Origin: Xanthobacter autotrophicus
GTDB lineage: Bacteria; Pseudomonadota; Alphaproteobacteria; Rhizobiales; Xanthobacteraceae
Direction: 5' to 3'
Assembly: GCF_030015065.1 (NCBI RefSeq)
Contig: NZ_JAIVFN010000009.1
Span: forward strand, 1 to 64,000
DNA length: 64,000 nucleotides
Shown here: positions 1 to 64,000 of the stretch, one piece after another
How positions within the stretch are numbered: position 1 is the stretch's first letter
Layout: every line of letters starts with the position of its first letter
Translations under genes and position numbers: made by a program
Notes under the pieces: generated by a model
Database searches by the model: none
Seen by the model: the letters and a program-made list of their open reading frames with translations, nothing else
Told to the model about the DNA's origin: nothing

Positions 1-2
1 GC

Positions 3-815
3 GCCGAGGCCCCCGCCCGCCTGTCGCCGCAGGCGGCCTTCGCCCGGCTGTGGAGCTTCACCGTGGTGCGCCGCACCGTGGTGCTGGCGGCGCTGGCCGC
101 CTTGTGGCAGGTGGCGGCGGCGTGGCAGAACAACCCGCTGCTGTTCCCCACCTTCACCGATACGATCTCGGCCCTCGTCACGGCGCTCACCGAGGAAGAC
201 CTTCTCCCCGCCGCCCTCGCCTCCCTCGCGGTGCTCACCAAGGGCTATGTGCTGGCGGTGGCGCTGGCCCTCGTGCTGGTCTCGGCGGCCATCGCGGTGC
301 CCTTCCTGAAAGAGGTGCTGCTGACGCTGACCGCCATGTTCAATCCCCTGCCCGCCATCGCGCTTTTGCCCCTGGCCATGCTGTGGCTCGGCCTCGGGGA
401 GGCCAGCCTGCTGCTGGTGATGGTGCATGCGGTGCTCTGGCCGTTCGCCCTCGCGGCGCTCACCGGCTTCGAGCAGGTGCCCGAGACCCAGCGCCTCGTC
501 GGCCGCAATTACGGGCTGAAAGGCCTCTCCTACGTGGGGCTGATCCTCATTCCGGCCGCCCTGCCCTCGCTGCTCTCAGGGCTCAAGATCGCCTGGGCCT
601 TCGCCTGGCGCACCCTGATCGCGGCGGAGCTGGTGTTCGGCGTCTCCTCCCGCGCCGGCGGGCTCGGCTGGTTCGTCTACCGCAACCGCAACGAGCTTCT
701 GACCGACCGCGTCTTCGCCGGCCTCGTCACGGTGATCCTCATCGGCCTTGCGGTGGAGGTGCTGTTCCGCGCGGTGGAGCAACGCACGGTGCGCCGCTGG
801 GGCCTCCAGCGCTGA
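3..815 (+). CDS. ABC transporter permease, TauC/SsuC type (5' partial)
   Basis: Inner-membrane permease of a binding-protein-dependent importer of the nitrate/sulfonate/taurine class. The frame is open to the left edge of the window, so the true start lies outside; the GTG at 63 is the first internal start candidate. About 250 residues are visible, with several hydrophobic helices and the characteristic cytoplasmic loop (a GFEQVPETQRLVGRNYG-like EAA segment near the middle) that contacts the ATPase. The substrate cannot be read from the permease alone; the ATPase and binding protein are probably upstream, outside the window. The family call is firm, the substrate unknown. Confidence 0.85.
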   Translation, partial: AEAPARLSPQAAFARLWSFTVVRRTVVLAALAALWQVAAAWQNNPLLFPTFTDTISALVTALTEEDLLPAALASLAVLTKGYVLAVALALVLVSAAIAVPFLKEVLLTLTAMFNPLPAIALLPLAMLWLGLGEASLLLVMVHAVLWPFALAALTGFEQVPETQRLVGRNYGLKGLSYVGLILIPAALPSLLSGLKIAWAFAWRTLIAAELVFGVSSRAGGLGWFVYRNRNELLTDRVFAGLVTVILIGLAVEVLFRAVEQRTVRRWGLQR

Positions 816-987
816 GGGGCGGACCTGCGGAGCAAATTACCATTGCCGGTATTCCGCCCCGTCGCCGGCGCGAAGAAAGTGCCCTCCCGGCAGAAAAGGA
901 GGCCGGCGACGACCACGCTTCACGATTTATCCACAAAAACGCGTGAGGCTGTGACCCAGATGGAATTACAGCTGGGAAGCCGCCACC

Positions 988-2007
988 GTGAAGCCGCTCC
1001 TGATCGTTTCTGGTATTCTGGTCGCGAGCGCCGTCGGCGCCGGCGTGGCGATCTCCCCCATGCTCACGTCCGCCAAGGCCGTGAGGGACGATGGACCTGC
1101 CACCACGCAGTCCATCTCCCAAAACCCCCAGGGCGCGCAGGCCAAGGGGGCGCAGGGCAACGCCGCGCACGCTGAAGCCGTGGCGCCGGCGCCCGCGCCG
1201 GCTCCCCCGCCGGTGGTGACCCCGCGCAAGAACTACACCTACAAGTCGTTCAACGTGGATGGCAATTACATCGCCATGACGTTCGACGACGGCCCCAACC
1301 CGGAGACCACACCCCAGCTGCTCGCCATCCTGAAGGAACGCGGCATCAAGGCCACCTTCTTCGTGCTCGGCAACATGGTGGCCAAGCATCCCGAAGTGCT
1401 GAAGATGATCGCCGACGAGGGCCACGAGATCGGCAGCCATTCCTGGAGCCACCCGCAGCTCACGCGCATCAGCCAGGCGGCGGTGGAGAAGGAGCTGGGC
1501 AATACGTCCGAGGCCATCTTCCAGGTCACCGGCAAGCGGCCCATGTATCTGCGCCCGCCCTACGGCTCCATGAAACCGTCGCTGCGGACCATGATCGAGG
1601 AAAAGTACGGCCTCACCACCGTCAACTGGGCCGTGGACCCCAACGACTGGAAATTCCGCGACAGCCAGAAGGTGCATGACGCCATCATGGCCCAGGTGAC
1701 GCCGGGCGCCATCGTGCTCGCCCACGACATCTATCCCACCACCGTGGCGGCCATGCCGCGCGTGCTCGATGAGCTGATCGCCAAGGGCTACAAGTTCGGC
1801 ACCATTTCCGACCTCATCGCCATGGACAAGACGCCCAAGGTGCAGTTACTGGCAGCCCTGCCGAACACCGGCAAGCCGCAGCAGGCCCAGCAGAAGCCCC
1901 AGAAGCCCAAGCCGGCCACCGCGTCTGCCAAGCCGGACGGTGCCAAACCGGCGTCGAAGCCGGCGGCCGGCGCCGCCCAGCCGCCGCGCGCCGGTGGCGT
2001 CTACTGA
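988..2007 (+). CDS. Polysaccharide deacetylase (NodB-homology) family protein
   Basis: A 339-residue secreted or membrane-anchored carbohydrate esterase (CE4 family) predicted to remove acetyl groups from a cell-wall or surface polysaccharide. It has an N-terminal hydrophobic segment (residues 3-24), an Ala/Pro-rich linker (about 40-80) and then the NodB domain. The domain shows TFDDGP (98-103), the metal-binding HSWSH (151-155), RPPYGS, DPNDW and AHDI motifs, so all five CE4 motifs are present. The tail after about residue 280 is rich in Lys, Pro, Ala and Gln. The start is GTG at 988. A strong terminator follows at 2034. Confidence 0.88.
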   Translation: MKPLLIVSGILVASAVGAGVAISPMLTSAKAVRDDGPATTQSISQNPQGAQAKGAQGNAAHAEAVAPAPAPAPPPVVTPRKNYTYKSFNVDGNYIAMTFDDGPNPETTPQLLAILKERGIKATFFVLGNMVAKHPEVLKMIADEGHEIGSHSWSHPQLTRISQAAVEKELGNTSEAIFQVTGKRPMYLRPPYGSMKPSLRTMIEEKYGLTTVNWAVDPNDWKFRDSQKVHDAIMAQVTPGAIVLAHDIYPTTVAAMPRVLDELIAKGYKFGTISDLIAMDKTPKVQLLAALPNTGKPQQAQQKPQKPKPATASAKPDGAKPASKPAAGAAQPPRAGGVY

Positions 2008-2033
2008 CGCAGCCGCGTTCCCTGTCGAACCCG

Positions 2034-2064
2034 AGAGCCCGTTCCCCGGAACGGGCTCTTTTCA
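2034..2064 (+). terminator. Rho-independent terminator after the deacetylase gene
   Basis: Perfect 12-bp arms (AGAGCCCGTTCC and its complement at 2034-2045 and 2048-2059) around a CC loop, followed by a T run. It lies 27 bp downstream of the deacetylase stop. Confidence 0.85.
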
Positions 2065-2216
2065 TTTGTGCATGTGGCGCAATACCGGCCATTTGCGCGC
2101 GTGGCCAGCATCGGCCGTGCTCAAACGATTTGAAGGTTCCCGCCGCCGCTCCTACAAAGGCCAAAAGCACGATGCTCCGGCGGTCGGCGCCGGCATCGCG
2201 AACCGGGAGCACGCCC

Positions 2217-3161
2217 ATGACCAGCACCGCTGAAACGACCAGCACCGCTGAAACGCCCAAGACCACCACCAGGCGCGCCGGCGTCATCGGGCTCGGTTCC
2301 ATGGGCCTCGGCATGGCACAATCCCTGCTGCGGGCGGGGATCGACGTCGCCGGCTGCGACGTGGGCGAGGAGGCCGTGGCCCGCTTCGTCGCGCAGGGCG
2401 GGCGCGGCGCCGCATCCCCGGCCGAAGCGGCCGAGGGCGCCGACATGGTGGTGAGCGTGGTGGTGAACGCCGCGCAGACCGAGGCCGTCCTGTTCGGCCC
2501 CGACGGTGTGGCCCAGGCCCTTCCGGACGGCGCCGTCTTCATCTCCTGCGCCACCATGGACCCGGACGCCGCCCGCGCCCTCGCCGCGCGGCTCGAGGCC
2601 ACAGGGCGGCATTATCTCGACGCCCCCATCTCCGGCGGCGCGCAGCGGGCGGCGGAAGGCGCGCTCACCATTCTCGCCTCCGGCAGCCCGGCCGCCTTCG
2701 CCAGGGCCCACCCGGCCCTCGACGCCATGGCGGCCAAGCTCTACACGCTGGGGGACGCGCCGGGGGCTGGCGCGGCCTTCAAGATGATCAACCAGCTGCT
2801 CGCCGGGGTGCACATCGCCGCCGCCTGCGAGGCCATGGCCTTCGCCGCGCGGCAGGGGCTCGACCTGAAGAAGGTGTACGAGGTGATCACTGCATCCGCC
2901 GGCAACAGCTGGATGTTCGAGAACCGCATGCCCCACGTGCTCGCCGGCGACTATACCCCGAAGAGCGCGGTGGATATCTTCGTGAAGGACCTCGGCATCG
3001 TCCAGGACATGGCCCGCAGCGCGAAATTCCCGGTGCCGGTCTCCGCCGCCGCGCTCCAGATGTTCCTCGCCGCCTCCGCATCGGGCATGGGGCGGGACGA
3101 CGACGCCTCCGTGGCGCGGCTCTATGCGCAGATCACCGGAACGAAGCTGCCGGGCGTCTGA
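2217..3161 (+). CDS. NAD(P)-dependent beta-hydroxyacid dehydrogenase, L-threonate dehydrogenase-like
   Basis: A 314-residue cytosolic oxidoreductase of the 3-hydroxyisobutyrate/6-phosphogluconate dehydrogenase superfamily. Visible are a Rossmann GxGxxG motif (GVIGLGSMG), the substrate loop DAPISGG and the catalytic-lysine region FKMINQ. The C-terminal FVKDLGI segment is common in the LtnD/GarR-type subgroup, so L-threonate, tartronate semialdehyde or a related acid are candidate substrates; I cannot choose between them. A TTG at 2130 would add 29 residues, but ATG 2217 has a GGGAG ribosome site 6 bp upstream. The N-terminus contains an exact tandem duplication of 18 bp (2220-2237 and 2238-2255), giving TSTAET twice. 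Confidence 0.82.
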   Translation: MTSTAETTSTAETPKTTTRRAGVIGLGSMGLGMAQSLLRAGIDVAGCDVGEEAVARFVAQGGRGAASPAEAAEGADMVVSVVVNAAQTEAVLFGPDGVAQALPDGAVFISCATMDPDAARALAARLEATGRHYLDAPISGGAQRAAEGALTILASGSPAAFARAHPALDAMAAKLYTLGDAPGAGAAFKMINQLLAGVHIAAACEAMAFAARQGLDLKKVYEVITASAGNSWMFENRMPHVLAGDYTPKSAVDIFVKDLGIVQDMARSAKFPVPVSAAALQMFLAASASGMGRDDDASVARLYAQITGTKLPGV

Positions 3162-3298
3162 GGCCGGCCCTCCGACCTGTTACATTTCGTAACCCGTTGT
3201 CACGCATACGGCATGCCCCCGTAACCTGCGCCCGCCAGGGTCGCGCCAGCCAGCGGCCGCCCGATGCGAAGGGCGGCCGGAAGATGAGGAGAACCATC

Positions 3299-3574
3299 AT
3301 GTCCCGTGCCCCTCTTGCGTCCGTCCTCGCCATGCCGCTGCTCGCCTTCGGCCTCGCGCTGGGGCTCGCCCCCGAGGCCCGGGCACAGAACATCTCGCCC
3401 GAGCAGGCCAAGGCCCTGCGCACCGCCTGCGAGGCCGACGTGAAGAAGCTGTGCGCGGGCGTGCAGCCCGGCGGCGGGCGTCTCGTCCAGTGTCTCAAGG
3501 AGCACAAGGACGAGGTGACGCCGCCCTGCCAGGCGAGCCTCGGCGCCCTCGCGGCCAGCCTGCGCAAGCAATAG
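3299..3574 (+). CDS. Small secreted cysteine-rich (GLG1-repeat) protein
   Basis: A 91-residue protein with a signal peptide that probably ends at ARA-QN (after about residue 30). The mature part carries one unit of the cysteine-rich GLG1-type repeat, with cysteines in CEADVKKLC and later KxxLC/PPC spacing. Such proteins are common in alphaproteobacteria and have no established function. ATG 3299 is preceded by GATGAGGAG; ATG 3284 in the same frame is possible. It stands alone between the dehydrogenase and the convergent putA. Confidence 0.75.
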   Translation: MSRAPLASVLAMPLLAFGLALGLAPEARAQNISPEQAKALRTACEADVKKLCAGVQPGGGRLVQCLKEHKDEVTPPCQASLGALAASLRKQ

Positions 3575-3597
3575 GACGCGTCCGGGCGGTGGCGCCC

Positions 3598-6500
3598 TCA
3601 GGCCACGGCCAGGAGGCTCGCATTGCCGCCCGCCGCCGCCGTGTTCACGCTGAGCGAAACTTCTTCCAGCAGCAGGTGCGGCGGAAAGGCGAATGGCGAG
3701 GCCGCGACCTCCTCCGGTGCCGCCGCATGGAGCGGCACGATCGGCCCCGGCAGCGCGGCAAGGCGCTGCGCCACGGCCATGAGCCGCGCGCCCTCCCCTT
3801 CCGCCAGCGCCGCCGCGAAGGGCGCGCCCCCGCCTTCCGTGCGGATGCGCGCCGCCACCGATGGCGGCAGGCCCGCGAGATGGTTCAGGAGCCCTGCCCC
3901 GGCCTCCACCACCGCCCGGTTGCCGGTGGCCAGCGCCGTGCCGATCTGGCGCATCAGCCCGGTCTGCGTCACCGGAAGCAGCAGCAGGGTGCCGCGCGGC
4001 CGCAGCCGCCAGGTGTTGCGCTCGCCCACCGGGCCCGGCAGTTCGCGCGCGAGGCCGAGGGGAACGGCGTCCGCCAGCGCCCGCACCGCCGCTGCGTCGT
4101 CCGCGCGCCCGCCCGCCTCCAGCCAGTCGGCGAAGGCCAGCGCCGTCCTGTCCGCCGTGCCCGCGCCCAGCGCGAAGGCCGGCCCCCGGACCAGCCGGCC
4201 GAGATAAAGCGGCCCGCCCGCCTTCGGCCCGGTGCCGGACAGGCCGTGGCCGCCGAAGGGCTGCACCCCCACCACCGCGCCGATCATGTTGCGGTTCACA
4301 TAAAGGTTGCCGGCCCCCGCCTTGCCCGTCACCTCAGCGATGGTCTCGTCCAGCCGCGTGTGCAGGCCGAAGGTGAGGCCGTAGCCGGTGGCGTCGATGT
4401 CGGCGAGGAGGCGGCCGAGATCCGCCCGCCGCCAGCGCAGCACATGCAGCACCGGGCCGAACACCTCGCGGGTGAGATCGGCCATGGATGAAATCTCGAT
4501 CAGCGTCGGCGCCACGAACGTGCCGTGGGCCGCCTCCGCCGGCAGAGGCATGCGATGGACGCGGCAGCCCCGCGCCGCCATGGCGGCCACATGCGCCTCG
4601 ATGCCGGCCTGCGCCTCTTGGGTGATGACCGGGCCCACATCCACGCACAGGCGATCCGTGCGGCCGATCTCCAGCTCCGCCATGGCTCCCTTGAGCATGG
4701 CGAGCATGGCGTCGGCCACCTCCTCCTGAAGGCACAGGACGCGCAGGGCGGAGCAGCGCTGGCCGGCGCTGTCGAAAGCGGAGGCCAGCACATCCGCCAC
4801 CACCTGCTCGGGCAAAGCGGACGAATCCACGATCATGGCGTTCTGCCCGCCGGTCTCGGCGATGAGCGGCACCGGCCGTCCCGTGGGCGACAGGCGGCGG
4901 GAGAGCACTTCGGCAATCCGGCGCGCCACCTCCGTGGAGCCGGTGAACATGACGCCCGCCACTTCCGGCGCCGCCACCAGCGCCGCGCCGACCGATCCAT
5001 CGCCGGGCAGCAGGTGGAGCACGTCCTGCGGGATGCCGGCGGCGTGGAGGAGGCGCACCGCCTCGGCGGCGATGAGGGGCGTCTCCTCCGCGGGCTTGGC
5101 GAGCACGGGATTGCCCGCCGCCAGCGCCGCCGCCACCTGCCCGGTGAAGATGGCGAGGGGGAAGTTCCACGGGCTGATGCAGGCCACCGGACCGAGGGGG
5201 CGATGATCCCGGGAGAGGCGCGCCTCGGCCTCGTCCGCATAATAGCGCAGGAAGTCCACCGCCTCGCGCACCTCGGCCACCGCATTGGCGGCGGACTTGC
5301 CCGCCTCGCGCATGATGAGGCCGAGAAGGTGGGGCATCTGCGCCTCCAGCATGTCGGCGGCCACGCGCAGCGGGGCGGCCCGCTCCGCCGGCGCCCGCGC
5401 CGCCCAGCCGGGAGCCGCGCCGGCGGCAATCGCCACCGCCCGCGCCACATCATCCGCGCCGGCCTCGCGCACCTCCCCCACCCGGTCGCGATGGTCGCCC
5501 GGATTGAGGATCGCCCGCGCCGGCCCGCCGCCGCCCGCCGGGGCCGCGCGCCACGGCGTCGCGCAACCGGCGGCGAGGGCCTGGCCCAGGGCGGCCAGCA
5601 CGGCGTCGCTCGACAGGTCGAGGCCCCGTGAATTGGCCCGCTTCCCGTAAAGGTCGCGCGGGGCGGCGATGGCCGGGCTGGGCGCGCCCGGATCCGGCAT
5701 GGCGGCCACCGTCTCGGCCGGATCGGCGATCAGATCGGCCAGGGGCACATTGTCATCGGCGAGGCGGTGGACGAAGGAGGAGTTGGCGCCATTCTCCAGC
5801 AGCCGCCGCACCAGATAGGCGAGCAGCGTCTCGTGGGTGCCCACCGGCGCATAGATGCGGCACGGCCGGCCGAGCGGCCCCACCACCTCCTCGTACAGCG
5901 ACTCCCCCATGCCGTGGAGGCACTGGAACTCGTAGTCGCCCGCGCGGAAATCCGGCCCCGCCAGCTCGTAAATGGCGGCCAGCGTCTGGGCATTGTGGGT
6001 GGCGAACTGGGGGAAGACCGCATCGCGCGCGGCGAGCAGCCTGCGGGCGCCGGCCATGTAGCACAAATCGGTGTGCACCTTGCGGGTGAAGACGGGAAAA
6101 TCCGCCATCCCGTCCACCTGCGCGCGCTTGATCTCGCCATCCCAATAGGCGCCCTTCACCAGGCGCACCATGATGCGCCGGCCAGTGCGCCGGCCAAGGT
6201 CGATAAGGACATCGAGGACCGCCGGGCAGCGCTTGCCATAGGCCTGCACCACGAAGCCGATGCCGTTCCACCCCGCAAGGCCGGGATGGGCGCAAAGCGC
6301 CTCCAGGAGGTCGAGGGAGAGTTCGAGGCGGTCCTGCTCCTCCGCATCAATGGTGAGGCCGATGTCGTGACGCCGCGCCTGCAGTGCCAGCGCTTCGAGC
6401 CGCGGCAGCAGTTCCGCCATCACCCGCCCGGCCTTGGCACGGGCATAGCGCGGATGCAGCGCGGAGAGCTTCACCGAGATGCCCGGCCCCGCCTGGATGC

Positions 6501-7275
6501 CCCGCCCAGCCGAGGCATTGCCGATGGCCGCGATGGCCCCGCGATAGGCCTCGAAATAGCGCTCCGCGTCGGCCGCCGTCATGGCCGCCTCGCCCAGCAT
6601 GTCGAAGGAATAGGAGAAGCCCTGCGCCTCGCGCTTGCCAGCGCGGTGAAGCGCCTCCTCGATGGTTCGGCCCATGACGAACTCGGCGCCCATCAGGCCG
6701 ATGGCCATATCCACCGCGCGCCGGATCAGGGGTTCGCCGCAGCGCGCCACGAGGCGGGTGAGCGCGGTGGACAACCGCCCGTCATCGGCGGTGGCGGCGA
6801 GCCTGCCGGTGAGGACAAGGCCCCAGGTGGCCGCGTTCACGAACAGGGAGCGCCCGCCGCCCAGATGCGCCTGCCAGTCGCCATGACCGATCTTGTCGCG
6901 GATGAGGGCGTCGCGGGTGGCGCTGTCGGGAATGCGCAGCAGCGCCTCGGCAAGACACATGAGGGCGACGCCCTCCTGGCTGGAGAGGGCATATTCGCGC
7001 ACCAGCGCCGCCACCACCGACCCGCGCGGCTTCGCCCGCAGCCGGGTGACGAGATCCCCCGCCCGCGCGGCGATGCGCCCGCGCATCTCGCCGGGAATGC
7101 GGGCGGCGGGCAGGAGATCGGCGATGGCCTCCCGCTCGGGACGGCGATGGGCGGCGGCGAGGGCCTCGCGCAGGGCCGGGCGCGGGCCGGCCGGCGGCGC
7201 GAAGGCGGCAAAGGGGACGGCGGCTTCGGGTACGGCTGAAGGGGCGTCAACGGCGCTGATCATGGCGCGGCTCAT
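3598..7275 (-). CDS. putA: Bifunctional proline dehydrogenase / L-glutamate gamma-semialdehyde dehydrogenase
   Basis: A 1225-residue enzyme that oxidises proline to pyrroline-5-carboxylate with FAD and then oxidises the hydrolysed semialdehyde to glutamate with NAD+. The N-terminal third is the proline dehydrogenase barrel. The middle is an aldehyde dehydrogenase, with catalytic Cys at about residue 841 in SAGQRCSAL and the upstream AETGGQNA glutamate motif. A further C-terminal ALDH-like domain follows. It lacks the N-terminal ribbon-helix-helix repressor domain of E. coli PutA, which fits control by the divergent Lrp-type gene. ATG 7275 is chosen because GAGGGA lies 9 bp upstream; the open frame extends back to 7395 without a better site. 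Confidence 0.97.
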   Translation of the reverse strand: MSRAMISAVDAPSAVPEAAVPFAAFAPPAGPRPALREALAAAHRRPEREAIADLLPAARIPGEMRGRIAARAGDLVTRLRAKPRGSVVAALVREYALSSQEGVALMCLAEALLRIPDSATRDALIRDKIGHGDWQAHLGGGRSLFVNAATWGLVLTGRLAATADDGRLSTALTRLVARCGEPLIRRAVDMAIGLMGAEFVMGRTIEEALHRAGKREAQGFSYSFDMLGEAAMTAADAERYFEAYRGAIAAIGNASAGRGIQAGPGISVKLSALHPRYARAKAGRVMAELLPRLEALALQARRHDIGLTIDAEEQDRLELSLDLLEALCAHPGLAGWNGIGFVVQAYGKRCPAVLDVLIDLGRRTGRRIMVRLVKGAYWDGEIKRAQVDGMADFPVFTRKVHTDLCYMAGARRLLAARDAVFPQFATHNAQTLAAIYELAGPDFRAGDYEFQCLHGMGESLYEEVVGPLGRPCRIYAPVGTHETLLAYLVRRLLENGANSSFVHRLADDNVPLADLIADPAETVAAMPDPGAPSPAIAAPRDLYGKRANSRGLDLSSDAVLAALGQALAAGCATPWRAAPAGGGGPARAILNPGDHRDRVGEVREAGADDVARAVAIAAGAAPGWAARAPAERAAPLRVAADMLEAQMPHLLGLIMREAGKSAANAVAEVREAVDFLRYYADEAEARLSRDHRPLGPVACISPWNFPLAIFTGQVAAALAAGNPVLAKPAEETPLIAAEAVRLLHAAGIPQDVLHLLPGDGSVGAALVAAPEVAGVMFTGSTEVARRIAEVLSRRLSPTGRPVPLIAETGGQNAMIVDSSALPEQVVADVLASAFDSAGQRCSALRVLCLQEEVADAMLAMLKGAMAELEIGRTDRLCVDVGPVITQEAQAGIEAHVAAMAARGCRVHRMPLPAEAAHGTFVAPTLIEISSMADLTREVFGPVLHVLRWRRADLGRLLADIDATGYGLTFGLHTRLDETIAEVTGKAGAGNLYVNRNMIGAVVGVQPFGGHGLSGTGPKAGGPLYLGRLVRGPAFALGAGTADRTALAFADWLEAGGRADDAAAVRALADAVPLGLARELPGPVGERNTWRLRPRGTLLLLPVTQTGLMRQIGTALATGNRAVVEAGAGLLNHLAGLPPSVAARIRTEGGGAPFAAALAEGEGARLMAVAQRLAALPGPIVPLHAAAPEEVAASPFAFPPHLLLEEVSLSVNTAAAGGNASLLAVA

Positions 7276-7434
7276 GGCGAATATTCCCTCGTCTGCCGGC
7301 CCGCGGACCGTCGCGGGCGGGACCGGTTCGGCGATGTGCAACATCCTAGCCCAGGATATTGAGGCAATTCGCCTTTTCATGACCCCAGATACCATTCATA
7401 CTATCTCCAATTTGCTGTAAATGAGACCAGTTTG
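7276..7434. promoter_or_regulatory. Divergent putA-putR promoter region
   Basis: A 159-bp gap between the divergent starts. The half nearer putR (about 7340-7430) is clearly AT-richer than its surroundings. Lrp-type regulators normally bind such regions and control both genes. I see no unambiguous -35/-10 pair or palindrome. Confidence 0.5.
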
Positions 7435-7905
7435 ATGGAAAATGACGCCTCAGACAGCCATATTGGTGCCTTCGATGCCCGCATCATCGCCGCGCTGGTG
7501 GAGGACGGGCGCATGTCCGTCACCGACCTCGCGGCGCGGGTGGGCCTGTCGCGCAGCCCGTGCCAGGCGCGGCTCAAGCGGCTGATGGACGAGGGCTATA
7601 TCCGGGGCTTCCGTGCGGTGCTCGATCCGGTGAAGCTCCGGCTTGAGCACATCGCCTTTACCGAGGTGAAGCTCTCCGAGACCACCGAGAAGGCGCTCGG
7701 AGCCTTCAACGCGGCGGTGCTCAGGATCAAGGAGGTGGAAGCCTGCCACATGATCGCGGGGCCGTTCGACTATCTGCTCAAGGTGCGAACCCGCGACATC
7801 CGCCGCTATCGCGAGGTGCTGGGGGAGAAGATCTCCGCCCTGCCCCACGTGGCGAGCACCTCCACCTACGTGGTGATGGAGCCGGTGAAGGACGACGGGG
7901 CATGA
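7435..7905 (+). CDS. putR: Lrp/AsnC-family regulator of proline catabolism
   Basis: A 156-residue transcription factor with an N-terminal winged helix (about residues 10-60: DARIIAALVEDGRMSVTDLAARVGLSRSPCQARLKRL) and a C-terminal RAM effector-binding domain. It is transcribed away from putA. In alphaproteobacteria an Lrp-type PutR/PutA pair is standard and proline acts as inducer; that role is inferred here from position. ATG 7435 immediately follows an in-frame TTG at 7432. Confidence 0.9.
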   Translation: MENDASDSHIGAFDARIIAALVEDGRMSVTDLAARVGLSRSPCQARLKRLMDEGYIRGFRAVLDPVKLRLEHIAFTEVKLSETTEKALGAFNAAVLRIKEVEACHMIAGPFDYLLKVRTRDIRRYREVLGEKISALPHVASTSTYVVMEPVKDDGA

Positions 7906-8009
7906 GCCGACCCGGCCCCGCCCTTCGTTTCCCTTTACAACCGGCCGAAGCGACCTCACTCTCTCAGCAAAACATAAGAGGCCCAACGTGGCCGTCAGGG
8001 AGTTGAGAC

Positions 8010-8807
8010 ATGGCCACCATTCTTGATCGGCCGGCGCAAGCCGGGCCGGCGGCGCCTGTCGTGCGCGCCATTACCTTTGCCGACGTGAAGGATGCCCTCC
8101 TCGCCGGGGTGCAGGATTTCAATCGCGCGCCCGTCATCGGCGCCCTTTTGGGGGCGATCTATGCCTTCGGCGGCATCCTCATCGTGTCCTGCGTGTTCGC
8201 GCTGGATCTTGGCTATCTGGCCTACCCGCTGTTCGCGGGCTCGGTGCTGATCGGCCCGTTCGTGGCCGCCGGGCTCTACGACGTGAGCCGGGAGCTTGAG
8301 GCCGGGCGGCAGCCCACCCTGAAAGGGGTGTTCTCCACGGTCTTCGCCCAGCGCCAGAGGGAACTGGGATGGATGGCCTTCGTCACCATCTTCGCCTTCA
8401 TCATCTGGATGTACCAGGTGCGCCTGCTGCTGGCGCTGTTCCTCGGCTTCGCCTCGTTCGGGACCTTCAGCGAGTTCCTGCACGTGGTGTTCACCACCTC
8501 GGACGGCCTGAGCTTCCTGGCGGTGGGCCATGTGGTGGGCGCGGCGCTGGCGCTGGGCCTGTTCTCCATCACCGTGGTGTCGTTCCCGCTGCTGATGGAT
8601 CGCGACCTCGACGTGGTCACGGCCATGATCACCAGCGTGCAGGCGGTGCTGGCGAGCCCTGGCCCCATGATCTTCTGGGGCCTTATCGTGGTCGCCCTGC
8701 TCGCGGCCGGCGCGGTGCCGGTCTTCCTCGGCCTCATCGTGGTGCTGCCGGTGCTGGGCCATGCCACATGGCATCTCTACCGCAAGGCGGTGGCGCCCGT
8801 CGCCTGA
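8010..8807 (+). CDS. DUF2189 integral membrane protein
   Basis: A 265-residue inner-membrane protein with about six hydrophobic helices in pairs (around residues 45-75, 115-165 and 165-255). The DUF2189 pattern is recognisable from the PLFAGSVLIGPFVAAGLYDVS region and the long hydrophobic C-terminal half ending in a basic tail. Members occur widely in proteobacteria, sometimes near cytochrome oxidase genes, and have no established function. The gene stands alone. Confidence 0.85.
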   Translation: MATILDRPAQAGPAAPVVRAITFADVKDALLAGVQDFNRAPVIGALLGAIYAFGGILIVSCVFALDLGYLAYPLFAGSVLIGPFVAAGLYDVSRELEAGRQPTLKGVFSTVFAQRQRELGWMAFVTIFAFIIWMYQVRLLLALFLGFASFGTFSEFLHVVFTTSDGLSFLAVGHVVGAALALGLFSITVVSFPLLMDRDLDVVTAMITSVQAVLASPGPMIFWGLIVVALLAAGAVPVFLGLIVVLPVLGHATWHLYRKAVAPVA

Positions 8808-8880
8808 CGGTCCGGTCGCGGCATTCCGATTCCGGGTGTCGCGACGAAGCCGGCCTGCAGGAGCTTCATCCGGCAGGGGC

Positions 8881-8978
8881 GTTCCGCGCCTGCGGGCGCG
8901 GAACCCGAACGCCGCCCGATGTGCCTCCACCCGCGCCGCGTGTCCGCCTCGGGGGATGGCCGGGACAAGCCCGGCCAT
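8881..8978. repeat. Dispersed palindromic element, short copy (family A)
   Basis: Two perfect hairpins in the gap after the DUF2189 gene. One is at 8881-8904 (10-bp arms, GTTCCGCGCC). The other is at 8956-8978 (9-bp arms, ATGGCCGGG, loop ACAAG). The second, with the following GACGAGCCGGG, matches the end of a longer element at about 37142-37316. This is the 'GGCCGGGACAAGCCCGGCC' class of intergenic repeat common in Hyphomicrobiales. Confidence 0.7.
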
Positions 8979-9040
8979 GACGAGCCGGGTAGAGCGCCCA
9001 CCTGCCGAAAGGCTTCCCGGCGGGATTTTCTAACAGGCTC

Positions 9041-10429
9041 TCAGGAGCCGGGCTTTTCCGGCCCCGCAGGCGTCTTCGCATCGCGCTTGCCCGTGGCCGG
9101 CGCCTTGAAGCCTTTTGCAGGCATCTTCGCCGGCGTCACCTTCCGTGCGGCCGGCGCCTTCTTGGCTGCCGGAACCTTCTTCGCCGATGTCGCCTTCTTG
9201 GCGGGTGCCGCCTTCCTTTCCGGCAGCCGCACCGCCGCTTTCGCTGCGGGCTTGGTGACGGATTTGGCACCGGCCTCCGCTTTCCTGACCACGGCCGCCT
9301 TGCGGATCGGCCGGGGCCGCGGCAGGGCCTTGAAAGGCTCGGCGGCCGGCGGCAGCGTCTGTGGCGGCTCTCGGGATGTGTCGCCCTGGGACGACGTGTC
9401 GGGAGGCGTCAGATCCTGACCGGACCCGACGGCCTTGCCGCCCTTGCCCTTCATCGCCGTCTTCGCGCCGGGCGCATTGGCGGCATCCGCATCTGCCGCG
9501 ACGCAATGCGCTTCCGCCCCAGTCGCCTCCGCCACCTTGCGCCCCTTCGGAGCCTTCCCGGTCTTGGCCTTCTCTGGCTTGGCCTTCCCGGGTTTGGCCT
9601 TCTCTAACTTGGCCTTCTCGATCTCGGCCTTTTCCGGCTTGGCCTTTGTGGCCTTCCCCTTGTCGGACTTCGCCTTCCCGCCAGTGTCCGGTGCAGCCGC
9701 CGGCTCCGCGGCGGCCACGCCGGACCGGGCGACGGCATCCGGTACAGGCGCGGCGGCCTTCGGCCTGGCCTTCACGGGCTTCTGCCTGGCGGGCCTCGCC
9801 TTCGCCGACGGGTCCTGTTGCGACGTGTCTTGTGGCGCCGGGGCTTGCGCGGGAGGCGCCTCGACCTGCCCGGCGGCGGGCGGTGCGCGCTCCGGCTGTT
9901 CCTTCGACGCAGCCTTTTCCCGCCCCTTCTGCTCGGCCTCCAGCTGTTTGGCCGCCCACCTGCGGGCCATGATCTCGCCGAAGCTCCGGATCAGCTCGGA
10001 AAGATCCTCTTCCTGGACCGCGGCGGCGGCGCTGTCGATGGAGAACCAGAAGCCGTAGCGCTGGAAGCGCTCGGGCCACTTTTCCAGCAGCCGCTTCACC
10101 TTGAGCGGAAACACCAGCACGTCGCACAGCACCGAGCGCGTGCCGAGCCGCTTCTCGTAGGTGTACAGGCCCAGCGGCTCGCGGGACACGACCCCCACCA
10201 GCCCGGCCTCTTCATAGGCTTCGCGCGCCGCGGTCTTGGGCGGGGACAGGCCCTTCATGGGCCAGCCCTTGGGGATCACCCAGCGGCGGGTCTCGCGGGA
10301 GGTGATGAGGCGGATCTGCACCTCGCCGTCGCGCCGCACGCGATACGGCAGGGCAGCATACTGCACCCGCCGGCCGGATGGCCCGCCGGTTGCGACCGGA
10401 AGCGCTGGCCATCCCCAGGGAGGCGACAT
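9041..10429 (-). CDS. Nudix hydrolase-domain protein with long histone-H1-like Lys/Ala/Pro tail
   Basis: A 462-residue protein. Residues about 20-150 form a Nudix domain of the diphosphoinositol-polyphosphate/diadenosine type (AALPYR start, GW-PKG, and Nudix core REAYEEAG at 69-76). The canonical Glu of the GX5E half is replaced by Leu61. Residues 170-462 are low complexity and strongly basic: repeated EKAK/PGKAK units near 270-300 and PAKKA/SAKK units near 415-450, like bacterial histone-H1-like proteins. The tail suggests binding to nucleic acid or another polyanion. Catalysis on a nucleotide or inositol pyrophosphate is a family-based guess. Confidence 0.82.
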   Translation of the reverse strand: MSPPWGWPALPVATGGPSGRRVQYAALPYRVRRDGEVQIRLITSRETRRWVIPKGWPMKGLSPPKTAAREAYEEAGLVGVVSREPLGLYTYEKRLGTRSVLCDVLVFPLKVKRLLEKWPERFQRYGFWFSIDSAAAAVQEEDLSELIRSFGEIMARRWAAKQLEAEQKGREKAASKEQPERAPPAAGQVEAPPAQAPAPQDTSQQDPSAKARPARQKPVKARPKAAAPVPDAVARSGVAAAEPAAAPDTGGKAKSDKGKATKAKPEKAEIEKAKLEKAKPGKAKPEKAKTGKAPKGRKVAEATGAEAHCVAADADAANAPGAKTAMKGKGGKAVGSGQDLTPPDTSSQGDTSREPPQTLPPAAEPFKALPRPRPIRKAAVVRKAEAGAKSVTKPAAKAAVRLPERKAAPAKKATSAKKVPAAKKAPAARKVTPAKMPAKGFKAPATGKRDAKTPAGPEKPGS

Positions 10430-10651
10430 GAGCGGTCCTGCGGCAAACCCGAAGGCTGATCAAGAAAACCCGACGAAACACGCAACCAGCTGCGCCGAAC
10501 GCGCGCCCGAATCGGTCACCCTTTCTGATCTATCACAGCGCCGGAAGCGGGCAAGCGCCCGCCCTGCAAAGCCGGGCCGGTGCTGCGGCACCGGGTCTCG
10601 ACCGGAGGCGACCGGAAGCGTCCGGGGGCCTCGGCCCTCTCGCCTGCACGC

Positions 10652-11407
10652 CTACATGGGCTCGATCTCGTAGACCATCAGGGTGCGGGCGCGCACCTCG
10701 ATCTCGCCCGCCTCCACCGGCACCGACATGCGGGCCGCATCGGCCTTCATCATCATGGGCACCGGCGGCAGCGGGCCGCCGCCCTGCGTCTCGGGCTGGA
10801 TCGACACGATGCGGGTCAGCCGCACGCCGGCGGCGGCGGCAAGCGCCTTCGCCTGGTCCATGGCGTCCTTGACCGCCGCGCTCCGCGCCTCGCGGTCGAG
10901 CTGGCCCGGCTCGGCGAGGGCGAAGGACAGGCCCGACGCCTGGTTGGCGCCCGACTGCACCACCTTGTCCAGCAGCGCCCCCAGCCTGGCGAGGTCGCGC
11001 ACGGTGACGCGCACGGAATTGCGCACCTCGAAGCCGATCAGCTTGGGCGCCTCGCGCGAGCCCTGCTGGGGAAAGGAATATTGCGGCTGGATGGAGAAGT
11101 TCGCGGTGGCGATGTCCCGCGGCTCGATGCCGGCGGCCTTGAGGGCCGCGATCACCTCCGTCACCGCCTTGGAATTGGCGGCGAGGGCGTCATCGGCGGT
11201 CTTGGCGCTGGTCATGGTGCCGGTGGTGAGGACCGCCATGTCCGGCGGCGCGGACAGGCGCGCCTCGCCCACCACGGTCAGTGTCGCGGCCGCCGCGGCG
11301 GGCCCGCCCGCGAGCAGCAGGGTGGCCACCGCCGCCGCCACGGCGTGGGCGACCACGCGGCGCGGAGCGCGGATGACGGACGCCGGACCGGACCGAGCGA
11401 GGAGCAT
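10652..11407 (-). CDS. Secreted SIMPL (DUF541) domain protein
   Basis: A 251-residue exported protein with a signal peptide (about residues 1-37, ending AAAAA) and a SIMPL domain. The start of the domain (TLTVVGEARLSAPPD) and the GFEVRNSVRVTVRDL strand are typical. Family members are periplasmic or outer-membrane proteins of unclear function, some linked to stress or periplasmic protein quality. ATG 11407 is chosen because a GAAGGA ribosome site lies upstream and it gives a clean signal peptide. Confidence 0.88.
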   Translation of the reverse strand: MLLARSGPASVIRAPRRVVAHAVAAAVATLLLAGGPAAAAATLTVVGEARLSAPPDMAVLTTGTMTSAKTADDALAANSKAVTEVIAALKAAGIEPRDIATANFSIQPQYSFPQQGSREAPKLIGFEVRNSVRVTVRDLARLGALLDKVVQSGANQASGLSFALAEPGQLDREARSAAVKDAMDQAKALAAAAGVRLTRIVSIQPETQGGGPLPPVPMMMKADAARMSVPVEAGEIEVRARTLMVYEIEPM

Positions 11408-11632
11408 GTGCGTTTCCTTCGGGCTGTTGCATGGCGCGGCCCGCCTGGGCCTTCGGGCGGGAGACGACGCTGCGAACGCGGCGCCATTGCGGCGGCGCGC
11501 GGCGTGCCTTGCCGCCATCCACGCGTTTTGCGCCCGTCCACGCCCGGCGCGCGCGCTCCCCTGTTGTTCGCCGACGACGGGATTGCTAGACGAGGAGCCG
11601 CAACCCGGCGGCGGCCTCCGCCTCGGCCCCGG

Positions 11633-11708
11633 GGGCCTGTAGCTCAATGGTTAGAGCTGACCGCTCATAACGGTCTGGTTGCAGGTTCGAGTCCTGCCGG
11701 GCCCACCA
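11633..11708 (+). tRNA. tRNA-Ile2 (CAU anticodon, lysidine type)
   Basis: A 76-nt cloverleaf with acceptor GGGCCTG pairing CGGGCCC, discriminator A and encoded CCA. The anticodon arm is GACCG-CTCATAA-CGGTC, so the anticodon is CAU. The sequence matches the alphaproteobacterial tRNA-Ile(k2CAU) form rather than the elongator Met form, which I infer from the GGGCCTG acceptor. A tyrosine-integrase scrap begins about 175 bp downstream, making this the probable integration site of the following island. Confidence 0.85.
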
Positions 11709-11883
11709 TTTCCAGCGCCGCCGAGGTTCGCTCCGGGTCGCCGAGGCCCGGAAAGATCGTACGATATCAGGTAGTTGGAGCCAGAAAGCCGTCATCCGCG
11801 TTCGCTTGAGCTCGTTGGCATCCGGGAAATTTGTTGGCATTTGTGTTGGTATCGAAAACACGGCATTGGCCAGATACCAACAC

Positions 11884-11985
11884 ATGCCCCTATCCGACAT
11901 CGCCGTCCGCAACGCCAAGGGCCGGGACAAGGCGTTCAAGCTCTATCGTCACGCAGGCGTTCTGCTCAGCCTTGCCGGTCAGCTA
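11884..11985 (+). pseudogene. Tyrosine integrase, N-terminal remnant
   Basis: Only the first 30 or so residues are left. The start MPLSDIAVRNAKGRDKAFKLY is the hallmark opening of the DUF4102-type phage/island integrase arm-binding domain. After KLYRHAG the reading no longer resembles an integrase, and another reading frame takes over at about 11996. Its position just after a tRNA gene, in the same direction, is the usual place for an island integrase. Confidence 0.7.
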
Positions 11986-11995
11986 CCAGCGGAGC

Positions 11996-12286
11996 GTGCC
12001 CACGGCGCTCTGGTCAACTTTCGCCCGGCTGGTGCTGGAGGCTGCCTACGAGGCGACGCTGCTGGCCGCGATGGAGAACCTCGGGCGCGGCGGATCGGCG
12101 AGGGTGTACCTGACCCGGCTCGGGGGCGGCGCCTTCGGCAACGACGACCGATGGATCAACGACGCCATCCTGCGCGCGCTGGAGCTGGCGAGGAACTGGC
12201 CGCTGGACGTGCGCATCGTCGTGCGGGACATGGGTGCGGCCGAGAGCCTGCGGTCCGGGTTGCGGGAGCGGGGACTGGCTTCATAG
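11996..12286 (+). pseudogene. C-terminal fragment resembling a macro-domain protein
   Basis: About 96 residues in good coding style, with the segment RVYLTRLGGGAFGNDDRW followed by an amphipathic helix and a strand ending LDVRIVVRD. The LGGGAFGN turn is reminiscent of macro-domain (ADP-ribose-binding/PARG-like) proteins. This is recognition from memory and not certain. The N-terminal part is missing: the frame joins directly to the integrase remnant with a frame change, so this is probably a deletion junction. It is convergent with the Xre gene at 12298. Confidence 0.5.
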
Positions 12287-12297
12287 CGGCGCCGGCG

Positions 12298-12576
12298 TTA
12301 CTCGGCCGGAACCGCGCGCACCTCTTCGAGCACGCCCAAGGGATCGAAGCTGATGGCATCGGCCAGGGCCAGGAACTCGATCACGTCGATGCGTCGCTCG
12401 TTGCGCTCGATGTCGGCGATGTAGGATTGGGGCCGGCCGAGCTTCTCTGCCACCGCCGCCTGGGACAGGCCGGCCGCCTTGCGGGCCTCGGTCACCAATT
12501 GGCGCAGACGGGCATAGCGGGGCTGGCGGAGGTCACGCGGCACATCGGGCTTCCGATTGAGACAGCGGCCGACCAA
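12298..12576 (-). CDS. Xre-family helix-turn-helix regulator
   Basis: A small protein (92 residues from TTG 12576, or 81 from GTG 12543). A classic Cro/CI helix-turn-helix occupies about residues 27-80 ([20 protein letters not shown], then [25 protein letters not shown]). A C-terminal tail follows. Neither start has a strong ribosome site. It sits in the decayed island with no intact partner beside it, so it could be an orphan antitoxin or phage-type repressor. Confidence 0.75.
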
Positions 12577-12837
12577 CTAATCGGATTTTCAGATAATCGA
12601 GATTTCAGATAAAGTGCCGCATTGCGCGCCTGGCGCCTCGTCTCCAAGTTGCAGTGCCGCAGCGTAAAAAGCATGCGGGAAGGAGCGCCGAACTCATCCC
12701 ATGGGCACCAACGGCAGTCATGCGACATCGGAGGACGGGCGCTTCAGCAAGGTCATCGCGGCCATGAAGCTGGCGCGGGATCTCGCCGGAACCTCCATCG
12801 GCTGGAGGGGCCACGTGGGGAGGGATCATGACCGCCA

Positions 12838-13350
12838 TCATGCATCCTCCCGTTTCATGGAAAAGCGAACAGCCCGGTCCCTCCAGCCAGCGTCGATCCA
12901 GTGGAGACGGTTGGCGAACGATGCCGGACACGGCCGGAGCTCCTCGTCGATCGCGGCAACCTCGTCGATCCAGGCCCTGCCAAACCCGAGGTCCACGCTC
13001 AACTCGACATTGGATGCTTCGTGGACGGCAGCCCCACAATGCCTCGCCACGAGGCCCGTGAGCCGGTTGCCAGCGGAGATGTGCAGCGCACGCAGCTCAC
13101 GGATCGCGTTCCAGCATTCTGCCCAGTCCCGATCGCCGTAGGATCTCGTCGGGTAGGCCCGGGTGATGGCGTGGATGTCGTCCTCCGTCCTGGGACCTAT
13201 CAGGTTCTTGCCGAACATCCAGGACCGGAGCGTCTGAATGTTCCGGTGAAGGCCAACCTGCGCCAGCTTGCGGCTGAGCCATTGTCGCGTGGCGGAGTTT
13301 TCCACACGGTCGTCGGCTCGTTGCGCTTTTCTCGCTTGCGCGGTCTTGCA
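12838..13350 (-). pseudogene. C-terminal fragment of an unrecognised island protein
   Basis: The last roughly 150 residues of an acidic, helical protein with good codon use (motifs such as LRSWMFGKNLIGPRTEDDI and NAIRELRALHISAGNRLTGL). I do not recognise the family with confidence. Upstream, toward 13450, the frame stays open but loses protein character just before the tRNA-Arg gene, which suggests the 5' part was deleted. The pattern of a long protein reduced to its tail recurs across this island. Confidence 0.45.
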
Positions 13351-13457
13351 TGGGCCAAAGAAAGGGAGTAGCTGACGGGTCCTCGCGGCGCTCCTACGCC
13401 GCGACGCCCCGGAAGGGCTTCCCTTCCAGACCGGTTCCCACCGGTTTCGGGCAAGAG

Positions 13458-13534
13458 GCGCCGGTAGCTCAGCTGGATAGAGCACCAGACTACGAATCTG
13501 GGGGTCGGGAGTTCGAATCTTCCCCGGCGCGCCA
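13458..13534 (+). tRNA. tRNA-Arg (ACG anticodon)
   Basis: A 77-nt cloverleaf with acceptor GCGCCGG pairing CCGGCGC, discriminator G and encoded CCA. The anticodon loop is CTACGAA, so the anticodon is ACG (read as ICG). The T-arm has one G-U pair. It lies 1.75 kb after the tRNA-Ile2 gene, between a gene fragment and a recombinase. Confidence 0.93.
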
Positions 13535-13652
13535 TCAAATCAAAGACAATAAAATCGTTTTTGGCTTTTCCGGTTTCCCGCGTGGATCTGGAATTTGTCG
13601 TTGTCGCCACCGTGTCGCCACCGCGAAGGGGATGCCCGGGCGGTGCTCGCGC

Positions 13653-14237
13653 TCATGCGGTGGCGGTTTCCGCTGCACCCTGAATGATTCGGTAAACCGA
13701 GGCCCGGCCGATGCCGAGGGCCTTGGCGATTTCAGTGGGCGTCTTGCCCTCGGCGTGCAGCTTCAGGGCGTCCGTGGCCTTCGCGCGCGCGGTGGGCTTC
13801 CGCCCCGTGTACTTTCCTTCCGCCTTGGCCTTGGCGATGCCCTCGCGCTGTCTCTCCAACATCATTTCGCGTTCAAACTGGGCAAAGCCGGCGAAGATCG
13901 TCAGAATCAGCCGCCCGGTGGCGCTGCGGGTGTCGACAGTCTCCCCGCCAAGGTTCAGCACCCGGAGCCCGACACCCTTCGCGTCCAGGCCGCGCACGAT
14001 GTCCCATAGGTTAATTGTGGATCGGGCGAGCCGGTCAATTTTGGTGATGACGAGGGTGTCGCCCTCACGCACGTAATCGAGCGCCTGGCGAAGCACCGCC
14101 CGCTCGCTCACGGCGGAGGCGCGTTCTAGATAGACTTTGGCGCACCCGGCCGCCGTGAGGTCGCGGCGCTGTGCCTCGAGGCCTGCCTCCTGCTCGGTGG
14201 TGGAACTCCGCCCGTATCCTATGAGCGCGCCCGACAT
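13653..14237 (-). CDS. Serine recombinase (resolvase/invertase family)
   Basis: A 194-residue small serine recombinase that would cut and rejoin DNA at a res or inversion site. The catalytic region is GYGRSSTTEQ (nucleophile Ser12). The dimerisation helix is around residues 100-135 (ATGRLILTIFAGFAQFEREMMLERQREG), and a C-terminal Hin/resolvase helix-turn-helix ends in KALGIGRASVYRII. The length is normal for the family and the gene looks intact. ATG 14237 follows a GGGGCGGGAC ribosome-site region. No companion transposase of the Tn3 class is present. Confidence 0.92.
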   Translation of the reverse strand: MSGALIGYGRSSTTEQEAGLEAQRRDLTAAGCAKVYLERASAVSERAVLRQALDYVREGDTLVITKIDRLARSTINLWDIVRGLDAKGVGLRVLNLGGETVDTRSATGRLILTIFAGFAQFEREMMLERQREGIAKAKAEGKYTGRKPTARAKATDALKLHAEGKTPTEIAKALGIGRASVYRIIQGAAETATA

Positions 14238-14315
14238 TGTCCCGCCCCAGCCCAAATGTGTCCGTTAGGGTCTAAAGATTGAACGTCATGGCGTCCGAAA
14301 TGTCAATATCATCCT

Positions 14316-14348
14316 ATTGGACGCACCTTGAGTGAGGGTGCGTCCAAT
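14316..14348. repeat. Perfect 12-bp inverted repeat upstream of the recombinase gene
   Basis: ATTGGACGCACC at 14316-14327 and its exact complement at 14337-14348, with a 9-bp spacer. It lies 79 bp upstream of the recombinase start. Possible roles are a res/crossover or operator site for the recombinase, or a hairpin terminator; it has no T tract. Confidence 0.7.
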
Positions 14349-14434
14349 GGACCTTGCCCTATTTGACGCGTTCGGCGCGGCGGCGGGGCATGCTGAAGCA
14401 TCAATCCGCCGGGAAGTGCGGCGCGGCGGTTCGT

Positions 14435-14620
14435 TTACTCCGGGATGATGGAATTGGCGTCGCGGTTCACGACGATGCGGGCGATCTTGCGCCACCGCTT
14501 GATGTACCGCCGCTTGATTCTGCGCATCTCGCCGGGCCGCCACCGCATCAGACGGCGGGCACGGCGGCTGAATACGTCGCGCTTGTCTCCGCCCGCTGTT
14601 CCTCGCGATCCCATGGCCAT
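14435..14620 (-). CDS. Small, very basic protein of unknown function
   Basis: A 61-residue protein with about 18 Arg/Lys, mostly between residues 13 and 52, and an alternation of Trp and Arg (RRLMRWRPGEMRR then KRWRKIARI). A strong AGGAGGGG ribosome site stands at a good distance from ATG 14620 (a second ATG is at 14614), so it is likely translated. The composition suggests nucleic-acid binding. I do not recognise a family. Confidence 0.55.
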   Translation of the reverse strand: MAMGSRGTAGGDKRDVFSRRARRLMRWRPGEMRRIKRRYIKRWRKIARIVVNRDANSIIPE

Positions 14621-14868
14621 GTCGCGCCCCTCCTGCCGCCATCATACCGTCGAGCGCCGGAACTGCGACGGTACGGCCTGGTTCAGCGCGGCGCCCGCAA
14701 TGAAAGCCCCGTGGCGGGTTGCTCCATAGCACTTGATGCTATGGCCCTGTTCATCCAGAATTGTCACGCATGGGCGCCGCGTGTGCCCCTCGGCCCTGTC
14801 AATGTCCACAGACGGGGGTTCGGGATCGCCGCAACGGTGGATCATCCTGTTTCAAGGATACCGTTGCC

Positions 14869-15093
14869 ATGCCTTCAGAAGAGGCGCGGGAAGCCCGCGC
14901 GCGTCGAGCGCTCGCAAAGGGTGGCTTCCGCATGTTCAAGACGCCAGCGCGCTCCTGGCGGCGCGCCGAGCACGGCGTCGGCTACATGATCGTTGACACA
15001 TCGACGAACACAGTCGTTTCCGGCTGCATCGGGCGGCTCTATAGCGACTGCCTGGATGATGTGGAGACCTTCTTGTCGGCCCCACGCTCCTAG
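14869..15093 (+). CDS. Small conserved-type hypothetical protein
   Basis: A 74-residue protein. The N-terminal helix is charged (SEEAREARARRALAKGG). A beta-rich half follows, with the pattern GYMIVDTSTNTVVSG then LDDVETFL. It resembles short hyphomicrobial proteins of the type 'ARRAA..G..LVDP..N.VV.G....L..DV', whose function is not known. The upstream ribosome site is weak (AAGGATA). A strong terminator follows at 15135. Confidence 0.5.
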   Translation: MPSEEAREARARRALAKGGFRMFKTPARSWRRAEHGVGYMIVDTSTNTVVSGCIGRLYSDCLDDVETFLSAPRS

Positions 15094-15134
15094 CGCCTGA
15101 TGGCGGCCCCTTCGGGCGCTGGCCGGCATACGAA

Positions 15135-15163
15135 AAAGCCCCGCGATGCTGTCGCGGGGCTTT
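15135..15163. terminator. Strong bidirectional terminator
   Basis: Perfect 12-bp arms (AAAGCCCCGCGA and its complement) around a 5-nt loop, flanked by A and T runs on both sides. It lies between two convergent genes and would serve both. Confidence 0.85.
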
Positions 15164-15195
15164 GGTCGTGAGCGGAGGGGTTTGCGCCGTCTCGG

Positions 15196-15813
15196 TCATT
15201 CCTTGAACTGCTGGCCGGGCTGCAAGCGCAGCAGGTCGGCCTTGATGCTCGCGAGCAGCAGGACTTCCCGGCTGTCCGACCACAGGGTGGGTTCGTTGTC
15301 GAACGTCATGTAGTGCTCGAGGATGCCGATCATGCGGAACACGTCCCGCGCGTCCGCCGCGGGTGTTGCCATGATCGCCCGGGCAAGGTCGCCATCGCGG
15401 TCCCCTTCCTCGTCGTCATCATCGGCGCCGGCTTCGACGGCCGCGACCTGGGCGCGAGCGGAAAGCCATTCAGCATAAAGGCTCGGGATCGTCTTCGGCA
15501 TAGCGTGGGCGCCCTGGGTGTGTGCTGTGGTGGGGAAGAGGCGGCAGAGGTCCGCCACGATGGCCACGCAGTGGCGGCGCTCCAACTGCTCGAATTCCTC
15601 GAGCTGGGCGGCGAGATAGTCGGCCTTCAAGCCGAGGTCGGCCGGGATGGCGGCGGGCGTCGCCATGAGGCGATTATCGCTCTCCCAAATCCGGGCAAGA
15701 ACGGCGTCAGCTACCGTCTCGCTGTCTTCGTTCCCCGGCTCTGCCGCCATGGCTGCTTCGGCGGCGGCATAGGAAAGCCGCAGGGCTTCGCGTTCAGCCT
15801 TGAGCAGAATGAA
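15196..15813 (-). pseudogene. Hypothetical protein, 5' end lost at the transposase junction
   Basis: The largest clean reading from an internal ATG (15750) gives 184 residues. The coding frame, however, continues upstream without a stop (LLKAEREALRLSYAAAEAAM) to about 15813, where it runs into the IS5-type sequence. The N-terminus is therefore missing. The protein is acidic, with an Asp/Glu block around residue 109, and has no family I recognise. It is probably an island cargo gene. Confidence 0.6.
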
Positions 15814-16524
15814 CGCGGGTGAGAGCCGACCCTGGACGCAGTGGCGGCGGCAATCGTCGCTTTATCGAAGCGGTGCTTTGGATCGCGCGGACCGGCAGTC
15901 CGTGGCGTGATCTGCCGGCTATGTTCGGCAACTGGAGCACGGCGTTCCGGCGCTACAGCGACTGGCGCAAAGCCGATGTTTTCGTGAGGCTTTTCGAAGC
16001 CTGCTCGGAAGAGCCGGATATGGAATACGCCATGGTCGATGCCACGATCGTCAAAGTCCACCGCCATGGGCAGGGCGCAAAAGGGGGACTCAAAGCCAAG
16101 CCATAGGCCGCTCCAAAGGCGGCATGACGACCAAAATTCTCGCTCTGACCGATGCGCTCGGCAACCTCGTGCGCTTCGAACTCCTGCCGGGCCATCGCTT
16201 CGACACGGTGGGCGTCGAGCCACTGATCGAAGGTGTCGATTTCGGCGGTCTGATCGCCGACAAGGCTTTCGACAGCAACTGGATCGTCGACGATCTCAAC
16301 GCCCGCAGCGCCAAGATCGTCATCTCACAGCATCCACGGCGCAAAGCGCCACTGCCTCTCGACCGCGAACTCTACAAGTGGCGCCATCTCATCGAGAACT
16401 TCTTCTGCAATCTCAAAGAGTTCAAACGCATCGCCATGCGAGCCGACAAACCCGACCAAAGCTTCTCAGCAATGATCTACCTTGTCGCCACAGTTATCAA
16501 TTCTCGATGAATCCCCACAGGCCT
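15814..16524 (+). mobile_element. IS5-family (IS427-group) insertion sequence, left end missing
   Basis: Contains a two-frame DDE transposase and, after it, a GAATCCCCACAGGCC right-end sequence (about 16508-16523) like the terminal repeats of this group. On the left, the transposase frame has a stop at 15810-15812. The roughly 25-residue N-terminal start and left inverted repeat are absent, and the flanking gene is also truncated here. The element is therefore a remnant and probably immobile. Confidence 0.8.
15819..16510 (+). pseudogene. IS5/IS427-type transposase in two frames, N-terminally truncated
   Basis: The first frame (15819-16106) carries the DDE N-terminal part, RFIEAVLWIARTGSPWRDLP to AMVDATIVKVHRHG, with the first Asp in MVDAT. 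The second frame (about 16088-16510) carries LIADKAFDSNW (second Asp) and the HLIENFFCNLKEFKRI region with the Glu. The frames join at an A4G5 run (16079-16087). A -1 slip there gives GGTQSQAIGRSKGG, the expected junction for this group, so the frame change looks like normal programmed frameshifting rather than decay. The missing N-terminus makes the gene non-functional in my reading. Confidence 0.8.
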
Positions 16525-17116
16525 TAGTCTGGGGCGGAAAGATTCTTGCCGTGGTGAAGGCTCATCATCTCGTGTGCCGAGCTTGAACGCTACCTTTATC
16601 CCACTGGCGGCCGCCTCGAGTTGGCGGGGCGTGCGTCTTGTGCGACAGGTCAACTGCTCAAGAGTTCAATTCAAATATAATTTTAATATTACTGTTCATC
16701 GGAGGGTCTCCGTTCGTCAACGGAATCCGGTCCGGCCTGTGGTCGCGATCCAGATCGGGCCAAATACTGACATCCCTGGTGATCACGACCAACACAGCCC
16801 CCTATAGGTTCGGCTCCTTTGCCATTCGGGTCCTTATCGCGACGATCGCCGGGCCTGCTTCAGCCAACATGCGGCATCGGTGTCGGCCGGCGCGAGAGGG
16901 GTGATCTCCTCCACCCATGTGATGGTCATTTCGCGATTCTGCAGACTCAATATACGAAGCAGTCTTGCGCCTCGGTGCGCGGCAGGCATCGGGTAGTGAA
17001 CCTGTGCGTGAGCCGACGCCCCGACTGAGGCCTGCTTTGATCCCGAAGGGTGACCCGACAATGGAAAGGACCAAGAGCGAGCATTCGGGACCTGCCGGGG
17101 CAGGTCACGGCCCAGG
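16525..17116. other. Island segment with no recognisable gene
   Basis: About 590 bp between the IS remnant and a large palindrome. It has an AT-rich patch near 16665-16700, unusual for this window, and several short open frames without family resemblance or ribosome sites. It probably consists of decayed island DNA. Confidence 0.5.
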
Positions 17117-17204
17117 TGACGAGCCCCGTCCATGACAGCCCGACGGGCGCCCTGCGGGATGAGGAGATGGGTGCCCGTCGGGCTGTCATGGACCCGGCTC
17201 GTCA
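17117..17204. repeat. Large imperfect palindrome, 34-bp arms, beside the trbI remnant
   Basis: The arm at 17117-17150 is complementary to 17171-17204 with about three mismatches; the loop is 20 bp. The core CATGACAGCCCGACGGGC is exact on both sides. It sits immediately before the start of the trbI fragment. It could form a large hairpin or cruciform; a terminator, a recombination scar or part of a transfer origin are possible. Confidence 0.75.
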
Positions 17205-17211
17205 TGACTAC

Positions 17212-17478
17212 CATTGGGGCCAGCTTGTCCGCGCCGCCTTACTTTCGACCCTGCTCGGCATCGGCACCGAGATCGGCGCCGGCGACGACGAGAACGAGAT
17301 CGCCAAGGCGATCCGCGAGAGCAGCCAGGACACCGCCTCCGACGTCGGCCAGCAGCTCGTCCGCCGCCAGCTCAACATCCAGCCGACCCTCACTATCCGG
17401 CCCGGCTTCCCCGTGCGGGTCCTCGTCAACCGCGATTTGGTGATGAAGCCCTACGGCGCCGCAAAGGAACGTTCATGA
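17212..17478 (+). pseudogene. trbI: TrbI conjugation protein, C-terminal remnant
   Basis: About 88 residues matching the end of TrbI/VirB10, the channel protein of conjugative type IV secretion. The segments LLGIGTEIGAGDDENEIAKA, RRQLNIQPTLTIRPGFPVRV and NRDLVMKPYG are the conserved C-terminus. The rest of the gene (normally over 350 residues) and all other trb genes are missing. It overlaps the next gene by ATGA, keeping the normal ICE gene order. Confidence 0.85.
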
Positions 17479-17705
17479 CGAAGCTGAGGCTCTCCGCCAT
17501 CCCCGACGACAAGCCGGTGAAGATCACCGTCGAACTGCCCGCCGCCGTCCACCGCGACCTCGTCGCCTATGCCGAGATCCTCGCTCAGGCCTCAGGAGAG
17601 GCGACGCCGCTCGATCCCGGCAAGCTGGTCGCGCCCATGCTCCAGCGGTTCATGGCGGCGGACAAGGGATTCAAGAAGATGAGGAACCAGAAGCCTCAGC
17701 TTTGA
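17475..17705 (+). CDS. DUF2274 protein, usual partner of trbI in ICEs
   Basis: A 76-residue protein that begins MTKLRLSAIPDDKPVKITVE and contains the ELPAAVHRDLVAYAEIL helix region typical of DUF2274. This family nearly always follows trbI in Tn4371-like and rhizobial integrative conjugative elements. Its role is unknown; the helix pattern suggests a ribbon-helix-helix-like DNA-binding protein. It overlaps the trbI stop by ATGA. Confidence 0.85.
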   Translation: MTKLRLSAIPDDKPVKITVELPAAVHRDLVAYAEILAQASGEATPLDPGKLVAPMLQRFMAADKGFKKMRNQKPQL

Positions 17706-17720
17706 CCGCACTCTGGAGCG

Positions 17721-18251
17721 CTATGAAACCGGCCATGATGATTGGTCCTTCGGCAATCGGCATTCAGGGTCATGAACAACGACCGAGTCCTCCGGCGTCA
17801 GATTCGCGTTGAAGACCACCAGGTTGGTGCCACCGGCATGGCGCAGCGACGGGAACAGCAGGCCGCGGCATCCCGCCTCAATCAGAGAATCCGACAGGTG
17901 CCATGAAGGCGGGATCTTCCGGGCGATCCGAGCGATTTTCCGCCACGGGCAGTCCCATGCGGCCCATTCCTTCGACCATGTCGCAGGATCGAAGCCTGCC
18001 GAGAGGTCGGCGACCTGATCGAGCGTGACGATATAGGCCGCCAGCGTGCCAGGCGGGACAATCGACGCGCCCTGCTGGTATTCTTCCAGGGCGGTCTGCG
18101 GCGCCCGCGAGAGATACAATGCCTCGACGCCGGGCCGGTTGAAACGGCCACCATCGCCGGCAGCACCTGCGCCGCTGGCGGGTGCGAACGCCCATTTGGG
18201 AGTCAGGTAGCGGTGAAAGACCTCATCCGGTCCGACCCGGATGATCTTCAT
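17721..18251 (-). CDS. RES-domain toxin (NAD+-degrading), type II toxin-antitoxin
   Basis: A 176-residue RES family toxin. The RES motifs are visible: an early Arg (FHRY), GGRFN at 34-38, YLSRAPQTALEEY with the catalytic Glu, and a late Ser/Asn-containing segment. Characterised relatives (MbcT, ParT, Res) destroy or use NAD+. It is the second gene of a two-gene unit; its ATG overlaps the antitoxin stop by ATGA. Confidence 0.9.
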   Translation of the reverse strand: MKIIRVGPDEVFHRYLTPKWAFAPASGAGAAGDGGRFNRPGVEALYLSRAPQTALEEYQQGASIVPPGTLAAYIVTLDQVADLSAGFDPATWSKEWAAWDCPWRKIARIARKIPPSWHLSDSLIEAGCRGLLFPSLRHAGGTNLVVFNANLTPEDSVVVHDPECRLPKDQSSWPVS

Positions 18252-18634
18252 CCCCGCGCCCCGTTCTCCAGATCGCGGAGATAGCTCAAAACCGCCTCGC
18301 TGTGGCCCTCCGCGACGAGTTCAGCAGCCGTCTTGTGATCATAGTCAACAATCGGCTCGTTCCGGAACCAATAGATCGCCTTGTCGATGTCTCCGGTGAT
18401 CGTGGCGGCGGCCGTGATGACTTTGACCATTTCGCGCAGCCGGCTCTGAAGGCGCTCGGACGAAGGGTTGCGCAGGGTATTGCGATGCACACCCGTCAAC
18501 TGGGCCAGATTCGCGACCTGGACCCCGAGCACCTTCGAGAGCCGCTTCGGGGAAATGTAGGGCGTCCTGGGCTCCTGCAGGCTCTGCACGAAGCCCGACA
18601 CGATTGCCGCTTCTGCTTTGTCAACGTGAGCCAT
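18248..18634 (-). CDS. Xre/MbcA/ParS-type antitoxin
   Basis: A 128-residue antitoxin to the RES toxin. An N-terminal Xre-like helix-turn-helix (ISPKRLSKVLGVQVANLAQLTGVHRNTL) is followed by the C-terminal MbcA/ParS toxin-binding domain, ending in the conserved AIYWFRNEPI and TAAELVAEGHSEAVLSYL pattern. ATG 18634 is chosen because GAGGTAGG stands just upstream; the frame is open further back without a ribosome site. Autorepression is expected for this family. Confidence 0.9.
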   Translation of the reverse strand: MAHVDKAEAAIVSGFVQSLQEPRTPYISPKRLSKVLGVQVANLAQLTGVHRNTLRNPSSERLQSRLREMVKVITAAATITGDIDKAIYWFRNEPIVDYDHKTAAELVAEGHSEAVLSYLRDLENGARG

Positions 18635-18760
18635 CGCACCTACCTCGTACCAATCAGAGCACAATATATGCACATTCATGAGCATATCAAGCGCACTGAT
18701 GAGGCGACGCCGCCCGAACCGGGCCATCTGGTCGCGGCGATGCTCCAGTGCTTTAGATCG

Positions 18761-19144
18761 TTAGCTCGGCTGTGTCGTTGGGCGATAGACTCGGGCATCG
18801 GCCTTTTGGGCTGCGGCTTGCAGCCGCCTGTCATTCGTCCAGAGTTCCGCACGGCTGTCGATCAGCGTGGAGGCCAGGAGGTGCGCATCGGTGTATCCGA
18901 TCCCCATGCTGAAAAGCCCATGGTGGTCGATCATGCCCATGACTTCGTCGTGGGTCGCCACGGCCACTTCACGCTGGGCGTTCAGGAAGGACAGGACGGT
19001 GCGCCGGTCGCGAAGGCTGCCGAGCGCAAGTTCGCCGATGATCGCCGGATGGCAAAGCAAGGCGTCGTTCTCGATAACCGCGCGCAGCGAAGCGCTGGAA
19101 TGCCTGAAATGGTCGATCCAGACCGAGGTATCGGCCAGGATCAT
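18761..19144 (-). CDS. vapC: VapC-type PIN-domain ribonuclease toxin
   Basis: A 127-residue PIN-domain RNase. The acidic active-site residues are all visible: Asp5 (MILADTSVWID), Glu38 (IIGELALG), Asp86 (GYTDAHLL) and Asp105 (LWTNDRRL). Family members cleave tRNA or rRNA when freed from the antitoxin. Its ATG overlaps the vapB stop. Confidence 0.93.
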   Translation of the reverse strand: MILADTSVWIDHFRHSSASLRAVIENDALLCHPAIIGELALGSLRDRRTVLSFLNAQREVAVATHDEVMGMIDHHGLFSMGIGYTDAHLLASTLIDSRAELWTNDRRLQAAAQKADARVYRPTTQPS

Positions 19145-19341
19145 TTGCGCGCTGCGCTCCTGCGGCGTGGGGCGGCCTCGGCATCCGGCATGGTCCCGCC
19201 GAGCGCAATGAGCCGCTTGCCGGCCTCGACACGCACCAAGGTCTCCAAAGCCTGACGGACAAGCGCGGCCGTTTCCTTCGTTCCCGTCAAGGACCGGGCC
19301 TTGTCGATGAGGGTGTCGTCTATGTTGATCGTCGATCGCAT
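19141..19341 (-). CDS. vapB: VapB-type antitoxin
   Basis: A 66-residue antitoxin beginning MRSTINIDDTLIDKA, the ribbon-helix-helix start typical of VapB (type II AbrB/Arc-like, DUF2191). A basic C-terminal tail would occupy VapC. It is the first gene of the vapBC unit, with an operator-like palindrome directly upstream. Confidence 0.9.
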   Translation of the reverse strand: MRSTINIDDTLIDKARSLTGTKETAALVRQALETLVRVEAGKRLIALGGTMPDAEAAPRRRSAARK

Positions 19342-19357
19342 CGCCTTGTCTCCGTCG

Positions 19358-19390
19358 CTTAGCACCACACTTAGCACCATTTGGTGCTAA
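19358..19390. promoter_or_regulatory. vapBC operator: palindrome plus extra half-site
   Basis: TTAGCACCATTTGGTGCTAA at 19371-19390 has perfect 9-bp arms. An extra copy of the half-site TTAGCACCA precedes it at about 19359-19367, 12 bp away. It lies 17-50 bp upstream of vapB ATG 19341. VapBC complexes usually bind such repeats to repress their own promoter. Confidence 0.75.
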
Positions 19391-19473
19391 AATGGCATAT
19401 ATTCAGTATGGTGGCGAAGGGGTGTTCCGACGGAATATGAGCCATAGCGAGAGCTATGGCAGCCAATGGTCAG

Positions 19474-20058
19474 TCAGGCCGCTGCGTGCAAACCCTCCTC
19501 GGGCAGCACCGGCAGAATGTCCACCTTCGCGTGATACAGCCAAGCCAGATCCGCTCCTTCCGCCTTGCCCCTGGCGCTGTCGATGATGACCTTGGAGATG
19601 CGCTCCTGCCGCTTGCGCAGATGGTCCCGCAGCAGGCTGTCCCGCGTGATGTAGCCGGCGTTCACGCCGGGCAGGGAATGGTTCATCAGCAGGTGGACGT
19701 CGAGTTCCGATACGCCGGCCGCCTGCGCAAGCGTCCGGTAGCTCTGGCGCAGATCGTTGCCCCATCTCGACAGCACGTCCCGATCTTCCTTGTGCTCGAC
19801 CAAATGCCCGCTGTCGCTGTCGGCGGGAAACAGCCAGAACTCGGCCTGGTCCGGATAGAGGATGCGCGCGGCCCGCATCGTCCGCAGGATGCAGCGGATC
19901 ATCGGCCGCGACAAAGGGATGGCGAACGCCTTCTTCGCGCCGCCCTTCGGCTTCGCTGCCATGTCCGTCGAACCCACGAGCAAAGGGCATTCCTGCCCTT
20001 GTGCAATCCTGACCAACCGTCCGATGCCGCCAGCCTTCCGAGGCTGGACTTCGGCCAA
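19474..20058 (-). pseudogene. Tyrosine recombinase/integrase, C-terminal fragment
   Basis: About 195 residues of the catalytic part of a tyrosine integrase. Visible are NDLRQSYRT (second catalytic Arg, with Asn in place of the usual His), LLMNHS and the nucleophile in VNAGYI. The first Arg and the whole N-terminal half are missing: the frame begins abruptly near 20058 with non-homologous residues. It is unlikely to be active. With the N-terminal integrase scrap at 11884 it marks the two ends of the decayed region, though they need not be the same gene. Confidence 0.75.
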
Positions 20059-20190
20059 GGAGCGCGTCCCTAGATGCGGTTCTCCATTAGCGCTTAGTTT
20101 TCGGGGGAGTGTTTGGAACCACAGGCACTTACGCCTTGACCCCGCCCATTGAAAAGAACACTATGAGTAGCAAGGAAATTCGGAGTTCGC

Positions 20191-21933
20191 ATGCATCACC
20201 CCGCCGTTCAAAACACTTCCCGCCGCTACAAGAGCGTTGACGCCGAAAAGGCGCATGGCGCGACCTACACACCCGACAATCTGGCGCGGTTCGTGGCGGA
20301 GCGGATCGTTGAGAACGCCGCGCTTGAAGGCAGGGAAGCGATCACCATCCTTGATCCGGCCATTGGTGACGGCGCGCTTGTGCTGGCAATGCTGGACGCC
20401 TTGAAGGACAAGACTCGAGCAGCCCTGCACGTTCGCGGGTTCGACACCGATGTTTCGGCGCTTGACGAGTCAGCGCGGCGCATTCGCGCGGCGTACCCGA
20501 ACGCGCGGCTTGAACTGACGCTAGGAAATTTTTTAGATTTCGCACTGGAAGCAGACAGTAATACGGCAGCGCCGACCCTGTTTTCTGGAAACGAAACCCC
20601 GACATTCGATCTAGTTATCGCAAATCCGCCCTACGTTCGCACCCAGATCATGGGATCGGAGCGCGCGCAGCAACTCGCCAGCACCTTTGGCCTCACCGGG
20701 CGCGTGGATTTGTATCAGGCGTTCCTTCTGGGCATGGCACAGGTACTCGCCCCGGACGGCGCGGCGGGAATAATCGTCTCGAACCGCTTCATGACGACCA
20801 AGGGAGGTGGCGCGCTGCGTTCGGCATTGCGCCAGCGGTTCGATCTCTGCGAAATCTGGGACTTTGGCGATACAAAACTCTTTAGCGCCGCTGTTCTTCC
20901 TGCCGTGCTCGTTGCGCGGGGAACGGCCTCGAACTCCGCCGACGCCCCACGTTTCACATCGATATATGAAGTCAAGGACGAACCCGACGCCCATGCATCC
21001 GATCCGGTAGAGGCGTTGGTTCACACTGGCATTGTGGCCGTGGAGGACGGGCGACGTTTCCTTGTACGCCACGGCGTTTTGGACTCTTCTGAAAGTTGCA
21101 GCGACGTGTGGCGGCTGGCGTCCGAGTCCGGTGATGAATGGCTAGCCATCGTAGATCGCCACACATGGAAGCGTTTCGGTGAGATCGGTAAAGTCCGCGT
21201 CGGGGTCAAGACCTGCGCGGACAAAATCTTCATTCGGCACGATTGGGACGGCGCCTTCGGCGCGGACAAGCCCGAGCTATTGCGTCCGTTGACCACGCAT
21301 CACGGAGCCGGACGGTTCCGGGCCACACTGCCGAAAAAAGTCCGCGCCATTCTCTATCCGCATGAAGTCGTGCAAGGAAGCAGACAGGCGATCCCGCTTG
21401 AGAATTACCCAAAGAGCCGCGCCTATCTGGAGTCGCACCGCTTGGCACTCGAAAGCCGCTCCTATGTTATCGAAGCCGGGCGACGCTGGTATGAGATATG
21501 GGTGCCGCAAGACCCACAGGCGTGGAGCGCGCCCAAGCTGGTGTTCCGGGACATTTCCGAGCGTCCGACCTTCTGGATCGATCTCGACGGTTCCGTGGTG
21601 AACGGCGATTGCTACTGGCTTGTGGCAAGCCGCGAGGATGACGCGGACTTGCTCTGGCTGGCTTGCGCGGTCGCGAACTCGACGTTTGCCGAGTCGTTTT
21701 ACGATCACCGATTCAACAACAAGCTCTATGCTGGACGACGGCGCTTCATCACGCAGTATGTCGAGCAGTTTCCGCTGCCCGATCCCGTTTTGCCACTCTC
21801 ACGGGACATTATCGCCCGTGCGAAGGCGATCTATGAAGCCAACCATGCGCCCCAGGCGGAGGAATTGGAGCGCGAACTTGACAGCCTTGTGTGGCAGGCA
21901 CTCGGGCTAGGTATCGAAGAAGTCTGCAGGTAG
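20191..21933 (+). CDS. N6-adenine DNA methyltransferase (type II, Eco57I/TaqI class)
   Basis: A 580-residue modification enzyme. It has the SAM-binding motif I DPAIGDGAL (55-63), the catalytic NPPY (145-148) preceded by FDLVIA, and a long C-terminal target-recognition region ending with a helix bundle. This arrangement (gamma-class, TRD after the catalytic motifs) is that of TaqI/Eco57I-like enzymes. It is preceded by AAGGAAATTCGGAG. Its 3' end overlaps by 27 bp the 3' end of the convergent restriction gene. The lower GC than flanking DNA and the island setting point to acquisition by transfer. Confidence 0.9.
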   Translation: MHHPAVQNTSRRYKSVDAEKAHGATYTPDNLARFVAERIVENAALEGREAITILDPAIGDGALVLAMLDALKDKTRAALHVRGFDTDVSALDESARRIRAAYPNARLELTLGNFLDFALEADSNTAAPTLFSGNETPTFDLVIANPPYVRTQIMGSERAQQLASTFGLTGRVDLYQAFLLGMAQVLAPDGAAGIIVSNRFMTTKGGGALRSALRQRFDLCEIWDFGDTKLFSAAVLPAVLVARGTASNSADAPRFTSIYEVKDEPDAHASDPVEALVHTGIVAVEDGRRFLVRHGVLDSSESCSDVWRLASESGDEWLAIVDRHTWKRFGEIGKVRVGVKTCADKIFIRHDWDGAFGADKPELLRPLTTHHGAGRFRATLPKKVRAILYPHEVVQGSRQAIPLENYPKSRAYLESHRLALESRSYVIEAGRRWYEIWVPQDPQAWSAPKLVFRDISERPTFWIDLDGSVVNGDCYWLVASREDDADLLWLACAVANSTFAESFYDHRFNNKLYAGRRRFITQYVEQFPLPDPVLPLSRDIIARAKAIYEANHAPQAEELERELDSLVWQALGLGIEEVCR

Positions 21934-22963
21934 CGGGATCTGGAGCTTCGCGTTCAAAACCTTGCCCTGAAACTGCGGGAAGCGCGTGAAGAAGGCCGCA
22001 CCGGTCGTCACGAAGAAATGCGTCAGAGTCACGGTGCCATTGGCAGCCACACCGCAGAATATTCCGTACCGGACATCGCAATGCCGGATTTGCTGGCCGC
22101 CGATCATAGGAACATCCAGTGGTTCGACGCTCTCCGGCGTCACAAGGCCGAGGTCGATGGTCGGCGAGGTTTGCAACTTCACTTCGAGAATCTGATGCCG
22201 CACATCCGGGAATTGACCGTCATCCTGATAAGAGCGATAGCCCAGCGCCTGGCACACGAGTCGATGCAGCGCAGCACCACGGTTGCGTTCCTGATCCGCT
22301 CCGGCGTCTGCGAACTGTCTGCCGACAAGCGCAGACAGGCGCTCGAATACTGCCTCAATCGGCAGAATCTGGCCCGCAGCAGGGTGGAGCACCGGGGGTT
22401 GCGATCCGGCCCAGATCAATATTCGGCGCGACGAATGGCAAGAGCCGATCCGTATCTGTCGCGGCGATCAACTCCGTAGCCTGAGCGCCTGGAACACAAC
22501 GCGCCTGATATTTCCGCGTGAGCGTTCCGGTCGTGTCCAGCAGCGCTAGCGTGTCGCCCGTGACCACCTTGACCCGTGCGATCACATCCGCATCCGAAAC
22601 ACGGATGATCACATACCGGCGCGCCGCCGAAAGCTCTTCATTCCAGACCTGCAAATTGTTGGATTTCTGGGTGTAGGTGTCGAACATCTGCCCTGGGAAC
22701 CGGGGCTGCGTCTTCTGAAACGAATTGGGGACAGGATAGCCCAAAACCTCGCAGACGCGGGTTTTGACGACTTTCGAGCGTGTCCGTAGCGGTAATCCCG
22801 CTAAGGAGAGGCCACGCAAGCCATCGTCCAGAAGTGCCTGCAACTCTGGTGTCGGAATCCAAAAGTCCGGATCGCCAACCGTAATCGGATCGTAGATACT
22901 CAGGCCCTTGGCGCGGATTGCTTTGACGTAACTTTGTGGATCGGTTGGCGGGGCAGCGGTCAT
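21907..22963 (-). pseudogene. Type II restriction endonuclease, frameshifted
   Basis: Two adjacent frames together make a protein of about 350 residues. The first (from ATG 22963, TDPQSYVKAIRAKGLSIYD onward) runs to NIDLGRIATP. The second resumes near PPVLHPAAGQILPIEAVF and ends LPADFFDT at 21907. The switch falls at a run of five G/C (22394-22398), so a one-base indel explains it. The second half includes HQILEVKLQTSPTID, which looks like a PD-(D/E)xK nuclease core (ExK). The cognate methyltransferase is convergent and the controller gene overlaps the start. Recognition sequence unknown. Confidence 0.7.
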
Positions 22964-23205
22964 TCATCTTCCGGTGTCAGGAGTTCAACAACGGAGACGC
23001 CCAGCGCCTTAGCGAGCAATTCCAGGGAACTCAGAGTGACGTTGCGTTCGCCGCGTTCAACCGACCCGACATAGGTTCGATGAAGGCCGCACGTATCCGC
23101 CAGTTCTTCTTGCGACAGGCCACGGTCATGCCGCAGCCGCCGGATATTCTCGGCGAGCGTTCCAATCAGTGACTTGCTAGGTCTTCTGAGTTTCTCTGGC
23201 GGCAT
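22960..23205 (-). CDS. Restriction-modification controller (C) protein, Xre type
   Basis: An 81-residue helix-turn-helix protein (IRRLRHDRGLSQEELADTCG then HRTYVGSVERGERNVTLSSLELLAKALGV), the typical form of C.AhdI/C.BamHI-like controllers. These activate the nuclease gene after a delay, protecting a new host. The gene overlaps the nuclease start by ATGA. ATG 23205 is chosen; an upstream in-frame start at 23238 adds a Gly run without a ribosome site. A C-box-like palindrome lies 60 bp upstream. Confidence 0.85.
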   Translation of the reverse strand: MPPEKLRRPSKSLIGTLAENIRRLRHDRGLSQEELADTCGLHRTYVGSVERGERNVTLSSLELLAKALGVSVVELLTPEDE

Positions 23206-23264
23206 ACCCCCCCCGCCCAAAAAAGCGAATCCTTTCAAAGAGGTTCAGCTACCAGATGCCTTTG

Positions 23265-23276
23265 AGTCTACAGACT
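23265..23276. promoter_or_regulatory. Candidate C-box
   Basis: AGTCTACAGACT, a perfect 5-bp inverted repeat with a 2-bp spacer, carries the GACT/AGTC core found in C-protein operators. It lies 60 bp upstream of the controller start. Only one clear dyad is visible; most systems have two. Confidence 0.55.
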
Positions 23277-23353
23277 ATGCGTAGCGCGCACCTGCATTGG
23301 CTGGCCGGGCTCTCGTGAACCGTGCCCCGTCCTTGTCGGGTCCCCTCCCAGCT

Positions 23354-23373
23354 TTTCATGATGCATCATGAAA
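23354..23373. repeat. Perfect 20-bp palindrome
   Basis: TTTCATGATGCATCATGAAA reads identically on both strands with no spacer. It lies in the gap between the controller gene and the ArdC-like remnant. The TTTCAT/ATGAAA arms recall the heads of the intergenic repeats at 47574 and 52105. Confidence 0.8.
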
Positions 23374-23429
23374 CATCGAGAAAGTGGGGTCGGCACCTCC
23401 CGGGCTGCCACACACTCTGCCCAGGCAGC

Positions 23430-23775
23430 AGGAATCCAGCGCAGACAAAGGCCGTGCCCAGCTCGGCGACAAGCTCTTCCATGGCGAAGCCTTCGTCACC
23501 CCGGCTCGGAGGCCGGGGCAGACTCCCCACTTGCGGCCGAAGTCCCGCGCAAGGCGCTTTCGTGCTTGGTCCAGTGGGTCAGCTCGTGCGCGAGCGTGGC
23601 TTAATAGGCTTCCACCGGGACGAGGCCGGGGTCAGTGAAGCGGAACACGCTGATGTCATTGCTGCCGACATTGCCGACAGAGGCGAGCGTCTCAGCCTGC
23701 GCCGCGCCCGCGAGCAGCGCGATGGCGAGGGTGAATGCGGCGATCCGGCCGGTCCCGGTCCCGTTGTTTTTCCAT
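23430..23775 (-). pseudogene. ArdC-like antirestriction remnant fused to a signal-peptide remnant
   Basis: Reading leftward from 23775, an ATG with a GGGAGGAG ribosome site leads, after a one-base slip in an A run, into a signal peptide (RIAAFTLAIALLAGAAQAE). About 30 residues later comes VPVEAY, a TAA stop, then ATLAHELTHWTKHESAL. HELTH in this setting is the zinc motif of ArdC/DUF1738 antirestriction proteins, and the stop replaces the second Tyr of the usual EAYYATLAHE. A frame change and short hairpin insertion follow, then GDEGFAMEELVAELGTAF, the next ArdC block. The gene is clearly dead. The signal-peptide part may be the start of a third gene of the galactarate operon. Confidence 0.6.
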
Positions 23776-23813
23776 GTGCTCCTCCCTTGGCCTTCTTTGG
23801 TCTTCGCCTCCCC

Positions 23814-25367
23814 TCAGGTCACGGGCGCAGGATTGAACACGGCAAGGGCGTTGTGCAGGCCCCAGACGTCCGACCACGGTTTCTTGCGGCCGCTGGCCAC
23901 ATCCAGGATAAGGCGGAACAGTTCCCAGCCCACCTCTTCCAATGTCGCCTCGCCGGTGGCGACGCGGCCGGCGTTGAGGTCCATGAGGTCGTGCCAGCGG
24001 TTGGCGAGGTCGCTGCGCGTCGCCACCTTCACCACGGGCGCCGCCGCGAGGCCGTACGGCGTGCCGCGGCCGGTGGTGAACACCTGCAGCGTCATGCCCG
24101 AGGCGAGCTGCTGGGTACCGCAGATGAAGTCCGAGGCCGGCGTCGCGGCGAAGACGAGGCCCCGCGTCGTGGCGCGTTCACCCGGTGCCAGCACCGCCGA
24201 GATGGGCGCGGTGCCGGACTTCACGATGGAGCCGAGCGCCTTCTCCACCACGTTGGAGAGCCCGCCCTTCTTGTTGCCCGGAGACGGGTTGGCCGAGCGG
24301 TCGGTCTGGCCGGAGGCGAGATAGGCGTCGTACCACGCCATCTCCCGGATCAGCGCACGCCCGACCTCCTCGGTGGCGGCCCGCGGCGTGAGGAGATGCA
24401 CCGCATCGCGCACCTCCGTCACCTCGGAGAACATCACCGTGCCGCCCGCCCGCACGATGAGGTCGGCGGCGTAGCCCACCGCCGGATTGGCGGTGACGCC
24501 GGAGAAGGCGTCCGAGCCGCCGCATTGCAGCCCCACCACCAGCTCGGAGGCGGGACAGGTCTCGCGGCGGCGGGCGTTGAGCACCTTCAGCCGGGCGTCG
24601 GCCATCTCCAGGATGCCGTCCACCATGGCCTGGAAGCCGCTGAAGCGTTCGTCCTGCAGGGTCAGGATGTTCTCGCGGGCCGCATCCGCCGAAAGCTCGG
24701 GCATCAGCCGTTCCGGCGTGAGCTTCTCGCAGCCGAGGCCGACCACCAGGATCTCACCGCCGAAATTGGGGTTGTGGGCGAGGTTCTGGAGGGTACGGAT
24801 GGGCACCGCCGCGGCCGGCGCGGTGATGGCGACGCCGCAGCCGTAGAGGTGGTTGAGCCCGACCACACCGTCCACGTTGGGATAATTGGGCAGCAGGCGC
24901 TCCTTGATGATGCGCACCACATGGTCCACCACCCCGGCAACGCAATGGACGCTGGTGGAGATCCCGAGGATGTTGCGGGTGCCCACCGATCCGTCGGGAT
25001 TGCGGTAGCCCTCGAAAGTGTAACCCTCCAGCGCCGGCAGCGGCGGAGGAACATTGGTGGCGAGCGGCAGCTTTTCCAGTTCCGGCGGGCTCGGCAGCTC
25101 CACCAGAAATTCGGTGATCCAGCTGCCGCGCGGCAGGGCCTTCACCGCATAGCCGATGACCTCGCCATAGCGCACCACGGCGCCGCCGGCCGGAACGTCC
25201 GCGAGCGCCACCTTATGGCCCTGCGGCACGTGTTCCACGAGTTCGATCCCCTCGTCGAGCGTCGTGCCGGCGGGAAGGCCGCCGGAATTGACCACGATGG
25301 CCACGTTGTCGCGTGGGTGGAGCTTGATCGAGAGGGGCCGAAGGGGGGCGGCGGAGAGGGCGTTCAT
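23814..25367 (-). CDS. garD: Galactarate dehydratase (UxaA/GarD family)
   Basis: A 517-residue enzyme that removes water from D-galactarate (possibly also glucarate) to give 5-keto-4-deoxy-D-glucarate. It matches E. coli GarD closely in remembered stretches: [20 protein letters not shown] near residue 50, [30 protein letters not shown] and LGCEKL. The length is that of GarD. It has the N-terminal SAF domain and the C-terminal iron-dependent catalytic domain. It follows the transporter gene on the same strand by about 90 bp; the product feeds kdgD at 30825. Confidence 0.93.
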
Positions 25368-25460
25368 GACGGTCTGGGCTCGGTTCTTTGGGGCGGAGCG
25401 CAGGGCCCCGCCCGAAGGGTCTGTGCTGGTCCGGCGCGCGAACGCCGGCTCAGGAGAGGT

Positions 25461-26828
25461 TCAGGAGGCTGCGGGCGCGATGAGCGAGGTCTTCAGCTCC
25501 ACGCGACGGATGGTGCCGACCATCAGCAGCATGGTGAGCAGGGCCACCGCCGCACTGAGGCCGACGAAGGTGAGCGCCGACGCGAACGAGCCGGTCGCCT
25601 GGAGGATGTAGCCGATGACAATGGGCGTGACGATGCCGGCGGTGTTGCCGAAGGTGTTGAACAGGCCGCCGGAAAGACCTCCCGCCTGCTTCGGCGAGGT
25701 GTCGGAGACCACCGCCCAGCCCAGCGCGCCAATGCCCTTGCCGAAGAAGGCGAGCGACATGAAGAAGATGACGAGCGTGTCGGAGGTGACGTAGTTGCAG
25801 GCGATCATGCTCATGGCCATGAGCATCCCGAAGACGATGGGCGTCTTGCGTGCGGCGGTGAGCGACCAGCCGGCCTTCAGCAGCCGGTCAGAGATATAGC
25901 CGCCCAGGACACCGCCGAGGAAGCCGCAGATCGCCGGCAGCGATGCGACGAAGCCAGCCTTGAGGATGGTCATGTGCCGCTCGGTCACCAGATAGACCGG
26001 GAACCAGGTGAGGAAGAAATAGGTGAGCACGTTGACGCAGAACTGGAAGATGTAGAGGCCGAGCAGCATGCGGTTGCGCAGCAACTCGCCGATGCAGGCC
26101 AGTGTGTTCACTTCCTTCGGCTGCTCGGTGGCGGCCTTGCCGTCGAGTTCGACCAGCGCACCGCCCGCCTTGATGTAGTCGATCTCGGCCTGGTTGACGC
26201 GAGGATGGGCGAGCGGCCCATAGATCACCCGGCCCCAGAGGGTGGCCATGAGGAGGCCGAGCCCGCCCATGACATAGAATAACGCCTGCCAGCCGAGGCT
26301 GTGCACGATCCAGCCCATGATCGGCGCGAAGAGAGCGGTGGCGAAATACTGCGCCGAATTGAAGATGGCCGAGGCGAGCCCGCGTTCGCTGGCGGGGAAC
26401 CAGGCCGAGGTGATGCGCCCGTTGCCCGGAAAAGACGGCGCCTCCGCCGCGCCCACGAGGAAGCGCAGCAGGAACAGCACCGCCACCGCGAGGCCCCCGG
26501 TGAGGAAGCCCACGGCGCCTTGGAACATGGTGAAGAGCGACCACAGGACGAGGCCGGCGCAATAGGTGGTCTTCGAGCCGAAGCGGTCGAGCAGCCAGCC
26601 GCCGGGCAGCTGCGCCAGCACGTAGGACCAGGCGAACGCCGAGAAAATGTAGCCCATCTGCACCGGCGACAGCCCGAGCGCCGCGCGCAGGTCGGGGCCG
26701 GCGATGGAGATGGTGGCGCGGTCCGCGTAATTGATGGTGGTGACGGCAAAGAGCATGGCAAGTATGCCCCAGCGCACGCGCGTGGGCGCAAGCGCCCGCG
26801 CCGCCGCCGTCGCGGTAGCGAAATCCAT
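25461..26828 (-). CDS. MFS transporter, hexarate/hexuronate type (GudP/GarP/ExuT-like)
   Basis: A 455-residue transporter of the anion:cation symporter family with twelve predicted membrane helices. The ADRATISIAGPDLRAALGLSPVQMG start, WSYVLAQLPGGWLLDRFGSK loop and PVYLVTERHM region are typical of GudP/GarP-like carriers. Its place directly upstream of garD suggests import of galactarate or glucarate. ATG 26828 is chosen for the AAAGGAAA ribosome site; upstream residues of the open frame look non-coding. Confidence 0.9.
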   Translation of the reverse strand: MDFATATAAARALAPTRVRWGILAMLFAVTTINYADRATISIAGPDLRAALGLSPVQMGYIFSAFAWSYVLAQLPGGWLLDRFGSKTTYCAGLVLWSLFTMFQGAVGFLTGGLAVAVLFLLRFLVGAAEAPSFPGNGRITSAWFPASERGLASAIFNSAQYFATALFAPIMGWIVHSLGWQALFYVMGGLGLLMATLWGRVIYGPLAHPRVNQAEIDYIKAGGALVELDGKAATEQPKEVNTLACIGELLRNRMLLGLYIFQFCVNVLTYFFLTWFPVYLVTERHMTILKAGFVASLPAICGFLGGVLGGYISDRLLKAGWSLTAARKTPIVFGMLMAMSMIACNYVTSDTLVIFFMSLAFFGKGIGALGWAVVSDTSPKQAGGLSGGLFNTFGNTAGIVTPIVIGYILQATGSFASALTFVGLSAAVALLTMLLMVGTIRRVELKTSLIAPAAS

Positions 26829-27105
26829 GGCGTTTCCTTTCAGTCCTCGTTCTTCGAATCGCGAACGGCGCGCAGGGCGAACGCATCCGCAGATCGACTC
26901 ACACCTGGCGCAGGCTGGCGTTTTCGCGTGACCGCTGGCGGCGACACGCGATGCCGGGTGGACATCGACACTTGTCTTTATAGAGTACAAATTTCCGGCG
27001 TGTCTACATAAAATAAATACAAATAATACAAATTATCGGGCACTGTGATGTGACCCGAGGGAACACCTTGCCCGCCCTCTTTCACCTGCGGCCCTCCTCA
27101 CGCTA

Positions 27106-27138
27106 ACTGGGGCCGGGCACACGGGCTCCGGCCCCAGT
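27106..27138. promoter_or_regulatory. Inverted repeat in the garD-operon/gntR divergent region
   Basis: ACTGGGGCCGG (27106-27116) and its exact complement (27128-27138), with an 11-bp spacer, 28 bp before the gntR start. The 337-bp divergent gap (26829-27165) also has an AT-rich stretch at about 26980-27040 with repeated TACAAAT (near 26986, 27018 and 27027), which could be the regulator's operator. Assignment of either site to the regulator is a guess. Confidence 0.4.
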
Positions 27139-27165
27139 GCCCCTTACCCCCGCGGAGCTGGCCTG

Positions 27166-27912
27166 ATGGCGCGCAAGACTGGTCCCTCGTCGCCCGAAAT
27201 TGTGCCGGCCGCCCCGACGCGGCGGGCGGGGCGTGGCCAGACGCTGGGCGACCGGATTTATGATGACATCCTCCAGCTGATCTTGACCTCGCAGATCCCC
27301 GAGGGCGGCCGCCTGCCGACCGAGGCGCAGTTCTGCGAGATGTTCCAGGTGTCCCGCACGGTGGTGCGCGATGCGCTGTCGCGGCTGAAGATTGATGGCG
27401 TGGTGGGCTCGCGGCAGGGACAGGGCAGCGTCGTCCTGCGCCGTCCCAATGCGGGGATGTTCGCCTTCCCGCTGGTGGGCAGCATCGCCGACATGCAGCG
27501 CTTCTTCGAGTTCCGCCAGCTGATCGAGCCGGAGGTCGCGGCGCTCGCCGCCGTGCGCCGCACGCACGAGGATCTGGCGCGCATCCGCGCCGCGTTCCAG
27601 GCGGTGGGCGATGCGCTGGTGCGGGACGAGGGCGGCGTGGAGGCGGATCTGCAGTTCCACCTCGCCATCGCAGCCGCCGCCCACAACAAGTATCTCGTGT
27701 CGTCCATGGAATCGGCGCGCGGCAACTTCGCCCAGTGCATCCAGTTCGCCCGCGCGCTCTCGACCAAGCCCGACGAGCGCCGCGGCGAGCGGCTGCAAAG
27801 CGAGCACCGGCGCATCCTCGACAGCATCGAGAGCGGCGACCCGTCCGCGGCCCGCGCCGCCATGGCCCTGCATCTCAGCCGCACAAGGGACCGTGTCTTC
27901 CTCGGAAGTTGA
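27166..27912 (+). CDS. FadR/GntR-family regulator of the galactarate operon
   Basis: A 248-residue repressor or activator with an N-terminal winged helix (residues 24-90; IYDDILQLILTSQIPEGGRLPTEAQ and VSRTVVRDALSRLKIDG) and a C-terminal FCD effector domain (VEADLQFHLAIAAAAHN, SEHRRILDSIESGD) that binds a small acid through metal-coordinating His/Asp residues. It is transcribed away from the transporter-garD operon, so hexarate or keto-deoxyglucarate is the likely effector. Confidence 0.88.
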   Translation: MARKTGPSSPEIVPAAPTRRAGRGQTLGDRIYDDILQLILTSQIPEGGRLPTEAQFCEMFQVSRTVVRDALSRLKIDGVVGSRQGQGSVVLRRPNAGMFAFPLVGSIADMQRFFEFRQLIEPEVAALAAVRRTHEDLARIRAAFQAVGDALVRDEGGVEADLQFHLAIAAAAHNKYLVSSMESARGNFAQCIQFARALSTKPDERRGERLQSEHRRILDSIESGDPSAARAAMALHLSRTRDRVFLGS

Positions 27913-28022
27913 GGCCACGGAAAGGTAAATCACCATCCTGAAGACGGTCGGCGGGGCCGAGTGCCGCCCACCCTGTGCAGGGCGAGCGGCAGGTGCTGGC
28001 AAACCGGCGCGCCCTCGCACCT

Positions 28023-29552
28023 TCACGCGAGGGGCGGAGGGCATAGATCTTCCGGCAACAGAGTCTCCGGCAGGTTCTGGTAGCACACCGGGCGCAGGAA
28101 GCGGCGGATGGCGAGGGTGCCGACCGAGGTGGCGCCGAAATTGGTGCTGGCCGGATAGGGGCCACCATGCACCATGGCGTCACACACCTCGACACCGGTG
28201 GGGAAACCGTTGGCGAGAAGGCGGCCAGCCTTGCGCTCCAGGATCGGCAGCAGGCGGCGGGCGAGTTCGGTATCGGCCTCGTCCATCTGCAGTGTCGCGG
28301 TCAACTGCCCTTCGAAGGTGGCGGCGAGCGCCACCATCTCATCGGCGTCGCGCACCCGCACCAGAATGCCGGCGGGGCCGAACACCTCGTGGCCGAGGCT
28401 GCGGTCGGCAAGGAAATCCGCCGCCGTGACGCAGAACAGGGCCGGCGCGCCGAACCGGCCACCAGCCTCGGTCCGCACCAGGCAGGACACGCCCGAAGCC
28501 GCCGCGAGATGGTCGCGTCCCTTGCGATAGGCGGCCGCGATTCCCTCGGTCAGCATGGGCTGTGGTGCGACCCCTCCCAGGGCTGCGCTCGCGGCATCGA
28601 GGAAGGCGGCCAGATCCGGCCCGTCGATGGCGAGGGCGATGCCGGGATTGGTGCAGAACTGGCCGACCCCCATGGCGAGCGAGCCCGCCCAGCCCTCGCC
28701 AAGCTGCCGCGCCCGCGCCGAAAGCGCCGCGGGCAGCAGGAACATGGGGTTCACCGACCCGAGTTCGCCGAAGAAGGGGATGGGCTCGGGCCGGGCGGCG
28801 CACAGGTCGAACAGGGCGCGGCCGGCGCCGAGGCTGCCGGTGAAGCCGACCGCGCGGATGAGCGGATGGCGCACGAGGACGGTACCCCCCTCCACCGTGA
28901 AGGATTGCAGCAGCCCGAACACGCCGGGGTGCAGATCCTCCGCAGCGGCAGCGGCCGCGATGGCTTCCGCAACGATCTGGCTGGTGCCGGGATGGGCCGG
29001 GTGTCCCTTCGCCACCACCGGGCAACCGGCAGCCAGCGCGGAGGCGGTGTCGCCGCCAGCGACCGAAAACGCCAGGGGAAAATTTGAAGCGCCGAACACC
29101 GCCACCGGGCCGAGCGGCCGCTGCATCAGCCGCAGATCCGGCCGCGGCAACGGCTTGCGATCCGGCAGGGCGGCATCATGGCGACGGTCGAGATAGGCCC
29201 CGTCGCGAATGTGCCGGGCGAACAGCAGCAGCTGGCCTGTGGTGCGCGCCAGCTCACCGGTGAGGCGGGCGTTCGGCAGGCCGGTCTCGGCCTCCGCGGT
29301 GGCGACGATCTCGGCGCCGCGCGCTTCCAGCGCCGCGGCGATGGCGTCGAGAAAGCGCGCGCGGGTCTCCCGGCTGGTCCAGCCATAGGAAGAGAAGGCG
29401 GCTTCGGCGGCGCGGCAGGCGGCATCCACCTCGGCCGCGGTCGCCGAGAAGAAGCGCCGCGGCGCGCCGCTGACCGGGCTGCTCTCGAACACCTCGCCGC
29501 CTTCGACGCGGGCGCCGGAGATCAGGTGGCCGCCGGTGGGGATCATGGTCAT
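28023..29552 (-). CDS. 2-oxoglutarate semialdehyde dehydrogenase (NADP+-type ALDH)
   Basis: A 509-residue aldehyde dehydrogenase that oxidises 2,5-dioxopentanoate to 2-oxoglutarate, the last step of galactarate breakdown. The ALDH motifs are FGASNFPLAFSVAGGDTASA, FTGSLGAGRAL, the Glu in FGELGSVNP and the catalytic Cys in GQFCTNPG. The FGELGSVNP and GQFCTNPG forms are those of the KGSADH class clustered with kdgD. ATG 29552 (or 29546) has AAGGA upstream. A dead uronate dehydrogenase lies directly before it on the same strand. Confidence 0.93.
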   Translation of the reverse strand: MTMIPTGGHLISGARVEGGEVFESSPVSGAPRRFFSATAAEVDAACRAAEAAFSSYGWTSRETRARFLDAIAAALEARGAEIVATAEAETGLPNARLTGELARTTGQLLLFARHIRDGAYLDRRHDAALPDRKPLPRPDLRLMQRPLGPVAVFGASNFPLAFSVAGGDTASALAAGCPVVAKGHPAHPGTSQIVAEAIAAAAAAEDLHPGVFGLLQSFTVEGGTVLVRHPLIRAVGFTGSLGAGRALFDLCAARPEPIPFFGELGSVNPMFLLPAALSARARQLGEGWAGSLAMGVGQFCTNPGIALAIDGPDLAAFLDAASAALGGVAPQPMLTEGIAAAYRKGRDHLAAASGVSCLVRTEAGGRFGAPALFCVTAADFLADRSLGHEVFGPAGILVRVRDADEMVALAATFEGQLTATLQMDEADTELARRLLPILERKAGRLLANGFPTGVEVCDAMVHGGPYPASTNFGATSVGTLAIRRFLRPVCYQNLPETLLPEDLCPPPLA

Positions 29553-29553
29553 C

Positions 29554-29772
29554 TCAATTGTCCTTGAAAATCGGATCCTGGGTGAACTGGCCACCCTGGT
29601 AGACGGCGATCGGCGCATCCAGGTGGAGGGCATCCGGCAGTTGGTCGGCTTCTCCATGCGGCTGCCGATGCGCACCAGCGCCGTCTCCTGCCCGAACTTG
29701 TCGAAATACATGCGGGCGGATGGCGCGGCGGAGCCCGCCGGCGGCGCCTGTGAGAAGCAATCTTTGAAGCAT
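29554..29772 (-). pseudogene. Uronate dehydrogenase remnant, internally deleted and frameshifted
   Basis: The start MLQRLLLTGAAGGL is the NAD-binding opening of uronate dehydrogenase-like SDR enzymes. A second frame then gives MYFDKFGQETALVRIGSRME then PTNCRMPSTW, which matches the region of Udh near the C-terminus (RIGSC...P...R.LSTWLS). The first frame returns with YQGGQFTQDPIF, the usual end. About 150 central residues are missing. Udh converts D-galacturonate to galactarate lactone, so its loss would cut this cluster off from galacturonate but not from galactarate. It abuts the KGSADH gene. Confidence 0.65.
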
Positions 29773-29895
29773 GCGAACCCCAAGAGCGCCCAATTGCTGG
29801 CCAACTCATCGTATATGTTGAATGAATATGGCGAAGGATGCAACACAGTTGACGGACGAGTTGTTTTTCGCACCATGTTGACGTAGCGTCGTGAA

Positions 29896-30760
29896 ATGCG
29901 GGAGAAACCGGTGCCCCCCACGCCCAAGAGAGCCGCAGACGACAGGGCCGAGGCCGTAAATCCGGCAGACTTGGCGCTTTCGAGCGGGACCCCCGCGCGT
30001 GCGGCCTCTGCGGCCACGGCATCTGCGGGCGTGACACGCGCGAGGGGGGCCAGCGGCTCCCTGGTGGCGCGGATCAGCGAAGCGCTGCGCCAATCCATCC
30101 GCTCGGGCAATTATCCCCCGGGCACGAAGCTGCCCAGCGAGGCCCAGCTCACCCAGGCCCATGGCGTCAGCCGGACCGTCGTGCGCGAGGCCGTGGCCGC
30201 GCTGCGGGCGGACGGGCTGGTGGAGGCGCGCCAGGGCGCCGGAGTGTTCGTGCTGGAGGCGCCCGGCGCGCCGCTGTTTTCCAGCCAAAATATTGATAAT
30301 ACACGCGTTTCATCCACCATTGAGCTCTTGGAGCTGCGCACCGGCGTGGAGGTGGAAGCGGCCGGCCTCGCGGCGGCGCGGCGCTCTCCTGCGCAGGAAG
30401 AGGTGATCTTCGAGCGGCATTTCGCGGTGCGTGCGGCGATGGAAGCCGGCCAGTCCACCGTCGAATCCGACTTCGCCCTGCACCTCGCCATCGCCGACGC
30501 CACCAACAACCCGCGCTTTCGCGAATTCCTGACCATGATCGGGCGCGAGGCGATCCCTCGCGTGGTGCTGGAGCGCGACGGACAGAGCGTCGAGCGGGCG
30601 ACCTCCTACATCGAGCTGATCGACGACGAGCATCAGCGAATCGCCCTCGCCATATCCAAGGGCGACGAGGAGGCCGCGCGCGAGGCCATGCGCGTGCACC
30701 TGCGCGGCAGCCAGCAGCGCTACCGTGCGCTCCTGCAGACTCGGCGTAAACATATCATAT

Positions 30761-30762
<2 letters not shown>
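29896..30762 (+). CDS. FadR/GntR-family regulator (second of the hexarate region)
   Basis: A 288-residue FCD-type GntR regulator. A long Ala/Thr-rich N-terminal extension (about 55 residues) precedes the winged helix (LVARISEALRQSIRSGNYPP; VSRTVVREAVAALRADG). The FCD domain contains ESDFALHLAIADATNNPRF and DEHQRIALAISKGD. It is divergent from the dehydrogenase operon and 62 bp upstream of kdgD on the same strand, so it probably controls one or both. Confidence 0.88.
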
Positions 30763-31733
<971 letters not shown>

Positions 31734-32177
31734 GCGCGCGCCATGAAGAGCGCGGCCGTCCACACCCACCGCCTCGACCACAAGCCCGACGTGCCGTTCG
31801 AGCGCGCGTCCAGGGCCGCGCACATCATCGACCGCACCAGCGCGCCGGCGAAGACGCGCTCCATGAGCGGGGCGTGCAGCCGCTTCCGCGGCAAGTCCGG
31901 CGTGAAATTGCGGATGTAGGGCGCGGGTCCCCCGGAAGACGTTGCCGAGGGCCGCGACGCCCCCTCGGCATGCGAGTTGGACGAGAAGCCCCGGCGCCAC
32001 CTGCTCGCCGTGCGGGCCCCTCAGGCGCCGGCCAGGTGATGTCTCAGTTTGAAAGCCTGCAGCTCTGACTGGGCGCACCGCGGAACCCTCTCCCGCAAGC
32101 GGGAGAGGGGCAAGACCACGCCTTGTTTCGAGCTGAGACACGACCGCCGGCCATCTCGACAAGCCCCCGCATCAAAA
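31734..32177. other. Intergenic region with a perfect hairpin at 32086-32109
   Basis: About 440 bp between kdgD and bioR. A 58-codon open frame (31743-31919) has no family resemblance or ribosome site. Near the right end, CCCTCTCCCG / CGGGAGAGGG forms a perfect 10-bp hairpin with loop CAAG, a very common intergenic hairpin in this group and perhaps a terminator, though without a T tract. Confidence 0.5.
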
Positions 32178-32187
32178 TTATCTATGA
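32178..32187. promoter_or_regulatory. BioR box in front of bioR (autoregulation)
   Basis: TTATCTATGA differs at one base from the BioR consensus TTATCTATAA and lies 3 bp before the bioR start, overlapping the translation initiation region. It fits the known self-repression of bioR in alphaproteobacteria. Confidence 0.75.
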
Positions 32188-32190
32188 AAT

Positions 32191-32802
32191 ATGGAGTCCG
32201 GGCCCGACGAATCGATCGCCACACGCATTGCGCGCATCCTTGCCGAGCGCATCATCACCGGCGCGCTCGCGGCGGGGGAGAAGCTGCGCCAGGATCATAT
32301 CGCCGAGGAATTCGGGGCGAGCCATGTTCCGGTCCGCGAGGCGTTTCGCCGGCTGGAAGCCCAGGGACTGGCCGTCAGCACGCCGCGGCGCGGGGTGCGC
32401 GTCACCGCGTTCGACCGCGCCGAGATCAGGGAAGTGGTGGAGATGCGCGGGGCGCTGGAAGCGCTGGCGCTGCGCCATGCCGCGCCCCATCTCACCGCCG
32501 CGGCCCTGAAGGATGCGGATGAAGCGGCCGACCGGGCCGACCGGTGCACCGACACCCGTGCCTGGGAGGAGGCAAACCGCCATTTTCATCGCCTGATCCT
32601 GTCCCCCTGCGGCATGCCGCGGCTGCTTGCCACCATCGACGATCTGCATGCGGCCAGCGCACGCTATCTGTTCGCCACCTCGGCTCCTGCATTCGTACCC
32701 CGGGTGGACCGCGAGCATCGCGCCATCCTCGCCGCCCTGCGCAAGGGCGACACCGAGACCGCCGTGGCCACCCTCGCCCGGCACGTGAAGCGGATCGGCT
32801 GA
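32191..32802 (+). CDS. bioR: Biotin operon repressor BioR (GntR family, FCD)
   Basis: A 203-residue GntR/FCD regulator with winged helix IARILAERIITGALAAGEKL then VPVREAFRRLEAQGLA and an FCD domain with REHRAILAALRKGD. Taken alone it is a generic GntR protein. The identification rests on the TTATCTATAA-type boxes before it and before the biotin operon, and on its position directly upstream of bioF, the usual arrangement for BioR. It represses biotin synthesis when biotin is plentiful. Confidence 0.85.
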   Translation: MESGPDESIATRIARILAERIITGALAAGEKLRQDHIAEEFGASHVPVREAFRRLEAQGLAVSTPRRGVRVTAFDRAEIREVVEMRGALEALALRHAAPHLTAAALKDADEAADRADRCTDTRAWEEANRHFHRLILSPCGMPRLLATIDDLHAASARYLFATSAPAFVPRVDREHRAILAALRKGDTETAVATLARHVKRIG

Positions 32803-32937
32803 CACCGCGCGATCCGATCCCGCGGCACTGCGCACTGCCGCGACCTCAGGACCTGCGGCTCCCCTGCCCCACTCCGCCGAACGGCCCCTTGCCGTTTCCC
32901 GGATCATGTGAAACCTATTGGAGATAGGCTTCATAAA

Positions 32938-32947
32938 TTATCTATAA
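32938..32947. promoter_or_regulatory. BioR box in front of the biotin operon
   Basis: An exact TTATCTATAA, the BioR consensus, 62 bp upstream of the chosen bioF start. Confidence 0.85.
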
Positions 32948-33009
32948 TCTGGAGATTGCCATGCTGGCCGAGCCGCCCTGTCGACCGGCAGAAATCCGCG
33001 AGGCTGCCC

Positions 33010-34149
33010 GTGGAGGCGCATGACGCCGCGCTGGCGGCGCTGGCGCGGCGGGGGCGGTTGCGCACCCTGGCGCCCGCTTGTGGCGTCGACTTCGCCTCCA
33101 ACGACTATCTGGGCCTCGCCCAATCGGAGGAGTTGCGGCAGGCCGCCTGCGCCGCGCTGGCACGCGGCGTGCCCCTGGGCGCGAGCGGATCGCGCCTGCT
33201 GCGCGGCAACCACGCCGAGCACGAGGCGCTGGAGGCAGAAGCCGCCACCTTCTTCGGCGCCGAGGCGGCGCTGTTCTTCGCCGGGGGATTTGCCGCCAAC
33301 GCAGCCCTGGTCTCGACCCTGCCGCGACGCGGCGACCTCGTCGTCTACGACGCCCTCATCCATGCCAGCATCCATGAAGGGCTGGCCGGAGCCGCGTCGG
33401 CCGAGCGGGTGGCCGCCGTGGCGGCCCCCCATGCCGACGCGCAGGCCACCGACGATGCCATCCGCCGCTGGCGCGCCGAGGGCGGACGCGGGCAGCCCTG
33501 GATCGCGGCGGAAACGCTCTACAGCATGGACGGCGACTTCGCACCGCTCGACGATCTGTGCGCCGTGGCCGAGCGGCACGACGCCATGCTGCTCCTCGAC
33601 GAGGCCCATGCCACCGGCGTCTACGGCCCCGGAGGCCGCGGCCTCGCCGCCCATCTCGAAGGGCGGGCGAACGTGGTGACCCTGCACACCTGCGGCAAGG
33701 CGCTCGGCGTCATGGGCGCGCTGGTGTGCCTGCCGCGCGGGCTGAAGGACTACATGGTGAACCGCGCCCGGCCCTTCATCTATGCCACCGCACCCTCGCC
33801 GCTCCTCGCCGCCACGGTGCGGGCGGCCCTGGTCCTCGCGGAGCAGGCGCAGGAGCGGCGGGACCGGCTCATGGCCCGCATCGCCCACGCCCAGAGGGCG
33901 CTCGCGGCGATCGGCCTGCCGGCGACCTCCTCGCAGATCCAGAAAGTGGTGCTGGGCCCGGACCGGCGGGCGACGGCCATCGCCGCCGGCCTGCAGGAGC
34001 AGGGCTTCGATGTGCGCGCCATCCGCCCCCCCACCGTGCCGGAGGGCACCGCGCGCCTGCGCCTCGCGCTGACCCTCAACGCCTCCTTAGGCGACCTCGA
34101 CGCGCTCATGGCCGCCCTCGGCGCAGAACTGGAACAATCGCCCGCATGA
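33010..34149 (+). CDS. bioF: 8-amino-7-oxononanoate synthase
   Basis: A 379-residue PLP enzyme that condenses pimeloyl-ACP/CoA with alanine. Visible are SNDYLGLA near residue 30, the [13 protein letters not shown]-pocket motif (197-206) and the Schiff-base lysine K230 in [11 protein letters not shown] 33010 gives the usual length and aligns with other BioF starts. The frame is open back to 32908 across the BioR box. ATG 32961 has a good ribosome site but reads only 20 codons in another frame. It overlaps bioD by ATGA. Confidence 0.95.
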
Positions 34150-34787
34150 CCGGCTTCATCGTCACCGGCACCGATACGGGCATCGGCAAGACCGTGTTCT
34201 CGGCGGCGCTCGCCGGGGCGCTCGACGGCGCCTACTGGAAGCCGGTCCAGGCCGGCCTCGAAGGCGAGACCGACGCGCAGGCGGCCCGCCGCCTGTCCGG
34301 CCTCGCCGCCGACCGCATCCTGCCGGAAGCCTACCGCCTCGCCTTGCCGGCCTCTCCCCACCGTGCCGCCGAGGCCGAGGGCGTCACCATAGATCCGGAT
34401 GCGCTCGCGCTCCCCGCGACCCCGCATCCGCTGGTGGTCGAGGGGGCGGGCGGCCCGCTCGTACCCCTCACCCGCCGCCTGCTGTTCGCCGATATGTTCG
34501 CCACGTGGGGGCTGCCGGTGATCCTGTGCGCCCGCACCAGCCTCGGCACCATCAACCACACGCTGCTCGCCATCGAGGCCCTGAAGCGGCGCGGCATTTT
34601 CGTCCATGGCGTCGCCTTCATCGGCGCGGCGAACGAGGACAGCGAGCACATCATCGCCGAGTTCGGCGCGGTGCGCCGGCTGGGACGCCTGCCGCACCTT
34701 GCCGCCCTCACGCCCGCCGCCCTCGCCACCGCATTCGCTGAAGCCTTCCGGCGCGACGCCTTCGCCTCCGGGGAGATCCGGCCATGA
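34146..34787 (+). CDS. bioD: Dethiobiotin synthetase
   Basis: A 213-residue ATP-dependent carboxylase that closes the ureido ring of dethiobiotin. The P-loop [10 protein letters not shown] begins at residue 7, and [11 protein letters not shown] is the second conserved motif. The length is slightly short but normal. It overlaps both neighbours by ATGA, indicating tight translational coupling. Confidence 0.95.
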
Positions 34788-36049
34788 CCTCAAGCCCCTC
34801 CCCCGTCTGGCATCCCTTCACCCAGCACGCGCTCGCGCCCGAGCCTGCGATGGTGGTGCGCGGCGACGGCGCCTGGCTCGAAACCGCGACCGGCGCCCGC
34901 ATCCTCGATGCCATCTCCTCCTGGTGGGTCATCACCCACGGCCATTGCCACCCGCGGATCGTCGCGGCCATCGCCGGACAGGCCGGACAGCTCGACCAGG
35001 TGATCTTCGCCGGCCACACCCATCCGGCCGCCGAAGCGCTGGCGCGCCGGCTCGTCGCCATGACGCCGCCGGGGCTCGACCATGTGTTCTTCTCCGACAG
35101 CGGCTCCACCGCCGTCGAGGTCGCGCTGAAGATGGCGGCAGGCTACTGGCGCAACACGGGGGAGCCGCGCACCCGCATCCTCGCGCTGGAGCACGGCTAT
35201 CACGGCGACACCATCGGCACCATGTCGGTGGGCGCGCGCGGCGTCTACAATGCGGCCTACGAGCCCTTCCTGTTCGAGGTGACGCGCCTGCCCTTCCCCG
35301 AGGCGGGCCGCGAGCAGGCCACCCTCGATGCCCTGGAGGCCGCCTGCCGGGAGGCTCCGGCGGCGCTGCTGGTGGAGCCGCTGATCCTCGGCGCGGGCGG
35401 AATGCTCATCTACGCGCCGGATGTGCTCGCCGAGATGGCGGCGATCTGCGCCCGCCACCGCGTGCTCCTCATCGCCGACGAGGTGATGACCGGCTTCGGA
35501 CGCACCGGGACGCTCTTCGCCTGCGAGCAGGCCGCGATCACCCCCGATATCGCCTGCTACGCCAAGGGGCTCACCGGAGGCGCGCTGCCCCTGGCCGTCA
35601 CCTTGTGCCGAGGCGAGATCTTCGCGGCGCATTATTCCACCGACCGCGCGCGCACCTTCTTCCATTCCAGCTCGTTCACGGCGAACCCCATCGCCTGCGC
35701 CGCAGCCCTCGCCAATCTGGAGATCTGGGCGGGTGAGCCCGTGGCCGGGCGCATCGCCGCCCTCGGGACGCTCCAGGAGGCGCGGCTCGCGCCGTTCCGC
35801 GACGACAGGCGGTTCTCGAACGTGCGACGCCTCGGCACCATCGCCGCGCTGGACCTTGTCGCCGACGATCCCGGCTACCTCGCCGGGGTCGGGCCACGGC
35901 TCGCGGCTTTCTTCCGCGCGGAAGGCCTGCTGGTCCGCCCCCTCGGCAACACGCTCTATGTGATGCCGCCTTATTGCACCACCGGCGAGGACCTCGACCG
36001 GGTCTATGGTGCCATCGCCACCGCCGCCGACCGGTTCGGGCCGGCATGA
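34784..36049 (+). CDS. bioA: Adenosylmethionine-8-amino-7-oxononanoate aminotransferase
   Basis: A 421-residue class III PLP aminotransferase that uses SAM as amino donor to make 7,8-diaminononanoate. It starts with VWHPFTQH, typical of BioA. It has [13 protein letters not shown] (Trp/Tyr of the substrate pocket), [29 protein letters not shown] and the lysine in CYAKGLTGG. Confidence 0.96.
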
Positions 36050-37044
36050 GCAGGACGGACATGAACCGGATGGGCACGCGCATCGCCGGCTTCGGCCACC
36101 ATGCTCCGGACCAGGTGGTGACGAGCGCCGAGATCGAGCGCCGGCTGGGCCTCGCCGAGGGGTGGATCGCGGGACGCACCGGGATCCACGCGCGCCGTGT
36201 CGCCGCCCCGCACGAGGCGGTCAGCGACCTCGCCGTCGCGGCCGCCGACATGGCCCTGGCCGACGCGGCGCTGCCGAAAGGCGCGGTCGGCCTCACCCTG
36301 CTCGCAACCAGCACCCCCGACCATCTCCTGCCGCCCACAGCCCCCCTTCTCGCCCACCGCCTCGGCCTGACGTCCAGCGGCGCCGTTGACCTCACCGGGG
36401 CCTGCGCCGGCTTTCTCTACGCCCTGGTCCTGGCCGACGGCTTCGTCCGGACGACGGGACGCGTCGCCCTGGTGGCGGCGGCCAACATCCTGTCGCGCCG
36501 CACCGATCCCCGGGACGCCGCGACGGCGGCGCTGTTCGCCGATGCGGCCGGCGCCATCGTCCTCGCCCCGTCGCCGCGGGCCGATGCCGGCGTCATCGCA
36601 TCATCGCTCGCGTCCGACGGCTCGGCCTACGACCTCATCCAGATTCCCGACAGTGGCAGCCGGCTGTCGGCGAGCGGCCTGACGAGCGGCGACGCGCGGA
36701 TGGTCATGCGCGACGGCCGCACGGTGTTCTCCAGGGCGGTCGCCATGATGGCATCCTCCTGCCGCACCGCGCTGGAGGATGCCGGCCTCGCCCCGGAGGA
36801 TGTCATCCATTTCCTACCGCACCAGGCCAATGCCCGCATCATCACCGCGGTGGCCGAGCGGCTTGGCATCGGGCCGGAGCGGACCTTGTCGTCCGTGGCG
36901 GACTTCGGCAATTCGTCGGCCGCGACGCTTCCGTTCACCCTTTCGGCGCTGCGCGCGACCCGCGCCTATGGGGAAGGCGACGTGCTTCTCCTGACGGCCG
37001 CCGGTGCCGGCCTCACCGGCGGCGCCGCCGTGTTCCGGTTCTGA
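36046..37044 (+). CDS. bioZ: BioZ, KAS III-like enzyme of biotin precursor synthesis
   Basis: A 332-residue ketoacyl-ACP synthase III homologue with catalytic Cys120 (TGACAGFLYAL), His in HQANARI and Asn in NSSAATLP. Placed last in bioFDAZ, it corresponds to BioZ of Agrobacterium and Mesorhizobium, which starts the pimeloyl chain from glutaryl-CoA and malonyl-ACP instead of the BioC-BioH route. It overlaps the bioA stop by ATGA. No bioB is in this operon. Confidence 0.92.
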   Translation: MSRTDMNRMGTRIAGFGHHAPDQVVTSAEIERRLGLAEGWIAGRTGIHARRVAAPHEAVSDLAVAAADMALADAALPKGAVGLTLLATSTPDHLLPPTAPLLAHRLGLTSSGAVDLTGACAGFLYALVLADGFVRTTGRVALVAAANILSRRTDPRDAATAALFADAAGAIVLAPSPRADAGVIASSLASDGSAYDLIQIPDSGSRLSASGLTSGDARMVMRDGRTVFSRAVAMMASSCRTALEDAGLAPEDVIHFLPHQANARIITAVAERLGIGPERTLSSVADFGNSSAATLPFTLSALRATRAYGEGDVLLLTAAGAGLTGGAAVFRF

Positions 37045-37141
37045 GGATGCGGCCGGACCGGAGCCGCCAGAGCACGTGTACCCTTTTTCAAGTTTGGAGG
37101 GCGTGTCTGAAGGCTTAAAACAGGCATTGCCGACATCACCA

Positions 37142-37316
37142 CGTCATGCCCGGCCTCGTGCCGGGCATCCACGCCCAACCGCCTGCGCTTGCGTGCGAAA
37201 GCGCCTCCCGGCCGCCGCGCGTGGATGGCCGGAACCCGCATGTTTGCGGGTTCCGTTCTCAGGGGCGGAAGTCGGCAACAGCCGACTTCCGGGACAAACC
37301 CGGCCATGACGGCGAG
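37142..37316. repeat. Dispersed palindromic element, long copy (family A)
   Basis: Begins with a perfect hairpin (ATGCCCGGC, loop CTCGT, complement at 37160-37168) and ends with the GGGACAAACCCGGCCATGAC module. The two ends are complementary to each other, and inner segments near 37170 and 37220 also pair (GGCATCCACG and CGTGGATGGC). The end module matches the copy at 8881-8978. I see no coding capacity. Confidence 0.75.
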
Positions 37317-37351
37317 AACGTGCTGGTGGTCAGCCCGCGCCCATCCCATGG

Positions 37352-37436
37352 CGTTTGAAAACACGCTCTAAACTCAAGAAAGAGAAAGCGTTGTCCGATC
37401 AGCTTGCGATGCAGGCTGATCGGCGCGTGCTCTAAG
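37352..37436. repeat. Dispersed repeat family B, copy 1
   Basis: The reverse complement of this stretch matches 52245-52318 almost base for base (segments GAGCACGCGCCGATC, CTGATCGGACAACGC, TCTCTTTCTTG and GTTTAGAG). It lies at the 3' end of the AcfC-like gene and overlaps its stop by a few bases. It contains a CCGATCAGC / GCTGATCGG dyad. Confidence 0.8.
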
Positions 37437-38193
37437 ACGCGGGGGTGATCCACCCCCATTTCTGGAAAATCCTCGCGCCCTCCGGGCTCTTCAGGAACGC
37501 GACGAAGGCCGCGGCATTCGGCTTCTCGCGCCCGCGTGCGGAGGGGACGACGCCCACGTCGCGATAGACCCGGTGGTCGGCGTCGATATCGACGGTATCG
37601 GCCAGCGTCGGGTTGGCCACCTGCCAGATGTTCCAGATGATCCAGGCGTCGAAGGTCTGGTCCTCGGTCCATTTCTGCTTGGCGGCGGCGCTGTTGGGGG
37701 AGAAGAACGCGATATTGGCGCGCAGGCGGCGAACCTCCTCGATCCTGCCGGTGCGCCCGGCCACGTCCTCCCACAGGCCGTTCTGCCCGGCCCCCTGAAC
37801 CACCAGGACCTTCATGCCCGGCTTCATCAGGTCGGAAAGGCCGCGGATCTGCCTGGGGTTTCCCGGCCGCACCAGGATGGAAGCGGCGCGCAGATACAGC
37901 GGCTCCACCTCCTCGCTGCGGACCTGGCCGTTCATGGCAGCGACGAAATCCGTCATCATGGTCTCGGAGCCGCTGAAAATCAGATCGGCATCCTCGCGCG
38001 CCTTGTCGATCCAGGCGGAGGTCGGACCGGCCGTAACGTTGACCTCGATGCCGTTGAGCTTGCCGAAGGCGGCGGCCGCCTCCTTCATGGCCGGCAGCGG
38101 ACCGCCGGGGCCATAGACGTTGAGATCGGCCGCGACGGCGCCCGAGCCGACCGCGGCAAGCGCCGCAAGCGCGATGACGGCGTGTTTGAACAT
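37432..38193 (-). CDS. Periplasmic substrate-binding protein, AcfC-like
   Basis: A 253-residue exported protein with a signal peptide to about residue 22 (GAVAA-D). It has the AcfC/SBP_bac_11 pattern: NVYGPGGPLPAMKEAA at the start, ADLIFSGSETMMTDF, RPGNP and KWGWITP at the end. The family resembles molybdate/sulfate-type binding proteins; in Vibrio, AcfC is an accessory colonisation factor. The ligand here is unknown and no transporter gene is adjacent. ATG 38193 is preferred over ATG 38202 on ribosome-site spacing. Confidence 0.82.
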   Translation of the reverse strand: MFKHAVIALAALAAVGSGAVAADLNVYGPGGPLPAMKEAAAAFGKLNGIEVNVTAGPTSAWIDKAREDADLIFSGSETMMTDFVAAMNGQVRSEEVEPLYLRAASILVRPGNPRQIRGLSDLMKPGMKVLVVQGAGQNGLWEDVAGRTGRIEEVRRLRANIAFFSPNSAAAKQKWTEDQTFDAWIIWNIWQVANPTLADTVDIDADHRVYRDVGVVPSARGREKPNAAAFVAFLKSPEGARIFQKWGWITPAS

Positions 38194-38275
38194 GCAGGAC
38201 ATCTCCGTGAAAGCCGGGCCGGCCGGACGGTCATGCCGGACGGCCGGGCGGGTTGCATCGAACGGGCGCGGGGGC

Positions 38276-38701
38276 TCAGTAGGCGGCGGCCGGATTGACC
38301 TGCCACACCTCGTCCACCAGCTTGCCGTCCCGATAGACGAGGACGTAGCGGACCTTCACCGTGGCCTTCCCCGCGAACGCCACGTCGGCGGTCACGGTCG
38401 CGCCCTTGGGGTTGGCCGCTTCGGAAACGGCCGCCACGGTCGGCTTCTGGCTGCCCTGGGCGGTGAAGAATTTCGACCACACCGCCTTGATGGCCTCGGG
38501 GTCGGAATAGGTGCCGTCCAGCGGGCCGCCGACCCAGTGGAGCGTCGCGCCGGCCCCGTAGTCGGCCGCGACCTTGGCAAGGTCGCCGGCGGCGATGTTC
38601 TGGATGCGCGACCTGGCCAGATCTTCCGCAGGGCCGGCCATGGCGGCCGTCGAGAGCAGAACGAACGCGAGCGGAGCAACAAGAATGGAACGGCGCAGCA
38701 T
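38276..38701 (-). CDS. Secreted SnoaL/NTF2-like protein
   Basis: A 141-residue protein with a signal peptide ending at about AMA-G (residue 22) and an NTF2-like fold inferred from RIQNIAAGDLAKVAADYGAGATLHWVGG and VRYVLVYRDGKLVDEVW. The family contains small-molecule binding and stress-related secreted proteins. An AGGAGG ribosome site precedes ATG 38701. Its promoter carries the same motif as the divergent ECF sigma gene, suggesting that sigma factor drives it. Confidence 0.82.
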   Translation of the reverse strand: MLRRSILVAPLAFVLLSTAAMAGPAEDLARSRIQNIAAGDLAKVAADYGAGATLHWVGGPLDGTYSDPEAIKAVWSKFFTAQGSQKPTVAAVSEAANPKGATVTADVAFAGKATVKVRYVLVYRDGKLVDEVWQVNPAAAY

Positions 38702-38734
38702 GGGATGCCTCCTGTCAGGGGTCGGACAGGGATG

Positions 38735-38761
38735 AGACATCGCGGCGCCGGATTTTATTCC
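38735..38761 (-). promoter_or_regulatory. ECF-type promoter of the SnoaL-like gene
   Basis: On the minus strand, GGAATAAA (38761-38754), a 15-nt spacer, then GTCT (38738-38735), 34 nt before the gene start. Both elements and the spacer length match the divergent promoter at 38796-38822. Confidence 0.65.
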
Positions 38762-38795
38762 GCCGTGCCTGTGCGAATTTATTTCCGCTGCCTGC

Positions 38796-38822
38796 GGAAT
38801 AAAGTGGGGGCAAACGGAGTCC
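38796..38822 (+). promoter_or_regulatory. ECF-type promoter of the sigma factor gene (autoregulation)
   Basis: GGAATAAA (38796-38803), a 15-nt spacer, then GTCC (38819-38822), 80 nt before the sigma gene. GGAA-type -35 and GTC-type -10 elements are normal for ECF sigma factors. Confidence 0.65.
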
Positions 38823-38901
38823 ATCCGAGAGATTGCCCCATTCTGCCGCCAGCCATACGGCACGAGGGCGGATCGCGTGGTCCCGAGCCCATGGAACCCT
38901 C

Positions 38902-39432
38902 ATGACCACCGAGATGGTGCGACTGATCGAACCCGTCATTCCCGCGCTGCGACGCTATGCGCGCGCGCTCATGAAGGATCGCGCGGCGGCCGACGACCTC
39001 GTGCAGGACTGCCTGGAGCGGGCCATCGGCCACTGGCACCAGCGTCATGCGGAGGGCGACATCCGGGCCTGGATCTTCGCCATCCTGCACAATCTCGCCA
39101 TGACCCGCCTGCGCCGCGCCGCCGCGCGGCCCCGTCCGGTGCCCATCGAGGACGCCCAGGAAGGCGATCTCGCCCGTCCCGCCACCCAGGAAGACCGGTT
39201 GCGCTACCGCGATGCGCTCGCCGCGCTCGCGCAGCTGCCGCACGAGCAGCGGGCGGTGCTGCTGCTGGTCGGCGTGGAGGACCTCTCCTATGCGCAGACG
39301 GCGAAAGTGCTGGGCATCCCCATCGGCACCGTGATGTCGCGGCTGTCGCGCGCCCGCGAGCGGCTCAGCAAGGCCATGTCCGAGGTGCCACGGCCGGAGA
39401 GCGCCCACCCGCATCTGCGGAGAGTGAAATGA
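38902..39432 (+). CDS. ECF-family RNA polymerase sigma factor
   Basis: A 176-residue sigma-70 family factor containing only regions 2 and 4. Region 2 is DRAAADDLVQDCLERAIGHW with DIRAWIFAILHNL. Region 4 is LSYAQTAKVLGIPIGTVMSRLSRARERL, the DNA-reading helix-turn-helix. ATG 38902 is chosen over the upstream frame extension. It overlaps the anti-sigma gene by ATGA, the usual arrangement. Confidence 0.95.
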   Translation: MTTEMVRLIEPVIPALRRYARALMKDRAAADDLVQDCLERAIGHWHQRHAEGDIRAWIFAILHNLAMTRLRRAAARPRPVPIEDAQEGDLARPATQEDRLRYRDALAALAQLPHEQRAVLLLVGVEDLSYAQTAKVLGIPIGTVMSRLSRARERLSKAMSEVPRPESAHPHLRRVK

Positions 39433-40208
39433 CCATGCGTCCCATCACCGAAGACGATCTCCACGGCTATGTGGATGGCGCGCTTGATCCCGAGCGGCGC
39501 GAGCAGGTAAGCGCCTATCTGGAGGCCCACCCCGACGTGGCCGCGCGCGTCGCCGCCTATGGCGCGGAGCGCGGGATGCTGCGTGCCGCTTTGGCCCCGA
39601 TCGTGGAGGAGCCATTGCCGGCGGAGCTCGATCTCGCCCGCATGGTCGAGGCGCGGCGCCGGCCCCCGGGGCCGCCGCGCTGGGCCATGGCGGCGGCGGC
39701 TCTGCTGCTGGTTTGCGTGGGCGGCGCGGGAGGCTGGCTGCTGCGCGGCATGGGCTCCGCGCCCGCCGAAGGGCTGCAGGCGCTCGGACGGGAAGCTGCC
39801 GCGAGCTACGCGGTGTTTGCGCCCGACAAGGGCCGGCCGGTGGAGATCCGTGCCGAGGACCGCGCGCAGCTCGTCGCCTGGACATCGCGGCGCCTCGGCC
39901 GGCCGGTGGCCATTCCGGATCTCGCCGACGCGGGCTATCGTTTCATGGGCGGGCGCGTGGTCGCCACCGAGCATGGCCCGGCGGCCCTTTTCATGTACGA
40001 CGACGACGCCGGCAGCCGCCTGGTGATGCTCGCCCGCCCGCTCGCCTCCGATCCGAAGGCGCCCATGACGCCTCATGCCAGGGATGGCGTGAACGGCTTC
40101 AGCTGGTCCGACAACGGGCTGGGCTACAGCCTCGTGGGGCAGGCCGCCCCCGAGACGCTCCACCCGCTGGCGCACGAGGCGCGCCGGCAGATCCACCGGC
40201 AAGCCTGA
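39429..40208 (+). CDS. Membrane anti-sigma factor
   Basis: A 259-residue protein with a cytoplasmic N-terminal anti-sigma domain (DDLHGYVDGALDPERREQV then YLEAHPDVAARVAAY), one membrane helix (residues about 83-105, WAMAAAALLLVCVGGAGGW) and a periplasmic domain of about 150 residues. The HxxxCxxC zinc motif of ZAS anti-sigmas is absent, so it is of the non-zinc type. It would hold the ECF factor at the membrane until a signal arrives. Confidence 0.9.
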   Translation: MTMRPITEDDLHGYVDGALDPERREQVSAYLEAHPDVAARVAAYGAERGMLRAALAPIVEEPLPAELDLARMVEARRRPPGPPRWAMAAAALLLVCVGGAGGWLLRGMGSAPAEGLQALGREAAASYAVFAPDKGRPVEIRAEDRAQLVAWTSRRLGRPVAIPDLADAGYRFMGGRVVATEHGPAALFMYDDDAGSRLVMLARPLASDPKAPMTPHARDGVNGFSWSDNGLGYSLVGQAAPETLHPLAHEARRQIHRQA

Positions 40209-40328
40209 CCCCGTTCAGTCGCCCCAACATCCTCCGGATGCGGGCGACGGCATATCCCCCGCCCTCGCCGGACGCCTGTCGCTCCCGCTGGCGCGGATGC
40301 GGCAGGTGACGCCCCGCAGCGCTTCCGG

Positions 40329-40592
40329 ATGAACGCGGTGGTGGAAGCCCTCATGCCGGTGAGCAACATGATCATCTTCCGGGTGCGGGACCGCAGGGAG
40401 ATCGTGGCCCACCACGAGCGCATGCTGGCGGCTCTGAGGGACCGCGACGGCAGCCGCGGTGGAAGCCCTCGGCGGGCTCGTCCGCTACATCCGCTCCATC
40501 ACTCTCTCACAGACGCAACAGACAGGGGGGCGCCCTGGATGGATGCCGCGATGCGCCTCTTTCTCGCGAAAGCCGGGATCAATCCCGATTGA
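40329..40592 (+). pseudogene. Likely remnant of a GntR/FCD regulator C-terminus
   Basis: The reading VRDRREIVAHHERMLAALRDRDGSR fits the last helix pair of FCD domains (EHRAILAALRARD). After it the expected continuation AVEALGGLVRYIRSI is in another frame, suggesting a one-base indel near 40460. Nothing upstream in the 370-bp gap restores the DNA-binding domain. Identification is tentative. Confidence 0.35.
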
Positions 40593-40773
40593 GGCTGCCG
40601 GGCTGCCCGCGGAAATAGCCGAACAGAAAACTTCCCAGAAGAAACGGAAGAGCCGCCAGCAACTCGAAGGCTCCTGCCGCCCAGTTTGCCAGGACGCCGG
40701 CCAAAGGGAGCGTAACCAGAAGGACAATTAACTTGCCGACAAAATGCCACGTAGGGCCGACCGGTTTTCGCAT
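40579..40773 (-). CDS. Small two-helix membrane protein
   Basis: A 64-residue hydrophobic protein with two predicted membrane helices (LIVLLVTLPLAGVLANWAAG and LLAALPFLLGSFLFGYF). The start could be ATG 40773 or GTG 40788. It is not a family I recognise; it may be a small stress or accessory membrane protein. It is convergent with the preceding remnant. Confidence 0.5.
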   Translation of the reverse strand: MRKPVGPTWHFVGKLIVLLVTLPLAGVLANWAAGAFELLAALPFLLGSFLFGYFRGQPGSLNRD

Positions 40774-40938
40774 GTCGCAAATGGCCACAATATATACAAT
40801 GAATGAAAAAAATTATTGCCCGCAACCAGAGACCGCGCAAGACGCATCTGGTCGCAGCCCCGAAGGGGCCGGCCGCCCCGGCTCGCGGGCACCGGCCGAC
40901 CGGCTTGTGCAAACGCCGTCAGCGCCGCTGCGGCGCTG

Positions 40939-41484
40939 TTACGGCTGGTCCGGGCGCCGGCCGGGCAATGCCGCTTCCAGGTTCAGCCTCATGTCCCCGC
41001 CAGCCGCGGCCGACGCCATGTCGGGAGCGGCCAGACGCACGGTTTCGGCAATCGCGGGCCCGCCGCACGCCACGCAGCTCAGGAGGCCTGAGACGAGGAT
41101 GGTGCCGCCATACTCCCCATCGTCGAGATATTCCCAGGACGTCACCTTATCCAGCGTCATCGGGTGGCCGCGGCTGCAACGGACAGAGCCTTCAAGGTGG
41201 AGCTGGGGCGCGCGGTAGACGTCGCTGATGTCGATGTCGTGGGTGTGATCGCCGCCAATGCAGGGCACGCGCGCGGTGACATGGCCATGCGTCAGCCCCT
41301 CGCCCCTGTCCTCCACCTTCAGACGCAGCACGTCGATGGCGACCGACCGCGCCGGCCGCCCCCCTTCGGCCTGAAACCGGACCTCGGCGAACATGCCGTC
41401 CGGCGACATGCCGCGCGGCCTGTGCTCGGCCTCGGCGGCGCAGTGGGGACACACGAGGCGTCGGAAAGGCAGCTTGACGTTCAT
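40939..41484 (-). CDS. Zinc-ribbon-containing protein of unknown function
   Basis: A 181-residue protein with a CPHC pair near the N-terminus (RLVCPHCAAEAEH), a CSRGH element in the middle and a CVACG pair toward the C-terminus, so one or two zinc sites are likely. The beta-rich middle contains GGDHTHDIDISDVY. A strong GGGAGGAG ribosome site precedes ATG 41484. It follows the 643-residue HELGH protein by 22 bp on the same strand, so the two are probably co-transcribed. Confidence 0.65.
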   Translation of the reverse strand: MNVKLPFRRLVCPHCAAEAEHRPRGMSPDGMFAEVRFQAEGGRPARSVAIDVLRLKVEDRGEGLTHGHVTARVPCIGGDHTHDIDISDVYRAPQLHLEGSVRCSRGHPMTLDKVTSWEYLDDGEYGGTILVSGLLSCVACGGPAIAETVRLAAPDMASAAAGGDMRLNLEAALPGRRPDQP

Positions 41485-41506
41485 CTTCTCCTCCCCGTCA
41501 GTGGTC

Positions 41507-43438
41507 TCAGTGCCCGATGAAGCCGGCGAAATGGTACCGCCCATCCGGCAGCACCCGCAGCAGACGGTCCGCGCACATCCTCTCAAGGATCAGATCCAAG
41601 GGATATTCGGCGGGCGAATCCCCGGGCGGAAAGCTGCGCAGAAAGGCCGGATAGCGCTCAGGGCCGTCCAGCCCGTGGAAATTGCGCCGGAACGCGGCGG
41701 CAATTTCGTCCAGCCTGCGCGGCATCTGGGCGAAGCGGCAGATGTCGTCGCGCGTCACCGCATGCCAGGACGAGAACAGCCCGCCACTGCCGGCCGGGAA
41801 CACCTGCTCCACATGGCCGAGCTCATGGCCGAGCAGCCCGTTGCCGATGATGTCCTCCCGACTGATGCCGGGATTGGTGCCGGCCATGAGGTCGTCGAGG
41901 ATGCGCCGGGCCTCGGCGGCCTGCGACGGCGGCCCGCCGCCCGCCTCCGGCTGTTTCCGGCAGCTCTCCTCCCGCGCCAGCAGCCTGGCGACCAAAGGCC
42001 GGCGCAGGACCACGCGCCCGCGATCGTGCAGGCCCGGCGAATCCGGGTTCAGGTGCGGCGAGACGGCGTACTCGGTGACGAAATCGAACAGGCACGCCTT
42101 GCCCAGGGTCGTCATGGGGGCGATCCGCCCCAGAATGAAGAGGGCGGGCGTCGCCGGTTCCTCCGGGGCATGGCCCAGCATGGAGAGCAGGTGCACCGCC
42201 CGCACCACGTCGCTCCCGACGATGAACAGGCGCAGCGAGGAGCCGATCTCCGCCAGATGCCGGTTGATGGTGCCTTCCTGCCAGCAGGGAATTTCAACCC
42301 CGTCGATCCGGATGGCGCGGGTGAGCAGATCCGCCGGGCGCACCCGCGTGATGGCGCCGGACGCGACCTGTTGGAAGATCTCGTCCTGAAACTCGTCCTG
42401 AAACTCGTCCTGGAACTCGTCCTGGGACGCCAGGAAATCCTTCTCCGCGTCGTTCGCAGGGCCGGGGCGCTCCGGCCCGCGCAGGCTGGTGAAGGCCTGC
42501 CGCCATGCTCCCTCGGACGGCTCGTCGCCGAGCAGGAGCCGGTCGGCGAGGAGGCCAAGGGCGATCTGGCGATATTGCGCGATGAGGCTCTCCTCCAGCG
42601 CCGCGCGGCCCTCGCAATTGCTCTCGATGGCGCAATCCTTCGGCGCGGCGAGCGTCACCCGCAGCCCGCGCGCGGCCAACAGCCTGGCCACATCCATGCC
42701 GGCGATGCGGCCGGACCAGACGGCACGGGCGACGCTGGCGTCCGCCGCCGCCCGCCGGCCGGCGGCGAGCGCGATCGCGGCATGGGTCGCCAGCACCTCC
42801 ACGAGCAGCGGCAGGTCGTTCCGCGCCTCGCAGCTCTCGCGCAGGAGCACCTGGAGGCTCTCCGCCGCGTCCCAGTGCCGGAGCGCGGCGAACATCTGGG
42901 CAAGCCACTGCATCTGCTGGATCGGCTCGTCGGGACGATGGGCGAAGCCACCGCCTTTGCGCGCGATGGCGTCGGCGTGAAGCGCATCGAGGCTGGATAC
43001 CAGTCCCTCGATGGCGCGCTCCACCGCGCGGCCGTGGTCCCCCGCCTGCCAGGCGATAACCGAATTCTGGTGGAGGAAACGCCCGGCCAGCAGCCGGTCC
43101 GGCATCTCCAGCGCCATGGCGAGGCCCCGCGCGAACGCAGCTTCGGCCGGGGCGACGGCGCCGAGCCGCAGATGGAAGGTGCCGAGACAAAGGAGGAGCC
43201 GGCAGGTCATGGGGCCCATGGCATCGGTGCCGGCCGCATCGAGCGCGCGGGCGATGAAATCCACGCCCACCTCGGGCGCCATCATTCCGGCTGCGGCGAG
43301 GATTGCGGCAAGATCCGGCTCGTTCCAGGTACGGCGACCGGCGCCGGACGGATCGAGGACAATCCGGGCTTCGCCGTCCGGCACGCTCGCGCCGGCGGCC
43401 GGCGCGGCGGGGGATTGCCTTGACTCGTCCTGGGCCAT
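41507..43438 (-). CDS. Unknown 643-residue protein with TPR-like region and HELGH metal motif
   Basis: No family recognised. Residues about 25-330 are helical and Ala-rich with TPR-like periodicity (MTCRLLLCLGTFHLRLGAVAPAEAAFARGLAMALEM). A short acidic linker contains FQDE three times. The C-terminal half contains NGLLGHELGHVEQVF, in which HELGH (538-542) fits the HExxH zinc-peptidase motif; a third zinc ligand is not obvious. There is no signal peptide. It is divergent from the HEPN-like gene at 43497, sharing a 58-bp promoter gap. Function unknown; a cytosolic metalloprotease is possible. Confidence 0.7.
   Translation of the reverse strand: MAQDESRQSPAAPAAGASVPDGEARIVLDPSGAGRRTWNEPDLAAILAAAGMMAPEVGVDFIARALDAAGTDAMGPMTCRLLLCLGTFHLRLGAVAPAEAAFARGLAMALEMPDRLLAGRFLHQNSVIAWQAGDHGRAVERAIEGLVSSLDALHADAIARKGGGFAHRPDEPIQQMQWLAQMFAALRHWDAAESLQVLLRESCEARNDLPLLVEVLATHAAIALAAGRRAAADASVARAVWSGRIAGMDVARLLAARGLRVTLAAPKDCAIESNCEGRAALEESLIAQYRQIALGLLADRLLLGDEPSEGAWRQAFTSLRGPERPGPANDAEKDFLASQDEFQDEFQDEFQDEIFQQVASGAITRVRPADLLTRAIRIDGVEIPCWQEGTINRHLAEIGSSLRLFIVGSDVVRAVHLLSMLGHAPEEPATPALFILGRIAPMTTLGKACLFDFVTEYAVSPHLNPDSPGLHDRGRVVLRRPLVARLLAREESCRKQPEAGGGPPSQAAEARRILDDLMAGTNPGISREDIIGNGLLGHELGHVEQVFPAGSGGLFSSWHAVTRDDICRFAQMPRRLDEIAAAFRRNFHGLDGPERYPAFLRSFPPGDSPAEYPLDLILERMCADRLLRVLPDGRYHFAGFIGH
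42381..42428. repeat. Four 12-bp tandem repeats inside the HELGH gene
   Basis: TCGTCCTGAAAC occurs four times, the last two with one or two changes. It encodes DEFQ repeats and keeps the frame, so copy number can vary without breaking the gene. Confidence 0.9.
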
Positions 43439-43496
43439 CGCCAAACTCCCGTTTGGACGCCGCAACGATGCCGGAAACACCATAGCAGGTTCGGCG

Positions 43497-44231
43497 ATGC
43501 GTGAGGACCAACGAAAGACGCTGCGCGGCGCCGTCGCGGCCCTGGAAGCCCTGCGTGCGGAATTTGCCCGAAGCCCCCGCAACGAGATCACCGCCGGCGA
43601 TTTCCGGCTGCTGTCGGAGCATGTGGCGCGCATCGAGCAGGCAAGCCCGGGCGCGCTGCCGCTGTTCGATCCGGACTATTTCCGCGGCCGGGTGCCGCCC
43701 CAGTTCAATCTTTACGAGGCCGGGCGGGTGCGGCGCTGGCTCGATGTCGCCCTCGCCACCCTGTCCGCCGCCCTGGAGCCCCGGGACGAGAGGAGCGTTC
43801 CGCGCGAGGTCCTGGCCCTCGACTTTTCCTTCCTCAGCGATGCCGCCCTGCGGCGCATCCTGGAGCGGGATTCCGCCGAGCTTGCGCGCAGCTTTTCCGC
43901 GGGCAACTGGAAGTCCGTGGTTGTCCTGAGCGGCGGCATCATGGAGGCGATGCTGATCGACGCGACAGGCCGCGCCATGGCGCAGGCCGCGGAGGCGGGA
44001 GGCAAGCCGCAAAAGCCCAAGAACCTGTATGGCTGGATCGAAGCCGCGTTCGAGCTGAAGCTGGTGAGCGAGGGGGTGAAGAAGATCTCCCATACCCTAC
44101 GCGAGTACCGCAACCTCGTCCATGCCCAGGCCGAGCTGAAGGCCGGGCTCAGCGTGGACGAGGAGGAGGCCCGGCTTGCGGCCGCCATCCTCGCCATCGT
44201 CAAGCGGGACCTGAGCGCGCTGCCGCGCTGA
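43497..44231 (+). CDS. Unknown helical protein with HEPN-like motif
   Basis: A 244-residue, largely helical protein. Near the C-terminus, ISHTLREYRNLVHAQAEL (R205 to H209) resembles the R-x(3-6)-H element of HEPN-type ribonucleases and HEPN-like proteins such as DUF4145, where it is usually written RNxxH. The segment SGGIMEAMLIDAT upstream also fits the first HEPN helix. There is no signal peptide. It is divergent from the HELGH gene and convergent with the giant repeat gene; its stop is 26 bp from that gene's stop. Confidence 0.65.
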   Translation: MREDQRKTLRGAVAALEALRAEFARSPRNEITAGDFRLLSEHVARIEQASPGALPLFDPDYFRGRVPPQFNLYEAGRVRRWLDVALATLSAALEPRDERSVPREVLALDFSFLSDAALRRILERDSAELARSFSAGNWKSVVVLSGGIMEAMLIDATGRAMAQAAEAGGKPQKPKNLYGWIEAAFELKLVSEGVKKISHTLREYRNLVHAQAELKAGLSVDEEEARLAAAILAIVKRDLSALPR

Positions 44232-44257
44232 GGCCCGAGGGGGCGGTGTTTCATCCC

Positions 44258-47200
44258 TCACTCATCGTCATCGTCCCACCCCCCGCCGGAGCCGGCTCCG
44301 CCGCCACCGCCACCGCCGTCATCATCATCCTCATCATCATGGCCGGAGCCGCCGCGGCCCTGATCCGGCCAGCCCTCGTCCTCGGGATCGTCCCGGTCGT
44401 CGCCATAAGGATCGTCCGGGTCGTAGTCGTCGTCCTCGTCGGGATCGCCGGGGTCATCGCCATAGGGATCGTCCGGGTCGTAATCGTCGTAATCGTCGGG
44501 ATCGTCGTCCTCGTCGGGGTCGTCGCCCTCGTCGGGGTCGTCGTCCTCGTCGGGGTCGTCGGGGTCGTCGGGGTCGTCGTCCTCTTCTGGAACTTCGTCA
44601 GGATCGACGACTTCAACTTCATCGGGGTCGGGATCGTCCGGCCTGTCGTCCTCGTCGTCTTCAGGACCGGCGACGTCGGGGCCTTCGGGGGCGTCCGGCT
44701 TCGGCGCGCCGGGTTCGTCAACGGCGGGCGGCAACCGCAATTGCGCCGTGACGTCGAGGACGATGCGCGGCTCCGTATCCTCCCCCGCAGACCCGCCGCC
44801 GGCATCCACCGGAAGCGCGGCCCCTCCCCCGCCCTCCGGCGGGAACGGGGTTCCCTCGGCGTCCTCGGATGCTGGATCGGGGGGACCTGCCGAAACCGGA
44901 GCGAGCGGCGGGATATCGTCGGGCGACGGCTGGTCCGGGGCAGCGTCGGGAATACCGCCATCCGGCGCGCCGGCACCGGTATCGTCGCCGGGCAGGAGCC
45001 GGCCCGTCACCACCTCCTCATGGTCCGGCGCGGGCGCGGGAACCTCCGCAGCGGGCACCTCAACCGGGTCGGGCTCCCGCTCTCCCGCTGGCGGCGGCCC
45101 CTCGTCCGATCCGCCATCCGGCGCGCCGGTGCCGGCATCGTCGCCGGGCAGGAGCCGGCCCGTCACCACCTCCTCATGGTCCGGCGCGAGAGCCGGAACC
45201 TCCGCAGCGGGCACCTCAACCGGGTCCGGCTCCCGCTCTCCCGCCGGCGGCGGCCCCTCGACCGATCCGCCATCCGGCGCGCCGGTGCCGGTATCGTCGC
45301 CGGGCAGGAGCCGGCCCGTCACCACCTCCTCATGGTCCGGCGCGGGCGCGGGAACCTCCGCAGCGGGCACCTCAACCGGGTCCGGCTCCCGCTCTCCCGC
45401 TGGCGGCGGCCCCTCGACCGATCCGCCATCCGGTGCGTCGGCACCGGTATCGTCGCCGGGCAGGAGCCGGCCCGTCACCACCTCCTCTTGGTCCGGCGCG
45501 GGCGCGGGAACCTCCGCAGCGGGCACCTCAACCGGGTCCGGCTCCCGCTCTCCCGCCGGCGGCGGCCCCTCGACCGATCCGCCATCCGGCGCGCCGGTGC
45601 CGGCATCGTCGCCGGGCAGGAGCCGGCCCGTCACCACCTCCTCATGGTCCGGCACGAGAGCCGGAACCTCCGCAGCGGGCACCTCAACCGGGTCGGGCTC
45701 CCGCTCTCCCGCCGGCGGCGGCCCCTCGACCGATCCGCCATCTACCGCCACCCCCTCACCGGATACGGTACCCTCCGCCCGCTCATCCGCCGGCTCGCCT
45801 TCGCTCCAGTCGGTATCGGCGAGATCCTCGGCAGCGCCGGCAGGATCGTCCCAGTCATCGAGATCCGCTTCGGGAGCCTCCCACCCCTCGTCGTCGAGCG
45901 CCGGCCAGGGCCGGGACGCCGTCTCGCCCGCGTCGGCTCCGGCCTGCGCCATGGCGGGCGCCGCCATGGGGTCCGCGCCATAGCCCTCCCCCGTCACCGG
46001 AGGCCAGGGGTAGTCCGCCAGCGGCGCGGCGAACGGATCGGGCTCCAGCGCCGCAGCCGGAGCCGGAATGCGCTCGGCGAGCGCGCCGAGGACGGCGAGG
46101 GGCGCGGCCGCCCCCGCCTCCCCGGCGGCGGCAGGCTGGGCCTCCACAAGCCGGCACACGAAATCACGCTCGGCCGGACCATAGCCGCTCTCGGCCAGAT
46201 GCCGCCCCAGCGCCTCCACCTCCGGCGGAAAGGTCGCCGAAGGCTCGGCGGGCGGATGAGCGTCCGGCGCGGCCCGCGCTGCGCCGCCGGCATGGGGGTG
46301 GCCGCCGGCCCAGTCCATGATCTCGGCGCACAGCGCCTTCGCGTTCTGCTCACCCACATAGGCCCCGACCACGCCGCCGATCACCGCCCCCGTGAGCGCC
46401 CCGACCGTGGTGCCGAAGCCGGGAACGACACTGCCGAAACCGCCCAGCGCCAGGCCGAACCCCTCGGCCCCGATCAGCGCGCCCGTCATCCGCCCGCTGA
46501 AAGCCGCCAGCGTCTGGGCCGCGCCGGCCTTTTCGCCGGTCCGCCACTGCTCGGCCGCCGTCGCATAGGTGGTGGCGGCGTCGAAGGCGGCCATGACCGG
46601 GCCGGCGACGCGGAGCGTGCGGGAGAGGCGCAGCAGGCGCGGATCCCCCGGCCGCAGCCCGCCGACGGCACGGCGCGCCACCGCGCGGGTGGCGGCATTG
46701 GTCTGCGGCGGGCGGGCAACGAACGAGCCACCGGCCGCGGGCGCATGGGGGTCGAGCGTCCGTCCGATGGGCCTTGAGCCGACCCCGAGCCGGCGCAGCT
46801 CGGCGCGGTGGGCGGAGCAAGCCTCCCGCGTCTGCCGGCTTGCCGGCACAATCTGGTGAAAATCGGCGCCGAATTCCGCGCGCAGGCGCAGGTTACAGGT
46901 GGCGCAGCAGCCGCGGGTGGGAGCCAAAGCGAGGATGGTGCGCCCGTTCTGCTTCGCCCAGCTCAGCAGGCGCATTTCGGCATGGTGGTCATTGCCTTCG
47001 ATGGCCACTTCCGCAAACGTGCGCAGGCCGGTGGCCCGGTCGAAGGCGAGGCGCCGTCCGTCGGGCGTCTCCACCGCGGTGATGACGCCCCGGTCATATT
47101 CCACGCGGATGCCGTTCCGGGTGCGCATGTAGGTGACGGGGCGACCGCCGCGCATTTGCCGGAACGGCCCCGCCTCGAACAGCCGCGAGCCCGGCGCATG

Positions 47201-47407
47201 CGCCTTCTCGATGCGGAAGCCGGAATTGAAGACCACGAGCTGCCGGCTGGCCGGCCCTGCGTCCACCGCCTCCACCACGGCGCACACGCCGGTCTGCCGG
47301 GCGACGCGGACGGAGATGATGTCGTGATAATGGTCCGCGAACAGCTCGACGAAGGCCAGCAGCGCCCCCCGGCTCGCCTGCTCCAGTGGAAGCCTTGGCG
47401 GGTCCAT
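44258..47407 (-). CDS. 1049-residue protein: deaminase-like domain, glycine zipper, 52-residue repeats, acidic tail
   Basis: No known full-length match comes to mind. Residues 1-210 contain H142-A-E144 followed by P163TRGCCATC171, the spacing of the zinc-dependent deaminase fold (HAE...PxxxCCxxC) seen in bacterial toxin deaminases. Residues about 305-352 are a long Gly/Ala hydrophobic stretch (GALIGAEGFGLALGGFGS onward), a possible membrane-inserting glycine zipper. Residues about 559-818 are five near-identical 52-residue Pro/Glu/Asp repeats. Residues about 860-1049 are extremely rich in Asp (DDPDDPDEDDDPDEGDD), then Gly. There is no signal peptide. A GGAGGTGG ribosome site precedes ATG 47407. 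The open frame is unbroken over 3.1 kb, arguing for selection. A toxin or effector role is inference. Confidence 0.8.
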   Translation of the reverse strand: MDPPRLPLEQASRGALLAFVELFADHYHDIISVRVARQTGVCAVVEAVDAGPASRQLVVFNSGFRIEKAHAPGSRLFEAGPFRQMRGGRPVTYMRTRNGIRVEYDRGVITAVETPDGRRLAFDRATGLRTFAEVAIEGNDHHAEMRLLSWAKQNGRTILALAPTRGCCATCNLRLRAEFGADFHQIVPASRQTREACSAHRAELRRLGVGSRPIGRTLDPHAPAAGGSFVARPPQTNAATRAVARRAVGGLRPGDPRLLRLSRTLRVAGPVMAAFDAATTYATAAEQWRTGEKAGAAQTLAAFSGRMTGALIGAEGFGLALGGFGSVVPGFGTTVGALTGAVIGGVVGAYVGEQNAKALCAEIMDWAGGHPHAGGAARAAPDAHPPAEPSATFPPEVEALGRHLAESGYGPAERDFVCRLVEAQPAAAGEAGAAAPLAVLGALAERIPAPAAALEPDPFAAPLADYPWPPVTGEGYGADPMAAPAMAQAGADAGETASRPWPALDDEGWEAPEADLDDWDDPAGAAEDLADTDWSEGEPADERAEGTVSGEGVAVDGGSVEGPPPAGEREPDPVEVPAAEVPALVPDHEEVVTGRLLPGDDAGTGAPDGGSVEGPPPAGEREPDPVEVPAAEVPAPAPDQEEVVTGRLLPGDDTGADAPDGGSVEGPPPAGEREPDPVEVPAAEVPAPAPDHEEVVTGRLLPGDDTGTGAPDGGSVEGPPPAGEREPDPVEVPAAEVPALAPDHEEVVTGRLLPGDDAGTGAPDGGSDEGPPPAGEREPDPVEVPAAEVPAPAPDHEEVVTGRLLPGDDTGAGAPDGGIPDAAPDQPSPDDIPPLAPVSAGPPDPASEDAEGTPFPPEGGGGAALPVDAGGGSAGEDTEPRIVLDVTAQLRLPPAVDEPGAPKPDAPEGPDVAGPEDDEDDRPDDPDPDEVEVVDPDEVPEEDDDPDDPDDPDEDDDPDEGDDPDEDDDPDDYDDYDPDDPYGDDPGDPDEDDDYDPDDPYGDDRDDPEDEGWPDQGRGGSGHDDEDDDDGGGGGGGAGSGGGWDDDDE
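44952..45731. repeat. Five tandem 156-bp repeats
   Basis: Markers recur at 45108, 45264, 45420, 45576 and 45732, exactly 156 bp apart; the unit upstream of 45108 begins at about 44952. Each unit encodes 52 residues (VEGPPPAGEREPDPVEVPAA, then EVVTGRLLPGDD). Units differ at a few codons (ALVPDHEE, APAPDQEE, APAPDHEE, ALAPDHEE), with the variants interspersed. Confidence 0.95.
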
Positions 47408-47573
47408 CGCCACCTCCCAGCCTCGCCCCGCAGGCCATGCCGGCGCCCGCCGCGCCTGTGTCCACACGGGTTGCGGCGGGCAGAATCCCACCAGCGGGGC
47501 CGGCAGGCAACAGCCGGGCCGCGTCGTCCGGCGCACATTCCGCGGCGCGCGTGCAGGGGCTGGCGCATGTCAT

Positions 47574-47665
47574 CGTTTCATGGAACCAATGAAGCGCACC
47601 AGGTTCTTGAGCTATCGCATTTTCTTCACGCGAACCGGTGCCCGCTTCGCTCGAAAATGCTCTAG
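47574..47665. repeat. Dispersed repeat family C, copy 1
   Basis: Matches 52105-52192 in the same orientation (shared CGTTTCATGG, TCGCATTTTCT and CGCTCGAAAATGCTCT with intervening similarity, roughly three-quarters identity by eye). The head has a GTTTCAT / ATGAA dyad. It lies between the giant gene and the small gene at 47704. Confidence 0.75.
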
Positions 47666-47703
47666 AATTATATTGGCGGCAGTGCCGTGTCGGGGGCGGT
47701 ATC

Positions 47704-48033
47704 ATGAGCAGCTTCAGTCAGATTGTGGTGATCGTCGCGTCAGGTCCCGGCATCGGCGCTCCGGTCATGGAGCGCTTCACGCTGTGGCGCGGCGTCCTTC
47801 CGACGGACAAGGAGGAGGAGATCGACCGCCTGATCGCCGACACGCGCGCGCTCGAGACCGGCGACGCCTTGCCAAAATTCGCGTTGCGGGACGGACCGCA
47901 CGCCTCCCACCTCACCTTCGAGATGGACGACGACCTCGTCCATTCCATCGCGTTCGTGCCGGGGCTCCTGCCGGCGGCGCTGCAGCAGTTCGTGGACATC
48001 GTCGTCGCGCATGGCGCGAGCGAGCCGATCTGA
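47704..48033 (+). CDS. Small hypothetical protein
   Basis: A 109-residue protein starting MSSFSQIVVIVASGPGIG; acidic in the middle (LPTDKEEEIDRLIADT). It has no signal peptide or membrane helix and no family that I recognise. The frame extends upstream into the family C repeat, but ATG 47704 is the natural start. It stands alone on this strand, 198 bp before the molybdenum hydroxylase genes. Confidence 0.5.
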   Translation: MSSFSQIVVIVASGPGIGAPVMERFTLWRGVLPTDKEEEIDRLIADTRALETGDALPKFALRDGPHASHLTFEMDDDLVHSIAFVPGLLPAALQQFVDIVVAHGASEPI

Positions 48034-48231
48034 GCACGGCCGGCCCGCGCGCCGCTCCCCGGATCGTGAAGCGGCCGCAGTCTGGAAACCGTCAAAAAAA
48101 GGCGCTAGCCTGAGCAACGGGATCACCTGCGTCGGGGCGGCGCCGTGATTCCGCAGGACGTGCAGCACGCGCGTCCCCCTTCCCATATCAAGCACAGATG
48201 CGGCTGTGCCTCTCGCAACAACGAGGTACCC

Positions 48232-48693
48232 ATGGCCGTCACACTCACCGTGAACGGACAGGCGCGCACCGTCGACGCCGATCCCGATACGCCGTTGCTC
48301 TGGGTCCTGCGCGACGAGCTCGATCTCGTCGGCACCAAGTTCGGCTGCGGCCAGGCCCTGTGCGGCGCCTGCACCGTGCATCTCGACGGCACGCCGACGC
48401 GCTCCTGCCAGACCACGCTCGGCGATGTCGGCGACGCCAAGATCGTGACCATCGAGGGTGTCCAGGGCCGCGAGGCCGAGGCGGTCCGCGCCGCCTGGGT
48501 CAGCCTCGACGTGGTCCAGTGCGGCTACTGCCAGTCCGGGCAGATCATGTCCGCCGTGGCGCTGCTGACCGAGAACAAGAAGCCCGCCGATTCCGACATC
48601 GACGCGGCGATGGACGGCAATGTCTGCCGCTGCGCCACCTACCACCGCATCCGCGCCGCGATCCACGACGCGGCACGCCGGCTGGAGGCCTGA
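48232..48693 (+). CDS. Molybdenum hydroxylase [2Fe-2S] subunit, isoquinoline 1-oxidoreductase alpha type
   Basis: A 153-residue electron-transfer subunit with two [2Fe-2S] clusters: plant-ferredoxin-type cysteines in [17 protein letters not shown] with a later C in RSCQT, and the helical cluster in CGYCQSGQ and [11 protein letters not shown]. The [12 protein letters not shown] form and short length are typical of IorA-like subunits. It pairs with the large subunit 4 bp downstream. ATG 48232 follows ACGAGG. Confidence 0.93.
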
Positions 48694-48696
48694 CCC

Positions 48697-50922
48697 ATGC
48701 ACATGCTCCAGAAGCTCGAGCCCGGCGCCGTATCCGGCCTTGCCGCCACGCTCTCCGGCGCCGCGCAGACGCCGCTCTCCCGCCGCTTCGTCCTCGCCGC
48801 CATGGGCGGGGCGGGCATCGGCCTCGTGCTCGGGCTCAGACCTGAGGTGGCCCACGCCGCCCCGGCCGGCACGGGCGCCACCGGACCGGCCTTCAACCCC
48901 TTCGTGCGTATCGCGCCCGACGGAACGGTCACGGTCATCGTCAAGCATCTCGACAAGGGCCAGGGCATCGCCACGGGCCTTGCCACCCTCGCCGCCGACG
49001 AGATGGATGCGAACTGGTCCAAGGTGACCACCGCGTTCGCGCCGGCCGATCCCAAGATCTACGGCAACGCCGCGTTCGGCGGCGCGCAGGGCACGGGCGG
49101 CTCCACCTCCATCGCCGCGAGCTACACCATCTACCGCACCGCGGGGGCCGCGGCCCGCGCCATGCTGGTGGCCGCCGCCGCGCGGCAGTGGGGCGTCGAT
49201 CCCGCGACCGTCACGGTCTCCAACGGCGTGGTGAGCGCCGGCAGCCGCAGCGCCGGCTTCGGCGCCCTGGCCGAGGCCGCCGCGAAGGAGCAGGTGCCAG
49301 CCGAGCCGAAGCTGAAGGCGGCCTCCGCCTTCACCCTCATCGGCAAGGAGGGCGTGCACCGGGTGGACAATCTGGCCAAGACCACCGGCGCCCGCATCTA
49401 CACCCAGGACCTGAAGCTGCCGGATATGCTGGTGGCCGTGGTCGCCCATCCGCCGCGCTTCGGCGCCACGCCGAAGAGCTTCGACGCCACCGCCGCCAAG
49501 GCGGTGAAGGGCGTGAAGGACGTGGTGATGGTGCCGCAGGGCGTCGCCGTGCTCGCCACCACCACCCACGCCGCCATCAAAGGCCGCGACGCCCTGAAGG
49601 TGGTGTGGGACGAGAGCGGGGCCGAAACGCGCAGCTCCTCGGACATCCTCGCCGACTATCGCGGCGCGCTGGGCAAGCCCGGCCTGCCGGTGGAGGCCCA
49701 TGGGGACGTGGAGAAGGCGCTGAAGGCGCCCGGCGTGAAGCTGGTGGAGGCCGAGTTCGAGTTCCCCTACCTCGCCCACGCCGCCATGGAGCCCATGAAC
49801 GCGGCGGCGCAGATCAAGGACGGGGCGGTCACCATCTGGACCGGCTGCCAGTTCCCCTCGGCCGACCTGCCGAACGCCGCCCGCACCGCCGGCGTGGCGC
49901 CGGACAAGGTGGAGATCCACACCCTCTGGGCGGGCGGCAGCTTCGGCCGCCGTGCGCTCGCCAGCTCCGACTTCGTGGTGGAGGCGGTGGCCATCGCCAA
50001 AGCCCACGGCAAGGGCGTGCCGGTGAAGCTGGTGTGGACCCGCGAGGACGACATGAAGGCCGGCTATTACCGGCCGGCCTACGTCCACAAGGTCCGCGCG
50101 GCGGTGGACGCCTCGGGCAAGCCGGTGGCGTGGCATCACCATGTGGTCGGCCAGTCGATCCTCGCCGGGACCTTCTTCGAGCAGGTCATGGTGAAGAACG
50201 GCGTGGACGAGACCTCCATCGAGGGCACCCACGGCACCTACGACATTCCCAACATGAAGGTGGAGCTCTCCACCATGAAGGCGGGCGTGCCGGTGCTGTG
50301 GTGGCGCTCGGTGGGCCATACCCACACCGCCTACGCGGTGGAGGTGGTGATGGACCAGCTCGCCCGCGCGGCGGGACAGGACCCCGTCGCCTTCCGCCTC
50401 GCTTATGCCACGGACGAGCGGATGAAGGCGGTGATCCGCCTCGCCGCCGACAAGGCCGGCTGGGGCACGCCGCTGCCGGCGGGCCGCAGCCGCGGCATCG
50501 CCGCCCACAAGAGCTTCAACACCTATGTGGCGGAGGTGGTGGAGATCTCCCTCGCCGATGCCGGCGTGAAGGTGGAGCGTGTCGTAGCGGCGGTGGATTG
50601 CGGCGTCGTGGTCAATCCGGACGTGGTGCGGGCCCAGATCGAGGGCGGCGTCGGCTTCGGCCTCGGGGCCGCGCTGCACGATGCCATCACCCTCGACAAG
50701 GGCGCCGTGCAGCAGGCCAACTTCGACACCTACGAGCCCCTGCGCATGTCGCAGATGCCGAAGGTGGAGGTACACCTCGTCGCGTCGGACGCAGCCCCCA
50801 CCGGGGTCGGCGAGCCGGGCGTGCCGCCGCTTGCCCCGGCGGTCGCGAACGCCGTGCTTGCCGCCACCGGCCGGCCGGTCCACCGCCTGCCCTTCGCCGG
50901 GCAGGCGTTCAAACCGGCCTGA
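48697..50922 (+). CDS. Molybdopterin-binding large subunit, isoquinoline 1-oxidoreductase beta type
   Basis: A 741-residue catalytic subunit of the xanthine-oxidase family that hydroxylates an N-heterocycle or aldehyde. A twin-arginine signal ([15 protein letters not shown], residues 28-42) points to the periplasm, as in the IorB/membrane aldehyde dehydrogenase group. Molybdopterin-pocket segments include [25 protein letters not shown] and [14 protein letters not shown] (the last containing the catalytic Glu). There is no FAD subunit, so electrons probably go to cytochrome c. True substrate unknown. Confidence 0.92.
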
Positions 50923-50995
50923 ACGCGGCAAGCTTCCCGCAGCATCGCGCCGGGGAGGGGTGGAGAGCCCCTCCCCGGCGCCTTCCCCTTTATCT

Positions 50996-51964
50996 TCAGA
51001 AAACCTGCATCAGGCGCACGGTTCCCCGGAAATCCTCCGGGAAGCCGCCCGACGTGTTGAAATCGCGCTGGATCAGGCCCAGCACCTGGAAGGTCGGGGT
51101 GATGAACTTGGAAAGCTCGAGGCGCACCTGGTCCCGCTGCGTGGCGTTCCCGGTGGCGAGACCGTCGAGATATTCGGTGCCGCCCCAGTATTTCGAATAG
51201 CCGATGGCGGCCTGCCAGGTCTCGGCGAAGCTGTAGGACAGCCAGGCCTGCAGCTGATAGGTATTGTCCTGTGTCAGGACGAGTCCGCCGCCCCCGGCAT
51301 CCGTATTGTCGCCGTACCACATGGCATCGCCGGTGAGCTGGAGCGCGAAGCCGCTGCCGAGGCCCTGGTACCAGCCGACCTGGAGATCCAGCTTCCACCG
51401 GTTCTCGCCCATGTTGAGCGCGTCCGCCGCCTTGTACTGGCCGAGCGGAACGAAGAGATAGGGCATCACGCCGATATAGGTTTGCGTCGCCTTGTTGTTC
51501 ACCACCCAGAAGGTGGTCGCGATGATGGGATCGCCGAGGCCGGCGGCGGCATCGAGCGGCACCCCGGCGATGCGCCCGTCATAGAGCGTGCCGGCGGGAA
51601 TGAGCACCTGGGGCGCCACCGTGATCCCCGCGATCTCGAAATAATGCACATAGCGCAGGATGTTGACGTACGAATCGAGCCCCGTGTCCTGGGAGATGGC
51701 CGGGCCCGACGTGCCTTCATAGCTGCTGCGCGTCGCATACTGGCTGTAGAACAGCAAAAGGTTCGTCCCGCCCGGCGCGGGCACATAGTCCGAGGCGTTG
51801 ACATCCACCGCCCCGGCCCGCGCGGACAGCAGCGGCAGCAGCACGAGGGCGAGCAGCAGGCCGGCGCAAAGGCGGGTCTTGCGGCCGTCGTCATGCGGTG
51901 TGCCGCCTCCGGCGGACAGGATGGCGGATCGGATCGTCTGCATGGGCGTCAGGTTTGGCGTCAT
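50996..51964 (-). CDS. SphA-like outer-membrane protein (phenol-degradation meta-pathway family)
   Basis: A 322-residue exported beta-barrel-type protein. A signal peptide (to about residue 42) is followed by the COG4313 pattern DYVPAPGGTNLLLFYSQYATRSSYEG, repeated amphipathic strands and a C-terminal strand (FRGTVRLMQVF) ending in Phe. Relatives lie beside aromatic or ketone degradation genes and are presumed to pass hydrophobic substrates. It follows the carboxylase cluster on the same strand, so uptake of its substrate is plausible. AGGAGGA precedes ATG 51964. Confidence 0.85.
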   Translation of the reverse strand: MTPNLTPMQTIRSAILSAGGGTPHDDGRKTRLCAGLLLALVLLPLLSARAGAVDVNASDYVPAPGGTNLLLFYSQYATRSSYEGTSGPAISQDTGLDSYVNILRYVHYFEIAGITVAPQVLIPAGTLYDGRIAGVPLDAAAGLGDPIIATTFWVVNNKATQTYIGVMPYLFVPLGQYKAADALNMGENRWKLDLQVGWYQGLGSGFALQLTGDAMWYGDNTDAGGGGLVLTQDNTYQLQAWLSYSFAETWQAAIGYSKYWGGTEYLDGLATGNATQRDQVRLELSKFITPTFQVLGLIQRDFNTSGGFPEDFRGTVRLMQVF

Positions 51965-52099
51965 GGTTCCTCCTCGAGCTTTCCTGGCCACGGGCGCGTT
52001 GGCTCGCGCCCGTGCGGCGCGAGCCGGCAGGGCTTCGTTCAAAGGTTGGTGCAGGGAGAAGACCGGGGCCTACCCGGCCCCGGTCTTGGCGCCGTTGGA

Positions 52100-52360
52100 G
52101 CGTTTCATGGCAACGATGAAACGCTCCAGGCTCTTGAATTATCGCATTTTCTCCGCGCGAGCCGGGCTCCACCTCGCTCGAAAATGCTCTGGAGCGCGAT
52201 CCGACCAGCTTGCGACAGATGGGTTCCATCTGTCGCGGTCGAACCACTAGAGCACGCGCCGATCTGCCTGCATCACAAGCTGATCGGACAACGCGTTCTC
52301 TTTCTTGCGTTTAGAGGGCGATTCACCGAGCAAATTGATTCAATTTGCTCGGATCGCGCT
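52100..52360. repeat. Compound intergenic repeat: family C copy 2, family B copy 2, nested palindromes
   Basis: Fills the gap between the carboxylase operon and the SphA-like gene. The family C copy is at about 52105-52192, with GAGCGTTTCAT / ATGAAACGCTC at its head. A perfect hairpin lies at 52212-52236 (arms GCGACAGATG, 5-bp loop). The family B copy is at about 52245-52318. A perfect 12-bp dyad lies at 52326-52352 (CCGAGCAAATTG, 3-bp spacer). The last may act as a terminator for the operon. Confidence 0.8.
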
Positions 52361-53212
52361 CTAGGCCCGAAGCCGGGCCAGATGCTTCAGCACCGCTTCC
52401 GGCTCGGCGCCCACCGGAATCTCGGCGAAGTAGAACTGCCCCGCATCCAGATCGGCGAGGGGCGCGCCGGACCAGAAGTCGCCGCCCACGTCGAGCCCCA
52501 GGGCAAGGTCGCCGCCCCGTGGCGGATCGGCGGAAATGACGGAGTCGAATTCCGCCGCCGCGCGGCCGGGACGCGCGCGCAAGGCCAGGCCCCAGCGATA
52601 GTGCCGGGCAACATTCACCAGCGGGCGATAGCCTTCCATGTCCGCATCCGGCACCGGGATGGCGCCCGGCGCCTCCTCCAGCAGCAGGCCGCCGATGGGC
52701 AGGGTCGAGACGGCGCGCATCAGGTCGGCCATGTACATGGCCGCATCCTCGATGGCGTCGGGCTCGATCTCCACGCCATCCCGCCCGGCGAGAGCCGCCG
52801 CCTCGGCCAGCCAGTGGCGCGGGGCCGGCATCGCCAGCACCAGAGGCGTCTGGCCGCGCAGGCTCGCCGCCACCGCCTCCACCACCTCGGCCAGGAGGCG
52901 GCGCGGGGCGGCATCCTCCAGCATGCGCCGGAGCGGAAAGGCGGCGCGCTTCTTCGCCGCCATCTCGGCCGCCAACGCCGGATGCCGCCCGATCCAGGAA
53001 CGGTAGAGCTCGCCCACGTCCACCACTCCCACATCGGGACGCAGCAGGCCCTGGGCCTGGTTGAAGAAGGCGAGATAGCTCGCCGCGCTCACCCAGGGAT
53101 CGCCCCCATCGCCGAGAAGAAGCCGCCGGGCATAGCCCGACGCCTTCAGCCAGACGCGGATGCCCCGCGCCCCGGAGGGGCGGGGCAGGTCGTCGATGAG
53201 GCGCGGGCTCAT
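52361..53212 (-). CDS. ApcE-like subunit of a ketone (acetophenone-type) carboxylase
   Basis: A 283-residue protein that I place as the fifth subunit by position and size: it follows the large subunits with an ATGA overlap, as apcE does in Aromatoleum. Recognisable parts are PRLIDDLPRPSGARGIRVWL at the start, the PLVLAMPAPRHWL middle and EIPVGAEPEAVLKHLARLRA at the end. In acetophenone carboxylase the separate ApcE is needed for activity with ATP. The direct sequence evidence is weaker than for the large subunits. Confidence 0.65.
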   Translation of the reverse strand: MSPRLIDDLPRPSGARGIRVWLKASGYARRLLLGDGGDPWVSAASYLAFFNQAQGLLRPDVGVVDVGELYRSWIGRHPALAAEMAAKKRAAFPLRRMLEDAAPRRLLAEVVEAVAASLRGQTPLVLAMPAPRHWLAEAAALAGRDGVEIEPDAIEDAAMYMADLMRAVSTLPIGGLLLEEAPGAIPVPDADMEGYRPLVNVARHYRWGLALRARPGRAAAEFDSVISADPPRGGDLALGLDVGGDFWSGAPLADLDAGQFYFAEIPVGAEPEAVLKHLARLRA

Positions 53213-55485
53213 TGCTTCTCGTGCTCCAGGCCACCCAAGGCGGCAAGACGCGCCTCGAGCTCGGCGATGCGCACGTCCTTGGGGTGGGTCATGTAGTTGG
53301 GGCGCGGCGTGGCGGCGTCCCGCATCTTCTCGGGGCTGCCCATGTAGAGCCTGGACACGTCATCGCCCCAGGCGCCGAAATACTGGAGATACGACGGCGG
53401 GTTGGGGCGGCTCCAGTCCTTCACGAACTCGGAATAGGGACGCGAGCGGGCGATCCGGGCCTTGCGTTCCGCCGCGCGGGCGGCCTCGGTCGCCTCCTCG
53501 TTGACGGCGAGGGTCTCGGGATCGAACACCACCTTGTAGAGCCGTGCCGCCACCTCCGGCGAGATCAGCCCTTCCTCGATGTCCTTGATGACGCCGCGGG
53601 GATCGCGCTCCAGCAGGTCGCCATAGCCCGCTCCCGCGCCCTGCGAGATCATGAACAGCTCGCCGCGCTTCGAGATCTCGAAGCCCATGCCCATATGATG
53701 GGTGGTGTAGCTCGCGCCCTCGAAGGGCTGCTCGTTCATGATCTCCTCGATGGAGTGCTTGAACTTCTCCGGCGTATTCATGAGCACGTCATAGACATCC
53801 ACGCCCTTGACCTTGGAGAGCGGATAGGCCCCGCAGGCATAGCCGCCGAACAGGCCCTGGAGCGGCGGGATCTTCGCCCCCTGGCAGACGGTCATGAAGC
53901 CCCACTGCTCGCTGTCCTTGGTGGCCACCATCATGGTGTAGCCCTGGCCGCCCCGATACTTGCCGGGGGCGATGGCATCCCGCGTCATCTTCTTGGAGAC
54001 GAGCTGGAGGAAAGGCACCTCCTCCTCGTTCAGCTCCTGCTCGCCGATATCCGCCATGGTGGCGAAGATGGGGGCGAGGGCGTGCTCGCCATCGCGGTCC
54101 GCAGTTGCACCCGCGCCCATGCCGTTGAGGTCGGCGCAGAGGTTGCCCAGCGTCTCGCCGTGCTGGGACACGCCGCCCCAGATGAAGGTGTTGATCATAT
54201 TGAAGGTCGGCGCGTGGACCTTGGTGTATTTCTCCGGGCAGGAATAGAGGAACTTCGCAACCGCGTGCTGGCCCGCCGTGAATCCCGTGAAGATGGACAT
54301 CAGGCTCTGGGAATTGGGCGCGTCGTAGGAGCAGTTGACGATGGAATGGGGGTCGGTGATCACCTCGATGGGGGCGAAGGCCGCCTGGCCGCGCGGCAGA
54401 TCCGGCCACACATAGCACAGGAACACCTGCGCCAGCATGCCCTTGAGGCCCGCCACGATGGTGTTGGTGGCGCGGTTGGTGAATTCGGGCGCGGAGCCGC
54501 GGAAATCGAAGATCAGCCGGTCGCCGGTCTTGGTGAGCTTGCAGTTGATCTTCACCACACAGTTCTCACGCAGGGTCGAGTCCTGGATGATGTAGGTGCG
54601 CACCGTCATGTCCGGCCACTCGGAGATGCGACGCTTCACCTCGGCGCGCACGTTCTCCATGGTGAGGCGGAGCGTGGAGATGAGAGCCTCCGGGCCGTCG
54701 GTGTTCAGCGTCTCCTCGATGCGCTGCTTGATGCGCAGGCAGGCGAACAACTTCACCTTCATGTCTTCATACTGCAGCTTGGGTTCGCGCACCGAATTCT
54801 GCAGGAAGGTGAGGATATCGCGCTTGATCTGGTAGTTTTCCACCACGCGGAATGGCGACATCTTCAGCCCCTCGTCGGAGGGGCTCTCCGCCATGGAGGG
54901 CATGCCGCCCGGCTCGATGGCGCCGTTCTCGCCCTCGTGGACGGTGGAGGCGACCCAGCACACGAGCTTGCCCTTGTGGAAGATGGGCAGGATCATCGAC
55001 TGGTCGGTGTTGTGAACGTTGCCGTAGCGCGAGTCGTTGTGGATGAAGCCGTCGCCCTCGCGCACCCCCACGGTGGGGTCGTTGATCCAGTTCTTGATGA
55101 TGAACTTGATGGGATGGTGCACCAGCGCCGAGAAGATCAGCACGCCGCCGGCGGAGGCGATGGCAAGGTCGCCGGACGCGGAATAGACGCCGGTGATCAC
55201 GTCGCCCCATTTGGCGCCGGGGGCGGCGCCCATCTGCTCCACCATCTCGTAGCCTTCGTCGCAGCCGGACTGGATGCGATCGCGGATCTTGGCGATGATG
55301 TGGGCGTCGGACACCTTGCCGATGGCCTCGTCCTCGTCCGCCGTGCGCGGCATGAGATCGTGGTTCTGCATGATCTCGGGGTCGGGGCCGAGAAACAGCG
55401 TGGTGTCGTTCAGGAACTTCTTGATGAGGTCGATTTCCTCGGCGCTGGGCAGCTTGCCGCGACCGCTGATGCTCATGTCGTTCAT
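53209..55485 (-). CDS. Ketone carboxylase large subunit, HyuB/AcxB family
   Basis: A 758-residue member of the hydantoinase B/oxoprolinase family, homologous to the AcxB subunit of acetone carboxylase. Visible are PEIMQNHDLMPRTADEDEA near the start, GDLAIASAGGVLIFSALVHH, LPIFHKGKLVCWVASTVHEG, FDFRGSAPEFTNRATN and TKDSEQWGFMTVCQGAKIPP. In acetone carboxylase this subunit holds the Mn site where CO2 is transferred to the enol. Its stop overlaps the next gene's start. It follows the second HyuA-like gene by 90 bp with a strong ribosome site. Confidence 0.9.
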   Translation of the reverse strand: MNDMSISGRGKLPSAEEIDLIKKFLNDTTLFLGPDPEIMQNHDLMPRTADEDEAIGKVSDAHIIAKIRDRIQSGCDEGYEMVEQMGAAPGAKWGDVITGVYSASGDLAIASAGGVLIFSALVHHPIKFIIKNWINDPTVGVREGDGFIHNDSRYGNVHNTDQSMILPIFHKGKLVCWVASTVHEGENGAIEPGGMPSMAESPSDEGLKMSPFRVVENYQIKRDILTFLQNSVREPKLQYEDMKVKLFACLRIKQRIEETLNTDGPEALISTLRLTMENVRAEVKRRISEWPDMTVRTYIIQDSTLRENCVVKINCKLTKTGDRLIFDFRGSAPEFTNRATNTIVAGLKGMLAQVFLCYVWPDLPRGQAAFAPIEVITDPHSIVNCSYDAPNSQSLMSIFTGFTAGQHAVAKFLYSCPEKYTKVHAPTFNMINTFIWGGVSQHGETLGNLCADLNGMGAGATADRDGEHALAPIFATMADIGEQELNEEEVPFLQLVSKKMTRDAIAPGKYRGGQGYTMMVATKDSEQWGFMTVCQGAKIPPLQGLFGGYACGAYPLSKVKGVDVYDVLMNTPEKFKHSIEEIMNEQPFEGASYTTHHMGMGFEISKRGELFMISQGAGAGYGDLLERDPRGVIKDIEEGLISPEVAARLYKVVFDPETLAVNEEATEAARAAERKARIARSRPYSEFVKDWSRPNPPSYLQYFGAWGDDVSRLYMGSPEKMRDAATPRPNYMTHPKDVRIAELEARLAALGGLEHEKQ

Positions 55486-55575
55486 GGGGTTTCCTCCCGG
55501 AGAATTCTCGACTGTCTGGGTCCGCACGACGGCGGCGCGCCCCTCCCCGGCACGGGAGACGGGCGCGCCCCGTCC

Positions 55576-57732
55576 TCAGTGGGTCCGGCCCGGCGTCTTG
55601 GCGCGCAGGAACCAGGACGCGCCCTGCTTCGCCGCGACGAAGGTCCAGCCCGGATTGACCAGGAAGGTGGTGACCTCCGAGGCGACGATGGCCGGCCCCT
55701 CGATCTGCACGCCCGGCGCGATGGCGGCCCGGCTCCACACCGGGGTTTCCAGCGGCCCGTCCTGGCCCACGAAGTGGCAGATGCGGGTGGAGGCGGGCGG
55801 CGGCGGCGCCTTGCGCTCCTGCTCGGGCACCGGCTTGATGTCCTCGAACTGCACCGTCTCGTGATGCACGTAGGCGGCGACCCGGATGGTGTTGATGCGG
55901 ATGCCCGCCTCCGGCGCCTGCGAGCCCTCGCCGAAGCGCTTGCCGTAGTCCGCCGAGAACTGGGCGATGATGGCGAGCACGTCCGCCGGGCCGTGCACAT
56001 CGTGCTTCTCGATCACCGCCGTGGTCTGCACCAGCTGGTTGCCGTAGCGCATGTCCAGCTCGAGGTTGTGGCGGATGTCTTCCAGCGGAACGCCCTGGCG
56101 CAGCAGGTCCTGGGTGCCGCGCTGCTTCAGGTCTTCCACGATGGCGTTGAAGCGGTCGTAGTCGTCGAAGATGTGGCGTGTATTGCTGTCGTACAGCACC
56201 ATGTAGAGCGACTGCTCGTGGATGTGGAGCTGGTGCATGTTGCCCGCGCCCACCGCCGAGAAGACGGAGGAGAGCGGCGGGGCGAGGATGCGGTCGATGT
56301 TGAGGTTCTGGGCGATGCCGCAGCAATGCAGCGGACCGTTGCCGCCATAGGCGAGCATGGTGAAGTCCTTGGGGTCGTAGCCGCGGGCCCTGAGCTCGGT
56401 GAACAGGCCGTTGGCCATGTTGTCGTCCACCTTCTCGCGGATCAGCAGCGCCGCCTCGATCACCGAGCAGTCCAGCTCGTCGCACAGGGCGTCCTCGATG
56501 GCCGCCTTCGCCCGGCGCGGATTGAGCGGGATGGAGCCGCCCGCATAGTTGGCCGGATCGAGATAGCCGAGCAGCAGGTCGGCATCGGTCACGGTGGGCT
56601 TCATGCCGCCGCGGTCGTAGCAGGCCGGGCCGGGATCGGAGCCGGCGCTTTCCGGGCCGCACTTCACGGTCTTGTACATGCGGTCGTACGCCGCGATGGA
56701 GCCGCCGCCGGCGCCGAGCGTCACCAGATGCACCATGGGCACCGAGACCAGCCAGCGGTCGATCACCGGATTGAAGTCGTAATGCTTCACGCCGCCATCC
56801 ACCACGATGCCGATGTCGTAGCTGGTGCCGCCCATGTCGGTGGCCACCACGTTGCCGAGGCCGGTGAGCATGGCGAGGTGCTCGGAGGCGCCGATGCCGG
56901 AGACCGGGCCGGAATGGATGGTCTGCAGCGCGTCGGTGGAATTGAGCTGCGCCATGCCGCCGGAATTGTGGATCACCAGCATGGGCTTGTCGTAGCGGTG
57001 GGCGCGCAGGTTCTGCTCCAGCGCCGACAAAGCGTGGTACATGGTGGAGTGCAGGTAGCCGTCCACGATGGCCGAGGTGGCGCGCACATATTCGCCTTTG
57101 CGCCCCGCCACCTGGTGGGACAGGATGACCGGGATCGCCCCCAGGAGGTGGGAGGGATATTCCTCCAGCAGGATCTCCTCGATGCGCTGCTCGTGGGCCG
57201 GGCTCACCACCGAATTGACCAGAGCGACGACGATGATCTGCGCGCCGCGGTCCACCAGCTCGCGGATCTGGGTGCGCACGTCCTCCTCGTCCAGCGGCAT
57301 GACGAGCTTGCCCTGGAAGTCCACGCGCTCGCGGATGCCGCGGATCATGTGGGCTTCCACCAGCGGGTCGGGGCGCCTGGCGTTGGGCATGTCCTGCTGG
57401 CCGAGATTGTCCAGCCCCTCGCCATAGCCGCGGGCGCGGCTGAGCGGCACGGTCGCCTCATAGCCGGCGGTCACCAGCATGCCAATCTTCGGCCCCTTGT
57501 GCTCGATGAGCGCATTGGTGCCAAGGGTGGTGGCATAGCGCACGGAATCCACCGTGCCGAGGATCTCCTCCAGCTCCAGGCCGAGCACGGTGCAGGCCTT
57601 GCCGAGGGCCTCGTTGAAGCCCATGGCGAGGTTGTGGTGGGTGGTGAGGGCCTTGGCCTCGATATATTGCTTGTCCCAGACCACGAAGCAGTCGGTGAAG
57701 GTGCCACCGATATCGACGGAAACGCGTTTCAT
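55576..57732 (-). CDS. Ketone carboxylase ATPase subunit, HyuA/AcxA family
   Basis: A 718-residue hydantoinase A/oxoprolinase family subunit with an ASKHA ATPase fold. It begins VSVDIGGTFTDCFVVWD and has RYATTLGTNALIEHKG, VVATDMGGTSYDIGIVVDGG and LAYGGNGPLHCCGIA. The length matches AcxA. It activates ketone and bicarbonate as phosphorylated intermediates using ATP. A GGGAGG ribosome site precedes ATG 57732. Confidence 0.92.
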   Translation of the reverse strand: MKRVSVDIGGTFTDCFVVWDKQYIEAKALTTHHNLAMGFNEALGKACTVLGLELEEILGTVDSVRYATTLGTNALIEHKGPKIGMLVTAGYEATVPLSRARGYGEGLDNLGQQDMPNARRPDPLVEAHMIRGIRERVDFQGKLVMPLDEEDVRTQIRELVDRGAQIIVVALVNSVVSPAHEQRIEEILLEEYPSHLLGAIPVILSHQVAGRKGEYVRATSAIVDGYLHSTMYHALSALEQNLRAHRYDKPMLVIHNSGGMAQLNSTDALQTIHSGPVSGIGASEHLAMLTGLGNVVATDMGGTSYDIGIVVDGGVKHYDFNPVIDRWLVSVPMVHLVTLGAGGGSIAAYDRMYKTVKCGPESAGSDPGPACYDRGGMKPTVTDADLLLGYLDPANYAGGSIPLNPRRAKAAIEDALCDELDCSVIEAALLIREKVDDNMANGLFTELRARGYDPKDFTMLAYGGNGPLHCCGIAQNLNIDRILAPPLSSVFSAVGAGNMHQLHIHEQSLYMVLYDSNTRHIFDDYDRFNAIVEDLKQRGTQDLLRQGVPLEDIRHNLELDMRYGNQLVQTTAVIEKHDVHGPADVLAIIAQFSADYGKRFGEGSQAPEAGIRINTIRVAAYVHHETVQFEDIKPVPEQERKAPPPPASTRICHFVGQDGPLETPVWSRAAIAPGVQIEGPAIVASEVTTFLVNPGWTFVAAKQGASWFLRAKTPGRTH

Positions 57733-57820
57733 GGGTCCTCCCGGAAAATGATGCGGCGCGCTTCGAGGCAGCGCCGAAGTTTCTGGCCTCCCCCGGCGGG
57801 GAGAGCCTCTCGCCTTTCCC

Positions 57821-58219
57821 TCAGTGCCCGTGGCCCTCGTCGCGGGCCACCGCCGGGCCGGCATAGGGCTCGGCCGCCTCGCCGCGCGCGGCCCACTGGG
57901 CCTTCAGGGCCGGCAGGTCCACTTCCATGTCGTAGAGCGGGGGATGGCCCGGCACCGCATATTCCGTCTCCACCTGGGTGCCGCAGCTGGGGCAGCAATA
58001 TTCCAGGATGCGCACCCACTCCGGGTCCGGGCTGAAGGTGAAGCGGTACTTGTCCGGATCAATGATCGGCGGATGGATCTCGCGCGGATCGCGATCGTGG
58101 ACGAGCAGGCCTTCCTTGTAGCTCTGGGTCGCCGCGCCGATCTCGTGATCACACACGCGGCATTCCCACTTCTCGCTCTTCAGGTCGATGCGGAGATATT
58201 CAGTCATGGCGACTTTCAT
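57821..58219 (-). CDS. Ketone carboxylase small zinc subunit (AcxC/ApcB-like)
   Basis: A 132-residue protein with two CxxC pairs (C20/C23 in WECRVCDHE; C76/C79 in EYCCPSCGTQVE), a zinc ribbon as in the gamma subunit of acetone carboxylase and the small subunit of acetophenone carboxylase. It starts 5 bp after the first HyuA-like gene. At 132 residues it is shorter than AcxC of Xanthobacter (about 168), closer to the acetophenone type. GGGAGGA precedes ATG 58219. Confidence 0.8.
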   Translation of the reverse strand: MKVAMTEYLRIDLKSEKWECRVCDHEIGAATQSYKEGLLVHDRDPREIHPPIIDPDKYRFTFSPDPEWVRILEYCCPSCGTQVETEYAVPGHPPLYDMEVDLPALKAQWAARGEAAEPYAGPAVARDEGHGH

Positions 58220-58224
58220 GTTGT

Positions 58225-60156
58225 TCAATCCTCCCGGCTCAGCAGGATGTCGCCTGCATTGCTGATGACGAACTGCCAGCCCTGGGGCACCCGGCAGGTG
58301 AAGTAGTCTTCCTCGAGAATGGCGGGGCCGCTCGCGAACGCGCCTTCGGCGAGGTCGGCGAGGCGGTAGACCGGCACGTCGATCCGGCCGCGGTCGCGGA
58401 TCAGCACGTTGCGCCGGGCATGGGGGGTGGCGGAGCTCTTCGGCGCGAAGGCTGCGGCCTTTTCCGCACCCTCCCTGAGGCTTCTGACCGCCTTCAGCTC
58501 CAGCTCGACCGACCTGGCGCCCTTGAAGGCGGGCGGCAGTTCGGGCTGGTCGCCGAGCATGACGGTCTCGGTCCTGCCGTCGCCGAAATCGGCCACGAGC
58601 CGGGCTTCCAGCGTGTAGGTGCCTTCCGTGCAGCCCTCGGCGAACATGTCGCGCGCCGCCTTCACCTTCAGGGCGTCGAGGGTGGCGCCGACGGCCGCGG
58701 CATCGTCCAGCGTCACCGCATAGCGCTGGGAGATGTCGCAGGAGCCGATGCCGTAGGCGGAGAACACCGCCGCCATCTGCGGGATCGCCACGCGGCGGAT
58801 GCCCGCCTTCTCCGCCACGCCGCACGCATTCAGCGGGCCGGCGCCGCCGAAGGCGAGCATCACCGTCTCGTCGGAGATCTTCGTGAAGCGGTGCAGCTCC
58901 GCCGCGATCTTCTCCTCATAGGCGAATTCCATCCGCAGCAGCGCATCGTCGAGGCCCACGCCGAGGGGCGTGGCCACATTGGCGGTCACCGCAGCGGCGG
59001 CCCGGTCGGCGTCGAGCCCCATGCCGCCGCCGAAATAGGAGGTGGGATCGAACAGGCCGCAAAGCAGGCTCGCATCGGTGATGGTCGCCTCGCGCCCGCC
59101 GCGCCCGAAGCAGGCCGGACCCGGCACCGCGCCGACGCTCTCCGGCCCGATGACGACGCGCCCGTCCACCACCTTGAAGATGGAGCTGCCGCCCGCGCCG
59201 GCGCTCAGGACCTCGCACAGGGGGAAGGACACCGAGATGCCCTCCACATGGCCGCGGCGCACCTCGGCCACCGTGCCGTTGCTATACTGGCCGATGTCGG
59301 TGGTGGTGCCGCCCACGTCGATGGAGACGGTGTCGGTGAAGCCGTAGCGCCGCGAGAACGTCTTGACCCCCTCCATGCCGCCGCGCGGCCCCGAGGAATA
59401 GGTCTTGATGGCGATGGTCTTGGCCACGCGGGAGGCGTCGCCGTCATTGCGGAAGATCAGCAGCGGATTCTTGGTGCGGTAGGCGCGCAGCCGGTTCTCC
59501 GCATTGTAGAGGAACGCCTCCATGGACGGGTGGAGGAAGGAATTGATGAGGGCGGTCCAGGTGCGCCGCTCGCCGTCCACGTCGCTGGTGATGTCGGAGC
59601 CGTAGAGGATCGGCACCGCGCCCAGCAGATGGCGCGGATACTTGCGCAGCGCGATGAGGCGGAAGCGGTCCTCGACGGCGCGGAAGTCGGCGCCGTCGAA
59701 GCTCACCACCAGGCGGTTGGCGCCCATGGCGGTCAGCCGGTTGATGGCCTTCACCACCTCTACGTCCGCCGCCTCGCCGGTGACGGTCGCGGCATCGAGG
59801 AAGACGATGCGATCGCCCACCAGCGCCTCGAACACGTCGGCGTCGTGGGCGGCAAGGCGGCTCGGCAGATCGTGGGCGGCGCCGTCGAGGATGAGGCCGA
59901 GGCGCGGGCCCTTGCGCTCGCAGATGGCGTTCGTGCCCTGCGTGGTGGAATAGCGGATAAGGTCCACCTCCTCCAGCAGGCGCTTCACGTCCGGCGCGCC
60001 GTAGAGCACGCCGGAGGCCTTGGTCAGGCCCTCGAAGAAGCATTTGCTCAAGTCGTAGGGAGTGGTCAGGACCTTGGTCTTTTTGACCGTGTCGTCCGCC
60101 ATGATGCAAATGTCGGTCAGCGTACCGCCATTATCAATATTGATCTGCAAGCCCAT
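58225..60156 (-). CDS. Ketone carboxylase ATPase-like subunit, HyuA family (first gene)
   Basis: A 643-residue HyuA-like protein, first gene of the operon. It starts MGLQINIDNGGTLTDICIMA, with Asn where the usual motif has DxGGTxTD. It also has RYSTTQGTNAICERKG, SIDVGGTTTDIGQYSNG and FGGAGPLNACGVAEKAG. The presence of two HyuA-type genes (this and 55576) separates the cluster from acxABC and likens it to acetophenone carboxylase, whose core has two such subunits. Its promoter is sigma-54 type. Confidence 0.88.
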   Translation of the reverse strand: MGLQINIDNGGTLTDICIMADDTVKKTKVLTTPYDLSKCFFEGLTKASGVLYGAPDVKRLLEEVDLIRYSTTQGTNAICERKGPRLGLILDGAAHDLPSRLAAHDADVFEALVGDRIVFLDAATVTGEAADVEVVKAINRLTAMGANRLVVSFDGADFRAVEDRFRLIALRKYPRHLLGAVPILYGSDITSDVDGERRTWTALINSFLHPSMEAFLYNAENRLRAYRTKNPLLIFRNDGDASRVAKTIAIKTYSSGPRGGMEGVKTFSRRYGFTDTVSIDVGGTTTDIGQYSNGTVAEVRRGHVEGISVSFPLCEVLSAGAGGSSIFKVVDGRVVIGPESVGAVPGPACFGRGGREATITDASLLCGLFDPTSYFGGGMGLDADRAAAAVTANVATPLGVGLDDALLRMEFAYEEKIAAELHRFTKISDETVMLAFGGAGPLNACGVAEKAGIRRVAIPQMAAVFSAYGIGSCDISQRYAVTLDDAAAVGATLDALKVKAARDMFAEGCTEGTYTLEARLVADFGDGRTETVMLGDQPELPPAFKGARSVELELKAVRSLREGAEKAAAFAPKSSATPHARRNVLIRDRGRIDVPVYRLADLAEGAFASGPAILEEDYFTCRVPQGWQFVISNAGDILLSRED

Positions 60157-60297
60157 ATGACCAGCGTCCTCCCTGTTCTTTCGCGGACCACGACCGGCGT
60201 GTGCGATTTGTGCGAACGGATGCCCGAAGGCATGTGCCGTCTGCCGGATCGCGCGCCGGAACCCCTGGCGCGTTACGACCCTGCGCCGACCAGGATT

Positions 60298-60313
60298 GGC
60301 AAGGGGCGTGCCA
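60298..60313 (-). promoter_or_regulatory. Sigma-54 promoter of the carboxylase operon
   Basis: On the minus strand TGGCACGCCCCTTGCC: -24 element TGGCAC (60313-60308), 5-bp spacer, -12 element TTGCC (60302-60298), fitting TGGCAC-N5-TTGCW with one mismatch. It lies about 140 bp upstream of the first operon gene and 270 bp downstream of the activator stop. Activator sites are expected between 60314 and 60470, but I could not pick a clear dyad. Confidence 0.8.
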
Positions 60314-60476
60314 GTCCGGAAGGAAGCCCGCAGATCATCTCTTTTCGTTGGAGCGCCTTATATTTCAGGCCGCAGAGCGTTTCTGGAATCCGGCTCCGCG
60401 ACTTCTTTGCGAATACCCGTTCGAAAATCGGTCTTTATTGTGCGACGCAACCGAGCCCGCCGTCCGGCGGCGGCAC

Positions 60477-60508
60477 AAAAAAACGCCGCCGATCTTCATC
60501 GGCGGCGT
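60477..60508 (-). terminator. Terminator of the sigma-54 activator gene
   Basis: A perfect 11-bp stem (ACGCCGCCGAT / ATCGGCGGCGT, loop CTTC) followed on the minus strand by a run of seven T. It separates the activator from the operon. Confidence 0.9.
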
Positions 60509-60581
60509 GGAGGGAGGTCTTTCGGGAGACGAAAGCACGTGAGGCAAGGCAAGCGGCGTGCCGCTTGCCTTCAGTGTCCGC

Positions 60582-62651
60582 CTACATCTGGATCTTGCGC
60601 GCCTCCTCGACGACGCCTTCAAGGCCGAACCGCCGGAGCTTGGCGTAGACCGTGCTCTTGGCGAGGCCGAGGTCCCGCGCCACCGCGGTCACGTTGCCCT
60701 TGTGCCCCTGCATCGCCCGCAGCAGCGCAACCCGCTCCGCGCTTTCCATGCCGGTGAGCCCCCGCGCCGGGCCGCTGCCCATGGCCTCCATGCCGGACAG
60801 GCCCCACGCCGCCGGGAACGGCTCCGGCGCGGCGGCGGATGCGGCCAAAGGATCGGCCCCCGCCCAGATCTCTGCGGGTACGTCGGCCTCGGTGAGCTCG
60901 GGGCCCTCCGCGATCAGCAGCATGCTCTCGATCACGTTGCGCAATTCGCGGATGTTGCCCGGCCAGGCATAGCCCATGAACAGGTCCACCACGCGCGGCG
61001 ACAGCCGCCGGGGCTCGATGCCCTGCCGCCGCGCGAGGTCCTGCATCAGATGCGCGGCGAGCTGGGGAATGTCGGATGCCCGCTCCCGCAGCGCCGGAAT
61101 GGTGATGCTCGTCACCGCCACCCGGTAGAACAGGTCCATGCGGAAGCGCCCGGCCTGGATCTCCTGCCGCAGGTCGCGGTTGGTGGCGGAGATGAGGCGG
61201 AAATTCACCTTGCGGGGCCTGGTCTCGCCGATGCGGTAGACCTCGCCGGATTCCAGGACGCGCAGGAAATGGGGCTGCAGGTCCTTCGGCATCTCCCCGA
61301 TCTCGTCGAGGAAGAGGGTGCCGCCGTCCGCCGCCTCGATCTTCCCGATCATGCCGCCGCGCCGCGCGCCGGTGAACGCGCCTTCCGCATAGCCGAACAG
61401 CTCGCTCGACAAGAGCTCGCGGGAGAAGCCGCCGCAATTGAGGGCCACGAAGGGGCCATCCCGCCCCGCGCTCTCCGCGTGCAGGCACTGGGCGAACACG
61501 TCCTTGCCCACGCCGGTCTCGCCGAGCAGCAAGGCCGGCGCCCGGCTCTTCGCCAGCTGCTGCGCGCGGGCGATGGCCTGGCGCAGCAGCGGAGCCTCCC
61601 CGATGAGCCGGGCGAAGCCGCCCTTGGGCCGCGCATCGCCGCTCGCATCCTGCGCGCCGGCGCGCGGCGCGGGCGTGCTGCCGCGGCCCGGAAGGACGAG
61701 AACCAGGCCGAGGCGTTCTCCCTCCACCACCACCGGCTCCAGCCACTCGCGCCGCACCCAGGACGGCAGGTGCTCCGGCAACTCGCGGCTCTTCTTCCAG
61801 TCGAGCTTGAGCGAGGACAGGTCGGTGCCCGGCAGGTCGTTGCGCTGGCGCTGGAGATCCGCCAGCGCATCCGATGCCGCGCCGTTGGCCTTGACCGCCC
61901 GTCCCCGGCGGTCGAACACGATCACCCCGTCGCTGGTGGGGGCGGAGAGCCGGCTCATGCAGCGTTCCAGCAGGCGGAAGCGCACGTCCATCTCCAGCTG
62001 CGCCAGCCGGTTCTCGATCCGGCCCGCCGTCGCCACCACCAGAGCGAGGCTGTGCCGGTTATAGGTTTCGCTGAGCCCGGAGACATCGACGACGCCGAGG
62101 ATCGTGCCGTCGAACGGATCGCGGATCACGTTGGCCGAGCACGACCAGCGCTTGATGCCGGAGCAATAATGCTCCGCCGAGTGGATCTGAACCGGCTGGC
62201 CCACTTCCAGCGCGGTGCCGATGGCATTGGTGCCGCAGGCCATCTCGCTCCAGGTGGCGCCGGAGAGCAGGTGGATATTCTCCGCCGCGTCGCGCAGGCG
62301 GGAGTCACCCTCCAGGTTCAGGATGACGCCGGTCTCGTTGGTGAGCACCATCACCGTCCCGGTCTCGGACAGGAATTCCCGGGCCGACGCCATGACCGGC
62401 GCGCTCGCCTCGATCAGCTCGCCGCAATCGTCCCGCAGGGAATAAAGGGTATCCTCCCGCATGGGGGGCGGCGCCTGGTCGCGACGCGGATCGACGCTGC
62501 CGGAGAGGCACCGCCGCCAGGAATCGTCCACCAGCCGCCGCAACGCATCGGACCCGAAATCGCCGCCATTGAGGAAGCGCTCCCAGGACGTCATGACCGT
62601 GCGGTCATTCTCGGGGACCGAAAACTTCTGTCCCGGCCTCTTGAAAGGCAT
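60582..62651 (-). CDS. Sigma-54-dependent activator, AcoR/AcxR type
   Basis: A 689-residue enhancer-binding protein. The N-terminal GAF-type sensor (about residues 60-230, with LVDDSWRRCLSGS and SEMACGTNAIGTAL as in AcoR) is followed by a PAS-like middle. The AAA+ domain has Walker A GETGVGKD, the sigma-54 contact GAFTGA and Walker B GGTLFLDEIG. A C-terminal Fis helix-turn-helix reads GNVTAVARDLGLAKSTVYAKL. Relatives respond to acetoin or acetone. It is directly upstream of the carboxylase operon in the same direction, so it should switch that operon on in response to the ketone. Confidence 0.93.
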   Translation of the reverse strand: MPFKRPGQKFSVPENDRTVMTSWERFLNGGDFGSDALRRLVDDSWRRCLSGSVDPRRDQAPPPMREDTLYSLRDDCGELIEASAPVMASAREFLSETGTVMVLTNETGVILNLEGDSRLRDAAENIHLLSGATWSEMACGTNAIGTALEVGQPVQIHSAEHYCSGIKRWSCSANVIRDPFDGTILGVVDVSGLSETYNRHSLALVVATAGRIENRLAQLEMDVRFRLLERCMSRLSAPTSDGVIVFDRRGRAVKANGAASDALADLQRQRNDLPGTDLSSLKLDWKKSRELPEHLPSWVRREWLEPVVVEGERLGLVLVLPGRGSTPAPRAGAQDASGDARPKGGFARLIGEAPLLRQAIARAQQLAKSRAPALLLGETGVGKDVFAQCLHAESAGRDGPFVALNCGGFSRELLSSELFGYAEGAFTGARRGGMIGKIEAADGGTLFLDEIGEMPKDLQPHFLRVLESGEVYRIGETRPRKVNFRLISATNRDLRQEIQAGRFRMDLFYRVAVTSITIPALRERASDIPQLAAHLMQDLARRQGIEPRRLSPRVVDLFMGYAWPGNIRELRNVIESMLLIAEGPELTEADVPAEIWAGADPLAASAAAPEPFPAAWGLSGMEAMGSGPARGLTGMESAERVALLRAMQGHKGNVTAVARDLGLAKSTVYAKLRRFGLEGVVEEARKIQM

Positions 62652-63128
62652 CTGTTTGTTCCTCCCTGCCGCAGGTCAGCCGGGGCAGGACCTGCGTACG
62701 CGCCGTTCCCAAGACAGATCTGTGTCTGCTTCACCTTGAGCGGGCCTTGAACCGAACCTCTTGAACCGAACCCCTTGACCCATGTCTGGCGCACGGCCCG
62801 GGACGCCCCTGCCCGGACCGGCGATGGCTTTCTGGATTGGCAAGCCTAGCATTGATTGTGCCACGATACACGGTCGGTGCTTGCCCGTGCCCCACCGCGC
62901 CCGATCGCATATGCAGCCGCTCAAAGACGCGGCGATGCGTTCGATTTTCGGCCTGCGCGCCGTTTTGAAATCGAACGCCGGCATACGCATTCCCGTGGGA
63001 CACCCCTTCGCCTTCAGGCGCTTCGGCCTGCGATCCGCTCCCGAGCGGCTGGCATGGCCGTTGCTGCACCCGGCCACACGCCCGCGTCCCGGAGAACGGC
63101 GTCGCGCAGGCCCCAAGGAGGAAGGCCC
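62652..63128. promoter_or_regulatory. Divergent region between activator and CobW-like gene
   Basis: 477 bp without a convincing gene. It holds a direct repeat TTGAACCGAACC at 62747-62758 and 62761-62772 (14-bp period) and a dyad AGACAGATCTGTGTCT near 62712-62727 with a perfect ACAGATCTGT core. Open frames here have no ribosome site or family resemblance. The repeats may serve either divergent gene. Confidence 0.45.
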
Positions 63129-64000
63129 ATGATCGAGGTTCCCGGCGCGGCCGGCCCCCGCGACCCCAGCCCGGTGGATGACGGCGACGACCGCATTCCC
63201 GTCACCCTGCTCACCGGCTTCCTGGGCGCGGGCAAGACCACGCTGCTCAACCGCCTGATCAAGCAGCCCGCCATGGCTGGAACAGCGGTGCTCATCAACG
63301 AATTCGGCGCGGTGGCCATCGACCACCATCTGGTGGAGAGCGTGGACGAGACCATGCTGGTGCTCGACTCCGGCTGCGTCTGCTGCACCGTGCAGGGCGA
63401 TCTGGTCAAAGCCCTGGCTCTGCTCCACGAGCGCCTCGCCCGCAGGGAGATCCCGCAGATCCGCCGGGTGGTGATCGAGACCACGGGCCTTGCCGACCCG
63501 CTTCCGGTCATCTCGACGCTGATGGAGGAGCGCTTCGTCCGCGCCCGCTATCGCTGCGACAGCGTGCTGACCGTGGTGGATGCAAGCCTCGGCGCCGGCC
63601 AATTGGACCGGCATCGCGAAGCGGTGCGGCAGGTGGCTGCAGCGGACCGCCTGCTGATCACCAAGCGCGATCTGGCCGACCGCACCGGCAGCGAGCGGCT
63701 GGACGCACGCCTTCAGGCCCTCAATCCGGGCGCGGTCCGGCTCGCCGTCTCCCATGGCGAGATCGACCCCGCGCTCCTGTTCGGCGCCGGGATCTATTCG
63801 GCCGCCGGCAAGCACCCCGACATCGCCGCCTGGCTGGGCGAGGAGGCCCGCCGGGGCGGGCACGCCCGGCCGCCGGCCGGCGACGGCGACGCCAGCCGCC
63901 ATGAGGACGGGGTGGGCAGCTTCGCCATCCATTTCGACCGCCCGGTGCCGTGGCGCGGCTTTGCGGTCGCCATGGGGCGCATCCTGACCGACCACGCGAG
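63129..64000 (+). CDS. COG0523/CobW-family GTPase metallochaperone (3' partial)
   Basis: At least 290 residues, cut by the right edge. It has the G3E GTPase features: P-loop LLTGFLGAGKTTLLNRL (Walker A GAGKTT), the metal-binding GCVCCTV (CXCC type) and LITKRDLAD for guanine recognition. The family delivers or senses metal ions (Zn, Co, Fe). It is divergent from the activator of a metal-dependent carboxylase; supply of a metal to that enzyme is an attractive inference but unproved. A GGAGGAAGG ribosome site precedes ATG 63129. Confidence 0.92.
   Translation, partial: MIEVPGAAGPRDPSPVDDGDDRIPVTLLTGFLGAGKTTLLNRLIKQPAMAGTAVLINEFGAVAIDHHLVESVDETMLVLDSGCVCCTVQGDLVKALALLHERLARREIPQIRRVVIETTGLADPLPVISTLMEERFVRARYRCDSVLTVVDASLGAGQLDRHREAVRQVAAADRLLITKRDLADRTGSERLDARLQALNPGAVRLAVSHGEIDPALLFGAGIYSAAGKHPDIAAWLGEEARRGGHARPPAGDGDASRHEDGVGSFAIHFDRPVPWRGFAVAMGRILTDHA

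Follow-up and report, generated by a model that had tools for sequence, protein, structure and literature searches.

The closest described counterparts of the locus analysed here are the ECF26 sigma factors of Starkeya novella and S. meliloti, which we outline from the available parts of the published texts. Promoters of this group carry a consensus of GGAAT at -35 and CGTC at -10, backed by 5'RACE in a paper that uses the name ECF26 (PMC6527743), and the ECF26 consensus has also been given as GGAATA/GT (PMC6180224). The S. meliloti rpoE4 promoter is printed as GGAATAAG-N15-GTC, the spacer being our own count (PMC6180224). In reporter assays the duf305 promoter was activated by Starkeya RpoE1, and no activation was seen with the 270 bp that immediately precede rpoE1, since the active promoter is the one ahead of duf305; SnSigE, for its part, fails to induce its own promoter (PMC6527743). 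Self-control is therefore not a feature of every member of the group. In S. meliloti, RpoE1 and RpoE4 each govern their own operon, and RpoE1 additionally activates SMc02156, whose best homologues are cited as virulence-associated factors with references that include PEB3 (PMC3511301, PMC6180224).

In the window, by which we mean the whole 64,000-nucleotide stretch of Xanthobacter autotrophicus DNA analysed, the genes for an ECF sigma factor and for a putatively secreted SnoaL-like protein diverge from the intergenic region 38702-38901, which holds two copies of the octamer GGAATAAA on opposite strands, each followed by 15 nucleotides and GTC (Table 1). The original prediction had described the same octamer, spacer and GTC core on both strands, and the exact pair at 38736-38761 (minus, GGAATAAAATCCGGCGCCGCGATGTC) and 38796-38821 (plus, GGAATAAAGTGGGGGCAAACGGAGTC) bears this out, the range of 38735-38822 given for it being one base too long at each end. 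These two sites are the sole matches to GGAATAAA-N15-GTC in the 64 kb window, even when one mismatch is allowed; shuffling the window gave a mean of 0.16 matches, with two matches in 1 of 100 shuffles. The GTC core is preceded by A at the plus site and by T at the minus site, where the published CGTC would have C, and lies 80 bp from the sigma ATG and 34 bp from the SnoaL ATG, respectively. At the sequence level both sites conform to the ECF26 target pattern of GGAATA (-35) and GT (-10), and they are very probably real ECF26-type promoters of a familiar kind. We consider it highly likely that they act as a divergent pair, one serving the sigma/anti-sigma genes and the other an output of SnoaL-like and PEB3-like proteins.

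Domain searches agree with this gene content to differing degrees. The sigma factor matched Sigma70_r2 and Sigma70_r4_2 above the cut-offs and thus has the ECF architecture, with regions 2 and 4 only, while its best NCBIfam match, PRK12511, scored 145.8 bits, under the cut-off of 185. Its gene overlaps that of the anti-sigma factor. The SnoaL assignment is marginal (PF12680, SnoaL_2, 28 bits against a cut-off of 27); AGGAGG stands ahead of its ATG, the signal peptide was judged by eye, and its fold was modelled with low confidence (mean pLDDT 61.6), with no structural match at an E-value of 0.001 or better and no PDB sequence match at 0.01. The PEB3/AcfC-like protein matched the solved structures of PEB3 (E 8.9e-53) and AcfC (E 2.8e-52) over about 230-245 residues. 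Its gene begins 73 bp after the SnoaL-like gene, counted from the first ATG, and the spacing suggests that the two are probably co-transcribed. Just past the PEB3-like gene, at 32908-37044, lie biotin-synthesis-like genes (bioF, bioD, bioA and a FabH/BioZ-like gene), named from their translations.

Table 1. Genes and proposed promoter elements of the locus, in window coordinates.
Feature	Position	Strand	Details
ECF sigma factor	38902..39432	+	176 aa; sigma regions 2 and 4
Likely cognate anti-sigma factor	39429..40208	+	259 aa; hydrophobic helix 84-104 between an N-terminal domain and a C-terminal domain of RseB/MucB-like fold
SnoaL-like (NTF2-fold) protein	38276..38701	-	141 aa; signal-peptide-like N-terminus
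PEB3/AcfC-like periplasmic binding protein	37432..38202	-	
Predicted plus ECF26-type promoter, sigma/anti-sigma operon	38796..38821	+	-35 GGAATAAA 38796-38803, N15, GTC 38819-38821
Predicted minus ECF26-type promoter, SnoaL-like and probably PEB3-like gene	38736..38761	-	-35 GGAATAAA 38761-38754, N15, GTC 38738-38736
Proposed shared UP-like element	38776..38784	.	A/T tract AATTTATTT; proposed from A/T content and position

We searched the organism's own genome (5,043,655 bases in 594 contigs) for GGAATAAA-N15-GTC, with the reversed motif as control. Three exact copies were found, all at two paralogous sigma loci, compared to none for the control. The third copy, on contig 8 (33729-33754, minus strand), precedes an IS-cut SnoaL remnant beside a sigma paralogue that is 79% identical to the window sigma, and opposite it GGAATAAA-N14-GTC heads a row of DUF305, YVTN, sigma and anti-sigma genes. 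Across the genome the octamer with a spacer of 14 or 15 is confined to these two loci, and the octamer alone occurs 22 times (15 for the control). The contig-8 SnoaL remnant (about 33566-33755; L049:3566-3755) abuts a DDE transposase-like gene, yet the site preceding it is intact. Further along the same contig (L049:7690-8200), downstream of the paralogous sigma/anti-sigma pair, we noted by eye a sulfide:quinone oxidoreductase-like gene, a possible sulfur link.

Looser motifs, unlike the exact one, often arise by chance. In the own genome, GGAATA-N15-18-GTC gave 78 matches against 25 for the reversed control, and a GGAAT...CGTC form, which covers octamer spacers 13-14 only, gave 100 against 9. 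Summed over 41 genomes, GGAATAA-N15-16-GTC gave 194 matches against 170, and over 18 genomes 153 against 107; many relaxed matches read GGAATAG and looked like coding sequence by eye. Relaxed two-box motifs were rejected as a regulon list, and by themselves the two boxes are poor regulon finders. From the 153 matches we inspected 40 regions, 20 of promising appearance and 20 mostly leftovers of a few genomes, a selection that gives no rate. As regards the expectation that the motif would lead directly to the regulon, the exact form is too strict for relatives and the relaxed forms are swamped by background. Separately, contig 10 carries a GGAATA-N-AAGTC site (18101-18126, minus strand) some 200 bp ahead of the matched portion of another ECF sigma gene, one that is more distant; in genome G012 an ECF gene is preceded by a near-identical site (L157), and a similar one occurs in G005. 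The distant ECF gene with a GGAATA-type site (L157) means that the motif is not exclusive.

Recurrence was examined in upstream regions of 400 bp, taken from 26 sigma-linked DUF305 genes, nine sigma genes taken as first in their operons and nine SnoaL genes or fragments, leaving aside the distant ECFs (L030-L039) and one sigma gene cut at a contig end (L027). A GGAATA...GTC site stood upstream of all 26 DUF305 genes (mean 0.06 in shuffles), cases that are not independent, as a single genome contributes two copies and close rhizobia contribute several. The site also preceded 7 of 9 SnoaL relatives, the window's included, the one PEB3-like gene tested (1/1), and 3 of 9 operon-first sigma genes. 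Thus it was absent within 400 bp at six operon-first sigma genes and two SnoaL relatives. Plain misses at this distance were the sigma genes of L100, L102, L103 and L026 and the SnoaL gene of L102. At L099 a Lipoprotein_15 gene comes first in the operon and the site precedes that gene; at L029 the site lies about 440 bp upstream of the sigma gene; and the SnoaL gene of L098 (G012) is interrupted by roughly 1.2 kb of inserted DNA with transposase-like frames. In two of the 26 DUF305 cases, the copies L097 and L098 of a single genome, DUF305 points away from the sigma gene instead of preceding it. Among the 41 genomes, eight of the nine SnoaL matches had a sigma gene of this type no more than 2.3 kb away. 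The ninth (G014) has a site upstream and a CopC gene downstream, with no such sigma gene in the 7.5 kb analysed. In G012, a single site heads a row of SnoaL, sigma and anti-sigma genes.

Divergent pairs of sites were found at seven other loci, with 35-85 bp between the GGAAT ends compared to 34 bp in the window, and L158 may be an eighth. At most DUF305-led loci we found just one, one-sided copy before the operon. We compiled a refined motif from 46 hand-picked sites, omitting near-duplicates and others (including L019, L022, L028, L098, L147, L149, L157 and L158); GGAATA and GTC were the rule of selection, so that their own constancy proves nothing. With three spacers allowed in the search, the spacer was 14 in 33 sites and 15 in 13. 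GGAATA was followed by A in 44 of 46, the eighth base varied (A 32, T 9, G 3, C 2), and GTC was preceded by T or C in 37 of 46. The octamer with N15, exact within the window, is accordingly stricter than the real element, in which the spacer is 14 or 15 and the eighth base is variable. These data bear on a quite different reading, in which the inverted repeat TTTATTCCG...CGGAATAAA is the operator of a dimeric DNA-binding regulator instead of two -35 elements. Two mirror-image copies of GGAATAAA so near each other are what such an operator would look like, but the GGAAT 5' ends of the eight divergent pairs are 34, 84, 85, 84, 67, 62, 35 and 58 bp apart, only two neighbouring GTC spacers of the three allowed occur in the 46 sites, and most DUF305-led loci have one, one-sided copy. 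We regard an operator as very improbable.

In addition to the two boxes, we identified a third element that is absent from the original prediction, an A/T tract that precedes GGAAT by 12-20 bp. Across the 46 sites, the block from -20 to -12 averaged 74% A/T compared to 31-37% in three other upstream blocks. Likely-real sites (n=11, from 10 loci) likewise averaged 74% A/T, against 39% in 30 other matches from the same set of regions (Mann-Whitney p 6e-5), a comparison in which the targets were labelled from their downstream genes and not blind and in which 6 of the 10 loci overlap with the 46-site collection. Seven of nine A/T positions are reached by three of the 30 other matches, so some of these others may be real sites. 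A-tracts are found upstream of ECF promoters. A literature search on ECF sigma factor, UP element and A-tract found no published description of such a tract at promoters of this kind. In the window, AATTTATTT, one of seven A/T runs of at least nine in the 64 kb, fits -20 to -12 of the plus promoter exactly and occupies -23 to -15 of the minus promoter. Its position suggests that it would act as an UP element, and one tract could serve both promoters.

The same tract bears on the view that one site alone is active, the other match having decayed or arisen by chance. The minus site has the tract only partly in register, six of the nine positions of its -20 to -12 block overlapping AATTTATTT and being A/T; set against this are the divergent pairs at seven other loci and the site before 7 of 9 SnoaL relatives, and we consider a single active site improbable. 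In the genome of Variovorax sp. E3 (L158:1353-1424), a divergent GGAATAA...GTC pair 20 bp apart has a single A/T tract between its sites, one side pointing by eye toward an ECF-like gene, and may be another instance of tract sharing. We offer a testable three-part promoter of A/T tract, GGAATAA and GTC for sigma factors of a group in which signal and targets are known only in part; the tract may rescue regulon searches in which two short boxes drown in background.

Phylogenetic analysis placed the window sigma inside a clade of DUF305-linked sigma factors (26 rows, support 97/95), where it pairs with that of Xanthobacter sp. NM-59 (support only 97/76) beside the contig-8 type, in a tree that does not contain Starkeya's own sequence. 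DUF305 lies upstream in 24 of the 26 rows, the exceptions being the window and NM-59. The contig-8 paralogue has the order duf305-YVTN-sigma-anti-sigma; the window operon is without the DUF305 and YVTN genes usual for the clade, and its sigma gene comes straight after the predicted promoter. Our preferred reading of the window locus is a duplicate from which DUF305 and YVTN have been lost, with the reverse order as a possible alternative. The paralogue might also be the main reader of the window sites, it or another ECF sigma factor using them with the neighbouring sigma as a minor user. Region 4 of the paralogue is almost unchanged at 79% overall identity, the same sites stand at its locus, and cross-activation within ECF26 has been published (PMC6527743 and PMC6180224, in the parts available). 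The order of the adjacent genes and the recurrence of this short form in NM-59 nevertheless suggest that the local sigma is at least among the users, and we think a minor role for it unlikely; the two related sigma factors probably share these sites.

The neighbourhoods of sites in other genomes offer hints about the regulon. In Rhizobium halophytocola (L008:896-2847), divergent sites separate CopC-CopD from an MsrB gene whose product looks secreted, an arrangement located immediately ahead of the DUF305-sigma operon. In NM-59 (L096:2733-5833), SnoaL, MsrB, MsrA and PEB3-like genes form a row in which sites precede the SnoaL gene and the PEB3-like gene, the latter with a spacer of 14, and the Msr proteins have secretion-like N-termini by eye. 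In a further four rhizobial genomes, sites are followed by genes that look CopC-like by eye (L015, L017, L144 and L145). In G012, a sulfite-oxidase-like gene, which belongs to a known class of targets, has a site 42 bp upstream. The own genome has four PF00174 (sulfite-oxidase-family) matches, and no site was found on the gene strand in the 2.7-3.5 kb around each; the two GGAAT...GTC matches near them (L112 and L113) are both on the strand opposite to the gene, so that control of sulfite oxidation is not supported in the own genome.

A tentative possibility is that ECF26 sigma factors of the DUF305 clade run a small periplasmic oxidation and copper-damage module, comprising MsrA, MsrB, CopC/CopD, DUF305, the propeller protein, the secreted SnoaL-like protein and the PEB3-like protein, and not mainly sulfite oxidation. 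The anti-sigma factor would then sense through its RseB/MucB-like domain, and the window would be a stripped-down duplicate whose shared tract couples autoregulation to SnoaL and PEB3. DUF305 is present in the copper protein CopM (PMC4335983, available part). A literature search found no paper joining methionine sulfoxide reductase, ECF sigma factor, periplasmic and CopC, nor SnoaL as an ECF26 target. In the available parts of ECF reviews, SnoaL features as a fusion domain of ECF41-type sigma factors and of some others (PMC8103513, PMC8999054).

The anti-sigma factor matched NCBIfam families under their cut-offs, had no Pfam match and had no PDB sequence match at an E-value of 0.001. In its structural model (mean pLDDT 84, pTM 0.56), a hydrophobic helix lies between a helical N-terminal domain and a C-terminal one. 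The latter best matches RseB/MucB (Foldseek E 5.6e-4, with a TM-score of only about 0.26); against RseB/MucB (VIA) it gave Z 9.2 over 95 residues at an rmsd of 3.0, the best unrelated row reaching Z 7.4, and the N-terminus gave Z 4.2 over 56 residues against ChrR. The hydrophobic stretch at 84-104 suggests a membrane helix and its orientation, and the modelled layout of N-terminal domain, transmembrane helix and periplasmic domain would be that of an ECF26 partner. The model further hints at a built-in sensor. To our knowledge, an RseB/MucB-like fold fused to an anti-sigma factor is unusual.

We propose that the membrane anti-sigma factor would release the sigma factor, and that RNA polymerase with the window sigma, and very likely with the contig-8 paralogue too, would bind GGAATAAA and GTC, aided by the A/T tract between the promoters. 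Rightward transcription would produce the sigma/anti-sigma pair, giving positive autoregulation and a reset, and leftward transcription would produce the secreted SnoaL-like protein and the PEB3/AcfC-like binding protein. We infer the binding, start sites, PEB3 co-transcription, tract sharing and signal in this scheme; sigma dependence and mapped starts have been shown by others for such promoters in relatives. The fit to the ECF26 consensus, the adjacency of the sigma and anti-sigma genes and the recurrence in relatives argue in favour of the original prediction that the sigma factor controls itself and the secreted SnoaL-like protein. The locus would thereby tie two secreted proteins of unknown role, SnoaL-like and PEB3-like, to ECF26-type promoters.

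Compared to known systems, the window sites share a GGAA-type -35 with EcfG-type (ECF15) promoters, whose consensus is GGAAC-N16-17-GTT, but read GGAAT...GTC. S. meliloti RpoE1 and RpoE4, in the available texts, resemble the window in their GGAATA/GT consensus, N15-GTC promoter and self-activation. Induction by sulfite, taurine or tetrathionate is a mark of RpoE1/RpoE4 regulation. Their target SMc02156, of periplasmic-binding fold, is likened by description to the window PEB3-like gene, a link that we treat as a lead. The first gene differs, being SMc01418 with a 'lipoprotein 15' motif, and the Lipoprotein_15-linked rhizobial sigma factors included in the tree fall outside the window clade. 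The term 'SnoaL' does not occur in these papers (PMC3511301, PMC6180224), nor in the Starkeya SnRpoE1 paper (PMC6527743). Like the window, the S. novella SnRpoE1 locus (Snov_0990-0993; PMC6527743, available part) has a sigma/anti-sigma pair, and the consensus given in that work is GGAAT...CGTC. Its operon order of duf305-YVTN-sigma-anti-sigma is shared with the contig-8 paralogue and not with the window operon, where, in contrast to SnRpoE1, the predicted promoter stands right before the sigma gene and forms a pair with that of the SnoaL-like gene.
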